Part shown: positions 1 through 64,000 of the stretch, piece after piece
Layout: the number at the start of each line of letters is the position of its first letter
How positions within the stretch are numbered: position 1 is the first letter of the stretch
Source: Marivita hallyeonensis
Lineage (GTDB): Bacteria; Pseudomonadota; Alphaproteobacteria; Rhodobacterales; Rhodobacteraceae
NCBI RefSeq assembly: GCF_900129875.1
Contig: NZ_FQXC01000004.1
Location: 124,001 to 188,000, forward strand
Direction of reading: 5' to 3'
DNA: 64,000 nucleotides
The notes under the pieces: generated by a model
The model's database searches: none
What the model was told of the DNA's origin: nothing
Seen by the model: only the letters and a program-made list of their open reading frames with translations
Position numbers and translations under genes: made by a program

Positions 1-2565
1 GCGAGCCACATCCAGAAAGGCTCCGAACTCATTGCTGACTGTGGAACCTGCCAAGCTCAGCGTAGTGCCTTCTCCTTCGAAGACAGTGGCTGCCATACCA
101 TCTCTGCCAGAGGAAAAGAAATTAGCTTCAACATCCGCGCCGTCGGACACTGTGAAAGTGGACGAGCCTACGTTTCGACCAACTTCGATGGAGCCTTTGC
201 CTGCAACGAGGAGTGTTCCTTCGCCGGTAATCTCCGCACTTGCTGTCCCACCATCACGATCACTTCCACCGGACAACTGCATACCGCCGCCGAACTCTTC
301 ACCTGCAAGAAGATGTATCTGAGCGCCGTCGCGAAGGATGAAAGAGCCAGTTCCTCCCTCTTCCGCAACACGCATGAAACCATTGTCGCCGACTCCGGAG
401 GCGCTTCCAAGCGTCACCATCGTCCCAAGTCCCTCGACAATCAGAGTACCGTCAGCCGTCGCACCTTCCACGTTGTTGGCGTCACCGATTATAATTGACT
501 GTCTCAGGCTGACGCTTGCGCCATCGGAAATGGTCACTGTGCCTTCAGCCACCGGGTCACCGTCGCCCACGACGTCCTGCCCACGAATTTCCGCGATGCC
601 CATGCCGCCTTGCTCGCCATAGGATAGCGTCACAATCGTACCTTGCCCGGTGATCGTTGTAGTACCGGTACTGTTGATCGCAGTGTTGATGCCTTCTGCC
701 GTTACGCTGGCACCGTTGGAAACAGTGAGTGTCGCGGTCCCAACGTTTCGGCCAACTTCGATATAGCCATCCTCAACCAGCAGTTCAGTACCAGACCCTG
801 TGACATCGAAAGTTGCCGTGCCGCCTATACGATCGCTGCGGCCTGACAATTGGATACCCGCGCCGAACTCTTCGCCGGAAAGCAGGTCAAGTTGAGCACC
901 ATCGCGGAGCACCAAAGAGCCCGTGCCGCCGTCCTCTGCGATGCGCAAAAAACCATCTCTGCCAACACCACTCTCGCCGCCGAGAGTAACGTTGGTGCCA
1001 GCGCCCTCGATCGTTATGGATGCAGTCCCATCTTCCGCCGCGATTATGTCTCCCGCGAAAACAGTAGCACCGTCAGACACAGTGAACTCGGCCTGACCAG
1101 ACCTATGGCCCACAAAAATACCGCCCTCTTCGACCAAGAGCGACGTGCCAACACCAGTGAAGAGAGCGGTAGCTGTGCCATTCTCGTCGCTTCCGCTCGA
1201 TAGGTCGAGAAAAGCGCCGAATTCATCACCTGCGAAAAGACGCATTTCAGCACCATCCCGCAAAATGAGTTCACCATTGCCGCCTTCTTCGGCTACATTG
1301 ATCCCGCCAGACCGACCTTCGTTTGTCGCCAGGCCGGCTGTGAACAACGTACCGTTACCTTCGACAATCAAAGTGCCGTTTGCGACAGCACCAGCCACGT
1401 TGTCGGCGTCCGCAATGCTCACAAAGTTGCGCACGTTGACTTCGGCGCCATCCCGGATGATCACCAAGCCATCAGCGGTTCGGTTCTGTGTTGTGTCGGT
1501 AACGCCGTCTTCGCCACTGCTGATGTTTGCTATTGTTAGAGACCCTCGTTCACCACCACCGGAATTTATGACCGATACCGTGGTCTGCGCCCCTTCGATC
1601 ACCAAATTCCCCACAACGCTTTGGCCCCCGGGGAGCAACACGTCGTTTTCGATTTCCGGGCCTGAGTTACGGGCAATTTCGATGGACCCACGTGAGTCAG
1701 GGTCAAAGTGGTCAACTATTACTTGGGCTCCGTCGTTGATAAAAAATGTTCCCGTGGTCGAACGTCCATCACTTGTTGAAACCCTTAGCTGTGAGCTTCC
1801 ACTGAACTCCGTACCGGGAAGAGTTACCAAAGTCGAAGGACCTGTAAGCGAAAAGACGCTATCTCCGTCACTGATCTGGAAGTCATCGCCAACCGTCAGT
1901 TCAGCGTTCTTCACAACAAAACTGGAGGGCGTTCCCGTTGCCGCAAAAATATCGCCGTTTGTTTCCAATTCCAGCAAGCCTTGTGGAGTGTCGCTACTGG
2001 TACCGGTATCTGTCGTGAAGAAAACATTCTCGAAGAAGATGCCATCTGGACTGTTCAATCCTGGATCGCTGGGCAAGTCGAACCCTACTTCGCCGACCGA
2101 CCCATCGGCGTTGATTTCCCCCGTTTGAGTTGCTTCATTAGGCGGCTCTCCCTGCGCAGGCACACTTGTCCCAAAAGCAGCCGCTGTGTCGTCGAAATTC
2201 AGAGCGGTTCCTGCATTGGCATCAAGCGGTGTTCCGCCGAAGACAAATTGAGACAGCTGCGGGGTGCCGATGAAGGTCACGACGAAACCATTGACCTCAA
2301 ATTGAACGCCATCGGAAAGAAACCAAGCATCCGTGATGCTCATGCCTTCAGGCAATAGTATTCGACTTTTCTGAACATCTGTGATCGTCACGTCACCGCT
2401 CAACGTAGGCAGGATTGTGTAGGTGTCGGTGCCGCCAAAATCCGTGAATTCGGTAATGGAGCCGTCAATGTTGATATTGTCGTTTGATGATCCAAGGTTT
2501 GCTATAAATTCCCCTTCCCAATACAAAATGGACTTACATTGAAAGCTAAACCGATTCTCCCACGT
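1..2565 (-). CDS. Partial beta-solenoid repeat adhesin (surface/secreted), left-edge truncated, no normal 5' end
   Basis: The minus strand is open from just below an in-frame TGA (2566-2568) to the window edge, about 855 codons, so the C-terminus is not seen. The first part (about 2500-2160) is a conserved-looking module (GGTDTYTILPTLSGDV ... FVFGGTPLDANAGTAL). The rest is tandem repeat in the style of autotransporter and large-adhesin passenger domains: VEGxGT, EVGRNVGxxTxTVSDGA, EEGGTGSFxLRDGA, GEEFGxxxQLSGxSD. These predict a right-handed beta-helix outside the cell. No ATG lies near the open 5' end: the first in-frame ATG is at 2343 and a TTG at 2526 has no ribosome site. The gene is therefore probably 5'-truncated, next to the broken integrase. 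It is AT-richer than the core genes to the right. The family call comes from repeat style; the exact function is unknown. Confidence 0.75.
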
Positions 2566-2618
2566 TCAGTGAAGAGTTTTTGAGTTTCAGTTTTGGTCTA
2601 TTGGCATTGCGAAGAATT

Positions 2619-3803
2619 TCAGGCGGCCACGTGAACTCTTACTGCAGCCGCCCACGCTTCCATGAACTTCCGCCGTTTAACAATATGATCAGACCGTGCG
2701 TATGCTGCCTCGGCCTTGTCCTTGAGGCCGTGGGCCAGTGCAGTTTCGATGACTTCACGTGGAAAGCCCGTTGTCTCACCTGCCCAGTCCCGGAAGGTTG
2801 AGCGGAAGCCGTGAACCGTGATGTCCGAGCGGTTCATGCGCCGGAGCACCGCGGTCATTCTCATGTCGGAGATCGGTTTGCCAGGTGTCGCCTCGCTCCC
2901 ATAGATCACGGCATCGTCGGGCATGGCTTTGCCGCTTTGTCCCAGTAATGCGATGGCGGCCTCGGTGAGCGGAACGCGATGCTCCTTTGCCGCTTTCATC
3001 CGATGCGCGGGGATGATCCAGAGCCTCGCCTTCACATCGACTTCGCCCCATGTCATGCCGCGCGTCTCGCCGGACCGCGCCGCCGTGAGGACCGTGAAGG
3101 CTAGCGCGCGCGCTGCAACGCTCTGTCGTTCCGCCAAATCGCGCATGAAGTCGCCAATCTCTGCATGGGGCAAAGCTGGGTGATGTCTGATCGCACAAAC
3201 CTTCTTAGGTTTTGGCAAGAGATGGTCAAGATGACCGCGCCAATGGACCGGATTGTCACCGCTGCGAATGCCGAGTGCTGAGGCATAGTCGATTACTGCC
3301 TCGATACGTTGGCGGTCTCGGGTGTTTCCGCCCAAATCGGCGTGAGCGTTGCAATGACATCCGCCGTCTCGACCTTTGCCACCTGAACCGCGCCGATCTT
3401 CGGGAAGACATAGGCTTCAAGCGTCGAAGTCCACTGCGCGGCGTGCTTGGCGTTCTTCCAGCCGGACCGCTTGCTTTCGATCAGTTCCAGCGCAGCATCT
3501 CGGAACGTCTTGGGCTTGGCTCGCCGTTTCTGGGCGATTGGGATCGCCACCTTCCGCAATCAGTCTTCGCGCCTCCGCTGCGCGATCGCGGGCCATGGCG
3601 AGGCTGACATCGGGATTTGCACCTAACCCCAGATCACGCCGCCGTCCCTGTATTTGATAGCGGAGTACCCAAGAGCGAGCACCGGAGGGTTTGACATAGA
3701 GAAAAAGGCCTCGTCCATAGCCGTGCCGTCCGGGTCCTGCTGTTTCCACCTTTCGAGCGCTGAGCGGCACGACGTTCCCACATTCGTTCCTACACATAGC
3801 CAC
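2619..3803 (-). pseudogene. P4-type tyrosine site-specific integrase, broken by two frameshifts
   Basis: Three minus-strand frames join into one phage/island integrase of about 390 residues. 3803-3417 holds the Arm-DNA-binding N-terminus (VPLSARKVETAGPG ... LGLGANPDVSLAMARDRA). 3559-3293 holds the core-binding domain (FRDAALELIESKRSGWKNAKHA). 3335-2619 holds the catalytic domain, with Arg in TAARSGETRGM, HGFRSTFRDW, and the Tyr of EAAYARSDHI. The frame changes once near 3550 (after AEGGDP) and once near 3320 (after ETA). All catalytic residues survive, so decay looks recent, but the gene should not give a full-length protein unless these are sequencing errors. A GTG at 3770 is the likely original start. 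It lies between the M10 protease and the truncated adhesin, which suggests a remnant mobile element. No adjacent tRNA or clear att repeat was found. Confidence 0.85.
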
Positions 3804-3961
3804 GATTCAGGGTGAACGTGCGCGGACTGCAATGGGAAGAGGTGAAGTTAATTGTCTGTTTTAAATTACACAATCCGACCAAACCCGAACGCGGTCAAAC
3901 ATGCAAGACCGTGGATTCTACGGACTGTCTCTCCGCCATCATTTTCAGGCTGTGCCGGACG

Positions 3962-5830
3962 TCAGACGACGACGTCGAAAGGATTGTCCAGTACTCCGAT
4001 GAGCGGCGCGAGGAATGCACCGGTGTCCGGATCAAGCGCCTCGCCGTAGTACTGTTCGATCTCGGTCAGAGCTGCGTTTGTTCCTGCCTGCGTACCGTCG
4101 ACGAGCGACATCACCTGAATGGCGTCTTCCACGTCCGACAAACCGCGATGTACCGCATAGAGTGCGCCGATATCCGTTTTGGTGGCGAGATAATCGCGAT
4201 CGGCCAATTGCTGCTGGATGAAGTCCTGTGTTGCATCTGGAGCCGGATTGGACTTTGCGCCCTGAAGAACGGACAGAATGAACTGATCGCGCGCCACAGC
4301 TCCTGACTCCAGCGCGTTGACCCAGAATTCGTAACCAAGCTGGTCCGGAATGCGGCCCAGCACATTCTTGTAAACAGCCTCTGCGAAATCCGCGTTGCTC
4401 AGGTCAGACGGGTATGTTGCGCGAGTTTCTTCCTGGTCGTTGAAATGTGCCGCCATTTCGGTGAGTGATGTTCCGTCCGCGAAAGTGTTTCCCCAAAACC
4501 AGAGGCCGGTGGCATCCGGTGCGCGGTTGAAATATGCTATATACAGCTCGATAAACGACTCTAGGTCCTCTGCCAGCAGGTCTGTTGGGCCACCAAATTG
4601 CGTAAGGTCCAGGACTTCCTCTTCCGGATCACCATAAAAGACAAGATGTTCGATCTGTTCGACCGTATCCGTGCCGGTCCCGTCACTGCGCCGATCACGA
4701 ACGGTCGTTCCAGTGGGGCTGTAGCTCACCGTGTAGCTTGATTTTTGTCCATCGAAGTATGCGGTGTCGACCCCGCCTTGACCGTTCAGAAAATCGTCAC
4801 CCGCGAACCCTTCGAGCGAGTCGCTTCCGTTTCCGCCAAGCATCACGTTGGCAAAGGCATTTCCTCGAAGATCATCTGCGAACGGCGTGCCCGTGACGTT
4901 TTCAATGTCCCCTACCAACCAAACCAACTCTTTCGGACGTGAATTCGCAAGCGCACCTTCGAGCTGTTCCAGCGGCAGGGCGAACCCAAACATAGCGTCG
5001 ACAAGCGGCGTAGCCCGCGTGTCCGGCAAGGACACCCGCCATCCCTGTGAAAGACCGGAAGCATCGACGCGATCCTTTCCGGACGCATCCCAGATCGTGT
5101 AGTAGTAGTTCGTGTTCTCCAACACATGATCGGTATTGCCCGCGTGGGTCATCGTGTTTGCGCCATACATGTACTGCAGGGCAAGCACATCAAGGAGCAT
5201 TGGCGTTCCGGGATCCCACCTTTCCAGCTCACTTGTGTACTGGTCCTCGTAAGACATGATCGAGAACCAATCCATGTCTAGGATGTCGCTTCGATTGAGG
5301 TCTTGAATGGAGGGTCGACCGTCGTTGTTCTCGAAGGGGTGACGCAATCCCATAGCGTGACCTAGTTCATGAATGACGGTCAAAAACCCTTCCGATCCTG
5401 TCGCGTAACTGGACCCCGAAATCAGCGGGTCCGAGAAGTTCATGAAGATGTCACCGCCTTCATTCGGATTCCGTTCCGGTCGCGGATGATCCCTGTCCGG
5501 ATAATAAGCGTAGGCCAAGGTGCCGTCGTTAGCGACGGTATTGTCCACGGAGTAGACAATATCCGCCCCCGCATTCCCTGCGGCGATCGGATCGTCGAAC
5601 GTGCCAAGATATGAGAACTCTACTTCAATGAACGCCGCGAAACTCTCCACAGCACGGGTAAAGTGTTCAATGGCTGCCGAACTGTCATTCCAGACAAACC
5701 CGTCAAATCCATCCGACAGAGCCCAGGTGATCGTATTTGACTCAGACAGATCCCACTTTTGCCCACCAAAGAGGATGTCGATAATCGGATCGTTCGTCGG
5801 GCCAAAAAATTCGGCAGTGAGAAAGGCCAT
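3962..5830 (-). CDS. Secreted M10/serralysin-type zinc metalloprotease with RTX-like and DUF4214 regions
   Basis: The 622-residue protein has the metzincin zinc motif HELGHAMGLRH at residues 154-164 and the Met-turn IMSY at 191-194, the hallmarks of serralysin-like M10 peptidases. Residues about 319-353 hold one or two glycine/aspartate-rich calcium-binding (RTX-like) nonapeptide units. Residues about 425-560 match the DUF4214 type (AYFNRAPDATGLWFW ... VYKNVLGRIPDQLGYEFW). There is no Sec signal peptide and the end is acidic and hydrophobic (NPFDVVV), as in type I secretion substrates. No type I ABC transporter is in the window, so it must be exported by machinery elsewhere. GGGAG precedes the ATG. 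Its substrate is unknown. Base composition is AT-richer than the genes to its right. Confidence 0.9.
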   Translation of the reverse strand: MAFLTAEFFGPTNDPIIDILFGGQKWDLSESNTITWALSDGFDGFVWNDSSAAIEHFTRAVESFAAFIEVEFSYLGTFDDPIAAGNAGADIVYSVDNTVANDGTLAYAYYPDRDHPRPERNPNEGGDIFMNFSDPLISGSSYATGSEGFLTVIHELGHAMGLRHPFENNDGRPSIQDLNRSDILDMDWFSIMSYEDQYTSELERWDPGTPMLLDVLALQYMYGANTMTHAGNTDHVLENTNYYYTIWDASGKDRVDASGLSQGWRVSLPDTRATPLVDAMFGFALPLEQLEGALANSRPKELVWLVGDIENVTGTPFADDLRGNAFANVMLGGNGSDSLEGFAGDDFLNGQGGVDTAYFDGQKSSYTVSYSPTGTTVRDRRSDGTGTDTVEQIEHLVFYGDPEEEVLDLTQFGGPTDLLAEDLESFIELYIAYFNRAPDATGLWFWGNTFADGTSLTEMAAHFNDQEETRATYPSDLSNADFAEAVYKNVLGRIPDQLGYEFWVNALESGAVARDQFILSVLQGAKSNPAPDATQDFIQQQLADRDYLATKTDIGALYAVHRGLSDVEDAIQVMSLVDGTQAGTNAALTEIEQYYGEALDPDTGAFLAPLIGVLDNPFDVVV

Positions 5831-5958
5831 AATTGGCTCCCGTGGCGGATAGGTCGAAAAGCAAACACGTGGAATATGGGGGGTTTTGGTGAGTGCCGAC
5901 GATCAGCCTATCCAATTGCTTAGGCGAGTAAATGGCTATGTTTTGAATAATCGGAGGC

Positions 5959-6963
5959 CTACACCATCCAGAAGCCGTTCTTCTTGATTTTCTGGCGGAT
6001 GGGTTGTTCGCGTGACGGGAGGTTTTCCCTATCGAACAAGGCGCGGACCTTGTGACCGCGTTTCTGGTAGATCATGCGTTTGAAAGGCTCGTAGCCTTTG
6101 AGAAGCTTCTTCACCTGGTTTGGAGCGCTGATCTGTTCCAGCAGGGCGACGACGCCGTCGCTCTCGCGTGCGTAGAGCAAAGGCATGTTCCGGTAATGCA
6201 CGCTTGTTTGGCCGTCGATGTATCCTTCGGGGAGGGTATCTCGACCGCCTCCCAGTTTGTGGATCACCAGCGGCAACGCGATCTGGTCGAGCCACGGGCT
6301 GAGCGGTTGGCAAACCAGTGCATCGGGGGGATCGTCCCGGATCGACAGCGCCATGTCGAGGAAACACTGCCCGAACTCATGTGGACATTTGTAGAAGAAG
6401 AAGCCCGCGTTGAAATACATGTATCGCCGCCAGTACTCATCCGGCTGGCTACGATCTAGCGAGCTTTCGAAATCGAGGTCGAAGCGGTCATAGAGCGACT
6501 TCCAGATCTCGGAGTATCCGGGGCCGTAGAGTTCGATCTGCGGCCACGTGCCTTCGACGCGCCGGGACGCGGTCGGACGCGCGAAGTCGAACGGCACGTC
6601 GCCCAGGTTTCCGGTGATCAGCGTATCGGTGTCGAAGAAGATAAACGGTTCACCCTTTGGGAGAGCAAAGAGCGCTTCAATCTTGTTTCCAAATGGATAA
6701 TTGCTTCCGAAATGTTTGCTCTCGAAGGGGAGAATTTCACCTCCCTGCGCCTCGATCATGGCGCGCAGCTCGCCCGGCTTGATGGTTGGATCGTTGGGCC
6801 ACAAAGCCCCGGGTTGAGGTTCGGCAACGAAGAGCCGAAACCGCGGGTCGGGTGTGTTGGCCTTGAATGACAGCGCAAAGAGCAGCGCTTCATAGGCCAG
6901 GCGGCCCATCTGCCCCACGATAAGCACATTTACGGTGTCGGATCCGGCCTGGCGGCGTGCCAT
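5959..6963 (-). CDS. GT-A-like glycosyltransferase family protein
   Basis: The 334-residue protein starts at an ATG preceded by AAAGGA. A longer frame reaching 7161 overlaps the SIMPL gene and is not preferred. The N-terminal stretch VNVLIVGQMGRLAYEALLFALSF is followed by a metal-binding DTD motif in FIFFDTDTLITG and a later YFNAGFFFY, the layout of nucleotide-sugar-dependent GT-A enzymes that keep NAG-type acceptor-side motifs. The C-terminus is basic (QKIKKNGFW). There are no membrane segments and it is probably cytosolic. Donor and acceptor cannot be inferred. It stands alone, downstream of the SIMPL gene on the same strand, with no polysaccharide cluster around it. Confidence 0.65.
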   Translation of the reverse strand: MARRQAGSDTVNVLIVGQMGRLAYEALLFALSFKANTPDPRFRLFVAEPQPGALWPNDPTIKPGELRAMIEAQGGEILPFESKHFGSNYPFGNKIEALFALPKGEPFIFFDTDTLITGNLGDVPFDFARPTASRRVEGTWPQIELYGPGYSEIWKSLYDRFDLDFESSLDRSQPDEYWRRYMYFNAGFFFYKCPHEFGQCFLDMALSIRDDPPDALVCQPLSPWLDQIALPLVIHKLGGGRDTLPEGYIDGQTSVHYRNMPLLYARESDGVVALLEQISAPNQVKKLLKGYEPFKRMIYQKRGHKVRALFDRENLPSREQPIRQKIKKNGFWMV

Positions 6964-7036
6964 GGTTTTCCTTTGGCGGAACTGCTCTTGTTTTCCGCCA
7001 CTATACCGGCCCTCGGCGGCCGCGCAACGATTGCAA

Positions 7037-7735
7037 TCAGGGGGTGCTGATCTCGTAGACGAGTGTGACGCTGGCGCGCAGTTCGGTCTCGCCCTGGGCG
7101 ATCGGCACCCCCGCATCGGCAGCCCGCGCCATGCCCAGCATTTCGGGTTGAGGCATCGCAACGCCCGCCTCGCTTAGTGATATCAACGCACCAAGCTCCA
7201 CCCCCGCCGCCTCGGCGAAAAGCTCTGCCTTCGCCCGCGCGTTGGCCACTGCAAGCCTGCGGGCGTCGTCAGTCAATGGATCGGGATCCGAGAGGGTGAA
7301 GTGCAGTCCGCCCAGGCGGTTCGCGCCATCCGACAGGGCCGCGTCGAGGATTTCGCCAAGTCGGTCCAGATCGCGCACGCGGGCCGTCACACGATTAGAA
7401 GCCTGATACCCATCGATCTGCGGACTGCCGTCGTTGCCGCCACGATTGCGCCAGACGGGCGACAGGGACAGGTCCGAGGTCTGTACATCGCGCGGTTCTA
7501 TTCCGAACTCTGTCAGCCGGGTCAGAATCGCCGCCGTGATATCTGATGTCTGCGCCATGGCGTCTTGGGCTGTTTCCGCCTGTGATGTGGCGCCCATGGT
7601 GATGACGGCCATGTCGGGCACGGCTGCGACGCGCCCTTCCCCGGTCACCGTCAATCGGCCCTCTGTCTGCGCCGCCGAAGCCGATACACTCAGGATCAGG
7701 ACAAACGTCGTTAATAAACCGTGCACCCACTGCAT
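7037..7735 (-). CDS. SIMPL domain (YggE/DUF541) periplasmic protein
   Basis: The 232-residue protein opens with a Sec signal peptide (hydrophobic LLTTFVLILSVSASAAQ), so it is probably periplasmic. The rest is a DUF541/SIMPL domain: LTVTGEGRVAAVPDMAVITMG near the mature N-terminus, then NARAKAELFAEAAGVELG in the C-terminal half, a signature of the family. E. coli YggE is linked to oxidative-stress tolerance, but the biochemical role of the family is not settled. It is divergent from the gene at 7886, with about 150 bases between them that must hold both promoters. The glycosyltransferase-like gene follows about 70 bases downstream. Confidence 0.85.
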   Translation of the reverse strand: MQWVHGLLTTFVLILSVSASAAQTEGRLTVTGEGRVAAVPDMAVITMGATSQAETAQDAMAQTSDITAAILTRLTEFGIEPRDVQTSDLSLSPVWRNRGGNDGSPQIDGYQASNRVTARVRDLDRLGEILDAALSDGANRLGGLHFTLSDPDPLTDDARRLAVANARAKAELFAEAAGVELGALISLSEAGVAMPQPEMLGMARAADAGVPIAQGETELRASVTLVYEISTP

Positions 7736-7885
7736 GTTAGCCTCATTCGATTACACCACGCAGGACAAGCATCCCGGCTGACCGCGTGCAACGCAAGTTC
7801 TGATTTTCCCCTGCGCGGCGGCTCGCTCTTCCGGCAGGATAGCGACGGTTTGAGACTCCCATCCCGGATCATTGGCTGTTAAAAT

Positions 7886-10417
7886 ATGAATATGACTCCA
7901 GCGTTCGCCCTGACACTCTCGTTTGACGGAATTTCACTGCTACGCCGCGTGCCGACAGGTTGGGCACGGGTTGGCGATGTGGCTCTTGACGCTGACGATC
8001 TGCGGGGCGCGCTCGCGGACCTGCGGACCGAGGCTGATACGCTGTCGCCCACTGGCGGTCAGGTCAAGCTTGTGATTCCGAACGAGCAGATCAAGTACCT
8101 CGCGCTGCCCGACACAGGGCTTAGCGGGCAGGCTCTGACCGCTGAGATTCGCAGCGCTCTGGATGGTGCCACGCCCTACGCTGTAGATGACCTCACGTTT
8201 GATTGGGTTCAAAAGAACGGATCGCTGTACGTCGCGGCCGTCGCGAACGAGACGCTGGACGAGGCCGAAGCCTTCGCCAAGAGCCATCATTTTGAACCGG
8301 TGTCTTTCGCGGCCAACGCACCCGACGGAGACTTCGTGGGCGAGGTTTTCTTCGGCGCCGCCGCAAGTTGGAGCGGTGCAGCACCGGAGAAGGATGACCA
8401 TCCGTTCGACATCGTCACCGCTGTCGATCCGGAGCCGAACGCAACCACCACCGACACGGATGATCCGGACACTGCGTTGGCGGATTTGGTCGAGGACACG
8501 AGCGAGGACTTGAGCCTCGATCCCGAAGAGTCAAACGACGGATCGGAGTTCAAGAACGCCGAAGAAAACCTAGACGAGCGGGACGCGCTCGCACCCGGAG
8601 CGGCGGATGAGGCTGAAGCCGAAGAAACGCTTGCGCCGGAGACCATCACGTTTAAAGCATCTGCCAAGACGCCGGACGACACGCCCGCCCCGGTCTTCGG
8701 ATCGATCCGCGCCTCGCGCGACGCACCGCCGACGGTGGCGCATAGCGCGACGCCGGCACCCGCGGTCAATGCGCCGGATGCACCGGTGACATCCCGGTTG
8801 AGGCTCGGCGGAGTTCGAAAATCGTCGAGCGATAGCGATGTCACCGCCCCGGTGCTTCAGGTGGAAACGTCAGACGCTGCCAGCGATCGCAAGATTTCCG
8901 GCTTTTTCAGCCGCCGGAAACCTGCAGAGACACCGTCACCTCCTGCGGAACCGCCGGTTTCGAAACCGAAGACCGAAGCGTCGCCCGCGCCCAAGGTTGA
9001 ACCTCCGAAGCACGATCCTGCCCCGGCGCGTGCCGCCGTCGCGCGGATCGCCGCCATGCGCGCCGGTCGCGACACGGACATGCACGCGTCGTCTGACCAG
9101 GCCGCGGTGATCCCGGATGAACGCGAACGGATGACGATTTTCGGCGCGCGGACCGAGCCACAGGTCGGGGGCAAGCCACGTTTCCTTGGGCTGATGCTGA
9201 CCAGCGCGCTGTTGATTTTCCTCTTGGCCGTGGCGGCGTGGGCCAGTGTCTTCCTCGACGAAGGCATATCGCGATTCTTTGATCGCAATGATGAGACACC
9301 GTCCATCGCCCGCATGCCGGATGTTGAGCTTGCGCCGCTCGACGGGTCGATTACCGAGCCGCTCGTCGAAGAGGATGGCGTTCAACTCGCCTCGCTGGAG
9401 CAACCGGATATCAGCGCGCCTGCGGAAGATGGTCTGTCCGACCTGTTACCGCCACCCGCCGCGATGACACCGGAGGAAATCGAAGCGACCTATGCTGCAA
9501 CCGGTATCTGGTTGCACTCGCCCGAGGCGCCGTCTGCGCCCACGCAAACCAGCCTTGATGACCTTTATATCGCATCGATTGATGGCCGCGTGGAACAGTT
9601 CGACGCCGTAGCCCTGCCAAGCGCGCAGATGCTGCGCAATGATGAAGCCTATCTGTCGCAGCCCAACCCTTCGTTGCCCGGAACGCGGTACGAATTGGAC
9701 CAGCGCGGTCTCGTCGTGGCGACGCCCGAGGGCACGGTGAACCCCGAAGGCGTTCGCGTCTTTGCCGGGCTTCCACCCGTCGTGCCCCCTGCCCGACCGA
9801 ATGCGCCGGAGGTTGTGCCACAAGCGGATGACGCGGAAACGGTCGTCAACGCGGCACTGCAAGCGTTTCGGCCGCGCACGCGCCCGGGTGGCCTTTTGGA
9901 AGGCAATGAACGCGCGCAGCTCGGGGGACGAACCCGTGCCGAATTGGCAGCCCTTCGTCCCAACGCGCGGCCTGCCACGATCAAGGCGGTGGAAGAAGAA
10001 GCGCAGCCCGAAGCGACCCAATTCGCCGTGGCGCAATCGGTGGCGCCGGTCACGCGTCCGCGCAACTTCTCCCGCATTGTCGCCCGCGCGCAGGAACTTC
10101 GGCAGGTGCAGTCGACCCAGGTGACACAAGTGGCGTCCATTGCTCCCCGCACGGTGCAGCCACGCATTCCATCGAGCGCCAATGTGGCCCGGCAAGCCAC
10201 CGTCACAAACGCCATCAATCTGCGGCGCATCAACCTGATCGGCGTCTATGGCAAACCGTCTTCGCGCCGCGCGCTGGTGCGCCTTTCCAATGGCAGATAC
10301 CAGAAGGTGCAGGTGGGGGATCGTCTTGACGGTGGCCGTGTCGCAGCCATTGGCAACAGCGAATTGCGGTACACGAAAAACGGGCGCAACATCGTGCTCG
10401 ACATGCCGGACGGTTGA
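7886..10417 (+). CDS. Large single-pass membrane protein with GspL/PilM-like N-terminus and GspC/PilP-like C-terminus
   Basis: The 843-residue protein has three parts. Residues 1-165 form a folded cytosolic domain (VKLVIPNEQIKYLALP, GATPYAVDDLTFDW) reminiscent of the actin-like N-terminal domain of GspL/PilM. Residues about 170-430 are an acidic then proline/alanine-rich disordered linker. One transmembrane helix lies at 433-456 (FLGLMLTSALLIFLLAVAAW). The periplasmic part is again low complexity and ends in a small beta domain at about 776-843 (INLIGVYGKPSSRRALVRLS ... VQVGDRLDGGRVAAIG), which resembles the GspC/PilP HR domain. Homologues in roseobacters are often mislabelled as translation initiation factor 2 because of low complexity. 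No pilus or type II secretion genes lie nearby. The domain resemblance is my inference from motifs. Confidence 0.6.
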   Translation: MNMTPAFALTLSFDGISLLRRVPTGWARVGDVALDADDLRGALADLRTEADTLSPTGGQVKLVIPNEQIKYLALPDTGLSGQALTAEIRSALDGATPYAVDDLTFDWVQKNGSLYVAAVANETLDEAEAFAKSHHFEPVSFAANAPDGDFVGEVFFGAAASWSGAAPEKDDHPFDIVTAVDPEPNATTTDTDDPDTALADLVEDTSEDLSLDPEESNDGSEFKNAEENLDERDALAPGAADEAEAEETLAPETITFKASAKTPDDTPAPVFGSIRASRDAPPTVAHSATPAPAVNAPDAPVTSRLRLGGVRKSSSDSDVTAPVLQVETSDAASDRKISGFFSRRKPAETPSPPAEPPVSKPKTEASPAPKVEPPKHDPAPARAAVARIAAMRAGRDTDMHASSDQAAVIPDERERMTIFGARTEPQVGGKPRFLGLMLTSALLIFLLAVAAWASVFLDEGISRFFDRNDETPSIARMPDVELAPLDGSITEPLVEEDGVQLASLEQPDISAPAEDGLSDLLPPPAAMTPEEIEATYAATGIWLHSPEAPSAPTQTSLDDLYIASIDGRVEQFDAVALPSAQMLRNDEAYLSQPNPSLPGTRYELDQRGLVVATPEGTVNPEGVRVFAGLPPVVPPARPNAPEVVPQADDAETVVNAALQAFRPRTRPGGLLEGNERAQLGGRTRAELAALRPNARPATIKAVEEEAQPEATQFAVAQSVAPVTRPRNFSRIVARAQELRQVQSTQVTQVASIAPRTVQPRIPSSANVARQATVTNAINLRRINLIGVYGKPSSRRALVRLSNGRYQKVQVGDRLDGGRVAAIGNSELRYTKNGRNIVLDMPDG

Positions 10418-10551
10418 GCCGGGCAATCCTTGCACAGACGCTGATCGCTCGTCACGAAATTGCCAAATAATACGGCGTTATTCGCATGGTCCGGTTGCCA
10501 AGACCCACGCCGAACCGCCATGCTGCCCGCAAATGATCAGGCAATTTAATT

Positions 10552-12432
10552 ATGGGTGAATTTCTTTTCCTGGCTTCCGTGTTTTTGCTCGCGGCGGTGA
10601 TCGCTGTTCCAATCGCGGCGCGGCTGGGACTGGGGTCTGTGCTTGGCTATCTGCTGGCGGGTGTTGCCATCGGACCCGGCCTCGGTCTTGTCGCGGACAC
10701 CACCGACCTGCAGCACTACGCCGAGATCGGCGTTGTAATGATGCTGTTCCTGATCGGGCTCGAACTCGAACCGCGCGCCTTGTGGGACATGCGCCACCGA
10801 TTGATCGGGCTGGGCGGATTGCAGGTCGGGATCACCATGCTCGCCGTCATGGTCGCGGCCATGTTAATGGGTCAGACATGGCAGATCTCGCTTGCCATAG
10901 GCATGATCTTTGCGTTGTCGTCGACCGCAATCGTCCTGCAAACGCTAAGTGAGAAGGGCCTGATGCAGACCAGCGGCGGTCGATCTGCGTTTTCGGTTCT
11001 GCTGACGCAGGACATCGCCGTCATTCCCATGCTGATCTTCTTGCCCTTGCTCGCTGTCCCGATCGGTCCGACGCTAAGCGACGACGGATCAATTCAGCGC
11101 AATCTGGCCGATCACGGCGAAGAAGCACACGGGCACGCCATGTCGTTGGTCGAAGGGCTGCCGGGTTGGGGCGTCACGCTTGTTACCTTAAGTGCCGTGG
11201 CGCTGATCATCCTTGGCGGCATCTACGGGGCCCGTCCGATTTTTCGCTACATCCACGCCGCGCATCTGCGCGAGATGTATACGGCTCTTGCCCTGCTTAT
11301 CGTGATCGGGATCGCGTTCCTGATGACAGCGGTCGGTTTGTCCCCGGCCCTCGGCACCTTCCTCGCCGGTGTGGTTCTGGCAAACAGCGAATTCCGGCAC
11401 GAACTCGAATCCGACATCGAGCCGTTCAAGGGTCTCCTTCTTGGCCTGTTCTTCATCACGGTGGGCGCAGGGATCAACTTTGATCTGCTCTTGTCCGAAC
11501 CGCTCGAAATCCTTGGCCTCGCTCTTGGGGTCATGCTTCTGAAAGGCGTGATCCTATATATTCTAGGCCGCGCATTCCGATTGCGTGGGCGGGATCAGTG
11601 GCTGTTTACACTTGGCCTCGCGCAGGCGGGCGAATTTGGATTTGTGCTGATCTCGTTCTCGTTTCAGCAAGACATCCTGCCCGAGTTCCTGGCGAACCGG
11701 TTGCTGTTGATCGTCGCCCTATCGATGCTCATCACGCCATTGGCCTTCATCCTGTATGAGGTGCTGTCGAAGCGTATGACCGATGGCGGCGACGCACCCG
11801 AGCACGACCAGATCGATGAACAAGGCGCCGTCATTATCGCCGGGATCGGTCGGTTCGGGCAAATCGTGAACCGGCTTGTGCAGTCCGTCGGTGCAAAAAC
11901 CGTCGTGATCGATAACAACCTCCAAACAATTCAACTGATGCGACGCTTTGGGTACCAAGGCTTTTTCGGCGATCCGCTCCGCCCTGATCTGCTGCACGCG
12001 GCGGGGATCGAAAAGGCGCGCGTGCTGATGGTGGCGCTGGATGATCCGAAAGCGGCAGAGCGACTTGTCAAATATGCGCGCCGCATCCGTCCCGATATCC
12101 ATATCGTGGCCCGCGCCCGTGACAGGACACACACCTACCGTCTGTACCAGGCCGGAGCTGACGATATCGTCCGCGAGTTGTTCGACGGGTCGCTACGTGC
12201 GGGACGATACGTTCTGGAAAACATTGGACTGACGGAATTCGAAGCGTCGGAGGCAGAGAAACTGTTCTACCATCACGACCGTCACACCGTGCGTGAGTTG
12301 GCCTCGCTCTGGGATCCGAATACACCGTCCGCCCAAAACGACGCCTACATCGCGCGCGCGAAAGAGCTTGAGAAGGAGCTTGAGGCGTCCCTGCTTGCAG
12401 CGCTTGAAAGCAAATCAGACGACGCCGCATAA
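10552..12432 (+). CDS. CPA2 family monovalent cation:proton antiporter (KefB/KefC type)
   Basis: The 626-residue inner-membrane protein has about a dozen hydrophobic segments in residues 1-400, including LGSVLGYLLAGVAIGPG and FLIGLELEPRALW, typical of the Kef/CPA2 exchange domain. This is followed by a cytosolic RCK/TrkA-N domain with the nucleotide-binding GIGRFGQ near residue 430. Such proteins exchange K+ or Na+ for H+ and in E. coli protect against electrophiles under glutathione control. No KefF/KefG partner is adjacent. The C-terminal 60 residues are acidic and helical. The start has only a weak ribosome site. A perfect hairpin directly after the stop acts as the shared terminator with carD. 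Confidence 0.9.
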   Translation: MGEFLFLASVFLLAAVIAVPIAARLGLGSVLGYLLAGVAIGPGLGLVADTTDLQHYAEIGVVMMLFLIGLELEPRALWDMRHRLIGLGGLQVGITMLAVMVAAMLMGQTWQISLAIGMIFALSSTAIVLQTLSEKGLMQTSGGRSAFSVLLTQDIAVIPMLIFLPLLAVPIGPTLSDDGSIQRNLADHGEEAHGHAMSLVEGLPGWGVTLVTLSAVALIILGGIYGARPIFRYIHAAHLREMYTALALLIVIGIAFLMTAVGLSPALGTFLAGVVLANSEFRHELESDIEPFKGLLLGLFFITVGAGINFDLLLSEPLEILGLALGVMLLKGVILYILGRAFRLRGRDQWLFTLGLAQAGEFGFVLISFSFQQDILPEFLANRLLLIVALSMLITPLAFILYEVLSKRMTDGGDAPEHDQIDEQGAVIIAGIGRFGQIVNRLVQSVGAKTVVIDNNLQTIQLMRRFGYQGFFGDPLRPDLLHAAGIEKARVLMVALDDPKAAERLVKYARRIRPDIHIVARARDRTHTYRLYQAGADDIVRELFDGSLRAGRYVLENIGLTEFEASEAEKLFYHHDRHTVRELASLWDPNTPSAQNDAYIARAKELEKELEASLLAALESKSDDAA

Positions 12433-12434
12433 AA

Positions 12435-12459
12435 AAACGACCCCGTGACGGGGTCGTTT
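12435..12459. terminator. Bidirectional intrinsic terminator between kef and carD
   Basis: A perfect inverted repeat with 10-base arms, AAACGACCCC / GGGGTCGTTT, and a 5-base loop (GTGAC). It is preceded by a run of A and followed by T-rich sequence, so it can form a GC-rich hairpin with a U tract on either strand. It lies between two genes that converge on it, 3 bases after the antiporter stop. Confidence 0.9.
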
Positions 12460-12480
12460 CTCAAACGTTCGGGAATTTGC

Positions 12481-12999
12481 TTAAGCAGCTGCCGGTGCGC
12501 GTGACATGAGCACCTCGTTCACCTGCTTGGCCGCGGAAAGCTCATCGCCGCCCGAAGTGGCCGCAACTTCACGTGTGAGGCGTTCAAGTGCCGCCTCGTA
12601 AAGCTGACGCTCGGAATAGCTTTGCTCACGCTGATCGTCGGCGCGGTGCAGGTCGCGCACCACTTCGGCGATGGCGATCAGATCGCCGGAGTTGATCTTT
12701 TGCTCATATTCCTGCGCCCGGCGCGACCACATCGCGCGCTTCACCTTGGCCTTGCCCTTCAGCGTTTTCATCGCCTGGTTCACCACATCGGGCGAACTCA
12801 GCGACCGCATGCCGATTTCCGTCGCCTTATGTGTCGGAACGCGCAACGTCATCTTGTCCTTTTCGAACGAGATGACAAACAGCTCCAGCGTGATACCAGC
12901 GATCTCTTGCTCTTCGATCGAGATGATCTGGCCAACGCCATGCGCGGGGTAGACGACATAGTCGTTCGGGCGGAATTCGGATTTCTTAGACTTGGTCAT
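12481..12999 (-). CDS. carD: CarD family transcriptional regulator
   Basis: The 172-residue protein has the N-terminal RNA-polymerase-interacting Tudor-like domain (FRPNDYVVYPAHGVGQIISIEE) and the helical C-terminal DNA-binding domain with the basic/tryptophan region KRAMWSRRAQEYEQKINSGD. CarD/CdnL proteins bind the RNA polymerase beta subunit and stabilise open complexes at promoters, including rRNA promoters. In Rhodobacter, CarD broadly activates promoters that lack a T at -7. The gene is single, with its own promoter in the 276-base gap up to fdxA, and ends at the hairpin at 12435-12459. That gap holds one short imperfect GC hairpin near 13170-13190 and no gene. Confidence 0.93.
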   Translation of the reverse strand: MTKSKKSEFRPNDYVVYPAHGVGQIISIEEQEIAGITLELFVISFEKDKMTLRVPTHKATEIGMRSLSSPDVVNQAMKTLKGKAKVKRAMWSRRAQEYEQKINSGDLIAIAEVVRDLHRADDQREQSYSERQLYEAALERLTREVAATSGGDELSAAKQVNEVLMSRAPAAA

Positions 13000-13275
13000 T
13001 CAGAACCTTTCTTGACATGCACCGGTGGAACGACCGACAAAAAGAACGCACGGAGGCAAAGCTTCCGTTCGTTTTAAGGTCGATCAAAAGAACAAGCTAA
13101 TGTCAGCTTACCCGCGCCAGTCTCTGAAGCGCATGTCCCACTTTTGGCAGTTACAGCGGTAAGTCTACCATAAAATCGGCCGCCCCGGTAGGGGCCGAAG
13201 AACGGCATGAATTCATCAATTTTTCAGTAGGTTAGACGAGAATCGCGCGAGTTGCCCAACAAGTGCCTCGATTCG

Positions 13276-13614
13276 TCAACCGCCCTCGCCCGGAGCTTCG
13301 GAAAAGTACTTTTCGAGCTTTCCCTGCTCTCCATCACGCTCCTCTGCCCCCGGCAGCGGATCCTTTTTCGTGATGATCACCGGCCACATCTCGGAATACT
13401 TCCGATTGAACTCTACCCACTTTTCCATGTCCGGTTCGGTGTCCGGGCGGATCGCGTCAGCGGGGCATTCCGGTTCACACACGCCGCAATCGATGCACTC
13501 GTCAGGGTGGATGACAAGCATGTTCTCGCCTTCATAAAAACAATCGACCGGGCATACTTCGACGCAGTCGGTGTATTTACAGGCAATGCAAGCATCGTTG
13601 ACGATATAGGTCAT
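13276..13614 (-). CDS. fdxA: 7Fe ferredoxin ([3Fe-4S][4Fe-4S])
   Basis: The 112-residue electron carrier has Cys at 9, 12, 17, 21, 25 ([17 protein letters not shown]) and at 40, 43, 46, 50 ([11 protein letters not shown]). This is the arrangement of FdxA-type ferredoxins carrying one 3Fe and one 4Fe cluster. The acidic C-terminal extension ending near EGG is typical of the alphaproteobacterial form. It is the last gene of the minus-strand group helicase - S4 protein - fdxA, about 50 bases after the S4 gene. The redox partner is not evident from context. Confidence 0.93.
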
Positions 13615-13663
13615 GCGGCGCGTCCGTTTGGTTGTTTTCCGCTAGCTAAGCGACTGGCGAAAA

Positions 13664-14044
13664 TCATTCAAGCGCGTCCGTTCTGGTTTGTAGCAAAGCG
13701 CGACGATCTTTCTTGGTCGGCCTGCCTTTTCCGTCGAAACGAGGCACTTGAGGCGCGGCCTCCCTTGGTTTCGGCGGGTCGAGATCATCGTACAACAGCT
13801 GCGCTTCCGGAGCCGGCCCGCGTCGGACGCCCATCGCGACGATCTTGATCACGCGCACTTCTTTTGCCTGAGGAAACGTCAGCACATCGCCCGCACAGAC
13901 AGAATAGGCCGGTTTCGAGATCGGCTGGCCATTGACGCGTAACTTGCCACCGGAAACAATCTTGGCGGCCAGACTGCGGGTTTTGAAAAACCGCGCATGC
14001 CACAGCCACTTGTCGATACGCAGCTTATCGGCTGTTTCGCTCAA
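13664..14044 (-). CDS. S4-domain RNA-binding protein (Hsp15-like)
   Basis: The 126-residue protein carries an N-terminal S4 domain (LRIDKWLWHARFFKTRSLA ... KLRVNGQPISKPAYSV), as in Hsp15/HslR, which binds stalled 50S subunits carrying nascent chain. The tail (KDRRALLQTRTDALE) is basic then acidic. It starts 2 bases after the stop of the upstream helicase, so the two are almost certainly co-transcribed. That pairing hints at a joint RNA-metabolism role. The function is inferred from the domain only. Confidence 0.88.
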   Translation of the reverse strand: MSETADKLRIDKWLWHARFFKTRSLAAKIVSGGKLRVNGQPISKPAYSVCAGDVLTFPQAKEVRVIKIVAMGVRRGPAPEAQLLYDDLDPPKPREAAPQVPRFDGKGRPTKKDRRALLQTRTDALE

Positions 14045-14045
14045 C

Positions 14046-16955
14046 TCAGTCCTTGTCCTTCAGCCCCATCAAGGCCGCCGCGAAGGGGTTGTCCGGATCG
14101 ATGGCCTTTTCCTTTTTCGGCGGCTTGGACGCAAAGGTCTTTGGACCCGTATCGCGGACCTTGCCCTTACCCTTCGGCTTGCCGCCTTTGCCGCGCGGAC
14201 GGTCGCCCTGCGGTTTGCCACCATCGCGACGTTGGCGATTGCCATCGCGGTTGCCTTGGCGGTTCGGGCGGTTCCCCCGCCATGTGAAGGTGTAGAACAC
14301 CTCAAGCTCCGGTCCGGCCAGCGCTTCATCGGGCGCGGCACCCGGATCAATCTCGGTCTCGGAGTTCGTGGCGACCGGTTCCTCTGCGGGGGCCTCGACC
14401 GGCGTTTCGGTCATTGCGGATTGTCCATCGTCCGCGATCTGCGCTTCCGACTCGGTTGGTACCGGATCGACCGTTGCGCCCGGTGCCGCTTCGGCAGCCG
14501 CATCCATCACAGGCGTCTCTTCGGTTCCGGCGTCCGGTGTGGCGGCATCAGCTTCGGGAATGACGGCATCGACGGGACGCACCTTTTCCCGGTCGCCCTT
14601 TTCAGCTTTGTAGCCCAGACCTTCCATGAGGTCCGCGAACTGATCCAGCGTCAGACCAGTGATAGACAGCATATCCGGGTTCGCCTCGAACCCGCTCCGG
14701 CTGTCCTGCCCGCGCAGAAGATCGGCCAACCGCTCCAGCATATCGATGCGGATCGCACGCTCGCCAGCCGCTCGATAGCCTGACACCGTATGGTGCTCTG
14801 CGGGTGTGCCTTTGGGATTGGGAACGGTCACGAGACCCGGCGGCGGCGCTTCCGGGAAGACGTCCGCACCCTTGGACAGGCTCCACAATACAAGGCGAAG
14901 CCGCGTTGGCGCGGGCTTCAGCAAAAGTGGCATGAAGATCGTGAACTGGCCGAAACGAATGCCATGTTTGCGCAGCAGTCCGCGCGCATCCTGGTCCAGG
15001 GCCTTCACATCCTCTGCAACGTCGGCGCGCGGCAGAACGCCCATGCCCTCGACCATGCGGAACGCGAAGCCCCGCGCGAGACCGGTCAGCGTCTCGTCCT
15101 TCTGCAGGTTGATAAGCGGTTCGAACAGCGACGCGATCTTGCGGTCGATGAAATGCTGCAAACGGCGCTCGACCTTCTGCGCCACCTCCGCTCCTGCCTC
15201 ATCATCGACGAAGGCCACGATACGTGGCTTGAGCGGATCATCCCCGGCGGCAAGTTTGCCGACCGCCTGATCGCCCCACATGAGGCCACCCTGTTCGGTG
15301 AAGTCCATCTCGGTATCGGGCGCGTTGTAGAAGCGGTCGGCGCGCAAATGAAAATGCGGCGCCAGGGCCTGCAGGGACGCGGACTTGAGTGTCTTTGCCT
15401 CCTGCCCGGTTGCGTCCTTGTCCTGGCGGAACCGGAACCCTTCCAACCGACCGACAAATTCGCCTTCGACGGTCACTTCACCTTGATCGTTCACTTCGGC
15501 CAAGAGGGCCTCCTTCTGTTTCAACCGCCGCAACAGCACGGATGTCCGCCGGTCGACAAATCGTTGTGTCAGACGCTCGTGCAGCGCGTCAGATAGCCGG
15601 TCTTCTACAGCGCGCGTCTGGTCACGCCAATGGCTTTCGTCATGAACCCAGCCTTTCCGCTGCGCGACGTAGGTCCATGTGCGGATATACGCCAAGCGTT
15701 TCGACAATGTGTCAATGTCACCATCGGTGCGGTCGATCCGGTTGACCTGCCGTGCCAGAAAGTCGTCCGGAATGCGCCCGCGTTCGTGCAGATGCCCATA
15801 GATAACTTCCAAAAGCCCAGCATGTTCCGAATGGCTGATCCCGCGGAAATCCGGGATACGACAGACATCCCACAAAAGTTGGACGGATTTCGGGTCCGAG
15901 GCCCGCGCGATCACCTCGGCCACCTGACCGAGCGCCTTCAGCGCCTGCAGATCGTCCGCCTCCCGTGCCTTGACCAGGCGCTCATCCGTTGGCGCGGCCT
16001 CCAACGAGGCGACGAGCGTGTCGATGGAACCGAACCGCAGATCGGCACTCCGCCAGTTGAGCTTTCGCAGCGGCGTGAAGCGGTGGTTGCAAATCGCATC
16101 GGCAACCTCTTCGTGCAGCGGGCTCGCCTCACCGGTGACGCCAAAGGTCCCGTTCGACATGCCACGCCCGGCCCGCCCGGCGATCTGCGCCAATTCGTTG
16201 GGCATCAAGGGCCGCATCCGCCGTCCGTCGAACTTTGAAAGCGACGAAAACGCCACGTGATTGATATCGAGGTTGAGCCCCATGCCAATCGCATCAGTGG
16301 CCACAAGGTAGTCCACCTCACCGTTCTGGTAGAGATCCACCTGAGCGTTCCGGGTCCGGGGGCTGAGCGCGCCCATGACGACCGCAGCCCCGCCTTTCTG
16401 GCGGCGCAACAGTTCCGCGATGGCATAGACGTTCTCGACCGAGAACCCGACAATCGCCGTGCGCGGCTGCAGGCGGCTGATCTTTTTCGATCCGGTGTAA
16501 GTGAGTTGGCTCATCCGTTCGCGCCGCACGAACTCGCAGCGCTCGACCAATTCGGAGATTGGCCCGCGCATGGTGTCGGACCCCATGAAAAGCGTCTCGT
16601 GCAAGCCGCGCATCCGCAACAGGCGGTCGGTGAAGACGTGGCCCCGCTCGGGATCGGCGCAAAGCTGGATTTCGTCAACCCCGACGAAATCGCAGCCCAT
16701 GCCTTCGGGCATCGCTTCGACCGTGCAAACCCAGTACTGCGCCCGCGGGGGGACGATACGCTCTTCTCCGGTCACCAGCGCCACGACAGACGGACCGCGC
16801 GCCGCGACGATCTTGTCATAGACCTCGCGCGCCAGAAGTCGCAGGGGCAGACCGATCATCCCGGTCCGGTATCCCAGCATCCGTTCTATGGCGTAATGGG
16901 TCTTGCCTGTGTTGGTGGGGCCAAGAATGGCCGCAACCCGCGCTTGTCCGGCCAT
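14046..16955 (-). CDS. SUV3-like superfamily 2 helicase
   Basis: The 969-residue protein has Walker A GPTNTGKT at residues 12-19 and the Walker B variant VDEIQL near residue 92. The second RecA domain includes the motif VI region IAGRAGRG. This places it with the mitochondrial SUV3-type RNA helicases common in alphaproteobacteria, where the mitochondrial enzyme works with RNA decay machinery. The last 170 residues are a disordered acidic segment followed by a lysine/arginine/glycine-rich tail (RPRGKGGKPKGKGK) that probably binds RNA. It is first in an operon with the S4 protein. Its substrate in bacteria is not well established. Confidence 0.88.
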   Translation of the reverse strand: MAGQARVAAILGPTNTGKTHYAIERMLGYRTGMIGLPLRLLAREVYDKIVAARGPSVVALVTGEERIVPPRAQYWVCTVEAMPEGMGCDFVGVDEIQLCADPERGHVFTDRLLRMRGLHETLFMGSDTMRGPISELVERCEFVRRERMSQLTYTGSKKISRLQPRTAIVGFSVENVYAIAELLRRQKGGAAVVMGALSPRTRNAQVDLYQNGEVDYLVATDAIGMGLNLDINHVAFSSLSKFDGRRMRPLMPNELAQIAGRAGRGMSNGTFGVTGEASPLHEEVADAICNHRFTPLRKLNWRSADLRFGSIDTLVASLEAAPTDERLVKAREADDLQALKALGQVAEVIARASDPKSVQLLWDVCRIPDFRGISHSEHAGLLEVIYGHLHERGRIPDDFLARQVNRIDRTDGDIDTLSKRLAYIRTWTYVAQRKGWVHDESHWRDQTRAVEDRLSDALHERLTQRFVDRRTSVLLRRLKQKEALLAEVNDQGEVTVEGEFVGRLEGFRFRQDKDATGQEAKTLKSASLQALAPHFHLRADRFYNAPDTEMDFTEQGGLMWGDQAVGKLAAGDDPLKPRIVAFVDDEAGAEVAQKVERRLQHFIDRKIASLFEPLINLQKDETLTGLARGFAFRMVEGMGVLPRADVAEDVKALDQDARGLLRKHGIRFGQFTIFMPLLLKPAPTRLRLVLWSLSKGADVFPEAPPPGLVTVPNPKGTPAEHHTVSGYRAAGERAIRIDMLERLADLLRGQDSRSGFEANPDMLSITGLTLDQFADLMEGLGYKAEKGDREKVRPVDAVIPEADAATPDAGTEETPVMDAAAEAAPGATVDPVPTESEAQIADDGQSAMTETPVEAPAEEPVATNSETEIDPGAAPDEALAGPELEVFYTFTWRGNRPNRQGNRDGNRQRRDGGKPQGDRPRGKGGKPKGKGKVRDTGPKTFASKPPKKEKAIDPDNPFAAALMGLKDKD

Positions 16956-16994
16956 GTTGCCTGCCTTATGCCGCCCTGCTCAGGCGTCCGATGT

Positions 16995-17561
16995 TCAGAG
17001 TGTCTGGCCGTTCACCCGACGTTCCAACCGCTCCAACGCGTCGATCACGTCCGAGTCGTGCGGCCGAAGGGTCAGTACCCGCGAATAGGCGTCATAGGCA
17101 AGCGCAGGCTTGTCGACCTGTTCGAAGATCGCCCCAAGGCCACGCAACGCGCCGAAATGGTGCGGGTTGAGCGCCAGGGTCCGTTCCAGCGCATCCGCTG
17201 CCGGTCCAAACATCTCGGCCCGGTAATAGACCAGCGCGAGGCTATGCCAGCCTTCCGCGAAATCCGGGGCGTGATCCGTGAGCGCCGTGAGATGCTCCAT
17301 CGCGGCGTCGATGTCATCGACATCCAATGCGTCCTGCCCCCGCTTCAACAGCAAATCCATCGTGGCAGAGCCAGACTTGGCCCACTCCTGTCGCACTTGC
17401 CGCTCAAGCCGGTTGGCCGCCTGTTCCGTCTCGGCCTGCGAAAGCTCTTCCATGAGCTGCGCCGCAACGTCGTCCTCGGCCGCCGCCGGAAGCGCCAAGG
17501 AAGACGCGGCAAATAGAAATGCCGCAACGGCAGATTTGTAATTGCGCATGGTGAACCTCAT
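16995..17561 (-). CDS. Exported tetratricopeptide-repeat protein
   Basis: The protein of about 188 residues has a signal peptide (YKSAVAAFLFAASSLALPAAA) and at least three TPR-like helical pairs (AEGWHSLALVYYRAEMFGPA, RTLALNPHHFGALRGLGAI, ALAYDAYSRVLTLRPHD), so it is probably a periplasmic scaffold. The start at 17561 has AGAGGTGG just upstream. A second ATG four codons later has GAGG at good spacing and is equally possible. The longer reading frame to 17615 lacks a ribosome site. It is divergent from the SCP2 gene. Partners are unknown. Confidence 0.8.
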   Translation of the reverse strand: MRFTMRNYKSAVAAFLFAASSLALPAAAEDDVAAQLMEELSQAETEQAANRLERQVRQEWAKSGSATMDLLLKRGQDALDVDDIDAAMEHLTALTDHAPDFAEGWHSLALVYYRAEMFGPAADALERTLALNPHHFGALRGLGAIFEQVDKPALAYDAYSRVLTLRPHDSDVIDALERLERRVNGQTL

Positions 17562-17641
17562 AACCACCTCTAAGTTTAGCGTGAGGTTCGGTGAATGCCA
17601 GACCTTACACCCCACGCGCGATCACGAAGGAGAAAGAGCGT

Positions 17642-17932
17642 ATGAGCGACGTAGTGGCAGAAGCGGTAACGGCCCTGAACGAAAAGCTGGGCGGTGAAGG
17701 AATCGACGGCACCGCACAGTTCAATGTCGAAGGCGAAGGCAGCCTCTACGTGGATGGCGACGGCGCGCATCCGGGCGAAGCGGACGCGGATGTGACCTTT
17801 ACCGCGGACGCCGACACGCTGAAGGAAATCTTCGAAGGCTCGCTGAACCCCACCAGCGCATTCATGTCGGGACGTCTGACCATCGACGGCGACATGGGGC
17901 TTGCGATGAAACTGGCGTCCACCCTCGCCTGA
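17642..17932 (+). CDS. SCP2 sterol-binding domain protein
   Basis: The 96-residue single-domain protein is of the SCP2 sterol-carrier type: an N-terminal helix (VAEAVTALNEKLGG), a beta-sheet with acidic loops (DADVTFTADADTLKEIFEG), and the closing FMSGRLTIDGDMGLAMKLAS, the family signature. It probably binds fatty acyl or lipid ligands in the cytosol. The start at 17642 has GGAGAAAG upstream; an in-frame upstream codon at 17591 is less likely. Its stop overlaps the start of the lysophospholipase-like gene (TGATG), so lipid binding and lipid hydrolysis are coupled in one transcript. Confidence 0.9.
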   Translation: MSDVVAEAVTALNEKLGGEGIDGTAQFNVEGEGSLYVDGDGAHPGEADADVTFTADADTLKEIFEGSLNPTSAFMSGRLTIDGDMGLAMKLASTLA

Positions 17933-18867
17933 TGGCGGACCCTGCCCCGTACCGCGCGGATCTGGCCCAAGGGCCGGACACGAATGCATTCTGGCTGCGC
18001 ACCTCTGACGGGGTGCGCATTCGCGTGGGGCATGCGGCAGGCAATCACCTCAAGGGAACGGTCTTCATCCTGCCCGGCCGCACCGAATACATCGAGAAAT
18101 ACGGCTACCCATCGCAGGATTTCGTCGAAGCCGGTTTCGACACGCTGACCATCGACTGGCGCGGGCAAGGCATGGCCGACCGGCTCGGCGCGAACCCGAT
18201 GGTGGGTCACGTGGACCGCTTTCAGGACTTTCAGAAAGACTGGTCCGCGATGCGCAGCTTTGCCGCTGCGCAAAACCTGCCAAAACCGTGGTTCATGGTG
18301 GCGCATTCGATGGGCGGCTGCATCGGCCTGCGCGCCCTGATGCAAGGGGCCGACATGAAGGCCGTGGTCTTCACCGGCCCGATGCTGGGCATCAGCATGG
18401 GTGCCCATATGCGCCCGCTGGCCTGGGCCGTCCCGAGAGTAGCCGAGCTTTTGGGGATGGGTCAGCGTCTGGCGCCCTTCACCTCTATCGAAAGCTATCT
18501 CACCGCGGCACCGTTCGAGGACAACCTGCTGAGCTCGGACCCCGAGATGTTCGCCTACATGCGCCGCCACGTGGAAGCCGAGCCGCAATTCGGCCTTGGC
18601 GGCCCCTCGCTCACATGGCTGAAATCCGCGATGACCGAGTGCAAGGCGTTGGCCGCCAAACCCTCTCCCGCGATCCCGGCGCTGTGTTTTGTCGGCTCAC
18701 ACGAACGCATCGTCGACACGACGGCGATCCGCCACCGCATGACCGGCTGGCCCGGCGGCAAACTCATGATCGTCGACGGCGCGGAACACGAGGTGCTGAT
18801 GGAAGGCGAAACCATCCGCAAACAGATCACCGGGTCGGCCATTTCGCTGTTCTCAAGTTTGGCGTGA
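17932..18867 (+). CDS. Alpha/beta hydrolase, lysophospholipase (PldB) type
   Basis: The 311-residue serine hydrolase has the oxyanion region ILPGRTEYIEKYG, the nucleophile elbow AHSMGGCIG, and the late catalytic pair region DGAEHEVLMEG, as in PldB-like monoacylglycerol lipases and lysophospholipases. There is no signal peptide. It is translationally coupled to the SCP2 gene by a 1-base overlap. A hairpin 30 bases after the stop may end the transcript. The substrate is inferred from family and neighbour. Confidence 0.85.
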   Translation: MADPAPYRADLAQGPDTNAFWLRTSDGVRIRVGHAAGNHLKGTVFILPGRTEYIEKYGYPSQDFVEAGFDTLTIDWRGQGMADRLGANPMVGHVDRFQDFQKDWSAMRSFAAAQNLPKPWFMVAHSMGGCIGLRALMQGADMKAVVFTGPMLGISMGAHMRPLAWAVPRVAELLGMGQRLAPFTSIESYLTAAPFEDNLLSSDPEMFAYMRRHVEAEPQFGLGGPSLTWLKSAMTECKALAAKPSPAIPALCFVGSHERIVDTTAIRHRMTGWPGGKLMIVDGAEHEVLMEGETIRKQITGSAISLFSSLA

Positions 18868-18897
18868 GCTCAGGCTGTCTTCGAAATGAAGCAGCGA

Positions 18898-18920
18898 AGG
18901 TCTGGAATGAGCCCAGACCT
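18898..18920. terminator. Hairpin after the SCP2-lysophospholipase operon
   Basis: An 8-base perfect inverted repeat AGGTCTGG / CCAGACCT around a 7-base loop, 30 bases after the hydrolase stop and ahead of the DUF1493 gene. There is no clear T tract on the plus strand, so termination is plausible but not certain. Confidence 0.5.
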
Positions 18921-18946
18921 ACCACGAGAGCTTGAAGTACATTTCT

Positions 18947-19330
18947 ATGGAAGTAAATCTGACAAGGGATTGGTACGGGTGCTGGCACGCCATGCAAACA
19001 TCAGAAGCTCCAGAGAGAGTTCTAGAAGCTTTGAGGCGATTCTTCGGGAATGACCTCCGAGTAGAAGATGTCAAAGCGGACACGCAGATCGTTACCGATC
19101 TGGGTATCTACGGCGACGATTTTTCCGAATTTTATGAAATACTTAGTGAAGTTTATGGCACCGAATTCCTTGTGCCCGCTGAGTGCATTCCAGGCGAATT
19201 CAGTTGGATGAGGTATCTGCGAGGGTGGTTGCCCTTTGTAGAAACGAAACGAGCCGTTCCAGTAACTTCCCTGACTGTAGCGGAATTGGATGCGATAATG
19301 TGTGGTAGAGGAAATCACGCAAACCAATAG
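18947..19330 (+). CDS. DUF1493 family protein
   Basis: A small acidic protein of about 127 residues. The core ERVLEALRRFFG, the ADTQIVTDLGIYGDDFSEF motif and the YGTEFLVPAECIPGEF segment match DUF1493, a family of unknown function with an acyl-carrier-protein-like helical pattern. Start candidates are TTG 18932, ATG 18947 and ATG 18992, none with a strong ribosome site. The gene is clearly AT-richer than both neighbours and stands alone between two unrelated operons, which suggests horizontal acquisition. Relatives are often found near toxin/immunity loci, but no toxin is visible here. Confidence 0.65.
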   Translation: MEVNLTRDWYGCWHAMQTSEAPERVLEALRRFFGNDLRVEDVKADTQIVTDLGIYGDDFSEFYEILSEVYGTEFLVPAECIPGEFSWMRYLRGWLPFVETKRAVPVTSLTVAELDAIMCGRGNHANQ

Positions 19331-19385
19331 GTGGAAGCTCTATTGGCAGCATTGTCCGCTCACCGTAAACTCACTCAAACCCGTG

Positions 19386-20156
19386 CTACACTTTCCCGAT
19401 CTCGTGCACGCCCCTCGCCTCTGCCGTTGCACCCGCGCGCATCCAGGAATGCTCGGATGAGATGAAGAAACAGCTCATTCCGTATTGCGACCAGTCCTGC
19501 GCCTTCTGTGCGTTGGCGACCCAGGACACGTAGGCTTTCCCTGCGGCTCCTGCCGCCTTGCCGACACGCTCCATCGCGTGCGCAAGGTCGTCCGAGGTCT
19601 GGTTGTCATGCCCGTACCCGACAGACAGATCAGCGGGACCCAGGAACAGAGCGTCGACTCCGTCGGTCTCGGCGATTGCATCGGACGCGTCCACGCCTTC
19701 CGGTTCTTCGATTTGCACGATGACCACGGTCTCATCCTGCGATTTCTTCAGGAGGTCCGGCATGGACTGGGTCGCATACCCGGCCCAGCGGGTCGAACCG
19801 GCATAGCCCCGTCCGCCCCGCCCGAAGCGTGCGGCGCGTGCCACGTCCGCCGCCTTCGCGGCGCTGTCCACATGAGGCACCACGATTCCCACCGCGCCGC
19901 AATCCAGCGCCTGCAGGATCTCGCGGGCGGAACTGTCGCCGACACGCACCAGAACCGGGAAATCCAGTGCCCGGCCCATCGCGCAGCATGCGTCAATGGC
20001 GCTCCGGTCGAACGGTGCGTGTTCGGCATCGAGGCACACGAAATCCAACTCCGACTGCGCCAGGACCTCGATCAATTGCAGCGCCGGGGTCTTCAGAAAC
20101 GTGCCCGCCAACGGCACGCGTGACAGCAAACGTTGGCGAAATCCGGCGATCTGCAT
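19386..20156 (-). CDS. HpcH/HpaI aldolase family protein
   Basis: The 256-residue protein is of the class II pyruvate-dependent aldolase / citrate-lyase-beta fold: GTFLKTPALQLIEVLAQS, FVCLDAEHAPFD, VPHVDSAAKAADVARAARFG, and VIVQIEEPEGVDASDAIA with metal-binding Glu and Asp. Family members cleave 4-hydroxy-2-oxo acids such as 2,4-dihydroxyhept-2-enedioate to pyruvate plus aldehyde. The start at 20156 has AGGAG 7-8 bases upstream. The open frame continues to 21194, but that extension is antisense to the exonuclease gene. It stands alone, so the natural substrate is unclear. Confidence 0.88.
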   Translation of the reverse strand: MQIAGFRQRLLSRVPLAGTFLKTPALQLIEVLAQSELDFVCLDAEHAPFDRSAIDACCAMGRALDFPVLVRVGDSSAREILQALDCGAVGIVVPHVDSAAKAADVARAARFGRGGRGYAGSTRWAGYATQSMPDLLKKSQDETVVIVQIEEPEGVDASDAIAETDGVDALFLGPADLSVGYGHDNQTSDDLAHAMERVGKAAGAAGKAYVSWVANAQKAQDWSQYGMSCFFISSEHSWMRAGATAEARGVHEIGKV

Positions 20157-20252
20157 GGGAGGCTCCTCGTGGTCTGGTCGGCCTACACTACGCCCCGGGC
20201 GCGCGGTGGCAAGCCTCTGGCGAAGGCAGGCACGGGTTCTATAGTGAGAGGC

Positions 20253-21263
20253 ATGACCGATCCCGTCCTCAGCTTTACCGACCGTGGCATCTATTGCGCT
20301 GCGGGCGATTTCTACATCGACCCGTGGCGTCCAGTGGACCGCGCGCTTATCACACACGGCCATGCCGACCACGCGCGTCCGGGTCATCGGCGGTATCTCT
20401 GCACCGATGCCTGCGCCCCGGTGATGCGCCATCGGCTGGGAGAGATCAGCGTCGAAACCGTGCGCTTCGGCGAACAACGCAGGATCGGCGATGCACTTGT
20501 GTCCTTCCACCCGGCAGGCCACCTTCCCGGTTCGGCGCAAATCCGGGTCGAGGTTGGCGGAGAGGTCTGGGTCGCGTCCGGCGATTACAAGGTCGTGCCC
20601 GACGGTATTTCGGAGCCGTTCGAACCGGTGAAATGCCACAGCTTCATCACCGAATGCACCTTCGGCCTGCCCGTTTTCAAATGGGACGATCAGTCGGTTG
20701 TCGCCAAAGAACTGAACGACTGGTGGGCCAGCACCGCCGCCGACGGTAAGACGGCGATCCTCGGGGCCTATTCGCTGGGCAAAGCGCAGCGGCTCCTGTC
20801 GATGCTTGATCCGGATATCGGCCCGATCCTCACGCACGGCGCGGTCGAAAACACGAACGCCGTCCTTCGCGAACAAGGTTACGCGCTTCCCGACACCATT
20901 TACGTGACACCCGATCTGAATCCGAAGGACTTTCCCGGCGCTTTGGTCATCGCGCCGCCCTCGGCGCTCGGTTCGCAATGGTCGCGGCGGTTTGGCGCCG
21001 CATCCACCGCCTTTGCGTCGGGCTGGATGCGCCTGCGCGGTGTGCGGCGCAGACGGGCGGCGGATCGGGGGTTCGTCATTTCCGACCACGCCGATTGGGC
21101 GGGCCTGATGCAGGCGATCGAGGCGACAGGCGCAGAAAGTGTATATGCGACGCATGGATACACGGACATCTTCGCGCGATGGCTGAATACGCAAGGCTAC
21201 AACGCACAGGTCGTCCCGACCGAATTTGGCGGTGAGGATGACGAGGCGGAGGAAGCGGCATGA
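20253..21263 (+). CDS. Ligase-associated DNA exonuclease (MBL fold, beta-CASP-like)
   Basis: The 336-residue metallo-beta-lactamase-fold nuclease has the metal site THGHADHARPGH at residues 34-45, then the SGDYK region, a long middle insertion, and SDHADWAGLMQAI near the end. It belongs to the exonucleases encoded with ATP-dependent DNA ligases in a bacterial repair cassette. The ATG at 20253 is used; the frame extends upstream to 20133 without a better start. Its last codons overlap the ligase start by 4 bases, indicating translational coupling. Confidence 0.9.
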   Translation: MTDPVLSFTDRGIYCAAGDFYIDPWRPVDRALITHGHADHARPGHRRYLCTDACAPVMRHRLGEISVETVRFGEQRRIGDALVSFHPAGHLPGSAQIRVEVGGEVWVASGDYKVVPDGISEPFEPVKCHSFITECTFGLPVFKWDDQSVVAKELNDWWASTAADGKTAILGAYSLGKAQRLLSMLDPDIGPILTHGAVENTNAVLREQGYALPDTIYVTPDLNPKDFPGALVIAPPSALGSQWSRRFGAASTAFASGWMRLRGVRRRRAADRGFVISDHADWAGLMQAIEATGAESVYATHGYTDIFARWLNTQGYNAQVVPTEFGGEDDEAEEAA

Positions 21264-22852
21264 AGGATTTCGCCGCCCTCTTCACCGCCGTCGATCAGAC
21301 CACCAAGACCACCGCCAAAACCAAGGCGCTGGCGGAGTTCTTCACGACGGCCAGCGACGACGACAAGCTGTGGACCATCGCGCTCTTTTCCGGCCGACGC
21401 CCCAAGCGCGCTGTCACCACAACGCAGTTGCGCGAATGGGCTGCCGAGGTTGGTGGCGTCCCGCTCTGGCTGCTGGAGGAAAGCTATCCCATCGTCGGTG
21501 ATCTGGCCGAGACCATCGCCCTCACCCTGCCGCCGCCGACCCGCGAAAGCGACCTGCCGCTCACCCATTGGATCACCGAACTCAAGTCCCTCGCGGCGCT
21601 GGACATTGATCAGCGCAAGGCACGCATCCTCGACGCGTGGGATCAGCTTGATCCGATCGAGCGGTTCCTGTTCAACAAGCTCATCACCGGCGGCTTCCGC
21701 ATCGGCGTCAGCCGCAAGCTGATGACCCGCGCGCTGGCGCAGGCCACCGGGCAGGACGAACCCAGCCTTGCGCACCGCCTTATGGGCGGCTGGACGCCCG
21801 AGACGACCACGTTTCACGATCTGATTGAGGCCGAGGATGCCGAAGCAGACGATAGCCGCCCCTACCCGTTCTACCTCGCATATCAGCTGGAGGACGCGCC
21901 AGAGGACCTCGGATCACCCGAAGATTGGCGAGCGGAATGGAAATGGGACGGCATCCGCGGTCAGGTCATCCTGCGCAGCGGCACGCACCACGTCTGGTCA
22001 CGCGGTGAAGAACTGATGACCGACCGCTTTCCCGAATTCGCCCGCCTGCCGGATTTTTTACCGGATGGTATAGTTGTCGATGGAGAGATCGTTGCGTGGG
22101 ACGGTACTCAGCCGCATCCGTTCAACACGCTTCAGGCGCGGATCGGGCGGAAGACAGTGCCGAAAAAGCTTTTGAAAGAGGCGCCGGTGATCCTTCTGGC
22201 CTATGACCTTTTGGAAGAAAGCGGCGCAGACCTCCGCGATCTGCCCCTGCAGGACCGCCGCGCCCGCATGGATGCCCTGCTCCAAAACCTGCCCGACGAC
22301 GCGCCCATTCGTCCGGCGCCTCCTTTGGCGTTTGACGATTGGGACTCACTCGCCAACATCCGCGCCACCGCCCGCGATCACCGCGCTGAGGGGGTGATGC
22401 TGAAACGGCTGGACAGCCCCTATCTCTCGGGGCGCAAAAAGGGCGACTGGTGGAAATGGAAGCTCGATCCGCTGACCGTCGATGCAGTGATGATCTACGC
22501 GCAGCAGGGCTCTGGACGACGCGCCAACCTCTTCACCGATTTCACCTTCGCGGTCTGGAACGGCAACGACCTTGTGCCCTTCACCAAAGCCTATTCCGGC
22601 CTCACGGACGAGGAATTCCGCAAGATCACGGCCTGGGTGCGCAAGAACACGCAGCAGCGTTTTGGACCGGTGCGGCAGGTGAAACCGGAACACGTCTTCG
22701 AAATCGCCTTCGAAGGCATCCACGCCTCGCCGCGCCACAAGTCCGGCATTGCACTCCGCTTTCCCCGCATGTCGCGCTGGCGTCATGACAAACCGCTGCA
22801 AGAGGCGAATACGCTCGACGATCTGAAAGACCTGTTGGAGACCTATGGATAA
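21260..22852 (+). CDS. ATP-dependent DNA ligase
   Basis: The 530-residue ligase has an N-terminal helical DNA-binding domain (1-200), then the nucleotidyltransferase domain with motif I EWKWDGIRGQ (catalytic Lys228 is AMP-linked), motif III VVDGEIVAWDG, motif IV EGVMLKR and motif V WWKWKLDP. The C-terminal OB fold ends HKSGIALRFPRMSRWRHDK. Ligases of this cassette seal nicks in a non-essential repair pathway, distinct from the replicative NAD-dependent LigA. It overlaps the exonuclease gene by 4 bases and the next gene by 8 bases. The Lhr-like helicase and phosphoesterase that often complete the cassette are not next to it. Confidence 0.93.
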   Translation: MKDFAALFTAVDQTTKTTAKTKALAEFFTTASDDDKLWTIALFSGRRPKRAVTTTQLREWAAEVGGVPLWLLEESYPIVGDLAETIALTLPPPTRESDLPLTHWITELKSLAALDIDQRKARILDAWDQLDPIERFLFNKLITGGFRIGVSRKLMTRALAQATGQDEPSLAHRLMGGWTPETTTFHDLIEAEDAEADDSRPYPFYLAYQLEDAPEDLGSPEDWRAEWKWDGIRGQVILRSGTHHVWSRGEELMTDRFPEFARLPDFLPDGIVVDGEIVAWDGTQPHPFNTLQARIGRKTVPKKLLKEAPVILLAYDLLEESGADLRDLPLQDRRARMDALLQNLPDDAPIRPAPPLAFDDWDSLANIRATARDHRAEGVMLKRLDSPYLSGRKKGDWWKWKLDPLTVDAVMIYAQQGSGRRANLFTDFTFAVWNGNDLVPFTKAYSGLTDEEFRKITAWVRKNTQQRFGPVRQVKPEHVFEIAFEGIHASPRHKSGIALRFPRMSRWRHDKPLQEANTLDDLKDLLETYG

Positions 22853-23705
22853 GCCCACCGCCATCGCACCGCCTGTGCAGATCACGCCGCCCAGCGCCAC
22901 GTTGCCCGTGAATGCCTGCGATGCGCATGTGCACCTGATCGGCGATGACTTCGCTCTGTGGGACGGCCGGATCGAGAATCCGCCGCCCGGGACAATCGAC
23001 ACTTGGCTCGACCGCTATCGCGCGCATCTCGCAGCGCTCGGCTGCTCGCGTGGCGTCATCGTGCACTCCATCCTCTACGGCGGCGACAACAGTATCACGC
23101 TTGAGGCGACCCGACGTATGGGCGACCAGTTCCGCGCGGTCTGTCTGATTTCCGACAACGCGACCGAGGCCGAAATCGCTGCACTCGCCGGGAAAGGCTG
23201 CAAGGCGGTGCGGCTCAACTATGTGCACGGCGGGCTTTTGTCCTGGGACGGCATGAAGCGCCTCGCGCCGAAGCTCGCCGATCACGGGCTGCATGTCGAA
23301 ATGCTCGCCCATTCCCACCTGCATCTTGAAGAGCTTGCGCCGCAAGTGCCACACCTGCCCGTCCAGGTCGTCTTCGACCACTGCGCGTGGCCCGACCCGA
23401 AGCTGGGCGTCACGGACGGGCACAAAGCTCTCGAACGCCTGCTGGCCGACGGCCACGCCTGGACCAAGCTCAGCGCCACCTACCGCCACACGCCAGAGCC
23501 GCAAGACCTGATCCGGCGTCTGGCCAAGGCCAACCCCGACCGCATCCTCTGGGGCAGTGACTGGCCGCATCTGATGCTGAACGGTGTGCTGATGCCCGAT
23601 GCGGGCCAGCAACTGAACCTTGTCCTCGACGCAATCCCCGACGACACGACACGCCAGAAGCTCTTTACCGACAATCCGGCGCGCCTCTACGGCTTTGCCT
23701 CTTGA
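22845..23705 (+). CDS. Amidohydrolase family protein (2-pyrone-4,6-dicarboxylate lactonase-like)
   Basis: The 286-residue TIM-barrel hydrolase has the early metal motif CDAHVHLIG, VQVVFDHCAWPDP in the middle and ILWGSDWPHLML near the end, as in the PDC lactonase (LigI) branch of COG3618. These enzymes hydrolyse lactones or decarboxylate aromatic acids. It overlaps the ligase gene by 8 bases, so it rides on the exonuclease-ligase transcript, although no functional link is obvious. The substrate is not determinable from sequence. Confidence 0.82.
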   Translation: MDKPTAIAPPVQITPPSATLPVNACDAHVHLIGDDFALWDGRIENPPPGTIDTWLDRYRAHLAALGCSRGVIVHSILYGGDNSITLEATRRMGDQFRAVCLISDNATEAEIAALAGKGCKAVRLNYVHGGLLSWDGMKRLAPKLADHGLHVEMLAHSHLHLEELAPQVPHLPVQVVFDHCAWPDPKLGVTDGHKALERLLADGHAWTKLSATYRHTPEPQDLIRRLAKANPDRILWGSDWPHLMLNGVLMPDAGQQLNLVLDAIPDDTTRQKLFTDNPARLYGFAS

Positions 23706-23731
23706 ACCTTGGCCGCGCGCGGCACAGGTTC
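23704..23731 (+). other. Nested hairpin at the amidohydrolase stop
   Basis: Outer arms GAACCT (23704-23709) and AGGTTC (23726-23731) enclose inner arms CCGCG / CGCGG. The structure starts inside the amidohydrolase stop codon and ends about 15 bases before the ribosome site of the oligoendopeptidase gene. It may be a terminator without U tract, an attenuator, or chance. Confidence 0.4.
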
Positions 23732-23759
23732 CACAGCAACAAGGAACAGGAGACGACCC

Positions 23760-25580
23760 ATGCTGCGCACCCCTACCCCCGTATTCGATGCCAATGCCAA
23801 GACCGGCACCAAAGACCTCGGGGACCTGCCGGAATGGGATCTGACAGATCTCTATGCCTCTGACGAGGCTGCCGAGTTGAAGCGGGATCTCGACTGGTTG
23901 GAGGCAGCCTGCAAAAGCTTTGCCGCAGATTACGAAGGCAAGCTGGGCGATCTGACCGCCGAGCAATTCCTCGAAGCGATCCACCGTCACGAGAAGATCG
24001 AAAACATCGGCGGGCGCATAATGTCCTATGCGGGTCTGCGCTACTACCAGCTGACCACCGATGCCCAGCGCGCGAAGTTTCTGTCGGACCATCAGGAGAA
24101 GGTGACGATCTACACCACGCCGCTCGTCTTCTTCACGCTGGAACTCAACCGCATCGAAGACGCCAAGATCGACGCGCTGTTCGAGGCGAACGCAGACCTT
24201 GCCCGCTACAAACCCGCCATCCGCCGCATCCGCGCGATGAAACCCTACCAGCTGTCCGACGAGATGGAGAAGTTCCTGCACGATCTCGGCGTCGTCGGCG
24301 ACGCGTGGGAGCGGCTGTTCGACGAAACCATCGCCGGGCTGGAATTCGAAGTGGACGGGGAGCCGCTCAATATCGAGGGCACGCTCAACCTGCTCACCGA
24401 ACAGGACCGCGCAAAGCGCGAGGCGGCCGCGAAAGAGCTGGCCGCCGTCTTTGCCGAAAACATCAAGATCTTCGCCCGCGTCCACAACACGCAGGCCAAA
24501 GAGAAAGAGATCATGGACCGCTGGCGTGGCATGCCCACCGCCCAGACCGGGCGGCACTTGTCGAACGATGTGGAGCCCGAAGTGGTCGAGGCGCTGCGTG
24601 ATGCGGTGGTGGCCGCCTACCCAAAACTCAGCCATCGCTACTACGAGCTGAAACGGAAGTGGCTCGGCCTCGACAAGATGCAAGTCTGGGATCGCAATGC
24701 GCCGCTGCCGATGGAAGCGACCCGCATCGTCAATTGGGACGAGGCGACCGAGACCGTGATGAACGCCTACAACGCCTTCGACCCGCGCATGTCAGAGATC
24801 GCCAAGCCGTTCTTCACCGATGGCTGGATCGACGCGGCGGTGAAACCGGGCAAGGCGCCCGGCGCGTTCGCCCACCCGACCGTCACGACCGTGCATCCTT
24901 ACGTGATGCTTAACTACCTCGGCAAACCGCGCGACGTGATGACCCTCGCACATGAGCTGGGCCACGGCGTGCATCAGGTGCTGGCCGCCGATCAGGGCGA
25001 GATGCTGGCGTCGACGCCTTTGACGCTAGCGGAGACCGCCTCCGTTTTCGGCGAGATGCTCACCTTCCGCCGGATGCTCGACAACGCGAAGGACGATGCC
25101 GAGAAGAAGGTGCTTTTGGCCAGCAAGGTCGAAGACATGATCAACACGGTCGTCCGCCAGATCGCGTTCTACGATTTCGAATGCAAACTGCACGCCGCGC
25201 GGCGTGGCGGCGAACTCACCCCCGACGATATCAACACGCTCTGGATGTCCGTGCAGGCCGAGTCGCTCGGCCCTGCGTTCGAGTTCATGGACGGGTACGA
25301 GACGTTCTGGGCCTACATCCCGCACTTCGTGCACTCGCCCTTCTACGTATACGCATACGCCTTCGGTGACGGTTTGGTGAACGCGCTCTATGCGGTCTAC
25401 GAAGAAAACCCTGAGGGCTTCCAGGACAAGTATTTCGACATGCTCAAGGCGGGCGGCTCTAAGCACCACAAGGATTTGCTCGCCCCGTTCGGCCTCGACG
25501 CCAGCGACCCGAAGTTCTGGGACAAGGGTCTCAGCATGATCTCGGTCTTCATCGACGAATTGGAGGCGATGGAAGACTAA
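23760..25580 (+). CDS. pepF: M3 family oligoendopeptidase F
   Basis: The 606-residue zinc peptidase has the M3 motif HELGHGVHQ near residue 400 and the downstream metal ligand in LAETASVFGEM. The N-terminal LPEWDLTDLYASDEA is the usual opening of PepF/M3B enzymes, which degrade short peptides in the cytosol. The ATG at 23760 has AGGAG 8 bases upstream; the frame extends to 23709 without a site. It is the second-last gene of a plus-strand run and is followed 3 bases later by a small membrane gene. Confidence 0.93.
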   Translation: MLRTPTPVFDANAKTGTKDLGDLPEWDLTDLYASDEAAELKRDLDWLEAACKSFAADYEGKLGDLTAEQFLEAIHRHEKIENIGGRIMSYAGLRYYQLTTDAQRAKFLSDHQEKVTIYTTPLVFFTLELNRIEDAKIDALFEANADLARYKPAIRRIRAMKPYQLSDEMEKFLHDLGVVGDAWERLFDETIAGLEFEVDGEPLNIEGTLNLLTEQDRAKREAAAKELAAVFAENIKIFARVHNTQAKEKEIMDRWRGMPTAQTGRHLSNDVEPEVVEALRDAVVAAYPKLSHRYYELKRKWLGLDKMQVWDRNAPLPMEATRIVNWDEATETVMNAYNAFDPRMSEIAKPFFTDGWIDAAVKPGKAPGAFAHPTVTTVHPYVMLNYLGKPRDVMTLAHELGHGVHQVLAADQGEMLASTPLTLAETASVFGEMLTFRRMLDNAKDDAEKKVLLASKVEDMINTVVRQIAFYDFECKLHAARRGGELTPDDINTLWMSVQAESLGPAFEFMDGYETFWAYIPHFVHSPFYVYAYAFGDGLVNALYAVYEENPEGFQDKYFDMLKAGGSKHHKDLLAPFGLDASDPKFWDKGLSMISVFIDELEAMED

Positions 25581-25583
25581 GGC

Positions 25584-25820
25584 TTGCCCAGGGGTAAAAC
25601 CGCTCAATTCAGCTGGCGCACCCGTTTGCGCCGGCTTCTCGTACGGATCCGCGCCCGTGTACCACCGGGATTGCGGCTTGTCCTGGGGCTCCTTTTGATC
25701 GTTGGCGGCATCCTCGGCTTCCTGCCGGTTCTGGGCTTCTGGATGATCCCCCTCGGATTCGCGGTGGCGGCACTCGATGTCGTTCCGGTCTGGCGATGGC
25801 TCAAGCGCAGACGGGAATGA
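25584..25820 (+). CDS. Small PGPGW-like two-helix membrane protein
   Basis: The 78-residue protein reads from a TTG 3 bases after the pepF stop. A basic N-terminus (RTRLRRLLVRIRARV) is followed by hydrophobic LVLGLLLIVGGILGFLPVLG and FWMIPLGFAVAALDVVPVW, a pattern of the small PGPGW-type transmembrane proteins. It ends in a basic tail. Coupling to pepF is likely. Its stop abuts the stop of the convergent zinc-finger gene (shared TGATCA). Function unknown. Confidence 0.65.
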   Translation: MPRGKTAQFSWRTRLRRLLVRIRARVPPGLRLVLGLLLIVGGILGFLPVLGFWMIPLGFAVAALDVVPVWRWLKRRRE

Positions 25821-26090
25821 TCACTTCAACTGGCTGTCCTTGGACCCACGGCGGTTGATCCCCGCCCGCGCCTTGAAAGCTCCGTCGCGCTCTTGCTGGC
25901 AGTCGATGCAGAGCTTCACCCCCGGGATCGCGATGCGGCGCTTTTCGGGGATTTCCTCGTCACATTCGGCGCAATGGGTCAGGCTTTCGCCTACCGGTGA
26001 TTTCCGCGCTTTCAGCCGCGCCAGTTCGTCCTGAATCGACGCGTCGATCTGATCTTGCACCGCACCGTCGCGGGTCCAACCGCCTGCCAT
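25821..26090 (-). CDS. DksA/TraR C4-type zinc-finger protein
   Basis: The 89-residue protein has four cysteines in CAECDEEIPEKRR ... CIDCQQERD, the C-terminal zinc finger of DksA/TraR proteins. The short N-terminal coil (IDASIQDELARLKARKS) is much shorter than full DksA (about 140-150 residues), so it is closer to TraR or YbiI-like small members that bind the RNA polymerase secondary channel. The ATG at 26090 is chosen; the frame runs upstream to 26201 over the next gene's promoter. It is convergent with the membrane gene, with no spacer. Confidence 0.85.
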   Translation of the reverse strand: MAGGWTRDGAVQDQIDASIQDELARLKARKSPVGESLTHCAECDEEIPEKRRIAIPGVKLCIDCQQERDGAFKARAGINRRGSKDSQLK

Positions 26091-26199
26091 GTCGCTTGCC
26101 CGCCAGTTTACACATTCACGATGGGCAGTGCGCCGGGCCGTTGCAAGAGGCTTGTCCGGTCCCGCGTCTCGCGCCATGGTTCCCACTTGGAGGTTTCTC

Positions 26200-26820
26200 A
26201 TGCCCGATTTCGATCTCGAAAAGGCCTATGCCATCGACGGCGCAGAGGATGCCAAGGCGTTCTACGACACATGGGCCGCCGCCTATGACAGTGGGTTCAG
26301 CGACCGGCACGGCTATGTCGCGCCGCGCGAAATCGCACGTGTTTTCAAATCGCTCTCTGACGGCAATGATCCCATCCTCGATATCGGTGCAGGCACCGGA
26401 TTGGTGGCGGAGCATCTGACCGGCTGCGTGGTTGACGGGATCGACATTTCCGAAGGTATGCTGGCCGAAGCGACGGCAAAGGGTGTCTATCGCACCTGCA
26501 TCCAAGCGGACCTCACCAAGACGCTGCCCGTGGACGATGCAAGCTACGGTGGCTTCGTGTCCTGCGGGACGTTCACGCACGGTCATGTCGGCGCGGACGT
26601 CCTGCCGGAGCTGATCCGCATCGCGAGACCGGGGGCGCTGTTCACCTGTGGGGTGATCCCGTCCGTGTATGACGGGGCCGGGTTCGGATCGCGTTTGGCC
26701 TTGCTTGTCGCCACAGACGCGATCACGCCGGTCGATTTCCGCGAGTTCGCGATCTACGAAAACGCCACGCATGATCACGCCGACGATCGCGGGCTCGCCA
26801 TGATTTTCCGCCGGCTCTGA
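26200..26820 (+). CDS. Class I SAM-dependent methyltransferase
   Basis: The 206-residue protein has the SAM-binding motif I ILDIGAGTGLVAEHL near residue 70 and the acidic residue in VDGIDISEGML, then the motif LIRIARPGALFTCGVI. It starts at an ATG with TTGGAGG 7 bases upstream. The N-terminus (FDLEKAYAIDGAEDAKAFYD) matches the ubiquinone/menaquinone-like small methyltransferases of alphaproteobacteria. The substrate is unknown. It is followed 50 bases later by glutathione peroxidase on the same strand. Confidence 0.85.
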   Translation: MPDFDLEKAYAIDGAEDAKAFYDTWAAAYDSGFSDRHGYVAPREIARVFKSLSDGNDPILDIGAGTGLVAEHLTGCVVDGIDISEGMLAEATAKGVYRTCIQADLTKTLPVDDASYGGFVSCGTFTHGHVGADVLPELIRIARPGALFTCGVIPSVYDGAGFGSRLALLVATDAITPVDFREFAIYENATHDHADDRGLAMIFRRL

Positions 26821-26871
26821 GGCTTTCCTTTGGCGCAACCGCGCCTAGCTATTGCGCAAAGGAGAGACCCC

Positions 26872-27390
26872 ATGCGCGTTTTGCTGTCCGCCCTCATCGT
26901 CTGCTGCGCCACGCTGGTTCACGCGGCGATGCCGAGCTTCACGTTCCCGTCCATCGACGGCGGCGATATCGATCTGGCGGACTGGCGTGGTCAGCCGGTT
27001 CTGGTTGTGAACACTGCATCCCGATGTGGGTTCACGCCGCAATACGACGGGTTGCAGGCGCTCTACGACCGCTATCGCGATCAGGGATTGGTCGTGCTGG
27101 CGGTGCCATCCAACGACTTCCGGCAGGAGCTGGCATCAAACGACGAGGTGAAGGACTTCTGCGAAGTGAATTTCGGCCTCGACATTCCGATGACGACGAT
27201 CACGCCCGTGCTGGGCGAGGACGCGCATCCGTTTTACACATGGGTCCGCGAGGAAGCCGGGTTTGCGCCCGCTTGGAATTTCAACAAAATCCTGATTGCG
27301 CCAGATGGCAGTGTGGCCGCCACGTTCGGATCGAACGCGCGGCCACTGTCCCGTCCCGTCATCTCTGCGATAACGGCGGTTTTGAACTGA
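26872..27390 (+). CDS. Exported glutathione peroxidase-like thiol peroxidase
   Basis: The 172-residue protein has a signal-peptide-like N-terminus (MRVLLSALIVCCATLVHAAM), then the peroxidatic Cys52 in NTASRCGFTPQYDGLQ, VPSNDFRQE where most homologues read NQFGxQE, and the conserved Trp-Asn-Phe (WNFNKILI). The active site uses cysteine rather than selenocysteine. It probably reduces hydroperoxides in the periplasm with thioredoxin-like reductant. AAGGAG lies 8 bases before the start. It converges directly on the YdcH gene, stop to stop. Confidence 0.9.
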   Translation: MRVLLSALIVCCATLVHAAMPSFTFPSIDGGDIDLADWRGQPVLVVNTASRCGFTPQYDGLQALYDRYRDQGLVVLAVPSNDFRQELASNDEVKDFCEVNFGLDIPMTTITPVLGEDAHPFYTWVREEAGFAPAWNFNKILIAPDGSVAATFGSNARPLSRPVISAITAVLN

Positions 27391-27627
27391 TCACTTCTGC
27401 AGATAGGACCAGATTTCATCCTTGAGAGCACCGCGCTGCTTGCGCAGGTCGGTCTCGGCAAATGAATCTATCGGTTCGACATTGGTCTCGGCCCGGTGCA
27501 CCGCGCGATTGACTTCGTGATAGCTGTCAAAAAGCTTGGCAAAATGCGCGTCCGACTGCTTGAGCGCGCTCATCTGTTCCACGTGGTCCGGGAATTCCTC
27601 GGCCAACTCGTGCGGGGTGTGTGACAT
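27391..27627 (-). CDS. YdcH/DUF465 family small protein
   Basis: The 78-residue helical protein (HTPHELAEEFPDHVEQMSAL, HEVNRAVHRAET, KQRGALKDEIWSYLQK) has the coiled-coil pattern of DUF465/YdcH proteins, whose function is not known. It has GGAGTGA upstream of the start. Its stop abuts that of glutathione peroxidase, forming TGATCA. It is single, with its own promoter in the 80 bases between it and the nuclease gene. Confidence 0.88.
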   Translation of the reverse strand: MSHTPHELAEEFPDHVEQMSALKQSDAHFAKLFDSYHEVNRAVHRAETNVEPIDSFAETDLRKQRGALKDEIWSYLQK

Positions 27628-27708
27628 GGGTTCACTCCTCTCCTGATGTCTTTCGACACAAGATGTCAGAGCCGTACACCTTTCACTTTGACCCGGATCA
27701 AACCGCTG

Positions 27709-28440
27709 TCATTTCCGCGCCTTGCGCCATCCCGCAGCCTGCGCCTCCGCCTCGGTGCAGAACCAGCGTTCGCCCTTGGTCAGTGAGATGCGGGTCTTGT
27801 CGTAATACTCCTGACCCGGAACATGATAGATGCGTTCGCCACTGTTGGGACTGACATTGCCTTTGATGGTGCAATTGGAATTGAGGGCATTGGGTAAAAG
27901 GCGTCTTCGTTCCGGCGCGCCGCGGTTGACGGTGACGGTCTTTGCACCGGTCTCCGTCGCGGGACGCGCGCGCGCACGCTGCGCGGACCGAAAAGCGGCC
28001 GGGGACATCACGCCTGTCGCGTGAAGCCCACGCGCGTTCACCGCCGCGCCTTTCTCCGCAAGATCATAGTCCATCCCGTAGCGACGATAAGCGAAGGCAA
28101 GCCCTTCGCTCACCAGAACTTCACCCGCATCACGCCCGTCGATTGTGCATGTTCCAACGGTGCGCCCGTACCGATCGGTGTCAGTGGCAGTGCAGCGGGC
28201 GTACCTGCCGTGGAACAGCGCGCGTGTCTCGGCACGCACCCACTCTCCGCAGGGCCACGCAGGACTGTTCGCATCGCCGCACATCTGATCGGTTTCTGGC
28301 GCGTCGATGGCGTGCAGACGCACGGTTGTGCCACCGACCTCGAACGTGTCGCCATCGATGACGCGAACCGTCCCCTCTGGCCCCGCCTGAGCGAGATGTG
28401 CCGTAAAAACGAGAGCGGAAATGCAGAAGAACCTTAACAT
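27709..28440 (-). CDS. Exported thermonuclease (SNase-like) with C-terminal sunset-type domain
   Basis: The 243-residue protein has a signal peptide (LRFFCISALVFTAHLAQAG) and an SNase domain at about 22-140 with VRVIDGDTFEVGG, RLHAIDAPETDQ and DRYGRTVGTC, which carry the catalytic Arg/Asp/Glu positions of staphylococcal nuclease. The last 60 residues (NCTIKGNVSPNSGERIYHVP, YYDKTRIS, ERWFCTEAEAQAAGWRKA) match the small cell-envelope module often seen after SNase domains. It probably cleaves nucleic acid in the periplasm or outside. It stands alone. Confidence 0.88.
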   Translation of the reverse strand: MLRFFCISALVFTAHLAQAGPEGTVRVIDGDTFEVGGTTVRLHAIDAPETDQMCGDANSPAWPCGEWVRAETRALFHGRYARCTATDTDRYGRTVGTCTIDGRDAGEVLVSEGLAFAYRRYGMDYDLAEKGAAVNARGLHATGVMSPAAFRSAQRARARPATETGAKTVTVNRGAPERRRLLPNALNSNCTIKGNVSPNSGERIYHVPGQEYYDKTRISLTKGERWFCTEAEAQAAGWRKARK

Positions 28441-28498
28441 ACCGTTAAGATTGCCAGCAAAATCCGGCGGAACAATGGAATTCGTTGAGAAAGGTTAA

Positions 28499-30004
28499 TT
28501 ATTCCCCACGCGGGAAGCGCTGGCTGTCTTCGAGCACGTTCAGGTCCATGTGGTTGCGCATGAACCGCTCGGATGCATCGCGCAGCGGCTGGTAGTCCCA
28601 GGGGTAATACCCGCCCTGGCGCAACGCTTCATACACAACCCACCGCTTCGCCTGACTTGCGCGCACCTCAGCATCAAAGCGATCGAGATCCCAGCGCGCC
28701 TCTGATTTCGCGCGCAGGGTTTGCAGCGTGCCTTGGTGCTTGGGCGTGTCGGCCAAATTGGTCAATTCATGTGGATCCGCGTCAAGATCGAACAACTGGT
28801 CCGGATCGAGCGCGCAACGGGTGTACTTCCACTTGCCATAGCGCAGCGACACCAGCGGCGCGAAAGATGCCTCGGCCGCGTATTCCATCGCGACCGGGCT
28901 GGTGCGCTCCCCACCCTGCCCCAATGGCACCAGCGACTCGCCCGTGGTCCAGGGCATGACTTCGTCCATGCTGACCCCGGCCAGATCGCAAAGCGTCGGG
29001 CAGACATCGATGGTCGAGACCGGGTCAGCGACAAGGCCCGGCTTCATCCCCGGTGCCGAAATCATCAGCGGCACGCGCGCGGAGCCCTCGTAGAAGCACA
29101 TCTTGAACCACAGGCCGCGCTCACCCAGCATGTCGCCGTGATCCGAGACAAACAGAATGATCGCCTCCTGCCGCGTGTCATCGAGCACTTGAAGGATCTC
29201 ACCGATCTTATCGTCGAGATAGGAGATGTTGGCGAAATACGCGCGGCGTGAGCGGCGAATGTCGTCCTCTGTGATGTCGAAATTGCGCCAGTCATTGGCA
29301 TCGAAAATGCGCCGAGCATGCGGGTCGTGGTCGTCATAGGCCATGGCCGGGACCTCGGGCAGCAGATGGTCGCAGTCTTCGTAGAGATCCCAGTATTTGC
29401 GACGCGCCACGTAAGGGTCGTGCGGGTGGGTGAAACTGACTGTCAGGCACCAGGGCCGCGCATCCTTGCCGCGCGCCAGATCGTAGAGCGCGAGTTTCGC
29501 CTGATACGCCACCTCGTCATCGTATTCGAGCTGGTTGGTGATCTCGGCCACGCCGCTGCCCGTGACCGAGCCCATGTTATGGTACCACCAGTCGATGCGT
29601 TCACCCGGTTTGCGGTAATCCGGTGTCCAGCCGAAATCCGCCGGGTAGATGTCGGTGGTCAGCCGCGCCTCGAACCCGTGGAGCTGGTCGGGGCCGACAA
29701 AATGCATCTTGCCCGACAGCGCCGTATAGTAGCCCGCGCGGCGCAGATGGTGCGCGTAGGTGGGGATGGACGACGGAAACTCGGCGGCATTGTCATAGAC
29801 CCCCGTCGCCGAAGGCAGCTGCCCGGACATGAAGGCCGCCCGTCCCGGCGCACACAGCGGGCTGGCGGTATAGGCGTTGCGAAACCGGGTGGAGCGTGCG
29901 GCAAGTCTTTTCAGGTTCGGCGCGTGCAGCCAGTCGGCGGGGCCATCGGGAAACAGGGTTCCGGCCAGTTGGTCCACCACGAGGATCAGGATATTCGGTT
30001 TCAT
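28499..30004 (-). CDS. betC: Choline-sulfatase
   Basis: The 501-residue type I sulfatase has the formylglycine signature C-x-P-x-R as CAPGR at residues 51-55, preceded by metal-binding NILILVVDQLAG and followed by DHGDMLGERGLWFK. The C-terminal domain YEALRQGGYYPWDYQPLRD ... RNHMDLN is specific to choline-sulfatases, which release choline from choline-O-sulfate for osmoprotection or as carbon and sulfur source. The ATG at 30004 is chosen over an upstream in-frame codon at 30061. The usual betA/betB/betI genes are not in the window. A hairpin-rich repeat lies just upstream. Confidence 0.92.
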   Translation of the reverse strand: MKPNILILVVDQLAGTLFPDGPADWLHAPNLKRLAARSTRFRNAYTASPLCAPGRAAFMSGQLPSATGVYDNAAEFPSSIPTYAHHLRRAGYYTALSGKMHFVGPDQLHGFEARLTTDIYPADFGWTPDYRKPGERIDWWYHNMGSVTGSGVAEITNQLEYDDEVAYQAKLALYDLARGKDARPWCLTVSFTHPHDPYVARRKYWDLYEDCDHLLPEVPAMAYDDHDPHARRIFDANDWRNFDITEDDIRRSRRAYFANISYLDDKIGEILQVLDDTRQEAIILFVSDHGDMLGERGLWFKMCFYEGSARVPLMISAPGMKPGLVADPVSTIDVCPTLCDLAGVSMDEVMPWTTGESLVPLGQGGERTSPVAMEYAAEASFAPLVSLRYGKWKYTRCALDPDQLFDLDADPHELTNLADTPKHQGTLQTLRAKSEARWDLDRFDAEVRASQAKRWVVYEALRQGGYYPWDYQPLRDASERFMRNHMDLNVLEDSQRFPRGE

Positions 30005-30073
30005 GGCGTCTCCGCGTGCCGCTTCTGGCGCGACACTGATCCGAACCGCCTGCAGCGTCAATCATGCGCGGGT

Positions 30074-30166
30074 GAAGATGCGCCGACGCATCTTCGCGTT
30101 TCCTTCGCCGGAAACGCATTGGGGGTCAGCCCCCAAACCCTCGGGAATATTTTTGAACCAGAGAAG
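30074..30166 (+). repeat. Dispersed intergenic repeat, copy 2 (three hairpins plus conserved tail)
   Basis: Three perfect hairpins follow each other: GAAGATGCG/CGCATCTTC (30074-30095), GCGTTTCC/GGAAACGC (30096-30117) and TTGGGGG/CCCCCAA (30119-30136). A conserved tail TATTTTTGAACCAGAGAAG follows at 30148-30166. The tail matches one at 43854-43872 (18 of 19 bases, opposite strand) and a weaker one at 57701-57719. It lies between betC and the MBL gene. Confidence 0.7.
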
Positions 30167-30181
30167 TTCAGGACGACGAGC

Positions 30182-31129
30182 TTATTCCCATTCCATTTCT
30201 TCGAAAACGCGACCTGCATTGCGCGTTGCGAGTTCCTCGAACGTGTCGAGATGAGCCCAGCTCGACTGATCGACATAATACGCGCCCGCAAGATCGCCGC
30301 CCTCGTCAATATGCGTCCCGATCTTGGCGCGCAGGTCTTTAATATAGTCAGACGTATAGCGCGTGACCTGCGCCATGTTGGTCGGGTGGCCGTGGCCAGG
30401 GATGACGTAAGTGGCGTTCAGCTCGGTAAACGGGCCGTCGAATGTCTCGATCCAGCAGCTGGTGCACGTGTGCTCAAAAATCGGCGGCATGCGTTCGTGA
30501 AACGCGATGTCGCCTGCGATCACGATGTCCCATTGGGGGATCCAGACCTGCACGTCGCCCGGATCGTGCGCGGGGCCGAGATGCAGCACCTCAAGCGTTA
30601 CATCGCCCATCTCGACGACGTGTTTGTCGGAAAAGCTGAGGTTCGCGGGGACGACCTCTGTGCCCTTCGCCTTGTCACGGTTGTAGCGTTTCATGCCTTC
30701 GAGGATGAAATGCCCATTGGCCTCGACCTCTGCGATGGCATCCTCGTGGGCGAGGATATCGACCCCGAGCGCCGCCCAGTAGGAATTGCCAAGCATTGCG
30801 TGGCCTTGCCCGTTCTCGTTGATGACCAGACGGACAGGCTGGTCCGTCACCGCTTTGATCTCTTCGTGCAACGCGGCGGCCAATCGCGCCGACGCGCCGC
30901 CATTGATGACGATCACACCGTCGCCGGTCACGACGAAACTCAGGTTGTTGTTGTGTCCCGAATTCTCATAGGTCGGCGGCGCGGTCGCGCCGATGGCCGA
31001 AAAGACATGCGGGATCACCTCGACCGGTTTGTCGTACAATTCGGATTGCGGGTATTTGTCGGGGATGTCTTCGCTCGCCACGGCGGTGGTCGCCATCACG
31101 GCTGCGGCTACGGTCATCGGGTATCGCAT
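30182..31129 (-). CDS. Exported MBL-fold protein with altered metal motif
   Basis: The 315-residue protein has a signal peptide (MTVAAAVMATTAVAS) and a metallo-beta-lactamase fold: NNLSFVVTGDGVIVINGGAS, VLHLGPAHDPGDVQVW (His188), IAGDIAFH (Asp207) and YVIPGHGHPTN (His246). The first zinc motif HxHxDH is replaced by NENGQGH at 104-110, leaving one His. This belongs to a periplasmic MBL subgroup with non-canonical motif I. It may bind one metal, or its chemistry may differ. An ATTC-N8-GAAT palindrome sits about 25 bases upstream of the start. Function is unknown; a sulfur-linked role is inference from that operator. Confidence 0.82.
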   Translation of the reverse strand: MRYPMTVAAAVMATTAVASEDIPDKYPQSELYDKPVEVIPHVFSAIGATAPPTYENSGHNNNLSFVVTGDGVIVINGGASARLAAALHEEIKAVTDQPVRLVINENGQGHAMLGNSYWAALGVDILAHEDAIAEVEANGHFILEGMKRYNRDKAKGTEVVPANLSFSDKHVVEMGDVTLEVLHLGPAHDPGDVQVWIPQWDIVIAGDIAFHERMPPIFEHTCTSCWIETFDGPFTELNATYVIPGHGHPTNMAQVTRYTSDYIKDLRAKIGTHIDEGGDLAGAYYVDQSSWAHLDTFEELATRNAGRVFEEMEWE

Positions 31130-31154
31130 CGGGGTCTCCTTCTCTTGCGGTCAC

Positions 31155-31170
31155 ATTCACGAATATGAAT
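31155..31170. promoter_or_regulatory. ATTC-N8-GAAT palindrome, ArsR-type (BigR/SqrR-like) operator candidate
   Basis: ATTC (31155-31158) and GAAT (31167-31170) are separated by 8 bases, and the centre also reads ATTCA-N6-TGAAT. The site is in the 128-base divergent promoter region, about 25 bases upstream of the MBL start and 85 upstream of the SDR start. It fits the half-sites described for persulfide-sensing ArsR repressors of the BigR/SqrR group. No such regulator is adjacent. Confidence 0.55.
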
Positions 31171-31257
31171 GAGAAAATCAATCACCATCTGAGCCGATGA
31201 CTTGCCACCACCCGTAGGCACGTTACGCTCCTTCACTGAGCGTGAGGGAGGATCGTC

Positions 31258-32013
31258 ATGACACTGGCAGGCAAACACGCCCTGGTCACCGGCGGCGGCA
31301 CCGGGATCGGATTGGGCATCGCAAAAGCGTTGCAGTCTGAGGGGGCCATCGTCACGATTACCGGACGCCGCGCCGACGTGCTTGAGACAGCGGCCAGGGA
31401 TAACGGCCTGCATCCGCTTGTCATGGATGTGCAGGACGAGGATGCCATCGTCACTGGCGTGGCCAGTGCGGTGGATCAGCGTGGACCGATTCAGATCTGT
31501 GTGCCGAATGCGGGCATTGCCGAGGGACGCGCGTTGCACAAGACCGATTATGCCTTCTGGCGCAACATGATGGCGACCAATCTCGACGGCGCGTTTCTGA
31601 CGATCCGCGAAAGCCTCAAGTCAATGCATGAAACCGATTGGGGCCGCGTCATTGCGGTCAGTTCCATCGCGGGCTTGCGCGGGTTGAAGGGCGCGCCCTG
31701 TTACACGGCATCGAAACACGCGATGATCGGTCTGATCCGCGGGCTGGCGGCGGATTACGCGGGCAAGCCCTACACGTTCAACGCGCTCTGCCCCGCCTAT
31801 GTCGACACAGACATCGTGTCGAGCAACGCCGCCTCCATCGCCGCGCGCACCGGCATGGATGAAGACGCGGCGCGGCAGCTCATGGTCGACGTGAACCCGC
31901 ATGGCCGCCTCATCGCGCCCGAGGAAGTGGCCGAGACAGCGCTCTGGCTCTGTGGTCCGCATTCGGGCAGCATCAACGGCCAAGCCATCCAGATCGCTGG
32001 AGGCGAGGTGTGA
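31258..32013 (+). CDS. SDR family oxidoreductase (3-hydroxybutyrate dehydrogenase-like)
   Basis: The 251-residue Rossmann-fold dehydrogenase has the cofactor motif TGGGTGIG near residue 11, the NAG stretch (VPNAGIAEG), and the catalytic Ser...YxxxK (SSIAG then YTASK). The C-terminal [11 protein letters not shown] is standard. It is the first gene of a three-gene operon with kynA and kynU; the stop overlaps the GTG start of kynA by 4 bases. That location suggests a role in tryptophan or anthranilate side-chain use, but the sequence alone supports only an NAD(P)-dependent alcohol/ketone reaction. Confidence 0.88.
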
Positions 32014-32843
32014 GCGACCCCTACGATCCTTCTGGTGAGGGTGCACAGATGGCCTTTGACGGGCGCATGTCCTACGGCGACTACCTTGGCCTTGACGCGC
32101 TTTTGTCCGCGCAACATCCGCTCAGCACGGCGCATGACGAGATGCTCTTCATCATCCAGCACCAGACGTCAGAGCTTTGGATGCGTCTTGCCTTGCACGA
32201 ACTCAAGGCCGCACGGGAAACGCTGGCGCAAGACGACATCCGTCCGGCGTTCAAACTGCTCGCGCGGGTCACCCGCATTTTCGAGCAATTGAATTCCGCA
32301 TGGGACGTGTTGCGCACGATGACACCCAGTGACTACACGACCTTCCGCGCGGCACTTGGCCAAAGCTCGGGCTTTCAGTCGGCGCAATACCGGGAGATCG
32401 AGTTTCTGTTGGGCAACCGCAATCCGGCGATGATCCGGCCACACGCGCACCGACCAGAGATCACAGCCCGGCTGGAGGCGGAACTCGGGACACCATCGCT
32501 CTACGATTGCGCGGTTGGTCGGCTGGCACGGTCCTTCCCCCTTACCGAAGCCGACATGAACCGCGACCGCTCTCTGCCCCATGCGCCGAACGACGCCATT
32601 CAGGCCGCCTGGGCCGAGGTCTACCGCGACCCGACCACGTATTGGGACCTGTATGAACTCGCAGAGAAGCTGGTCGATTTGGAGGATTACTTCCGTCGCT
32701 GGCGCTTCAACCATGTCACAACGGTCGAGCGCGTGATCGGTTTGAAACGCGGCACTGGCGGCACCGGAGGGGTGTCCTATCTCAAGCGGATGCTGGAGGT
32801 GGAGTTGTTCCCCGATCTCTGGCATCTGCGCACGCGCCTCTGA
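32010..32843 (+). CDS. kynA: Tryptophan 2,3-dioxygenase
   Basis: The 277-residue haem enzyme opens tryptophan to N-formylkynurenine, the first step of the kynurenine pathway. The family segments are clear: [19 protein letters not shown] (substrate-binding His/Arg face), [15 protein letters not shown] and [15 protein letters not shown], whose His ligates haem, then [16 protein letters not shown] closing the active site. The start is GTG at 32010, coupled to the SDR stop. kynU follows after 11 bases. Confidence 0.96.
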
Positions 32844-32854
32844 CAGGACCTGAC

Positions 32855-34048
32855 ATGACCGATTTCTCCGCCACACGCGCCGCGTTCCATATCCCCGACG
32901 GGGTGATCTACCTTGATGGCAATTCGCTTGGGCCGCTCCCAAAGACCGCCGCGCGCCGCGTGTCCGAGGTCGTCACGCAGGAATGGGGCGATCACCTGAT
33001 CAAGGGCTGGAACGATTGCGGTTGGATGGACATGCCAATGCGTCTAGGCGACCGGATCGGACGCCTGATTGGCGCGGAACCGGGTCATGTGGTCGTTGGC
33101 GACACCCTGTCGATCAAGGTCTTTCAGGCCCTGGCCGCCGCGATCAAGCTGAACCCGGACCGTCGCGTGATCCTGTCCGACACCGGGAATTTCCCGTCCG
33201 ATCTTTACATGGCCGAAGGGCTGATCAGCCTCCTTGGACCTGACTACGACCTGCGGCTTGTCGCGCCAGAAGACGTAAGCGCGGCCATTACCGAAGAGAT
33301 CGCCGTTACGCTGATCACCGAAGTGGATTACCGGACCGGGCGCAAACATGACATGGCCGCGCTGACCAAGAAAGCGCGGGCGCATGGCGTCGTCACTGTC
33401 TGGGATCTGGCGCATTCTGCGGGGGCGATCCCGGTCGATCTGCGCGGCGTCGGCGCGGATTTTGCGGTCGGGTGCACCTACAAGTACCTCAATGGCGGTC
33501 CGGGTGCGCCAGCGTTCATCTACGTGTCACCAGACCATGCGGAAAAGGCCCTTCCGGCGCTATCCGGTTGGCTTGGCCATGACAGCCCGTTCGCCTTTGA
33601 TCTCGGCTACCGTGCGGGCGCGGGCGTCAGTCGCATGCGCGTCGGCACGCCGCCCATCGTGCAGATGGCCGCGCTCGAGGCGGCATTGGACATCTGGGAC
33701 GGTGTCGATCTGCAAGATGTGCGCAACCGGTCGATTGACCTGTCGGAACGCTTCGTCGCCGGGGTCGAAGCGCACTGCCCGGGTCTGGTGCTGGCCAGCC
33801 CCCGCGATCCGGCACAGCGCGGCAGTCAGGTCAGCTTCCGATTTGAGCACGGATATGCCGCGATGCAGGCCTTGATCGCGAACGGCGTGATTGGCGATTT
33901 CCGCGCTCCGGACATGATGCGGTTTGGGTTTGCGCCGCTTTATCTCGACGAAGACGACATCGACGCGGCGGTCGACACTCTGCGTCGGGTGATAACGGAC
34001 CGGCTGTGGGAGACGCCTGAATTTCAAAGGAAAAAGGCTGTCACCTGA
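32855..34048 (+). CDS. kynU: Kynureninase
   Basis: The 397-residue PLP enzyme cleaves kynurenine to anthranilate and alanine. It shows IYLDGNSLGPLPKTAARRV at the N-terminus, the PLP lysine at 210 in GCTYKYLNGGPGAPAF, and SGWLGHDSPFAFDLGY further on. It is the last gene of the SDR-kynA-kynU operon. Formylkynurenine hydrolysis, needed between KynA and KynU, has no evident formamidase gene nearby. It converges on the GATase-like gene with only 9 bases between stops. Confidence 0.96.
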   Translation: MTDFSATRAAFHIPDGVIYLDGNSLGPLPKTAARRVSEVVTQEWGDHLIKGWNDCGWMDMPMRLGDRIGRLIGAEPGHVVVGDTLSIKVFQALAAAIKLNPDRRVILSDTGNFPSDLYMAEGLISLLGPDYDLRLVAPEDVSAAITEEIAVTLITEVDYRTGRKHDMAALTKKARAHGVVTVWDLAHSAGAIPVDLRGVGADFAVGCTYKYLNGGPGAPAFIYVSPDHAEKALPALSGWLGHDSPFAFDLGYRAGAGVSRMRVGTPPIVQMAALEAALDIWDGVDLQDVRNRSIDLSERFVAGVEAHCPGLVLASPRDPAQRGSQVSFRFEHGYAAMQALIANGVIGDFRAPDMMRFGFAPLYLDEDDIDAAVDTLRRVITDRLWETPEFQRKKAVT

Positions 34049-34057
34049 CCCGTGCGA

Positions 34058-34840
34058 TCAGCTTGCCTTCGCCTGCGGATGTGCCGTCGTGAGACCCTTT
34101 GTCCAGTCGCGAACCGCATCGCCAAACGCCTGGAACAGCGGGCGTGAGACCGGGTCGTTCGCAGCATCCCATTCAGGGTGCCACTGCACCGACAAGGTGA
34201 AGCCGGGTGCATCCTTCACGTAGATTGCCTCGGGCGTACCGTCCGGCGCATGCCCTTCGATGACAATCCGCGCGCCGGGCGTCTTGATCCCCTGCCCATG
34301 CAAGGTGTTGGTCATGACCTCGGTCGCGCCGAAAACCTTGTGGAACACACCGCCCTCGACAACGGTCACGATGTGGCGAAGAGCAAACTTCTCCTCCAGC
34401 GTGCCATCGGGCGGCATCCGGTGGTTCATGCGCCCGGGCAAATCGCGGATCTCGGGATAAAGCGTGCCGCCCATTGCGACATTCACCTCTTGGAACCCAC
34501 GGCAAATCCCCAGGATCGGTTGACCGCGCTCCACGCAGGCACGGATGAGGGGCAGCGTGATCGAATCCCGCGCCCGGTCAAAATCGCCATGCGCATCCGT
34601 GGCGGCCTCGCCGTATTCCTCCGGATGCACGTTCGGGCGCCCGCCGGTGAACAAAAACCCGTCGCAGGTTCGCAGAAGCTCGTCCACCGACACGAACCGG
34701 GGATCCGCAGGCACCAGAAGCGGCATGCAGCCCGCCACCTTCGAAACCGCCTCGGAATTCATCGTCCCGCCCGCATGAGCTGGATACTGATCGTTGATCA
34801 AATACTGGTTGCCGATGATCCCAACGACCGGGCGTGTCAT
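34058..34840 (-). CDS. Class I glutamine amidotransferase-like hydrolase (gamma-glutamyl-GABA hydrolase, PuuD type)
   Basis: The 260-residue protein has the nucleophile elbow GICRGFQEVNV (Cys113) and the catalytic His-x-Glu in VQWHPEWD, as in the peptidase C26 / PuuD group that hydrolyses gamma-glutamyl amides. The opening RPVVGIIGNQY is family-typical. The ATG at 34840 has GGAGG 6 bases upstream. It is the last gene of the long minus-strand run that begins at iscR, 10 bases after the GlcG-like gene, but its tie to Fe-S assembly is doubtful. The substrate is not established. Confidence 0.83.
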   Translation of the reverse strand: MTRPVVGIIGNQYLINDQYPAHAGGTMNSEAVSKVAGCMPLLVPADPRFVSVDELLRTCDGFLFTGGRPNVHPEEYGEAATDAHGDFDRARDSITLPLIRACVERGQPILGICRGFQEVNVAMGGTLYPEIRDLPGRMNHRMPPDGTLEEKFALRHIVTVVEGGVFHKVFGATEVMTNTLHGQGIKTPGARIVIEGHAPDGTPEAIYVKDAPGFTLSVQWHPEWDAANDPVSRPLFQAFGDAVRDWTKGLTTAHPQAKAS

Positions 34841-34850
34841 GTGCGCCTCC

Positions 34851-35279
34851 CTAAATCTCGGCGGTGAGTCCAACCGCTTCGATCCCGGCGGTCGCCGCGA
34901 TGGCATCATTGTCCGAGCTGTCGCCCGTGACGCCCACAGCCCCCAGCACGCGGCCCTTGGAATCGCGCACCAGCACACCGCCCGGCACCGGGATCAACTG
35001 ACCGCCATACGCGCCATTCGCTGCGGCAATGAAATAGGCCTGCGCCTCGGCGCGTTGCATCTGCGCCGTACCCGCCATACCCAGCATGACCGCGCCATAA
35101 GCCTTGCCATGCGCGATCTGGAACCGCCCCGGGGACGCGCCGTCTTCACGCTCGAAGGCCTGAATGTTTCCGCCCGCATCGAGGACAATCACGGACAAAG
35201 GCTTCATCTCGGCCTCGCGGCCTTTCTCAAGCGCTTTGCGGATGATGGTGCGCGCCCGGCGCAGCGAAATCGATGCCAT
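34851..35279 (-). CDS. GlcG/HbpS family haem-binding protein (DUF336)
   Basis: The 142-residue single-domain protein has SVIVLDAGGNIQAFEREDG near the N-terminus, MGMAGTAQ-like turns, GGQLIPVPGGVLVRDSKGRV, and LGAVGVTGDSSDNDAIA. These are the conserved segments of the GlcG/HbpS family; the streptomycete HbpS binds haem. It lies 9 bases after sufS. It has no signal peptide and is probably cytosolic. Function is inferred from family only. Confidence 0.88.
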   Translation of the reverse strand: MASISLRRARTIIRKALEKGREAEMKPLSVIVLDAGGNIQAFEREDGASPGRFQIAHGKAYGAVMLGMAGTAQMQRAEAQAYFIAAANGAYGGQLIPVPGGVLVRDSKGRVLGAVGVTGDSSDNDAIAATAGIEAVGLTAEI

Positions 35280-35288
35280 ATGTCCCCC

Positions 35289-36509
35289 TCAGGCAAACAA
35301 ATCATGCGCCAGTTCAAGCGCGTCGACCAGAACGTCCACTTCTTCTTCGGTGTTGTACAGACCAAAGGACGCGCGGCAGGTCGCCGTGACGCCCAAATGA
35401 TCCATCAACGGTCCGGCACAGTGATGCCCCGCGCGTACCGCTACACCCTTCTTGTCGAGGATGGTCGAGATGTCATGTGCATGGCCAGCGCCATCCAGCG
35501 TGAAACTGAAGATCGCCGCTTTGTCCGGTGTCGTGCCTTGCACCTGCAACCAGTTCAGCCCATCCAGCCGGGTGCGCGCATAATCGCGCAGCTTCTTCTC
35601 ATGCGCGGCGATGTTCTCCATCCCAAGCGACATCATGTATTCCAGCGCCACGCCCAGCCCGATTTGCTGAACGATTCCGGGGGTTCCCGCCTCGAACTTC
35701 ATGGGCGGATCATTCCACGTGATCTCGTCTTTATGGACCTCACGGATCATGTCACCGCCGCCGATGAACGGCTCCATTTCGGCCATGCGCTCTTTCTTCA
35801 TGAAGATCGCGCCAGAAGCTGACGGACCGTAGAGCTTGTGTCCAGTGATCGCGTAGAAATCACAGCCCAGTGCGTCGACATTGACCGGCATATGCACCGC
35901 GGCCTGCGAGCCATCGACCAACACCGCAACACCCTTGTCATGTGCGGCGTCCACGATAGTCTTCACATCAACAACGGTTCCCAACACATTGGAAAGATGC
36001 GTGATCGCGATCAACTTTGTGTTTGGCGTGATCGCATCGATCACCGCCTGCGGATCAAGATACCCCGTCGAATCCACATCGACCCATTTGATCACAACGC
36101 CCTGACGCTCGCGCAGGAAATGCCACGGCACGATGTTCGCGTGGTGCTCCATCACCGACAGGATGATCTCATCCCCAGCCTGCATCCGTGGCATGGCCCA
36201 GCCATAGGCCACGGTGTTGATCCCCATCGTCGTGCCGGTGTTCATGACGATCTCGTCTTCGTCCTTCACACCCAGGAACTTCGCAATGATCCCGCGCGTA
36301 CCCTCGTATTTCTCGGTCGCGAGGTTCGACAGATAATGCAGACCGCGATGCACGTTGGCGTATTCCTCGCCATAGGCACGGCTGATCGCGTCGATCACCA
36401 CCTTCGGTTTCTGCGCGCTCGCCCCGTTGTCGAGGTAGACCAACGGCTTGCCGTTCACCTCGCGCGATAGGATCGGGAAATCGCCGCGAATTTCGTTCAC
36501 GTCATACAT
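35289..36509 (-). CDS. sufS: SufS-type cysteine desulfurase
   Basis: The 406-residue group II cysteine desulfurase has the PLP lysine at 225 (ITGHKLYGPSASG) and the persulfide-carrying Cys364 in RAGHHCAGPLMDHLG. The N-terminus FPILSREVNGKPLVYLDNG is typical of SufS. It supplies sulfur for Fe-S assembly on SufBCD. It overlaps the upstream membrane gene by 8 bases. No SufE or SufU partner is visible in the window. This is the second cysteine desulfurase of the operon. Confidence 0.95.
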   Translation of the reverse strand: MYDVNEIRGDFPILSREVNGKPLVYLDNGASAQKPKVVIDAISRAYGEEYANVHRGLHYLSNLATEKYEGTRGIIAKFLGVKDEDEIVMNTGTTMGINTVAYGWAMPRMQAGDEIILSVMEHHANIVPWHFLRERQGVVIKWVDVDSTGYLDPQAVIDAITPNTKLIAITHLSNVLGTVVDVKTIVDAAHDKGVAVLVDGSQAAVHMPVNVDALGCDFYAITGHKLYGPSASGAIFMKKERMAEMEPFIGGGDMIREVHKDEITWNDPPMKFEAGTPGIVQQIGLGVALEYMMSLGMENIAAHEKKLRDYARTRLDGLNWLQVQGTTPDKAAIFSFTLDGAGHAHDISTILDKKGVAVRAGHHCAGPLMDHLGVTATCRASFGLYNTEEEVDVLVDALELAHDLFA

Positions 36510-37092
36510 ATCCAGGAAGTCCTCCGGTCTGTACGCCCAGCAAGCTGAAAATCATGCTCAGCCCCAGCATCATGCCGACGACCGCAAGCAAGAGGATCAA
36601 CCCTGCCTTGAGCAAACTGCCCATCTCGTGCGCGACGTCGATGAAATTGACAAAGATCCAAATGCCCAGAACCGAGGCCGCGCTGATCACCACCCCCGAC
36701 AGGAAAAGACTGGCAGGCCCGATCAGCACCACGGCCGCCTGCATCACAGCGCGCAGGGCCTGAAGCCAGATCACCAGCACCGCGATCTGCGCATATGTCG
36801 CGCGCCCGCCCAACGGGCGGCCGCAAAGCGTGACCGCAAAGATCAGCGCCGCCACCGATACCGCCAGCATGACCCCGAACACCATGGGGCTACCCAACAC
36901 CGGACCAATAAGATCATTCGACGGGGTCGTGAGAAGCGACAGCGAGAACATCAGCGTGTTCAGCACCACAACCAACGCAAAGGCCAGCCACAGCGCCTGC
37001 TTGGGCAGGTTCATTGCCAGCAACAACCGCGCCACATCTCGTGGCGCAGTCACCGTGTTGATGGCCAGTTTGAAGAACCCGGGAACCGTCAC
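36502..37092 (-). CDS. YIP1 family integral membrane protein (second of a pair)
   Basis: The 196-residue protein begins at a GTG that overlaps the stop of the previous gene (GTGA). The longer frame to 37314 covers the preceding gene and is rejected. It opens FFKLAINTVTAPRDVARLLL, the usual start of prokaryotic YIP1-domain proteins, and then has about five hydrophobic helices (ALWLAFALVVVLNTLMFSL and others). Role unknown. Its place between sufD and sufS suggests it is transcribed with Fe-S assembly genes. Confidence 0.78.
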   Translation of the reverse strand: MTVPGFFKLAINTVTAPRDVARLLLAMNLPKQALWLAFALVVVLNTLMFSLSLLTTPSNDLIGPVLGSPMVFGVMLAVSVAALIFAVTLCGRPLGGRATYAQIAVLVIWLQALRAVMQAAVVLIGPASLFLSGVVISAASVLGIWIFVNFIDVAHEMGSLLKAGLILLLAVVGMMLGLSMIFSLLGVQTGGLPGYV

Positions 37093-37577
37093 GCCTCTGC
37101 CTCGCGATACACAGCCAGCATGCTGGCCAACCAAAACCACATGAACACCGCAAACCAGAGCACCCCGACGATGGTCAACTCGATCCCTGGCCCAATGAAG
37201 CCGGCCACTAGACCGTTCAGCAGAACCAGAGGCGACGACGCCAGCAAACTCCAAAAAAGCGAAACGCGCGCGTCGTAGGCGGACCCCTTCCCGCGCAGCA
37301 GCCGCGCGATCCAATGCGCGATCAATGCCAACCCGTAGAACAGAAGCGGCGCGAAAAAGATCGTCGCCATCAACGTGCCCCCAAGGAGCATGTTGAGTTC
37401 CTGCCCCTCAAGATGTGCTTGCCGTGCCAAGGCAGGCCAGCGCGCGATGAACAGGATCACACAGGCCCCCATGAGGATCGCCAGTGCACGATCCTCACGC
37501 GGTACGCCGGAGACAAGCCGACGCACCACTGTGCCCGGCCCCCGATACGTGGCCGCGATATCCCGGGTTAACGGCAT
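37089..37577 (-). CDS. YIP1 family integral membrane protein (first of a pair)
   Basis: The 162-residue protein starts at an ATG 9 bases after the sufD stop. It has four predicted transmembrane segments (ALAILMGACVILFIARWPAL; LLGGTLMATIFFAPLLFYGL; LFWSLLASSPLVLLNGLVAG; ELTIVGVLWFAVFMWFWLA). The overall pattern matches the following gene, so the two are probably paralogues by old duplication or form a heteromer. Function unknown. Confidence 0.75.
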   Translation of the reverse strand: MPLTRDIAATYRGPGTVVRRLVSGVPREDRALAILMGACVILFIARWPALARQAHLEGQELNMLLGGTLMATIFFAPLLFYGLALIAHWIARLLRGKGSAYDARVSLFWSLLASSPLVLLNGLVAGFIGPGIELTIVGVLWFAVFMWFWLASMLAVYREAEA

Positions 37578-37585
37578 CCTACCCC

Positions 37586-38863
37586 TTATCCGCGGCGACG
37601 CGTCAGCCAGGCTTCGACGCGGCCGTTGATTTCGTCTTGCAGGCTCTCGTCCTCGATCTCCATCACCGCTTCGGCCAGGAAAGCGAGCGTCAAGAGGTCG
37701 GTCGCCGGGCCTTCTTCGATCCCGCGCGAGCGCAGGTAGAACAGCCCCTCCTCGTCGATCGCGCCCGAGGTCGATCCATGCGAGCACGCGACGTCATCGG
37801 CGTAAATCTCAAGCTCCGGCTTGGCGAGGAACTGGCTGTCCTCGTCCAGAAGCAGCGACTGGCTGATCTGGTAGCCGTCGGTTTTCTGCGCGCCTTCTTT
37901 CACGAGGATCTTGCCCTGGAAAACACCCGTTGCCCCGTTGCGCAGCACCTTCTTGAACACCTGACGGCTCTCGCAGTTAAGCGCGTCGTGGGTGATAAAC
38001 ACCGTGTCGTCATGGTGGAAGTCGCCGTCACCGACGCAGGCTCCGGCCACATGCGCAATCGCATCGTCGCCTGTCAGTTCGACCACCATCTCATTGCGGG
38101 TCAGTACGCCATTGGCGGTGAGCGTAAAGGATTTGAAAACCGATTCCGAACCCAACCGCACGAACATCGCGGTCGCCGCGCGACGCTCTGGGTCCCGGCC
38201 CTGTGCGCGGACGTGGTGCAACACACCGCCGTCGGCAATGTCGATCTCCATGCACTTGTTGAACCGCGCCGCCGCCGGTCCGTTTTCAAGGATGGTCAGC
38301 TCGGCCCCGCTTTCGACCTTCACCACGTGGTGCAGGATCGCGTCGGACGTTTCAGATTCGTGACGGTAGATCAGGCTGACCGGCTTTGGCGCCTTGCCTG
38401 TCACATGGATCAGCACGCCGTCAGTGGCAAAGGCGGTGTTCAACGCCGCCAAGGGACGGTGCACCGGCGTCTGACCGCGTGTTTCGAGCACACCGTACAG
38501 GTCCTTGGCCCAGTGAATATCCGCAGCATCGGCAAGACGATCGATGGTGACGTGCTCCATCGCCAGATCGTCCGAGGCCTCGGCGTCGAACACACCGTCG
38601 ACGAACACGATCTTGAGGCGGTCCACTTCGCCAAACACCGGTGTTTCTTCCGCTTCGAAGAGCGCGGCCTTCGGCGCGTCGGGCTGAACGAGCGTATCGG
38701 GCCGGGTGTACTTCCAGTACTCGTCCCGCGCGCCCGGCAACCCCATGTTCCGCACCCGCGCAACGGCCTCCTGGCGCGCTGTGTCAGACCATCCACCATC
38801 GGGCAGTGTCAGCGCGGCGAGCCGCGCATCCGTGGCATCCTGTTTGATCTGAGGCAGCGCCAT
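37586..38863 (-). CDS. sufD: Fe-S cluster assembly protein SufD
   Basis: The 425-residue beta-helix scaffold protein pairs with SufB. It has the SufBD core signatures LLDEDSQFLAKPELEIYADD and CSHGSTSGAIDEEGLFYLRS, and the earlier VFQGKILVKEGAQKTDGYQ. SufD holds a conserved His/Cys side of the SufB-SufD cluster interface. The start abuts the sufC stop (1-base overlap). It ends 9 bases before the membrane gene pair. Confidence 0.95.
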   Translation of the reverse strand: MALPQIKQDATDARLAALTLPDGGWSDTARQEAVARVRNMGLPGARDEYWKYTRPDTLVQPDAPKAALFEAEETPVFGEVDRLKIVFVDGVFDAEASDDLAMEHVTIDRLADAADIHWAKDLYGVLETRGQTPVHRPLAALNTAFATDGVLIHVTGKAPKPVSLIYRHESETSDAILHHVVKVESGAELTILENGPAAARFNKCMEIDIADGGVLHHVRAQGRDPERRAATAMFVRLGSESVFKSFTLTANGVLTRNEMVVELTGDDAIAHVAGACVGDGDFHHDDTVFITHDALNCESRQVFKKVLRNGATGVFQGKILVKEGAQKTDGYQISQSLLLDEDSQFLAKPELEIYADDVACSHGSTSGAIDEEGLFYLRSRGIEEGPATDLLTLAFLAEAVMEIEDESLQDEINGRVEAWLTRRRG

Positions 38864-39618
38864 TACGCCACCTCCGCCAGCAGATCTGCGTAGCCGTTGT
38901 TTTCGACTTCAAGTGCCAGCTCGGGACCGCCGGTCTTGATGATCCGACCATCTGCCATGATGTGCACCACGTCCGGCTTTATGTGATCGAGAAGCCGCTG
39001 ATAGTGCGTGATGACAAGGAACCCACGGCCCGCATCGCGCAGCGCGTTCACACCATCAGCCACCAGCTTCATCGCATCCACATCAAGGCCCGAGTCGGTC
39101 TCGTCGAGAATGCACATCTTCGGCTCCAGCATCGCCATCTGAAGGATCTCGTTGCGCTTCTTCTCGCCCCCCGAAAACCCGACATTCACGGGACGCTTCA
39201 GCATATCCGCGTCGATCTTCAGCTCCTTGGCTTTCGCGCGGATCATCTTGAGAAAATCGGCCGCCGACATCTCTTCTTCACCGCGCGCCTTGCGCTGGGA
39301 ATTCACGGCAGTGCGCAGGAAGGTCATGTTGCCCACGCCTGGAATCTCGACAGGGTACTGAAACGCGAGGAACAGCCCCGCCGCCGCGCGCTCTTCCGGC
39401 TCCATGTCAAGGATGTCCTCACCTTCGAGCGTCGCTTCGCCTTCGGTCACCTCATAGCCATCACGGCCCGACAGCACATAGGACAGGGTCGACTTGCCAG
39501 ACCCGTTCGGCCCCATGATCGCATGCACCTTGCCCGCCTCGACGGAGAGGTCCACACCTTTGAGGATCTGCTTGTCCTCTTCCTCAAGTTTCACGTGCAG
39601 GTTCTTGATTTCCAGCAT
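38863..39618 (-). CDS. sufC: Fe-S cluster assembly ATPase SufC
   Basis: The 251-residue ABC-type ATPase has Walker A GPNGSGKST at 36-44, the Q-loop FQYPVEIPG, the signature FSGGEKKRNEIL and Walker B CILDETDSGLD, all intact. It drives conformational changes of the SufBCD complex. GGAG lies 10 bases before its ATG. Its ATG overlaps the stop of the chimeric ORF upstream (TAATG), and its first 60 residues are duplicated there in decayed form. Confidence 0.97.
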   Translation of the reverse strand: MLEIKNLHVKLEEEDKQILKGVDLSVEAGKVHAIMGPNGSGKSTLSYVLSGRDGYEVTEGEATLEGEDILDMEPEERAAAGLFLAFQYPVEIPGVGNMTFLRTAVNSQRKARGEEEMSAADFLKMIRAKAKELKIDADMLKRPVNVGFSGGEKKRNEILQMAMLEPKMCILDETDSGLDVDAMKLVADGVNALRDAGRGFLVITHYQRLLDHIKPDVVHIMADGRIIKTGGPELALEVENNGYADLLAEVA

Positions 39619-39935
39619 TATGAAAGTCTCCAGCTTGTGTCTTCCCGATGCACGAGAAGATGGTTTTCGTTTGTTCTGTACCGTGTGTTCTGCGCAATCG
39701 TAGCGCCGGCGGACGCCATCAGCATCGCATCGCCGACACCGGCGAAACCGACGTCGCCCACGGTCGCTTCGTGGCCCTCGCGGTTGATCGGTGCATAGGT
39801 CAGTGCAGACTTGAGCGACGCGTTCGGCGCGGCAATCGCAAGCACATTGCGCGCTTCGACAGGCAGGTCAAAGCCCGTCAGGGCCTGATTGTCGTGCCCC
39901 TCCAGCTCCGTATGAGGGTTCCGGATAGTCAACAT
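39618..39935 (-). CDS. Chimeric ORF: decayed SufC N-terminus + YbjQ C-terminus + FkbM C-terminus
   Basis: The frame is intact: ATG 39935 with the alternative GTG 39941, and TAA at 39620-39618. By GTG numbering, residues 3-62 align without gaps to SufC 1-60 (about half identical), but Walker A GPNGSGKST is APNASLKSA, so no ATPase function. Residues about 64-84 (DVGFAGVGDAMLMASAGATI) match the end of the adjacent YbjQ-type protein ([20 protein letters not shown]). Residues 87-105 (YRTNENHLLVHREDTSW) match the end of the adjacent FkbM protein ([17 protein letters not shown]). The order equals that expected from a tandem ybjQ-fkbM-sufC duplication with two internal deletions. Its ATG overlaps the fkbM stop and its stop overlaps the sufC ATG, so translation is possible. 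Its product, if any, has no predictable activity. Confidence 0.85.
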   Translation of the reverse strand: MLTIRNPHTELEGHDNQALTGFDLPVEARNVLAIAAPNASLKSALTYAPINREGHEATVGDVGFAGVGDAMLMASAGATIAQNTRYRTNENHLLVHREDTSWRLS

Positions 39936-40726
39936 GTCCACGAACCCCAGGTCTGATCTTCCTCATGGATGAGAAGAAAGTTTCTGTTCGGGTTGTACTT
40001 TTTACGTCTCGAATACGCCGTGTATCCGTGTTCACTGACCCAGGCTTCGAAAGCCTCGCGATTTTCGCGATCAACTTCGATGAGCATACGTGGTTTGCAG
40101 CGTTTGACGGTCTCCTTGAGAGACCGCAGAACATGCATCTCCATGCCTTCGACATCGATCTTGATGAAGCTGGCAGCGCGATCCCCGATCACGTCATCTG
40201 CGGGCACGACGCTGATGTCTCCGGCCCCTTCCACAAGACGTCCGGCACCGACATTGCTCATATGAAAGTCGAGGCCGAAGGTATCCACAGCCGCTTCGGC
40301 GATACCGTAGCCCAACCAAGTCATGTCCACGACATCGTCCACGTGATTGAGCAACACATTGCTGACCAGCACCTTGTAGGCGACCGGATTGGGCTCGACC
40401 ACAACCACCTCGGACGGGCGCAGAAACTTGGCAACGAATAGCGCATGGTTTCCAACATTTGCGCCGATATCGATGTAGATGCCCCCCGGGGGAAACGCAC
40501 GCCGCAGGATTTCTAGTTCTTCCTGCTCATAGAACACGCCGTTCGCGTGATATTTATTCTGGATGAGGTCGCGACGCGCCGCGACCGTGAAGAACACAGT
40601 CTCTCCGTTCACTTCCGACCGCACAATCGTCCCTCCGGGCAACCGAAAGATGCCCGGCGCGACCGTGAGTTCAGCCAACTCCGATGCGGCGATGGGGTTG
40701 AGAAGGTCCTTCGCCAAGATTGTCAC
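39929..40726 (-). CDS. FkbM family methyltransferase
   Basis: The 265-residue SAM-dependent enzyme has the FkbM motif [16 protein letters not shown] near residue 90, followed by [13 protein letters not shown] and [17 protein letters not shown], which is diagnostic for the family. FkbM-type enzymes O-methylate sugars or other hydroxyls. It overlaps the ybjQ-type gene (4 bases) and the chimeric ORF (7 bases), so it is embedded in the suf transcript. Its end ([18 protein letters not shown]) is duplicated in the chimera. A role in Fe-S assembly is not known. Confidence 0.9.
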
Positions 40727-41043
40727 CCCCGGTCCGTCAGAACAGCCGTACCGCTCGCGGACACCATCAACATTGAGTTGCCAACAACTTCGTAATCAAG
40801 ATCGACCCCGATCACCGCATTGGCCCCGACAGCCGCTGCACGCTGTTCCAATTCGGACAGAGCGACATCGCGCGCGTCCTGCAACTTGGCCTCGTACGCA
40901 CCGGACCGCCCACCGACGATATCGGTGATCGACGCAAAGATATCGCGCACCACGTTCGCGCCCATGATCGCTTCGCCGACCACGATCCCTTTATATTCAA
41001 GGATCTTGCTGCCCTCGATGCTGTTTGTCGTTGTCACGATCAT
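40723..41043 (-). CDS. YbjQ/UPF0145 family (heavy-metal-binding domain) protein
   Basis: The 106-residue protein ([20 protein letters not shown] ... [20 protein letters not shown] ... [20 protein letters not shown] ... [15 protein letters not shown]) is a clear YbjQ/DUF74 member, a pentameric beta-barrel family of unknown role. The ATG at 41043 overlaps the stop of the 67-residue membrane gene (ATGA). Its C-terminal 20 residues recur in the chimeric ORF. Confidence 0.9.
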
Positions 41044-41243
41044 TGACGTCGCTCCATCCACAATTTTACCAGAATGCCTGCCACCCCGCCGCTCACCCCG
41101 CCGGCAATCGCAAGCGCAAGGATCGTGCCGTCAGCCCACAGCGGCATCGACAGCATCATGACCACCAAGGTCAGGATCCCGGTCAGAATCGCATATCGGC
41201 CTTTCGGCTCTGCCGGAGTGCTCAGCCACTGCCACAGGGTCAC
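41040..41243 (-). CDS. Small two-helix membrane protein in the suf operon
   Basis: The 67-residue protein has two hydrophobic segments ([20 protein letters not shown] and [20 protein letters not shown]) and a basic end (KLWMERRQ). It starts 3 bases after the sufB stop and overlaps the YbjQ-type gene by 4 bases, so it is certainly co-transcribed and probably real. No family is recognised. It could anchor or stabilise the following products, but that is speculation. Confidence 0.7.
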
Positions 41244-41246
41244 GGG

Positions 41247-42770
41247 TCAGCCCACCGAACCTTCCAGCGAAATCGCGACAAGCTGCTGCGCTTCCATCGC
41301 GAATTCCATCGGCAGCGCCTGCAGCACGTCCTTGCAGAACCCGTTGACCACAAGCGCCACGGCCTCTTCCTCGTCCATGCCGCGCTGGCGGCAGTAGAAG
41401 AGCTGATCGTCATCCACCTTGGACGTCGTGGCTTCGTGCTCCACCCGAGACGAGTTGTTTTTCACCTCGATATACGGCACCGTATGCGCGCCGCACTTGT
41501 CGCCGATGAGAAGACTGTCGCACTGCGTATAGTTGCGCGAATTCTTCGCCTTCGGGTGCATCGACACGAGCCCGCGATAGGTGTTCTGCGCCTTGCCCGC
41601 GCTGATCCCCTTGGAGACGATCCGCGACTTTGTGTTCTTACCCAGATGCACCATTTTCGTGCCGGTGTCGGCCTGCTGCATGTTGTTGGTAATCGCGATC
41701 GAGTAGAACTCGCCCTGGCTGTCGTCGCCGCGCAGGATGCAGGACGGGTACTTCCACGTCACCGCCGACCCGGTCTCGACCTGCGTCCACATCACCTTCG
41801 CCCGGTCGCCCCGGCAGTCGGCGCGCTTCGTGACGAAGTTGTAGATGCCGCCCTTGCCGTTCTCGTCGCCCGGATACCAGTTCTGGACAGTAGAATACTT
41901 CACCTCCGCGTCTTCCTCGACGACGATTTCGACCACCGCCGCGTGAAGCTGCGCAACATCGCGCTGCGGCGCGGTGCAGCCTTCGAGGTAGGATACATAC
42001 GACCCCTTGTCCGCGATGATTAGCGTCCGCTCGAACTGTCCCGTGTTCTCGGCATTGATCCGGAAATAGGTCGACAGCTCCATCGGACAGCGCACCCCCG
42101 GCGGGACGTAGACGAACGATCCGTCCGAGAACACCGCGCTGTTGAGCGTCGCGTAGAAGTTGTCGCTGACCGGAACCACGGACCCCAGGTACTTCTTGAC
42201 GAGTTCGGGATGCTCCTTGATCGCCTCGGAGATCGAACAAAAGATCACGCCGGCTTTCTTCAGCTCTGCCTGAAAGGTCGTGCCCACGGAAACCGAGTCG
42301 AACACCGCATCCACAGCCACTTTACGGCCCTCTGCAGGCGCGTCCTCGGCCCCTTCCACACCGGCCAGGATCAGCTGCTCCTTGAGCGGGATACCCAGCT
42401 TTTCGTAGGTCGCCAGCAGCTTCGGATCGACCTCGTCCAGCGACTTCGGCTTCACCTCCATGCTCTTAGGGCGCGCATAGTAATACTGGTCCTGAAAGTC
42501 GATCTCGGGATAATCGACCATCGCCCAGGACGGCTCTTTCATCGAAAGCCACCGCTCATAAGCCTGAAGGCGCCACTCGGTCATCCACTCCGGCTCTTCG
42601 TTCTTTTCCGAGATCAACCGCACGATATCCGGCGTCAGCCCTTTCGGGGCGTATTCCATCTCGATATCGGTTTCCCAGCCGTATTTGTACTTGCCGCCGA
42701 CCTGGCGCACCGCGTCAACGGTTTCCTGGTCCACGCCTTCCTTGACGGTCACATTGTCCAAAGCAGCCAT
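41247..42770 (-). CDS. sufB: Fe-S cluster assembly protein SufB
   Basis: The 507-residue scaffold protein has [39 protein letters not shown], and the C-terminal [20 protein letters not shown] with conserved Glu/His and Cys residues of the nascent cluster site. With SufC and SufD it assembles clusters for apo-proteins. The ATG at 42770 gives the normal family length; the frame runs on to 42878. It follows the cysteine desulfurase after 19 bases. Confidence 0.97.
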
Positions 42771-42789
42771 TTGATGCCCCTTCACATTA

Positions 42790-43836
42790 TCACGCGGCCC
42801 GCGCGCGGTGTTTTTCCCGTTTCGCCAGCCACGTCTCCGCGAACCGGCCGATATCGTCTTCTGTCGTTTCCGGACCAAGGCTCACGCGGATCGCGCTGCC
42901 GGCCGTCGCTTCGTCGAACCCCATTGCGGTGAGTACCGCGCTGGCTTTAACCTTTCCGCTGGAGCACGCGCTCCCGGCGCTGATCGCAAAGCCTGCCAGG
43001 TCCATCTGCATCACCTGCGTTTCGCCCTTCCAGCCGGGGGTCGCGAAACAGGACGTGTTCGGCAGGCGTTTCGCCTCTTTCCCGACAAAAATAGTCTCTT
43101 TTGCGCTGGCCTCAATAGACAATTCTAGAATGTTTCTAAGTTTTTCGACGCGGTGCCAGACACCCGCCTCCAAATCCCGCGCCGCAGCTTCAGCCGCAGC
43201 ACCAAATCCCGCGATGCCAACGACATTTTCGGTGCCGGATCGCCGCCCCATTTCCTGACCGCCGCCCCTGATCTGTGCCGCAAGGTCAGTGCCGCGCCGC
43301 ATCACCAACGCGCCAACGCCCTTCGGACCGCCGATCTTGTGCGCCGAAATCAGCGCCATCCCGCAGCTCATCCAGTTGAACGCCACGGGCAATTTGCCGA
43401 AGGCCTGCGTCGCATCCACAACCGCCAACCCCTCTGGCAGGTCCTGAACCACCCCGGTTTCGGAATTCGCCGCCTGCAATGCGGTGCCGCCGGGGTCGAT
43501 CACCGACACACGCCCGACTGCATCGACCGGTAGGACCGGATCGATCCAGGCCCGCACCGCGTCATGCTCCACCGCGGCTCCGACAAGGCCGCGCCCCGCA
43601 CAGGCCAAAGCCGCCGCTTCCGTCGCACCGGACACGAAGACCACATCCGCCCCATCCGCCCCGAAGGCCGCGGCCACCTGCGCCCGCGCGCGCTCGATCA
43701 GACCCTTGGCCCTGCGCCCTTCCGCATGCACAGATGACGGGTTGCCCACCACGTCCATCGCCGCGATCATCGCCTCACGAGCTTCGTGCCGCAGCGGCAT
43801 GGTGGCGTTATGATCCAGATAGACCCGGTCCGTCAC
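42790..43836 (-). CDS. Cysteine desulfurase (IscS/NifS-like, group I)
   Basis: The 348-residue PLP enzyme has [11 protein letters not shown] at the N-terminus, Lys167 in [13 protein letters not shown] and Cys291 in [11 protein letters not shown]. It is shorter than E. coli IscS (404) and lacks its C-terminal extension, as usual for the desulfurase between iscR and sufB in rhodobacteria. A local AT-rich stretch at about 43070-43140, encoding [12 protein letters not shown], contains a TAGAA-N3-TTCTA palindrome unlike the rest of the gene. It probably feeds sulfur to the operon's products. Confidence 0.92.
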
Positions 43837-43853
43837 CGCACCGACCCCATCAG

Positions 43854-43973
43854 CTTCTCTGTTTCAAAAATACCTCGGGGGTGAATTGGCCAAAGGCCAA
43901 GAGGGGGCAGCGCCCCCTGCGCGTGCGTTTGCACCGCAAACGCACGTCCGTCGGATTGGCGCAGCCAATGCGA
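43854..43973 (-). repeat. Dispersed intergenic repeat, copy 1 (four hairpins plus conserved tail)
   Basis: The tail TATTTTTGAAACAGAGAAG on the minus strand (43872-43854) is followed, reading along the plus strand, by hairpins TTGGCC/GGCCAA, GGGGGC/GCCCCC, GTGCGTTTGC/GCAAACGCAC (about 43923-43945) and ATTGGC/GCCAAT. It fills the 142 bases between iscR and the cysteine desulfurase. Here the tail points into the downstream gene, 17 bases before its start. Confidence 0.7.
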
Positions 43974-43978
43974 CACCA

Positions 43979-44437
43979 TCAGTCATCCACCACGGCAAAC
44001 AGCGTCGGAACCGCCGGACAGGGGGCCAGGCTGTTGCCCACCACATCCGACAGCCGAGTTTGATGCAGAAAGACATAGACATGCGCCGACAGGCCTTCCC
44101 ACAACCGGTTTGTCATGGATTGCGCGCGGCTACCGGACAATCCGCCCGATGCGCCGGCGCCCTTGTGCATCGCGTCCACGGTTTCATCCACCGCCGCGAG
44201 CACATCGACCACCCGGATCTCGCTGGCCGGTTTCGCCAGCCGATACCCGCCCCCGGGCCCCCGGACCGAGGCCACGAGACCGGCACGACGCAGCTTGACG
44301 AATAGCTGTTCGAGATAGGGGAGCGACACATCCTGTCGCTGCGCGATATCGCCAAGCGTGACAAGGCTGTCCTCGGGCTGCAGCGCGATATCGGCCAAAG
44401 CAACCATGGCGTAGCGCCCCTTCGTGCTCAACTTCAT
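43979..44437 (-). CDS. iscR: Rrf2 family regulator, IscR-type
   Basis: The 152-residue regulator has the Rrf2 N-terminus MKLSTKGRYAMVALADIAL, the winged-helix DIAQRQDVSLPYLEQLFVKL and GPGGGYRLAKP. E. coli IscR binds [2Fe-2S] with three Cys near residues 92-104; here that region (MHKGAGASGGLSGSRAQ) has none, and the only Cys is 140 near the C-terminus. Rhodobacter IscR is reported to bind its cluster in an unusual way with a single cysteine. It heads the suf operon and likely represses it. A TTAGAA-N3-TTCTAA palindrome lies 87 bases upstream. Confidence 0.92.
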   Translation of the reverse strand: MKLSTKGRYAMVALADIALQPEDSLVTLGDIAQRQDVSLPYLEQLFVKLRRAGLVASVRGPGGGYRLAKPASEIRVVDVLAAVDETVDAMHKGAGASGGLSGSRAQSMTNRLWEGLSAHVYVFLHQTRLSDVVGNSLAPCPAVPTLFAVVDD

Positions 44438-44523
44438 GGCAATCCCTCGCCGAATTCTACCTGCAATTGACCTTGCGCGGTCTATTGCCTATGTGCGGAT
44501 AACCCAGATCCGGACAGGCCGGA

Positions 44524-44540
44524 TTTAGAACCGTTCTAAG
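44524..44540. promoter_or_regulatory. ICE/Irr-box-like palindrome in the iscR promoter region
   Basis: TTTAGAA-CCG-TTCTAAG: the inner arms TTAGAA (44525-44530) and TTCTAA (44534-44539) are perfect and separated by 3 bases. This resembles the iron-control element bound by the haem-dependent regulator Irr in alphaproteobacteria. It is the only such site in the 172-base divergent region between iscR and the hydrolase gene at 44610. Which regulator binds it is inference. Confidence 0.6.
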
Positions 44541-44609
44541 AAGCCTGAGCGAAGCTGTCAAGATTATCTGGCGGTGCCGGTCAGCGCCAAAGCAGGAGTC
44601 CCCACCCTC

Positions 44610-45263
44610 ATGCCCGAGGTGATTTTTCCCGGACCAGAAGGCCGCCTCGAAGGCCGCTACCATCCGCAGAAAGAAAGCGATGCGCCCATCGCGATCATTT
44701 TGCACCCGCATCCCCAATTCGGCGGGACGATGAACAACAAGGTGGTCTACAACCTGCACTACGCATTCCACAAAATGGGGTTCACGGTGCTGCGCTTCAA
44801 TTTCCGGGGTGTCGGCCGCAGCCAGGGTGAATACGATCAGGGAGTGGGAGAGCTGTCGGATGCGGCGGCGGCGCTCGACTACCTGCAATCCATGAACAAC
44901 AATTCCAAGCACTGCTGGGTCGCCGGGTTCAGCTTCGGCGCGTGGATCGGCATGCAGCTTCTGATGCGGCGACCAGAGATCACCGGTTTCATCTCGGTCT
45001 CTCCACCGGCGAACATGTACGACTTCTCCTTCCTCGCGCCCTGCCCGTCATCGGGTCTCATCATCAACGGCACCGGGGATCGCGTGGCGCCGCCGGCCGA
45101 CACCACGGCCCTCGTGGCAAAGCTGGCCGAGCAGAAGGGCATCACGGTCACCCATACCGAGATCGAAGGTGCGGACCATTTCTTCAAAGAGCCGCATATG
45201 GACACGATGATCGACCACGTGACCACCTACGTGAAACGCCGCCTGACCGAAAACACGCGCTAA
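44610..45263 (+). CDS. Alpha/beta hydrolase (alpha/beta-fold, COG2945-like)
   Basis: The 217-residue hydrolase has the strand-turn AIILHPHPQFGGTMNN, FNFRGVGRSQGEYDQG, and the nucleophile elbow AGFSFGAWIGM with Ser, then a late His in IEGADHFFKE. This is the COG2945 type, common in proteobacteria, with unknown natural substrate. The ATG at 44610 is preferred; a GTG at 44574 in frame gives 12 more residues. It is divergent from iscR and the ICE-like palindrome, so it may share iron regulation. Confidence 0.85.
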   Translation: MPEVIFPGPEGRLEGRYHPQKESDAPIAIILHPHPQFGGTMNNKVVYNLHYAFHKMGFTVLRFNFRGVGRSQGEYDQGVGELSDAAAALDYLQSMNNNSKHCWVAGFSFGAWIGMQLLMRRPEITGFISVSPPANMYDFSFLAPCPSSGLIINGTGDRVAPPADTTALVAKLAEQKGITVTHTEIEGADHFFKEPHMDTMIDHVTTYVKRRLTENTR

Positions 45264-45275
45264 GAGGTCTGTCCG

Positions 45276-45503
45276 ATGTCCATGGTTGATGAACTGGCGG
45301 AACGCCTGGCCGACGACACGCTCAAGGCCATGAAGCATCTTGATGATGACCGCTTCTTCATGGAAGTCGCGGCAGAACTCGGCGCCGCCTCCACCACCTT
45401 GGAAGAGGCGTTCCTGACGGCGGTCCGTGTCCGCCTCGCCGAGCGTAAGGCGCGGGCCTTTATCAAGGGCCGGATCGACGGAACGATCAAGAAACCGGGC
45501 TGA
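45276..45503 (+). CDS. Small acidic-basic helical protein, unknown function
   Basis: The 75-residue protein, 12 bases after the hydrolase stop on the same strand, is probably co-transcribed. It is predicted all-helical (VDELAERLADDTLKAMKHLD, FFMEVAAELGAASTTLEEAF, VRVRLAERKARAFIKGRID), with no signal peptide or membrane segment. No family recognised with confidence. It converges on the DUF1801 gene with 3 bases between the stops. Confidence 0.7.
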   Translation: MSMVDELAERLADDTLKAMKHLDDDRFFMEVAAELGAASTTLEEAFLTAVRVRLAERKARAFIKGRIDGTIKKPG

Positions 45504-45506
45504 CGC

Positions 45507-45935
45507 TCAGGTCGGCTGCACCGGCCATCTTTTTCCCAGATCCGTTAACCCCGCCCGGACAATCCTGCGCAGCACGTCCAGATCGATCTTCGACAGGCGA
45601 CCGACATAAAGGCACGACGCGCCGGTCTTGTGCGGGCCGAGATCTTTCAGCAGTTCCGAATAGTCCTGGTACCCCGGCATGATGTAGATCGACATGTTGG
45701 CCTTGCGCGGTGAAAACCCGGTCGCCAGGAAATCGCCCTCGCGACCGGACGCGTAGACATAATGGTACTGTCCATATCCGATTATCGACGGCCCCCACAT
45801 GCGCGGCTGGAACCCGGTTTCGTCGCGAAACAGCTGATCCAGCACCCGCGCATCCTCGCGGCGCCCCGCATGGGTGACGCTGTCAATGAACGCCTCGACC
45901 GAGGCATCTGTCATGGCCGTGACATTGGACGACAT
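45507..45935 (-). CDS. DUF1801 domain protein
   Basis: The 142-residue protein has EAFIDSVTHAGRREDARVLD, FQPRMWGPSIIGYGQYHY, GFSPRKANMSIYIMPG and GASCLYVGRLSKIDLDVLRR, all typical for DUF1801 (YdhG-like). Function is unknown; some members are linked to iron or lyase-like folds without biochemical proof. AGGAG lies 7 bases before the ATG at 45935; the frame to 46115 is antisense to the HD gene and rejected. Confidence 0.88.
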   Translation of the reverse strand: MSSNVTAMTDASVEAFIDSVTHAGRREDARVLDQLFRDETGFQPRMWGPSIIGYGQYHYVYASGREGDFLATGFSPRKANMSIYIMPGYQDYSELLKDLGPHKTGASCLYVGRLSKIDLDVLRRIVRAGLTDLGKRWPVQPT

Positions 45936-45997
45936 GGCACATCTCCTGTTACATCCCCATACCGGTAGCACACCTGACCCAAGCAGCGGAGGACGGC

Positions 45998-46576
45998 ATG
46001 TCGCGTCTCGACAAACAAATCGCATTTCTGACCGAGGCGGATCGCCTGAAGACCGTCCTGCGCGCCACGACCCTCTGCGACGGATCGCGGATCGAAAACA
46101 GTGCGGAGCATTCATGGCACATCGCGCTTTACGCCATGGTGCTGGCTGAGCATGCCGAAGAAGACGTGGACGTCTTGAAGATCCTGAAAATGCTTCTGCT
46201 GCACGATCTCGTTGAAATCGACGCAGGCGACGCTCCGGTCTTCGGCGATCACGACGAAGAGGCGCTGGCGGCTAAAGAGGCTGCTGCCGCCGAGCGCATT
46301 TTTGGTTTGCTCCCGGACGATCAGGCCAAAACCTTCCGCGCAATCTGGGAAGAGTTCGAGGCCAACGAAACTCCGGAAGCGGAATTCGCCAAGTCCATCG
46401 ACCGGTTGCAGCCGCCGATCCAGAACCTGCAATCGGGTGGCGGGTCCTGGACGCAGTTCGACGTCACCCTGTCGCGGTTCGAAGCGCATATCGGACCAAA
46501 GATCAATCGCGGGGCGCCCGGCATCTGGGAGTGGCTTCGCCCGCAGGTCGCGGCCTTCTTCAACGCCAGGCTCTAG
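45998..46576 (+). CDS. HD domain hydrolase (YfbR/HDDC2-like 5'-nucleotidase)
   Basis: The 192-residue HD-domain protein has the metal ligands in ENSAEHSWHIALYAM, LLLHDLVEIDAGD and SIDRLQPPIQN, matching the YfbR/HDDC2 group that hydrolyses 5'-deoxynucleotides. GGAGG precedes the start. It is divergent from the DUF1801 gene with a 62-base gap. The SDR gene follows 49 bases after its stop. Confidence 0.88.
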   Translation: MSRLDKQIAFLTEADRLKTVLRATTLCDGSRIENSAEHSWHIALYAMVLAEHAEEDVDVLKILKMLLLHDLVEIDAGDAPVFGDHDEEALAAKEAAAAERIFGLLPDDQAKTFRAIWEEFEANETPEAEFAKSIDRLQPPIQNLQSGGGSWTQFDVTLSRFEAHIGPKINRGAPGIWEWLRPQVAAFFNARL

Positions 46577-46625
46577 ACAGCGCTTTCCCCTCGCCCTGCC
46601 CGAAGCGATGGCCTACGGTGGACGC

Positions 46626-47369
46626 ATGGACTCCGCCCCGTCGCAACGCACGCTTCTGCTTACCGGTGCCAGCCGTGGCATCGGCCATGCGACCGTCAAG
46701 AAATTTGCAGCTGAAGGCTGGCGCGTCATCAGCTGCTCGCGCCAGGCGTTTGCGCCCGAGTGTCCGTGGCCCGGCGGGGAACGCAATCACATCCAGGTTG
46801 ATCTGAGTGACCCGCAACAAACGATGACAGCGGTGGAGACCGTGAAGGAACGGCTGGACGGAGGTCGCCTGGACGCGCTGGTCAACAACGCAGGTATTTC
46901 GCCGAAAGCGCCGAACGGCGAACGGCTCAGCACGCTCGACACCGACCTGCGCGACTGGGGTAAGGTGTTTCACGTCAATTTCTTTGCCTCGGTTGTTCTG
47001 GGCCGCGGTCTTCGGGATGAATTGGCGAAGGCACAAGGCGCCATCGTCAATGTCACCTCGATCGCCGGATCACGGGTGCATCCGTTTGCCGGTGCGGCTT
47101 ACGCGACCTCCAAGGCCGCCCTCGCGGCACTAACGCGGGAAATGGCGCATGATTTCGGACCGTTGGGCGTGCGCGTGAATGCCATCGCACCCGGCGAAGT
47201 GGAAACGAGCATTCTGAGCGAAGGCACCGACAAGATCGTCGAAAAGTTGCCCATGCGGCGCTTGGGTCAACCGAACGAAGTGGCGGATGTGATCTATTTC
47301 TTGTGCTCACACCCAAGCGCATATGTGTCCGGCACAGAGATCGAAGTGAATGGCGGTCAGCACGTCTAG
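46626..47369 (+). CDS. SDR family oxidoreductase
   Basis: The 247-residue Rossmann enzyme has TGASRGIGHA near residue 13, LVNNAGISP, the catalytic Ser in VTSIAGSR and Tyr-x-x-x-Lys in YATSKAALA, then GEVETSILSEG and GGQHV at the end. The ATG at 46626 is used; an in-frame ATG at 46608 is also possible. The long upstream frame starting at 46212 overlaps the HD gene and is rejected. The substrate is unknown. A nested palindrome follows the stop. Confidence 0.88.
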   Translation: MDSAPSQRTLLLTGASRGIGHATVKKFAAEGWRVISCSRQAFAPECPWPGGERNHIQVDLSDPQQTMTAVETVKERLDGGRLDALVNNAGISPKAPNGERLSTLDTDLRDWGKVFHVNFFASVVLGRGLRDELAKAQGAIVNVTSIAGSRVHPFAGAAYATSKAALAALTREMAHDFGPLGVRVNAIAPGEVETSILSEGTDKIVEKLPMRRLGQPNEVADVIYFLCSHPSAYVSGTEIEVNGGQHV

Positions 47370-47377
47370 CGTTTCAC

Positions 47378-47441
47378 AAAATTTACTAGCGGGCCCCCAG
47401 AATCTTCGTACGAAGATTCTGCAGCGCGACCAGTAAATTTT
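47378..47441. repeat. Nested perfect palindrome between convergent genes
   Basis: Outer arms AAAATTTACT (47378-47387) and AGTAAATTTT (47432-47441) enclose an uninterrupted 22-base palindrome at 47399-47420, made of AGAATCTTCGT and its reverse complement. Two GC-rich spacers of 11 bases separate them. It lies between the SDR and lpdA stops and could act as a bidirectional terminator, but the layout is more elaborate than usual terminators. Confidence 0.75.
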
Positions 47442-47476
47442 AAATTGACGCGGGTTGGCCCGAGCTACGGCCAAAC

Positions 47477-48868
47477 TCAATAATGGATCGCCCGCCCCCA
47501 GGCATCGAGCACCGCCTCGTGCATCATCTCTGACAAGGTCGGGTGCGGAAACACTGTCTGCATCAGATCTTCCTCGGTCGTCTCCAACTGCCGACCGACG
47601 ACATAACCTTGAATGAGCTCCGTCACCTCGGCCCCCACCATATGCGCGCCCAGCAAAGCGCCGGTTTTCGCGTCGAATACCGTCTTCACAAGACCTTCCG
47701 GCTCGCCCAGGGCGATCGCCTTGCCGTTCCCGATGAAGGGGAACCGCCCGACCTTCACGTCGTAGCCTTGTTCTTTCGCCTGCGCTTCGGTCAGACCGAC
47801 GCTGGCGACCTGCGGCAGGCAATAAGTGCAGCCCGCAATGCTGTCGGCGTCCACGGCATGCGGATGGCCGCCCGCGATCAGCTCGGCCACCATGACACCT
47901 TCGTGGCTCGCTTTGTGCGCCAGCCACGGAGCACCGGCGATATCGCCAATTGCGTACAGCCCATCGACACCGGTCCGGCAGCGCACGTCGGTCACGACAT
48001 GGGTGCGATCCACGTTCACACCCAAAGCCTCCAGCCCCAGCCCTTCGGTATTGCCGACAATCCCGACAGCGGAAATCACGGTGTCGAATTCTTCCTTCGT
48101 CACCTTACCAGCTGCTTCGATATGTGCCGTGACCTTGCCCTTGCCACGATCAAGCTGCTTGACCATGGCCTTCTCGCGGATCGTCATGCCTTGCTTTTCA
48201 AACTGTTTCTTGGCGAACGTGCTGATCTCGGCATCTTCGACCGGCAGGATGCGATCCATGACCTCGACCACGGTCGTCTCGGATCCGAGTGCGTTGTAAA
48301 AGCTTGCGAATTCGATGCCGATGGCGCCGGAACCGATCACCAAAAGTTTCTTGGGCATGCGTTTTGGCACAAGCGCGTGTTTGTAGGTCCAGACCAGATC
48401 GCCATCCGCTTCCAGCCCGGGCAACTCGCGCGCGCGGGCGCCAGTGGCGAGGACGATGTTGTTGGACGTCAATTCCTCGGTGCCGTTTTCGGTTTTCACG
48501 GACACCTTGCCCTTGGCAGGCAGCGTCGCTTCGCCCATCAGGACGGCGACCTTGTTCTTCTTCAGAAGGTGCCCGACCCCCGAGTTCAGCTGTTTCGCGA
48601 TGGCGCGCGAGCGTTTCACGACAGCGTCGAGGTCATAGCCGATCCCCTCGGCCTTCAACCCGAACTCCTTGGCGCGGTGCATGAGGTGAAACACTTCGGA
48701 GGTGCGCAGCATCGCCTTGGTGGGAATGCATCCCCAGTTGAGGCAGATGCCACCCAAATGCTCGCGCTCGACGATGGCAACCTTCAAGCCCAGCTGCGCG
48801 CCACGGATGGCGGCCACGTAACCGCCCGGGCCTGCGCCGATCACGATCATGTCGAAGCTTTTGCTCAT
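47477..48868 (-). CDS. lpdA: Dihydrolipoyl dehydrogenase
   Basis: The 463-residue flavoprotein has the FAD motif GAGPGGYVAA, the redox pair Cys42/Cys47 in GGICLNWGCIPTK, the NAD motif GSGAIGIEFAS and the C-terminal HPTLSEMMHEAVLDA with the catalytic His. It reoxidises lipoyl groups of 2-oxo acid dehydrogenases or the glycine cleavage system. No E1 or E2 gene is nearby, so the partner complex is unresolved. The start ATG at 48868 has GGAGAG upstream; a longer frame to 48886 is not needed. Confidence 0.94.
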   Translation of the reverse strand: MSKSFDMIVIGAGPGGYVAAIRGAQLGLKVAIVEREHLGGICLNWGCIPTKAMLRTSEVFHLMHRAKEFGLKAEGIGYDLDAVVKRSRAIAKQLNSGVGHLLKKNKVAVLMGEATLPAKGKVSVKTENGTEELTSNNIVLATGARARELPGLEADGDLVWTYKHALVPKRMPKKLLVIGSGAIGIEFASFYNALGSETTVVEVMDRILPVEDAEISTFAKKQFEKQGMTIREKAMVKQLDRGKGKVTAHIEAAGKVTKEEFDTVISAVGIVGNTEGLGLEALGVNVDRTHVVTDVRCRTGVDGLYAIGDIAGAPWLAHKASHEGVMVAELIAGGHPHAVDADSIAGCTYCLPQVASVGLTEAQAKEQGYDVKVGRFPFIGNGKAIALGEPEGLVKTVFDAKTGALLGAHMVGAEVTELIQGYVVGRQLETTEEDLMQTVFPHPTLSEMMHEAVLDAWGRAIHY

Positions 48869-48969
48869 CGCCCACTCTCCTCCCAAAGGGTCTGCTGTCG
48901 CGTGAGCCTAGGCGAAAGGCAATTGGCCGACAATGGGATCCGCGCGGATGGGTCCGAAACGGACCTTAT

Positions 48970-48985
48970 GTTTCGCGCGCGAAAC
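48970..48985. promoter_or_regulatory. Perfect 16-base palindrome upstream of lpdA
   Basis: GTTTCGCGCGCGAAAC, a perfect palindrome about 100 bases upstream of the lpdA start, within the 165-base gap after holC. It could be an operator for a dimeric regulator; the rest of the gap shows no gene. No regulator is identified. Confidence 0.45.
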
Positions 48986-49033
48986 AATGGGTCAGCGCCA
49001 CTGCCCCTTTAACCAATTGTTTAGAAACCGACT

Positions 49034-49492
49034 TCAGGCCTCCGCCTTCTTCTCCCAGCGACCTGACTCTTCGGACCAGTACTGCGCCGAACAGCCTGCG
49101 CCGGTCAGGTTGCGCCATTGCGTCCGCGCGACTTCGACCGCCGCCGGATCATTGCCGTCGAAAAGCACGCACACCCGGTCAAGTGCGTTCACGTCGTCCG
49201 CTTCCACTTCTGCACCGTCGACCGTCATCAGGCACTGCGGATCGTTTGCCGCCGCGTGCTCCGTGGTCAGAAGGACCGGCTGCATCGCGTCGTGCGGACC
49301 GCCCGCCAACCCGTGTGGCAGGAACCCCTCTTCGGGACCGAGCCAGAGTTTCTGGTCCAGCCATTCCATCCGCGCGGCGTCGGTGCCGCGCACCGCCACG
49401 CGCCAACCGACGTCGAGCGCCTTGCCCAAAAGCATAGGCAACGTGGCCTCAAGCGGCTTGTTGGTCAGGTGATAGAAATAGGCCGCGCCCAT
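49034..49492 (-). CDS. holC: DNA polymerase III subunit chi
   Basis: The 152-residue protein has the chi signature AAYFYHLTNKPLEATLPMLL and TEWLDQKLWLGPEEGFLPHG-like central part (MEWLDQKLWLGPEEGFLPHG here), followed by VLFDGNDPAAVEVARTQW. Chi links the clamp loader to SSB during replication. It starts 5 bases after the pepA stop and is probably co-transcribed with it, a gene order often conserved in proteobacteria. Confidence 0.92.
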   Translation of the reverse strand: MGAAYFYHLTNKPLEATLPMLLGKALDVGWRVAVRGTDAARMEWLDQKLWLGPEEGFLPHGLAGGPHDAMQPVLLTTEHAAANDPQCLMTVDGAEVEADDVNALDRVCVLFDGNDPAAVEVARTQWRNLTGAGCSAQYWSEESGRWEKKAEA

Positions 49493-49497
49493 AGAGG

Positions 49498-50973
49498 TCA
49501 GTCCTTTGACTCGAACCCATCGGCAATCAGCCGGTCAAGCGCCCGCACACCCCAGCCTGTCGCACCTTTCGGCGACAGCTCAAGATCACGCGATACATGA
49601 GCAACGCCCGCGATGTCCAAGTGAATCCACGGCAAATCGTCTTTGACAAATCGCTTCAGGAACATCGCAGCGGTCACAGAGCCGGCTGGACGGCCGCCCA
49701 CGTTCTTCATGTCCGCGACCGGCGATTTCAGCATGTCGTCATAGGATTTGCCCAACGGCATCCGCCATGCCCCTTCCTGTTCCGCCTCAGCTGCCTTGAG
49801 AAAGGCGTCGGCCAGTGTTTCATCGTTCGAATACACGGCGGCGTTTTCGTAGCCGAGTGCCACAATGCAGGCACCGGTGAGCGTCGCGAGGTCGATCATC
49901 GCGGCAGGCTTTTCGGTTTCCTGTGCGTGCCACATCACATCGCAGAGCACGAGACGCCCTTCGGCGTCGGTGTTCACCACTTCGATCGTGTCGCCCTTCA
50001 TGGAGGTCACAACGTCCCCCGGGCGCACGGCGGCCCCTGAGGGCATGTTTTCGACAAGTCCCACCATGCCGACCACGTTGGCATTGGCTTTGCGTTTGGC
50101 GATGGCGTGCATCACCCCGGCCACCACGCCCGCGCCGCCCATGTCCATGGTCATGTCTTCCATGCCCGCCGCGGGCTTGAGAGAAATGCCGCCGGTGTCG
50201 AACACCACGCCCTTGCCGATCAGGGCCAACGGCGCGTCGCCCTTCTTTCCGCCTTTCCAGCGCATGATGACCACCTTGGACGGGCTTTCGGACCCCTGCC
50301 CGACGCACAGCAGCGCGCGCATACCCAGCTTTTCGAGCGCTTTCTCCTCAAGGACTTCAACCTCGACCCCAAGCGCGCTGAGCGCCTCAAGTCGGTTGGC
50401 GAATTCCGTAGTGGTCAGCACATTGGCAGGCTCGTTCACCAGATCGCGTGTAAGGTGTACCCCCTCGGCGACGGCGAGGCGCGGCGCCGCTGCGGCATCG
50501 GCCTCTTCCGGTTTGGCGCACATAAAAGTCGCCACACCCAAGAGTTCGCCTTTTTCGGTCTTGTGGGCGTCGAAGCCGTAGCTGCGCAACGTGAGCCCGA
50601 GCGCGATCTCTTCGCACCGTTTTGTGCCCTCGATGAGAACTGTCGTTTCTGCAGGTCCGGCCACCACCGCCAGGCTGGCCCCGGCCTTGCGCGCCAGTTC
50701 CGGGGTTGGACGACGCGGCAGTTTCACGAGGTCGACCGCCTTCGCCTCAAGTCCGGCAGGCCAGTTGAGCGACATGACTTTGCCTTCGCCCAGCTTTTCC
50801 CACGCCTCGGACGCGGTTGCGCGGGCCAGCGCGCCCTTGGTCAGCCGGTTCAGGCGCCGCGCGCCTGCGCTGAGTTTGAGATCGGGGGTGATGAATACCG
50901 CGATCCGACCTTGTGCCTTGGGCAATGCGTCCAGATCGACAGCCGTGAAAGCCACTGCGCGAAGTTCTGCCAT
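49498..50973 (-). CDS. pepA: Leucyl aminopeptidase (M17)
   Basis: The 491-residue M17 peptidase has the metal-binding core LIGKGVVFDTGGISLKPAAG and NTDAEGRLVLCD, which carry the Lys/Asp/Glu and Arg residues of the two-zinc site, plus VTAAMFLKRFV near the end. It releases N-terminal amino acids; E. coli PepA also binds DNA for plasmid recombination. It is first of pepA-holC and diverges from lptF with a 132-base gap. Confidence 0.95.
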   Translation of the reverse strand: MAELRAVAFTAVDLDALPKAQGRIAVFITPDLKLSAGARRLNRLTKGALARATASEAWEKLGEGKVMSLNWPAGLEAKAVDLVKLPRRPTPELARKAGASLAVVAGPAETTVLIEGTKRCEEIALGLTLRSYGFDAHKTEKGELLGVATFMCAKPEEADAAAAPRLAVAEGVHLTRDLVNEPANVLTTTEFANRLEALSALGVEVEVLEEKALEKLGMRALLCVGQGSESPSKVVIMRWKGGKKGDAPLALIGKGVVFDTGGISLKPAAGMEDMTMDMGGAGVVAGVMHAIAKRKANANVVGMVGLVENMPSGAAVRPGDVVTSMKGDTIEVVNTDAEGRLVLCDVMWHAQETEKPAAMIDLATLTGACIVALGYENAAVYSNDETLADAFLKAAEAEQEGAWRMPLGKSYDDMLKSPVADMKNVGGRPAGSVTAAMFLKRFVKDDLPWIHLDIAGVAHVSRDLELSPKGATGWGVRALDRLIADGFESKD

Positions 50974-51105
50974 GTTCCGCTCCGTTTCCCTGTTTCATCA
51001 TAGGGGTAGCGCCGGTGCGCGCGGTTGACCAGAGGCGGGTTTTCCCGCAAACCCTAGGGTGTGAGGCGACGTCGCCCACCTTATGTCGTGTGAAGGGGTC
51101 ATCGC

Positions 51106-52242
51106 GTGCCAAGATTCGACAGATACATGCTGTCGCAACTCATGGTCCTGTTTGGATTCTTCGCACTTGTGCTGGTGGCCGTCTACTGGGTGAACCGCGC
51201 GGTGGTCCTGTTTGACCGGTTGATCGCGGACGGGCATTCGGCGGCGGTCTTTCTTGAGTTTTCCGCCCTCAGCCTGCCCGGTGTGATCGCGCTTGTCATG
51301 CCGATGGCGTCGTTTGCCGCTGCGGTCTATGTGACCAACCGGTTGATGGGCGACTCGGAACTGACCGTGGTGCAGGCCACCGGGTACAGCCCGTGGCGTC
51401 TCGCGCGGCCGGTTCTGATCTTCGGTGTGCTGGTCGCTGTGATGATGTCGGTTCTCACGCATTTTCTTGTTCCCGCCTCCATCGCGCAGTTGAAGCAGCG
51501 CGAGGTGGATATCTCGGGCTCGGTCAGCGCACGGCTGTTGCGCGAAGGTACGTTTCTGCATCCCGGCCCCGGAGTGACGTTCTTTATCCGCGAGATCACG
51601 CCGGAGGGCGAGTTGCGCGACGTATTCCTGTCGGACCGCCGCCAGGACGACCGCGAGGTCACGTACACGGCGGAACGCGCCTATGTGGTGCAGGCCGAGG
51701 AAGGACCGAGGCTGGTGATGATCAGCGGTCTTGCGCAGACCCTGCGGCCGGAGACCGGGCGTCTGTCGACCACGATCTTCGAGAACTTCACCTACGACAT
51801 CAGCAACATGATTGTTCAGAACCAGAACCTGAACCTGCGCCCGCGGCACCTTGCCACCATGGACCTGATCACCCGGCCGCAAGAGATGGCGGACCTTACC
51901 CGAACGACAGTGGCGCGGATCAATGAGGAATTGCACGGCCGCTTTCAGCAAGCCGTGCTTGGATTGGTGGCGGCCTTGATCGGGTTTTCTACGCTTTTGA
52001 CCGGAAGCTTCAGCCGGTTCGGTGTGGGGCGTCAGATCGTGGTCGCGATCTTTTTCCTGGTCGTCGTCAAACTTGTCGAAAGCGCGGTCACGGAACCCAC
52101 TCGCAGCAATGCGATGTTGTGGCCGCTGGTGTATCTCCCCTCCGTCGTTGGCCTTGCCATCACCTGGGTTGTCCTGCACATCGCCGCGCGGCCGTTCCGG
52201 CAACCGCGCAGTGCCGCAGAGCCGGTGGAGGGGGCGACATGA
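51106..52242 (+). CDS. lptF: LPS export ABC transporter permease LptF
   Basis: The 378-residue inner-membrane permease has FDRYMLSQLMVLFGFFALVL (first helix), MADLTRTTVARINEELHGRF late in the protein, and three C-terminal helices. The periplasmic jellyroll lies between. LptB2FG extracts LPS from the inner membrane. The start is GTG at 51106, and the stop overlaps the lptG start (ATGA). It begins the operon lptF-lptG-lptD-surA-pdxA-rsmA. Confidence 0.93.
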   Translation: MPRFDRYMLSQLMVLFGFFALVLVAVYWVNRAVVLFDRLIADGHSAAVFLEFSALSLPGVIALVMPMASFAAAVYVTNRLMGDSELTVVQATGYSPWRLARPVLIFGVLVAVMMSVLTHFLVPASIAQLKQREVDISGSVSARLLREGTFLHPGPGVTFFIREITPEGELRDVFLSDRRQDDREVTYTAERAYVVQAEEGPRLVMISGLAQTLRPETGRLSTTIFENFTYDISNMIVQNQNLNLRPRHLATMDLITRPQEMADLTRTTVARINEELHGRFQQAVLGLVAALIGFSTLLTGSFSRFGVGRQIVVAIFFLVVVKLVESAVTEPTRSNAMLWPLVYLPSVVGLAITWVVLHIAARPFRQPRSAAEPVEGAT

Positions 52243-53333
52243 CCCTGCACCTTTACTTTGCGCGGCGCTTTCTTTGGACGTTTCTCGGCATCTTTGGCGT
52301 GTTCTTCCTGTTCCAGATGCTGCTCGACCTCGTTGAGCAAATCCGGCGCTTGGACAGTTCGGTGAGCTTCGGGGAGGTGATGAAGCTGACGCTGCTGAAC
52401 ACGCCGGAGGGTATGTATCAGATCCTGCCGCTGGTGATGATCCTATCCTCCATCGCGCTTTTCGTGTCGCTGGCCCGTTCGTCCGAGCTTGTGGTGACGC
52501 GCGCGGCGGGACGATCCGGTTTGATCGCGCTGGTGGGACCCTTGGCGGTGGCGGCGATCATCGGCGGGCTGGCGGTCGGCATGGGCAACCCGATTGTTGC
52601 TGCGACCTCCAAGGCTTATTCCGATTTGCGCGAGACCTACCGCACGGGCGGCGCATCAGCTTTGTCCATCGGCGCGGAAGGATTATGGCTTCGTCAATCC
52701 GATCCGCGCGGCCAGACGGTGATCCGGGCGGCCCGGGCCAATCCAAACGGCACTGTGCTCTATGACGTGATGTTCGTGGCCTACGCCGAAGGCGGCGGAC
52801 CGATCCGGCGGATCGAGGCGGCGGAAGCCGCGCTGCGTAACGGCGCATGGACGCTGAAAGACGCCAAGGTCTGGCCGTTGGTTGCCGGGATCAATCCCGA
52901 AACCAACGCGGCGGCGCATGACGAACTGATCGTGTCCTCGACCCTCACCGAAGAAAGCATCCGCGACCGCTTTGGCCGACCCTCGGCGATTTCGGTCTGG
53001 GAACTGAGCGGCTTCATCACCGATCTTGAAGATGCCGGGTTTTCCGCCCGACGGCACGAGGTCTGGTTACAGATGGAACTCGCGCGTCCGGTGTTCCTGA
53101 TGTCGATGGTGCTTATCGGTGCGGCCTTCACCATGCGGCACAGTCGGATGGGCGGCACGGGTGTCGCGGTTCTGTCGGCGGTGCTTTTGGGATTCTCGCT
53201 TTATTACGTGCGCAACTTCGCGCAGATCCTCGGCGAGAACGGGCAGTTGAATGCGTTGGCGGCGGCGTGGGTGCCGCCTTTGGCGTCGGTGCTTCTGGCG
53301 CTCGGTCTCATCCTGCACCGGGAGGACGGGTAG
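52239..53333 (+). CDS. lptG: LPS export ABC transporter permease LptG
   Basis: The 364-residue permease is paired with LptF. It has YFARRFLWTFLGIFGVFFLF at the N-terminus, ELVVTRAAGRSGLIALVG, and LPDT-like periplasmic domain sequences, with C-terminal helices VFLMSMVLIGAAFTMRHSRM. The ATG at 52239 overlaps the lptF stop by 4 bases; a frame from 52119 is antiphase and rejected. The stop shares one base with the GTG of lptD. Confidence 0.93.
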   Translation: MTLHLYFARRFLWTFLGIFGVFFLFQMLLDLVEQIRRLDSSVSFGEVMKLTLLNTPEGMYQILPLVMILSSIALFVSLARSSELVVTRAAGRSGLIALVGPLAVAAIIGGLAVGMGNPIVAATSKAYSDLRETYRTGGASALSIGAEGLWLRQSDPRGQTVIRAARANPNGTVLYDVMFVAYAEGGGPIRRIEAAEAALRNGAWTLKDAKVWPLVAGINPETNAAAHDELIVSSTLTEESIRDRFGRPSAISVWELSGFITDLEDAGFSARRHEVWLQMELARPVFLMSMVLIGAAFTMRHSRMGGTGVAVLSAVLLGFSLYYVRNFAQILGENGQLNALAAAWVPPLASVLLALGLILHREDG

Positions 53334-55486
53334 TGCGACGCGCGCTTCTGGCTTGCCTGGCTGCTGCGGCACTTTGGGTGAGTCCGGCCCGCGCGCAGGA
53401 CGGCAGCGTGCTGCTGCTGGCCGATACCGTGCTGGTCGAGGCTGGCGGCGACACACTGATTGCGAGCGGCAATGTCGAGGCGCTTTACGAAGGCACCCGG
53501 CTGACCGCCTCGACCATCATCTATGATCGCACCAGCAACACTTTGGACATTCAGGGGCCGATCCGGATCACTCAGCCGAACGGTGACGTTCTGACGGCAA
53601 CCCGGGCGGAGCTGGATCAGGGGTTCGAGAACGGACTTCTGGAAAGTGCGCGCTTCGTGCTGGATGAACAGCTCCAGATCGCCTCAGCCCGCGCTGCGCG
53701 GGTCGGCGGGCGCTATACCGCGATGAGCCGGATCGCCGCGACGTCCTGCCAGGTCTGCGGCAGCGACCGACCGCCGCTTTGGGCCATTCGTGCGTCCCGC
53801 GTGGTGCACGACGCGGAGGAGCGGCAGATCTACTTCGACGACGCGCAGTTCCGCATCCTTGGCATGCCGGTCTTCTACCTGCCCCGGATGCGCCTGCCCG
53901 ACCCGACGCTTGAGCGCGCACGGGGGTTCCTGATCCCGGAACTGAAGACGTCGACGCTTCTCGGCTTCGGGATCAAGCTACCCTACTTCATCCCGCTCGG
54001 GGACCATGCCGATCTGACGCTGACGCCGTATTTGTCGCCAGTGACGACGACGCTTGAATTGCGCTACCGGCAGGCCTTCCGCAACGGCGATCTCACCGTG
54101 AATAGCGCGGTCAGCCGGGACAGCCTTGATCGCGACCAGCCGCGCGGCTTTTTGTTCGCCAACGGGGCCTTTGATTTGCAGCGCGGATATCGGCTGTCCT
54201 TCGATATCGAAGCGGTCACCGATGAGGCTTATCTCAACGACTACAACAGCACCTTCAAGAAAGACCGTCTGGACAGCGCGGTGACCCTGTCCAGGACCCG
54301 GCGCAACAGCTTTTTCTCGACCAGCGTGATCCATTACGAAAGCCTGACAGATGGCGAGAACAACGCCACGCAGCCGACCATTATTGGCGATGTGCGCTAC
54401 AACCGCCGGTTCTTTCCGCAGCGGCTTGGCGGCGAGGTCCGTCTTGGCGTCGCGGCGCACGGGCACTACCGCTACTCGGATCGGGACGTCGACGGGTCGG
54501 ATGCGGACACCGTGGTCGATGGCCGCGATGTGGCCCGGCTGAACATCGACCTAAGCTGGCGGGATCGCTGGACCCTGCCAGGCGGGCTGCGCGCCGGGGC
54601 GCTGACGCAGGTGTGGGTTGACCAGTTCGACGTACGGCAGGACGCTGGTGCAGAAGGCACCTACTCCGAGATCACCCCCGCTGCATCGGTGGAGCTGCGC
54701 TGGCCGTTGGCCCGCACCACCGAGACCGGTGCGCGCATACTGCTTGAGCCTGTGGCGCAGCTTGGCTGGATCGGTGGGGAACGCACCGGGGTGCCGAACG
54801 ACGAAAGCACGCGCGTCGAGTTCGACGAGGGCAATCTGTTGGCCCTGTCCCGCTTTCCCGCTGCCGACCGTCGCGAACGCGGCCTGATAGGCGCGGCTGG
54901 TCTGCGCTGGATGCGCGACGATCCCGATGGTTGGCGTGCGGCGCTCACCGTGGGGCGGGTGTGGCGCGAGGAAGAGGATGACAGCCTCTCTCGGTCGTCT
55001 GGCCTTGATGGCACGGAATCGGACTGGTTGGTGTCAGGTCAGTTTCAACACGAAACCGGCATCCAGCTTTTGGCGCGCGGTCTGTACGATGCCAGTGACC
55101 TGCGGTTCACGAAGGCCGAGATTCGCGCCAACGTTTCGCAGGAGCGCTATTCGCTTGGGGCATCCTACATTCTTCTGACCACCGATCCGGACGAAGACCG
55201 CGACGATGCGCAGTCACAATGGCGTCTGAACGGGCGGTACAATATCGACCGCCAATGGACCGCCACCGGCAACACCCGCTACGACATCGCCGAAGGGCAG
55301 TTCCTGACCGCCGGGATCGGCGCCGAGTATCGCAACGAATGTGTCATCGTGGACTTTTCGGTCTCGCGCAGCTTTGCCTCTTCCACTAACTTGGAACCAT
55401 CGACAGATTTTGGCCTCACCGTCGCGCTGACCGGGTTCAGCACTGGCGGCAGCGGCAAGGAGTATCGCCGTTCATGCAGCAACTGA
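53333..55486 (+). CDS. lptD: LPS assembly outer-membrane protein LptD
   Basis: The 717-residue outer-membrane protein has a signal peptide from the GTG start (RRALLACLAAAALWVSPARA). An LptA-like jellyroll follows (ADTVLVEAGGDTLIASGNVE, DRTSNTLDIQGPIRI), then a C-terminal barrel with alternating strands ending EYRNECVIVDFSVSRSF. It inserts LPS into the outer leaflet. The GTG overlaps the lptG stop by 1 base. Cysteines are few, so disulfide bonding like that in E. coli cannot be assumed. Confidence 0.93.
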   Translation: MRRALLACLAAAALWVSPARAQDGSVLLLADTVLVEAGGDTLIASGNVEALYEGTRLTASTIIYDRTSNTLDIQGPIRITQPNGDVLTATRAELDQGFENGLLESARFVLDEQLQIASARAARVGGRYTAMSRIAATSCQVCGSDRPPLWAIRASRVVHDAEERQIYFDDAQFRILGMPVFYLPRMRLPDPTLERARGFLIPELKTSTLLGFGIKLPYFIPLGDHADLTLTPYLSPVTTTLELRYRQAFRNGDLTVNSAVSRDSLDRDQPRGFLFANGAFDLQRGYRLSFDIEAVTDEAYLNDYNSTFKKDRLDSAVTLSRTRRNSFFSTSVIHYESLTDGENNATQPTIIGDVRYNRRFFPQRLGGEVRLGVAAHGHYRYSDRDVDGSDADTVVDGRDVARLNIDLSWRDRWTLPGGLRAGALTQVWVDQFDVRQDAGAEGTYSEITPAASVELRWPLARTTETGARILLEPVAQLGWIGGERTGVPNDESTRVEFDEGNLLALSRFPAADRRERGLIGAAGLRWMRDDPDGWRAALTVGRVWREEEDDSLSRSSGLDGTESDWLVSGQFQHETGIQLLARGLYDASDLRFTKAEIRANVSQERYSLGASYILLTTDPDEDRDDAQSQWRLNGRYNIDRQWTATGNTRYDIAEGQFLTAGIGAEYRNECVIVDFSVSRSFASSTNLEPSTDFGLTVALTGFSTGGSGKEYRRSCSN

Positions 55487-56703
55487 GCATTTCGATCCGC
55501 AAACTGAGCGCTCTTGTCCTTGGGGTCGCGCTGACGCTGGGAGTCGCGCCCGTTCAGGCGCAAAACCTCTTTGCGCCGGCGATCCGCATCAACGACTCTG
55601 TGGTGACTGCCTATGAGCTGGACCAGCGGGCGCGTATGCTGGCGGTGCTAAACGCACCCGGAAATCCGGAAACCCTCGCGCGGCAGCAGCTGATCGACGA
55701 CCGTCTGCGGCTGCAGGCGGCAGAGGACGCCGGCATCGTGCCGTCGACCGAGGAAGTGCTGGACGGGATGAGCGAATTTGCCGGACGCGCCAACCTGACC
55801 CGCGACGAATTCATCCAGGCGCTTGAGGCGAACGGAGTGGCCGCGCAGACCTTCCGGGATTTCGTGCGGGCGGGTCTGAGCTGGCGCCTCTTGGTGCAGG
55901 CGCGCTTCACCAGCCGGATAAACCTTTCCGAAGACGAGATCGACCGCGCCTTGGGAGCATCGGGCGGATCGTCCGTGCGGGTGCTCTTGTCCGAAATCAT
56001 CATGCCCGCCCCGCCGCCGCAGGCCGATGCAGTTCGGGAACGGGCTGAACGGATCAGCCAGATCACGTCCGAGGCTGCGTTTTCGGCGGAAGCGCGGCGC
56101 TTTTCGGCCACGGCAACCCGTGGCGCTGGGGGGCGTCTGCCGTGGCAGAACCTCGAAGACCTGCCGCCGGTGCTGAGGCCTCTGGTTCTCGCGCTCGCGC
56201 CGGGCGAGGTGACGGATCCGATCCCGATCCCGAACGCCATCGCCCTGTTCCAGTTGCGCGATATCGAGGAAACCGGCTTTACGTCTCCGACCTACGCCGC
56301 CATCGAATACGCCGCCTATTACATGCCGGGCGGGCGCAGTGAGACAACGCTGGCGCAGGCACGGGTGCTGGCGAGCCGCGTGGATCGCTGCGATGACCTT
56401 TACGGCGTGGCGCAGGGGCAACCCGAGGAGGTTCTGGAGCGGCAGGCCCTGCCGCCGTCCGAGATCCCGACGGATATCGCCTTCGAGCTGTCGAAGCTCG
56501 ACCCGGGCGAGGTGTCCACCGCGCTGACGCGGTCGAACGGGCAGACGCTGGTGTTCCTGATGCTCTGCGGTCGGACCGCCGAAATCAACGAGGATGTGGA
56601 CCGCGACCAGTTCGCGCTTGGCTTGCGCAACCAGCGTCTTGCGTCGCTGGCCGAAAGCTACCTTGCACAGTTGCGCGCCGACGCCCGTATCATCGAGCAA
56701 TGA
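55474..56703 (+). CDS. surA: SurA-like periplasmic chaperone/peptidyl-prolyl isomerase
   Basis: The 409-residue protein has a signal peptide (LSALVLGVALTLGVAPVQAQ), an N-terminal SurA_N region (INDSVVTAYELDQRARML), and one parvulin-like PPIase domain (LLSEIIMPAPPPQADAVRER, FSATATRGAGGRLPWQNLED, APGEVTDPIPIPNAIALFQL). It assists outer-membrane protein folding, including LptD. It overlaps lptD by 13 bases and pdxA by 4. E. coli SurA has two parvulin domains; the second is not clear here. Confidence 0.88.
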   Translation: MQQLSISIRKLSALVLGVALTLGVAPVQAQNLFAPAIRINDSVVTAYELDQRARMLAVLNAPGNPETLARQQLIDDRLRLQAAEDAGIVPSTEEVLDGMSEFAGRANLTRDEFIQALEANGVAAQTFRDFVRAGLSWRLLVQARFTSRINLSEDEIDRALGASGGSSVRVLLSEIIMPAPPPQADAVRERAERISQITSEAAFSAEARRFSATATRGAGGRLPWQNLEDLPPVLRPLVLALAPGEVTDPIPIPNAIALFQLRDIEETGFTSPTYAAIEYAAYYMPGGRSETTLAQARVLASRVDRCDDLYGVAQGQPEEVLERQALPPSEIPTDIAFELSKLDPGEVSTALTRSNGQTLVFLMLCGRTAEINEDVDRDQFALGLRNQRLASLAESYLAQLRADARIIEQ

Positions 56704-57668
56704 CCGCAGCTCCGATTGCCCTGACCATCGGGGAACCCGCGGGCATCGGCCCCGAGCTTGCGGCGGCGGCGTGGCAGAGGTTGCGCGGCGAGGTCCCGTT
56801 TTTCCTGATCGGAGACCCGACCCATCTGCCGGATGGCACCGACTGGGTCGAGATCGCCGCGCCCGACGAAGTCAGACCGGACGGCACAGCCCTGCCCATC
56901 CTCCCCCATCCGTTCGAGAGCCCACGCATCCCCGGCAAAGCGCGTCCCGCGCATGCAAAGGACGTGATCGCGGTAATCGAAAGAGCGGTGGCGCTCGCAG
57001 CCTCGGGCAAGGCAGGCGGGGTTTGCACTTTGCCGATCCATAAGCAGGCTTTGCAGGACGGTGCCGGTTTCGGCTTTCCCGGGCATACAGAGTTTCTTGC
57101 GCATCTCTGCGACACGCGTGACGTGGTGATGATGCTGGCCAGCCCTGCCCTGCGGGTCGTGCCGGTGACGATCCATATCCCTTTGTCGGAGGTGAAGCTG
57201 GCATTGACAGCGCAGCTTCTGGAGACGCGCATCCGCATCACACACACGGCGCTGCGCGATCAGTTCGGTATCGCAGAGCCACGGCTTGCGGTGGCCGGGC
57301 TGAACCCGCATGCGGGCGAAGGCGGCAAGATGGGGACCGAGGAACAGACGCTTATCGCGCCCATCGTGGAGACTCTTCGCAACGAAGGCTTTCATATCGA
57401 AGGCCCGATGAGCGCGGACACGATGTTTCATGCGGCGGCGCGCGAGACCTACGATGCGGCGATCTGTATGTACCACGATCAGGCGCTGATCCCGATCAAG
57501 ACACTGGATTTCGACCGGGGTGTGAACGTCACGCTGGGCCTGCCCATCGTGCGGACCTCGCCCGATCACGGCACGGCTTTCGACATCGCGGGAACGGGTC
57601 AGGCCAACCCGTCCTCGACCATCGAGGCGCTGCGCATGGCGTGGCAACTGGCGAGCGGTTCGGCCTGA
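56700..57668 (+). CDS. pdxA: 4-hydroxythreonine-4-phosphate dehydrogenase
   Basis: The 322-residue PdxA enzyme of pyridoxal phosphate synthesis has ALTIGEPAGIGPELAAAAWQ, FPGHTEFLAHL, ICMYHDQALIPIKTLDF and RTSPDHGTAFDIAGTGQA, with His residues binding the metal. It oxidises 4-phospho-hydroxy-L-threonine. It overlaps surA by 4 bases (ATGA); the surA-pdxA-rsmA order is conserved widely in proteobacteria. Confidence 0.96.
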   Translation: MTAAPIALTIGEPAGIGPELAAAAWQRLRGEVPFFLIGDPTHLPDGTDWVEIAAPDEVRPDGTALPILPHPFESPRIPGKARPAHAKDVIAVIERAVALAASGKAGGVCTLPIHKQALQDGAGFGFPGHTEFLAHLCDTRDVVMMLASPALRVVPVTIHIPLSEVKLALTAQLLETRIRITHTALRDQFGIAEPRLAVAGLNPHAGEGGKMGTEEQTLIAPIVETLRNEGFHIEGPMSADTMFHAAARETYDAAICMYHDQALIPIKTLDFDRGVNVTLGLPIVRTSPDHGTAFDIAGTGQANPSSTIEALRMAWQLASGSA

Positions 57669-57700
57669 CGTTGCGCGGATTGGAAGGTCGGTTGATGCAT

Positions 57701-57719
57701 ATTTTTGAAAAGAAGAAGC
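57701..57719 (+). repeat. Dispersed repeat tail, copy 3
   Basis: TATTTTTGAAAAGAAGAAG, 16 of 19 bases identical to the tail of copy 1, 17 bases before the rsmA start and pointing into it. Unlike copies 1 and 2, no hairpin array precedes it; a short GGGGGCGCGCGC follows. Confidence 0.5.
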
Positions 57720-57736
57720 AGGGGGCGCGCGCTTAG

Positions 57737-58579
57737 ATGGCCGCCATCGACTCCCTGCCGCCGTTGCGTGACGTGATCGCCACCCACGGATTGAGCGCCA
57801 AGAAGGCGTTGGGCCAGAACTTCCTGCTCGATCTGAACCTCACGGCCAAGATCGCGCGTCAGGCGGGTGACCTGACCGGCATGGATGTGCTGGAAGTCGG
57901 CCCCGGCCCCGGTGGTCTGACGCGCGGGCTGTTGGCAGAAGGGGCGCGCAAGGTGATGGCGGTCGAGAAGGACGCCCGCTGCCTTCCCGCACTGGCCGAG
58001 ATCGCGGCGGCCTATCCGGGACGACTGGACGTGATCGAAGGTGACGCGCTGGCGCTGAATGTGTTGGACCGACTCACGCCGCCGATCGCGATCTGCGCAA
58101 ACCTGCCTTACAATGTCGGAACGGAGCTTCTGGTGCGCTGGCTCACGCCCGAGGTTTGGCCACCGGTCTGGGACAGTCTGACGTTGATGTTCCAGAAAGA
58201 GGTGGCGCAACGGATCGTGGCCCAGCCCGGTTCGAAGGCGTACGGACGGCTGGCCGTGCTTGCGCAATGGCGGTGCGAGGCACAGATCGTCATGCATCTC
58301 CCGCCAGAGGCCTTTACACCACCGCCGAAAGTCGGCTCTGCCGTGGTGCATATCAAAGCTTTGCCGAAGCCGAAATTCGACGCCGACGCAAAGGTTCTGG
58401 AACGGGTGGTGGCGGCGGCGTTCAATCAGAGGCGCAAGATGCTGCGCGCGTCCTTGAAAGGGCTGACACCGGATATCGAAGCGCGTCTGGCTGAGGTCGG
58501 CATCGCGCCTACGGAGCGGGCGGAACGCGTATCGGTCGAAGGGTTCTGCGCCCTCGCGCGATCCGTCGCCAAAGCTTAA
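57737..58579 (+). CDS. rsmA: 16S rRNA dimethyladenosine methyltransferase RsmA
   Basis: The 280-residue KsgA/RsmA enzyme dimethylates A1518 and A1519 of 16S rRNA. It has [20 protein letters not shown], the SAM motif [15 protein letters not shown] near residue 57 and [15 protein letters not shown] with the NLPY active site. The C-terminal helical domain includes [14 protein letters not shown]. It is last in the lpt-surA-pdxA group and converges on DUF4167 with 15 bases between stops. Confidence 0.96.
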
Positions 58580-58594
58580 GGAAAGCTTGGGATA

Positions 58595-59140
58595 TTATTC
58601 CGCCGCGTCAGGCGCGGGTGTGTCCTGTGCCACCTCTGCCTGCGGCTCGGGCTTTTTGCGCGGTTTGCGCGGAGCACGGGGCTTCTTGGGCTTTTCGTCG
58701 GCCTTGGCCTCGGGTGTTTCGACCAGACCGCTGTCTTCATCCTTGGTGATGTCCACCACATCCGGCTGCGGTGCGCTTGACGGGTCGTCAGATTGTGGGT
58801 CGTTATCCTGCCGCGCGGCGCGGTCCGCGTCACGCTGCGCCTGGCGTTCGCGGTTTTCACGCTCCTGCTGTTCGCGGCGCGCGTCCTGTTCGCGCTGTGC
58901 CTCGGACAGAAGGCGCATGTAGTGTTCTGCGTGTTGCTGGAAGTTTTCGGCATTCACGCGGTCATTGGAAAGCTGCGCATCTCGGGCAAGCTGGTTGTAT
59001 TTGTCGATGATCTGCTGCGGTGTGCCGCGCACTTTGCCTTCTGGGCCAGAGCTGTCGAACACACGATTGACCACATTGCCCATGTTTCCAGAGCGGTTGC
59101 GGTTGCTTTTGTTCCGCGAACGTTTGTTTGAAGAGCGCAT
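58595..59140 (-). CDS. DUF4167 domain protein
   Basis: The 181-residue protein has a basic N-terminus (RSSNKRSRNKSNRNRSGNMG) and the DUF4167 core GPEGKVRGTPQQIIDKYNQL and DRVNAENFQQHAEHYMRLLS. A long charged coiled part follows (EQDARREQQERENRERQAQR) and an acidic then lysine/proline-rich tail. The family is restricted to alphaproteobacteria, with unknown function and a likely RNA-binding N-terminus. The 200 bases upstream to prmC hold a CCCTT/AAGGG hairpin near 59296-59312 and no gene. Confidence 0.9.
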   Translation of the reverse strand: MRSSNKRSRNKSNRNRSGNMGNVVNRVFDSSGPEGKVRGTPQQIIDKYNQLARDAQLSNDRVNAENFQQHAEHYMRLLSEAQREQDARREQQERENRERQAQRDADRAARQDNDPQSDDPSSAPQPDVVDITKDEDSGLVETPEAKADEKPKKPRAPRKPRKKPEPQAEVAQDTPAPDAAE

Positions 59141-59340
59141 TTTTAAATTTTCAGCCTTCTTTCAGCTGTTTTTGCGATTGCGGTGTGCGCTTCTTGCGCG
59201 AATATTCTGCAATTGCATCCATGTTTGGGCTTACCATCGCGCGAGAGGGTTAAGCGTCCTCGACCGCTGCGATATACCTGAGTAAGCATGTCCACCCCCT
59301 TCTTACAAGGGCAATTTGCGAAAAAACCGTTACAGGTCCG

Positions 59341-60174
59341 CTAATTCGTCGCGTTTTGTGGCGGGAACACGCCGGAAACCACCCGATCACGCCCGTCGAG
59401 GTCCGGATGAACGGTGACATCGGTAAAGCCGTGTGCTGCGAAAAGATCCGAGACGGCAACGGCCTGGGTCGGGCCGATCTCGACCAAAAGCCTGCCGCTT
59501 GGTTTGAGAAAGCGGCCGGCACCCGACGTGATCGCGCGGTAGGCGGTCAGCCCGTCGGCTTCATCGGTGAGCGCGAGGCGCGGCTCGAAGGAGAGTTCGG
59601 GCGCGAGGTCGGGCATCTCCACCTCTGCGATATAGGGCGGGTTCGACACGATCAGGTCAAACTGACCCTCGACCTTGTCGAACCAGTCCGACACCAGCAA
59701 CGTTACTCGATCTTCGACGCCGACCCGCTGCGCATTCTGCCGCGCGATGTCGAGGGCTGGCTCTGACACGTCCACCCCAACCCCGGTCGCCTCTGGCACT
59801 TCGTAAAGCAAGGACAGCAGGATGCACCCCGACCCTGTGCCTAGATCAAGCACCCTGGCGAAAGACGTATCCGACGCGACGCTGACCAGCGTCTCGGTCT
59901 CGGGGCGCGGGTCGAGAACGGCGTCGGTGACGATGAAATCGTGCATCCAGAACGCGCGTTTTCCGACGATGTGGCTGATGGGCTCGCGCCGCGCGCGGCG
60001 TTGAATGTAGCGGTTCAACTCGGCCAATTGTGCGTCGCTGAGCGGGGTCCACGGTGGGGCGTCCCCTTGCACCTTGTCCATCAGCGCGCTGGCATCGCGT
60101 GCGGGGCTGGGTGAGCCTGCGATCTCAAGCTGACGGCGCGCGTCTTGCAGAGCTTCTTTCGGGTCGTGGCTCAC
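59341..60174 (-). CDS. prmC: Release factor glutamine methyltransferase PrmC
   Basis: The 277-residue enzyme methylates the GGQ glutamine of release factors. The SAM motif [20 protein letters not shown] is near residue 110 and the catalytic NPPY at 178-181 ([14 protein letters not shown]). An N-terminal helical substrate domain precedes it. It overlaps prfA by 4 bases (ATGA), so enzyme and substrate are translated from one transcript. Confidence 0.96.
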
Positions 60175-61217
60175 TTCATCTCGGCCAGCATGGTGGCCTG
60201 TGCATCCGCCGTCAGCGCGTCGATGATCTCGTCCAGATCGCCGCCCATCACCGCGTCGAGTTTGTAGAGCGTGAGGCCGATACGATGATCGGTCAGACGG
60301 CCCTGCGGGAAGTTGTAGGTTCGGATGCGCTCGGACCGGTCGCCGGAGCCGACCTGGCTCTTGCGGTCGGCGGAACGTTCGCTGTCGATCTTCTGGCGTT
60401 CCAGATCGAACAGCCGTGTACGCAGCACTTGCATGGCGATCTCGCGGTTGCGGTGCTGGGACTTCTCGGAACTCGTGACGACGATCCCGGTGGGCAGATG
60501 CGTGATGCGCACGGCGGAATCGGTTGTGTTGACGTGCTGGCCTCCGGCCCCGGAGGATCGCATCGTGTCGATGCGAATGTCGTTTGGGTTGATCTGAATG
60601 TCCACGTCTTCGGCCTCGGGTAAAACAGCCACGGTGGCGGCAGAGGTGTGGATGCGCCCACCCGACTCCGTCTCAGGCACGCGCTGCACGCGGTGGACGC
60701 CGGATTCGTATTTGAGCCGCGCAAACACGTTGTCGCCAGTGATATGCGCGACGACTTCCTTGATGCCGCCGATCTCGGTCGTCTGTTCCTCGACAATCTC
60801 GAAGCGCCATCCGCGCGCTTCCGAGTAGCGTTGGTACATCCGCAAAAGATCTCCTGCGAAGAGCGCTGCTTCCTCGCCACCCGTCCCGGGGCGGATTTCC
60901 AGCATTGCAGGCCGCGCATCCGCCTTGTCACGCGGCAGGAGCGCCAGTTGCAGCGCGTGTTCGACCTCCGGCAACCGGGCCTTCAGGCTGGGAAGTTCCT
61001 CCTGCGCCAGTTCCCGCATCTCAGGGTCGTCAAGCATCGCTTCCGCGTCGGCGATATCGGCGGTGACCTGTTTCCATTCGGCGATCTGATCGACCACGGG
61101 TTTCAGGTCGGAATATTCCTTACCAATCGCGGCAATGTCGCCCGACCCTTCGGCCATCTGGGCTTCAAGGTATTCGAAACGTGACGTGATCTGGTGCAGG
61201 CGGTCTTCGGGGATCAT
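60171..61217 (-). CDS. prfA: Peptide chain release factor 1
   Basis: The 348-residue RF1 reads UAA and UAG. The peptide anticodon region and the GGQ motif at 225-227 ([20 protein letters not shown]) are intact. [20 protein letters not shown] lies in the conserved domain 2 core. It heads the prfA-prmC pair. A 37-base gap separates its start from the DUF1499 gene stop. Confidence 0.96.
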
Positions 61218-61254
61218 GCGGTTCTGTCGGGCATCCGACGCGGTCGGTCAAGCG

Positions 61255-61668
61255 TTATCCGCGTTGGCCATCAAGCATTTGCAACCACCCCTCGACGCGC
61301 TGTTTGTTCACGCCCATGTCGGATTGTCCGAACCGCAGCCGGGCATGTAGCTCCAACACGTCCTCGTTGCGCATGACGGTGGTGTAGTCGGGAAATCCCA
61401 TCCACTGGGACCGGGTGATGTAGGTAACCTTGCCGTCCTCGACGCTGCCCGCCAGCACTTCGGTGCGAGGCGTGGCGAGGATGATGCGGTCGAGCGCTTC
61501 GAACGTGCCGTCTTCGGCCGGAATGCGGCGGCGGACGCCACCGGCGAGGTCCTGATCCGCGGTGACCTGTGGATCCACATGCCAGACCTCTGGATCGGAC
61601 GGTGCGAACCGGATCCAGGCCAGACCTGCCACAACGATGAGGACGATTGTCCAGAAGAACATTTTCAC
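61255..61668 (-). CDS. DUF1499 family protein
   Basis: The 137-residue protein has one N-terminal membrane helix (FFWTIVLIVVAGLAWIRF) and a DUF1499 domain (LDRIILATPRTEVLAGSVED, TYITRSQWMGFPDYTTVM, RFGQSDMGVNKQRVEGWLQM). It is probably anchored in the inner membrane with the domain in the periplasm. Function unknown. It lies between prfA and the agmatinase on the same strand, with short gaps that may still hold promoters. Confidence 0.85.
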   Translation of the reverse strand: MKMFFWTIVLIVVAGLAWIRFAPSDPEVWHVDPQVTADQDLAGGVRRRIPAEDGTFEALDRIILATPRTEVLAGSVEDGKVTYITRSQWMGFPDYTTVMRNEDVLELHARLRFGQSDMGVNKQRVEGWLQMLDGQRG

Positions 61669-61731
61669 GACGCCTTTTCCCTGCCTCGGTTGGGCCTACC
61701 CCGGCCCAGATGGTCACATGTACCGAACGTT

Positions 61732-62694
61732 TCAACCGCGGCGGGTCCATCCCCAGAGAGAGAGAATCTCTGTCGCCACATGTGCACCCGCAATCGCCGT
61801 TGCGCCCGATGTATCGAAAGGCGGGCTGACTTCAACCACATCGCCTCCCATCAGCTCGATCCCGGCGATATTCCGCAGGATCGCCGCGATATCGGCGCTG
61901 GAAGGGCCACCCCAGACAGGAGTCCCGGTGCCGGGCGCGAAGGCCGGGTCGAGACAATCGATGTCGAATGTGAGGTATGTCGGGTAATCTTTTAGAATTT
62001 CGCAGATTTCCTCGGCCACCGCTTCGGGGCCCATGCGCTGCATCTCACGCGCGTCGATGATGTTGAAGCCCAGCGTGTCGGGGTTGTCGGTGCGGATGCC
62101 GACCTGAACGGAGCGGCTTGGATCGACCAAACCCAGCTTCACCGCCTTGTAAAGAAACGTGCCGTGATCGATGCGGTCCATGTCATCATCGACCCAGGTG
62201 TCGCTATGCGCATCGAATTGGAGAAGTGAGAGCGGCCCGTATTTCTCGGCATAGGCTTCGAGGATCGGCAAGGTGATATAGTGATCCCCACCAAGGGTGA
62301 CCGTGGCCGTGTCCTGCGCAAGGATACCCGCGATGTGCGACTTCAGCGCCTCGGGGAAGTCCGAGACCTTCGCATAGTCGAAGGCCAGATCGCCGTAATC
62401 CGCAATCGCGAATTCCTCCAACACGTTGTAGCCCCATCCGAACGGCGCATCTGGCGATTGCAGGGCCGAGGCCTCCCGGATTCCGCGCGGACCGAAGCGT
62501 GTCCCGGGGCGGTTCGTCACCGCCTGATCGAACGGCACGCCGGTGACGGCCACGTCCACCCCTGTCAGGTCCTTCGTGTACCGCCGCCTCAGGAACGACG
62601 GCGCGCCGCCGAACGTGTTCTCGAAACTCGCGCCCTTCAGGTCATCGCGGGTGAAGGCGTGGTCGATTTGGGTTTTGGCGTCTTCGAGGGACAT
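61732..62694 (-). CDS. speB: Agmatinase / ureohydrolase
   Basis: The 320-residue arginase-fold enzyme has the binuclear manganese ligands GGDH (135-138), DAHSD (161-165) and FDIDCLDP (243-250). The rest, including GVPFDQAVTNRPGTRFGPRG, fits the agmatinase/guanidino-acid hydrolase group. It converts agmatine to putrescine and urea, or a related guanidino substrate; the exact one is not settled by sequence. The M20 gene ends 3 bases before this gene's start codon, so the two are co-transcribed. Confidence 0.9.
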   Translation of the reverse strand: MSLEDAKTQIDHAFTRDDLKGASFENTFGGAPSFLRRRYTKDLTGVDVAVTGVPFDQAVTNRPGTRFGPRGIREASALQSPDAPFGWGYNVLEEFAIADYGDLAFDYAKVSDFPEALKSHIAGILAQDTATVTLGGDHYITLPILEAYAEKYGPLSLLQFDAHSDTWVDDDMDRIDHGTFLYKAVKLGLVDPSRSVQVGIRTDNPDTLGFNIIDAREMQRMGPEAVAEEICEILKDYPTYLTFDIDCLDPAFAPGTGTPVWGGPSSADIAAILRNIAGIELMGGDVVEVSPPFDTSGATAIAGAHVATEILSLWGWTRRG

Positions 62695-62697
62695 GGC

Positions 62698-63858
62698 TTA
62701 CACCCCGTGTCGCGTTTCGATCAGGCGCGCGAAAAAGCTTGCGCCGATGGCCGAGACGTCATCGTTGAAGTCGAACGCCGGGTGGTGGCAGGACGGGCCG
62801 ATCCCCTGCCCCAGCATCAGGTAGCTGCCTGGGCGGGCCTGCAGCATGTAAGCAAAATCCTCGGCCCCCATCTCGGGGTCACGTTGCGCGTTGACCTTGC
62901 CCGCGCCCGCCACATCGGCGGCGACTTGGGTGGCGAACTCTGTCTGGGCGTCATGATTCACTGTCGCGGGGTAATTGCGCTGGTACTCAAGATCCGCCGT
63001 CACACCGAAGCTCGCCGCCTGTCCGGCGACAATGTCGTGAAACCGCTTTTCGACCAGATCACGCAAATCGGGGTCGAAGGTGCGCACTGTGCCGCCCAGT
63101 TTCACCGATTCCGGGATCACATTCGTCGCATGACCCGCGTTGAAGATGGTCAGCGACACCACAAGCGCGTCACGCGGCGGCGCGTTGCGCGAGGCGATGG
63201 TCTGCAGCGCCTGCCCGATGGAGAGCGCACAGGGAACCGGGTCGATACATTCATGCGGAAACGCGCCGTGCCCGCCCTTGCCGGTAAGGGTAATGTGGAA
63301 ATCATCGACCGCCGCCATGATCGGCCCGGGCGCGGTCGAAAACACACCTTCCTCGGTGAACGGATCGCAGTGAAGCGCGTAGACCTCTTCGATGCCGAAC
63401 CGGTCCATAATGCCTTCCTCGACCATGATGCGTCCGCCGCCGATGGTTTCCTCGGCCGGTTGGAAGATGAGCGCGGCGGTACCTTTGAACTTGCGCGTCT
63501 CTGCAAGGTAGCGCGCCGCGCCAAGCAGCATCGTCGTGTGCCCGTCATGGCCGCAGGCGTGCATCTTGCCGGGGATGGTGCTGGCATAGTCCGCGCCGGT
63601 TTCTTCCTCGATGGGCAGCGCATCCATATCGGCGCGGAGCCCTGTCACGGCGCCGTCGCCCTGTCCGCGGATCAGCGCAACCACGCCGGTCTGCGCGATG
63701 CCTTCGTGGATCTCGTCCACGCCGAACTCCCTCAGACGCTCGACCACGAAACCCGCCGTCTCGTGACAATCGAGGCTCAACTCAGGGTGCATATGCAGAT
63801 GCCGTCGCCAGGTTTTCATGTCCTCGGCGAATTCACCGATCCGGTTCACGATGGCCAT
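62698..63858 (-). CDS. M20 family amidohydrolase (hippurate hydrolase-like)
   Basis: The 386-residue metallo-hydrolase has HMHPELSLDCHETAGFVVER at the N-terminus, the metal site MHACGHDGHTTMLLGAARYL, and FQPAEETIGGGRIMVEEG with the catalytic Glu. It is in the M20D branch (hippurate, N-acyl amino acid and IAA-conjugate hydrolases). The ATG at 63858 is used; the frame runs to 63981 over the divergent mazG start. Pairing with an agmatinase suggests N-acyl or guanidino-compound catabolism. Confidence 0.92.
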   Translation of the reverse strand: MAIVNRIGEFAEDMKTWRRHLHMHPELSLDCHETAGFVVERLREFGVDEIHEGIAQTGVVALIRGQGDGAVTGLRADMDALPIEEETGADYASTIPGKMHACGHDGHTTMLLGAARYLAETRKFKGTAALIFQPAEETIGGGRIMVEEGIMDRFGIEEVYALHCDPFTEEGVFSTAPGPIMAAVDDFHITLTGKGGHGAFPHECIDPVPCALSIGQALQTIASRNAPPRDALVVSLTIFNAGHATNVIPESVKLGGTVRTFDPDLRDLVEKRFHDIVAGQAASFGVTADLEYQRNYPATVNHDAQTEFATQVAADVAGAGKVNAQRDPEMGAEDFAYMLQARPGSYLMLGQGIGPSCHHPAFDFNDDVSAIGASFFARLIETRHGV

Positions 63859-63922
63859 GTCTGGACTCCTGCGCTCTGATCCCCCATCCCTGCCACAAGA
63901 GCAGTATTTCATGGGGGCCGCA

Positions 63923-64000
63923 ATGCGTGATGATCTGATCCATGACCCGAAGGGCGGGATGCCCAGACTTCTGGAAATCATGCGCCGCCTGCGGGATCCG
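63923..64000 (+). CDS. mazG: Nucleoside triphosphate pyrophosphohydrolase MazG, N-terminal fragment (window edge)
   Basis: The last 78 bases read MRDDLIHDPKGGMPRLLEIM and then RRLRDP on the plus strand, the start of MazG, in which a GCPWD motif should follow beyond the window. An in-frame ATG at 63911 is an alternative start. MazG hydrolyses (d)NTPs to monophosphates. The gene diverges from the M20 gene across a 64-base gap. The call rests on 26 residues only. Confidence 0.8.
   Translation, partial: MRDDLIHDPKGGMPRLLEIMRRLRDP

Follow-up and report, generated by a model that had tools for sequence, protein, structure and literature searches.

A chimeric reading frame made of three gene ends in the suf operon of Marivita hallyeonensis: a probable scar of recombination between two suf haplotypes

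Ordinary bacterial pseudogenes include decayed fragments that adjoin intact homologues. For the effector-immunity arrays treated in PMC5361080, something akin to homology-facilitated illegitimate recombination has been proposed, and it is presented there as rare. According to the account in PMC9690577, RcGTA carries random fragments of ~4.5 kb, which are integrated by allelic replacement. As to neighbouring genes, the experiments described in PMC10666635 indicate that translational coupling requires overlaps or very short gaps; a distance of ~20 nt nearly abolished coupling.

An open reading frame (ORF) of the suf operon of Marivita hallyeonensis is compared here with these systems. The source genome comprises 4.19 Mb in 20 contigs, and the window, the whole stretch of DNA that was analysed, is 64,000 nucleotides long. 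On the minus strand, the operon includes a cysteine desulfurase gene, sufB, a small gene, ybjQ, fkbM, the ORF, sufC and sufD, with sufS further on; the desulfurases, sufB and sufD were named by sequence. The features discussed below are the following (window coordinates):

39618-39941, minus strand: chimeric ORF of 107 codons, GTG start at 39941, in-frame ATG at 39935, TAA stop
39750-39935, minus strand: SufC N-terminal fragment, codons 3-64; ungapped alignment with 32/66 identical residues, Walker A lost
39681-39755, minus strand: YbjQ C-terminal fragment, codons ~63-87; 47/75 nt in frame, junctions uncertain by a few codons
39618-39680, minus strand: FkbM C-terminal tail, assigned to type A by AU tests, codons 88-107 and stop; 15/19 residues shared with G010, 9/19 with the own FkbM
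39628-39632, minus strand: TGGAG within the FkbM tail, likely Shine-Dalgarno of sufC, a role suggested by position
39929-39935, minus strand: fkbM stop (TGA) and SufC-fragment start (ATGTTGA) overlapping by 7 nt, like fkbM and sufC in G001
38863-39618, minus strand: intact sufC, ABC_tran (Pfam); its start codon and the stop of the ORF share 1 nt (TAATG)
39929-40726, minus strand: intact fkbM, Methyltransf_21 (Pfam), type B according to the FkbM tree
40723-41061, minus strand: intact ybjQ, YbjQ_1 (Pfam)

Seventeen genomes of the genus were compared, including the own one, G000, which holds the M. hallyeonensis contig. The small gene upstream of ybjQ (41040-41243) has no Pfam match. Its matches among the other 16 genomes are confined to G006 and G001; at the same position an unlike small frame is found in G010, G002 and G015, and a similar one, judged by eye, in G013.

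The ORF had been described, in a sequence-only reading, as a collinear in-frame chimera of the beginning of sufC, the end of ybjQ and the end of fkbM, and its coordinates, strand and composition were confirmed; the order of the parts is that expected of a duplicated ybjQ-fkbM-sufC block. The SufC similarity is gapless, as claimed, and none of 500 shuffles equalled its score. At the DNA level, 66 of 186 nt differ between the fragment and the own sufC (17, 19 and 30 sites at first, second and third codon positions). The Walker A motif has indeed been lost, APNASLKSA standing where SufC has GPNGSGKST. The joint with the next part is non-homologous and fuses sufC codon ~64 to ybjQ codon ~87. The similarity to the YbjQ C-terminus also holds, the highest value among 3315 in-frame 25-codon windows from 10 other ORFs of the window being 38 nt as against the 47 observed with the own ybjQ. 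A profile of 17 YbjQ proteins gave the ORF only 9.0 bits, a score equalled by one of 1877 scored shuffles (2000 were made). A gapless extension of the FkbM similarity across codons 63-87 was considered and dropped in favour of YbjQ, since it matched at 28-31 of 75 nt, whereas YbjQ matched at 47. The last part resembles the end of the own FkbM, and none of 500 shuffles reached its protein score, so this portion of the claim stands; the attribution to the adjacent fkbM as the source does not, as the AU tests below indicate. A profile of four type-A alleles of FkbM matched codons 71-106 with 28.2 bits, and none of 1309 scored shuffles did as well. Our own base counts are 43/66 nt for the YbjQ part and 37/57 nt for the FkbM part; the sequence-only reading had given about 68% over 62 bases and about 71% over 28.

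None of the parental domains is recognised in the ORF by Pfam. There is no match to ABC_tran, and the alignment to SufC stops at residue 66, without a full ATPase domain; there is no match to YbjQ_1 (PF01906); nor is there one to the FkbM methyltransferase domain (PF05050), of which approximately the last 20 residues are represented. Membership in an unrelated old family was also considered and rejected. The ORF has a single Pfam match of chance level (E 0.1, under its cut-off), and the searches of the genus and of relatives at the default cut-off returned no relatives except the parental genes.

The full chimera occurs in one of the 17 genus genomes and in one of 101 genomes of relatives (an overlapping set). 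The suf loci of the 16 remaining genomes of the genus yielded no second sufC fragment; the one exception is a match within sufB of G003, and it is weak (E 0.02). When residues 63-107 were compared with 394 genomes of the family, nearly all one per genus, the one clear match was the own sequence; three weak ones (E 0.017-0.031) had no suf gene in the surrounding stretches that were inspected, except for one 28% ABC match. A family-wide search with SufC residues 1-66 for second copies was set aside, as other ABC proteins swamped the matches listed.

Across the genus, the interval between ybjQ and sufC (39618-40723 in the window; L033-L048) is a cargo site whose content varies. It is empty in five of the 17 genomes, holds a 289-aa gene in four (the one tested has an FkbM domain), a 203-aa gene alone in two (one relative tested had no Pfam match), FkbM of type A together with the 203-aa gene in two, type A alone in two and type B in two (G000 and G001). 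In G001 the type-B fkbM occupies two frames (L045, ~5154-5949 in sufC orientation), owing either to a broken gene or to a sequencing error. With this interruption, and with the small gene upstream of ybjQ common to G000, G006 and G001, either haplotype may have been the newcomer, a point against the explanation preferred below. Matches were found in 40 genomes other than the own one, and fkbM lies within ~1.5 kb of suf genes at 23 of the 29 loci examined there. Two fkbM genes in one suf operon were observed in G242 (L137) and G140 (L138), an arrangement that counts in favour of the explanation preferred below. In the collection of papers searched, none combined suf operon with FkbM or sufC with ybjQ.

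The phylogenetic analysis placed the FkbM of G000 and G001 (the latter by its C-terminal piece) in one clade, type B (support 100/98), and those of G006, G010, G002 and G009 in another, type A (98/91). The species tree built from rpoB, gyrB and parE (G001 from parE alone) groups G000 with G006 (98/99) and G001 with G012 (100/99); with the iscS-like gene, sufB and sufD added, the same groups receive 100/99 and 100/100. The comparison of the two trees indicates that type B is common to separate lineages, while the sister of G000 carries type A.

The FkbM tail of the ORF, over 19 codons, shares 15 residues with G010, 13 with G002, 12 each with G006, G009 and G001, and 9 with the own FkbM. Its placement as sister of the own fkbM was rejected by AU tests in five of five runs (delta lnL 17.2 and pAU 0.0013 in the first; 0.0004-0.0046 under four further models), and placement as sister of G001 was rejected too (pAU 0.0136; 0.022-0.035 under four models). 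G010 was the best placement; the A stem and G006 were not rejected. A place on the B stem was not rejected in four of the five runs (pAU 0.12 and 0.050-0.063) and was rejected in one (0.033). By these tests the tail groups with the type-A alleles, and the adjacent fkbM was not its source. It should be said, against an origin from two haplotypes, that the tail comprises only ~20 residues, that most runs tolerate the B stem and that its closest match is G010 and not the sister genome G006. For fkbM, adjacent alleles of different descent are found, as expected of a scar between haplotypes; the placement of the SufC fragment gives no such result.

For that fragment, placement under a DNA model was uninformative, all positions lying within 0.61 lnL of the best (0.09 for the YbjQ fragment). 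Under a codon model the G000 branch was best, followed by G008 (0.6 lnL worse, s.e. 2.4), G006 (2.2, s.e. 2.5), G001 (6.9, s.e. 5.9) and G010 (9.0, s.e. 4.9). This suggests that the sufC of the B haplotype resembled that of the G000 clade and not that of a distant donor, which suits haplotypes swapped among near relatives and also suits a self-copied sufC. The lack of a tie between the fragment and a G001-like source counts against the two-haplotype origin. The ybjQ and sufC gene trees, in which a homologous crossover at the other end was looked for, are weakly resolved around G000 and did not reveal one.

It had been noted that the junction of an fkbM end with a sufC start occurs twice at the locus. 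Two occurrences are present; their geometry differs, the overlap being 7 nt at the fkbM/ORF junction and 1 nt at the ORF/sufC junction. The stop of type-B fkbM overlaps by 7 nt the start of the SufC fragment in G000 and the start of sufC itself in G001, and the other 15 genomes of the genus lack such an overlap. The distance from the end of type-A fkbM to sufC is 1 nt in G006 and 2 nt in G010. In the remaining 13 of 17 genomes, sufC starts 40-68 nt past the previous stop, which indicates that coupling is not generally required for sufC. Outside the genus, the third codon starts in A at four of 36 family sufC loci, some of them from one genome, and two of the four have TGA in the same register. 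The 7-nt register is therefore not unique to the genus, which counts against the preferred explanation.

The motif TGGAG lies upstream of sufC in G000, G001, G006 and G010, within Trp-Ser codons of fkbM (Trp-Arg in the ORF), and is likely to be the Shine-Dalgarno sequence of sufC. The own fkbM/ORF junction reads TGGGG, not TGGAG, another point against the preferred explanation. Without the ORF, which overlaps its neighbours at both ends, fkbM and sufC would lie 310 nt apart. It is plausible, from this arrangement, that the ORF acts as a translation bridge between the stop of fkbM and the start of sufC, and the coupling spacer suggested earlier fits the overlaps and the intact frame.

The constraint on the SufC part was estimated by a codon fit run on a grid with fixed background values. 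A branch neutral throughout was rejected (2 delta lnL 10.7 with attachment at G000 and 13.7 at the root), and the best single omega was 0.2-0.3 at four of five attachment points and 0.036 at G010. A two-phase history, functional for 3-4 units and then neutral for 1.1-1.3 substitutions per codon, was 0.7-1.2 lnL worse than the best single omega at G000, G006 and G001, a nearly equal fit that favours the explanation preferred below. Since the terminal branch of G000 measures ~2.2 units (0.156 x 14.05), a neutral phase of 1.1 corresponds to about half of it. With attachment at G010 or the root, the best two-phase fit has a prolonged functional phase and only a brief neutral period after it, which counts against the preferred explanation. 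The FkbM tail shares a mean of 13.0 of 19 residues with the type-A alleles, which share 12.8 with one another; 6.3 would be expected under decay like that of the SufC part. A decayed SufC piece beside a tail with no excess decay points to the joint having formed first and the deletion having followed later.

The absence of stop codons is only mildly unusual. When 89 codons were left to decay neutrally in simulation, with 0.37 changes per site, a mean of 1.76 stops arose and the probability of none was 0.17, with a range of 0.11-0.21. The ORF contains no indel, and its SufC part is without a gap across 66 codons. The expected number is ~9.8 at an indel:substitution ratio of 0.1 and ~2.9 at 0.03 (P of none 0.05). 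Table 1 of PMC4978911 gives 0.30/2.92 for Agrobacterium tumefaciens; the test is rough because this is a mutation ratio and varies with sequence context. GC content by codon position in the ORF is coding-like. A single-sequence structure model has a mean pLDDT of 32.6 and no confident fold, which is weak evidence.

It seems somewhat more probable than not that the ORF is a recombination scar, in which type-B and type-A haplotypes were joined unequally, the pieces decayed and fkbM-A was later deleted down to its tail, leaving a likely bridge. The simplest history would be an unequal recombination between B and A suf haplotypes that duplicated the stretch from the end of ybjQ through fkbM to the beginning of sufC. 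B-side sufC codon ~64 would have been joined to A-side ybjQ codon ~87, with the product ybjQ - fkbM-B - [sufC-N/ybjQ-C] - fkbM-A - sufC. The joint could be the product of homology-facilitated illegitimate recombination, a one-sided process that can set two alleles next to each other, acting on transferred DNA that probably came from a near relative; at this locus the process is putative. A GTA gene of the own genome, the TIM-barrel gene (PF13547) at G000:C10:455957-456844 (L141), is listed in favour. The SufC and YbjQ fragments would then have decayed while fkbM-A was still constrained, as their divergence suggests, and fkbM-A would later have been deleted except for its last ~20 codons, fused in frame. 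The tail may have been retained because the Shine-Dalgarno of sufC sits in it. At present the ORF would probably serve as a translated bridge, passing ribosomes that finish fkbM on to the start of sufC, and selection would act more on its frame and length than on its protein. The two deletions supposed earlier are not needed, as the sufC/ybjQ junction can itself be the recombination breakpoint and a single deletion takes fkbM-A.

Other origins have to be weighed against this history. A tandem duplication of ybjQ-fkbM-sufC within this lineage, followed by two deletions, was the earlier proposal, and it would account for the collinear order, for the homology of each part to the adjacent gene and for the best position of the SufC fragment on the own branch. 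It conflicts with the rejection of the own fkbM as sister of the tail in every run, which points to another allele than the adjacent one, and with the junctions, the -1 of tail and sufC being near the +1 and +2 of type A, while the -7 of fkbM and ORF is as in G001; self-duplication in this simple form is quite unlikely. Another origin would be an array already present in the ancestor of the genus, with fkbM-B and fkbM-A in tandem around a sufC/ybjQ joint, of which different lineages lost either gene. The basal separation of A and B in the FkbM clade of the genus, the tandem fkbM genes of G140 and G242, the strong divergence of the SufC fragment and the B-stem placement of the tail, tolerated in most runs, would agree with such an array. 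Many parallel losses would be required, given that the other 16 suf loci yielded no second sufC fragment apart from the weak match in G003, and the SufC fragment fits best inside the G000 branch, so that this origin, too, is regarded as unlikely.

As to the role, the ORF may be a plain neutral leftover, its frame open by luck or youth and its last codons of use only as the Shine-Dalgarno of sufC. This overlaps with the scar of two haplotypes in origin and departs from it in role. The simulated chance of escaping stops, the fit of a two-phase model with a neutral end and, weakly, the structure model are in line with it. The rejection of a wholly neutral branch speaks against it, although functional ancestry explains that result too, and so does the absence of indels; a leftover without a role is possible, if doubtful. 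A new functional small protein assembled from three gene pieces is very unlikely. It would suit the omega estimates for the SufC part and the coding-like GC, but the same omega signal is expected from functional ancestry before decay, Walker A is lost, no relative was found in genus and family searches and the structure model (single sequence, weak) is poor. The suggestion of a gene-birth intermediate found no direct support. It may be proposed, tentatively, that a new short gene has arisen from the remains of three others, namely a selected open bridge coupling an essential Fe-S assembly gene to upstream cargo, perhaps with an early functional chimeric protein.

If the scar between two suf haplotypes is the correct interpretation, allele swapping in an important housekeeping operon has been caught through its scar. 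A gene end may then outlive its gene, the suggested cause being that the ribosome-binding site of the next gene lies inside it. The locus offers a testable case of gene debris possibly held open as a translation bridge, which bears on the origin of short orphan ORFs in operons.

Among described systems, the displacement of T6SS effector-immunity modules in Vibrio cholerae, as portrayed in PMC5361080, is alike in that a transferred module displaces an old gene and an older downstream piece stays. The V. cholerae modules described there keep whole immunity genes, whereas here three gene ends are fused in one frame within a housekeeping operon. The translationally coupled overlapping pairs of PMC10666635 are likewise similar, as the ORF overlaps fkbM by 7 nt and sufC by 1 nt; in known pairs both genes work, while the putative middle partner here would consist of gene debris. 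Compared with ordinary gene remnants, the frame is open across three fused parts, the last of which holds the likely Shine-Dalgarno of the next gene.
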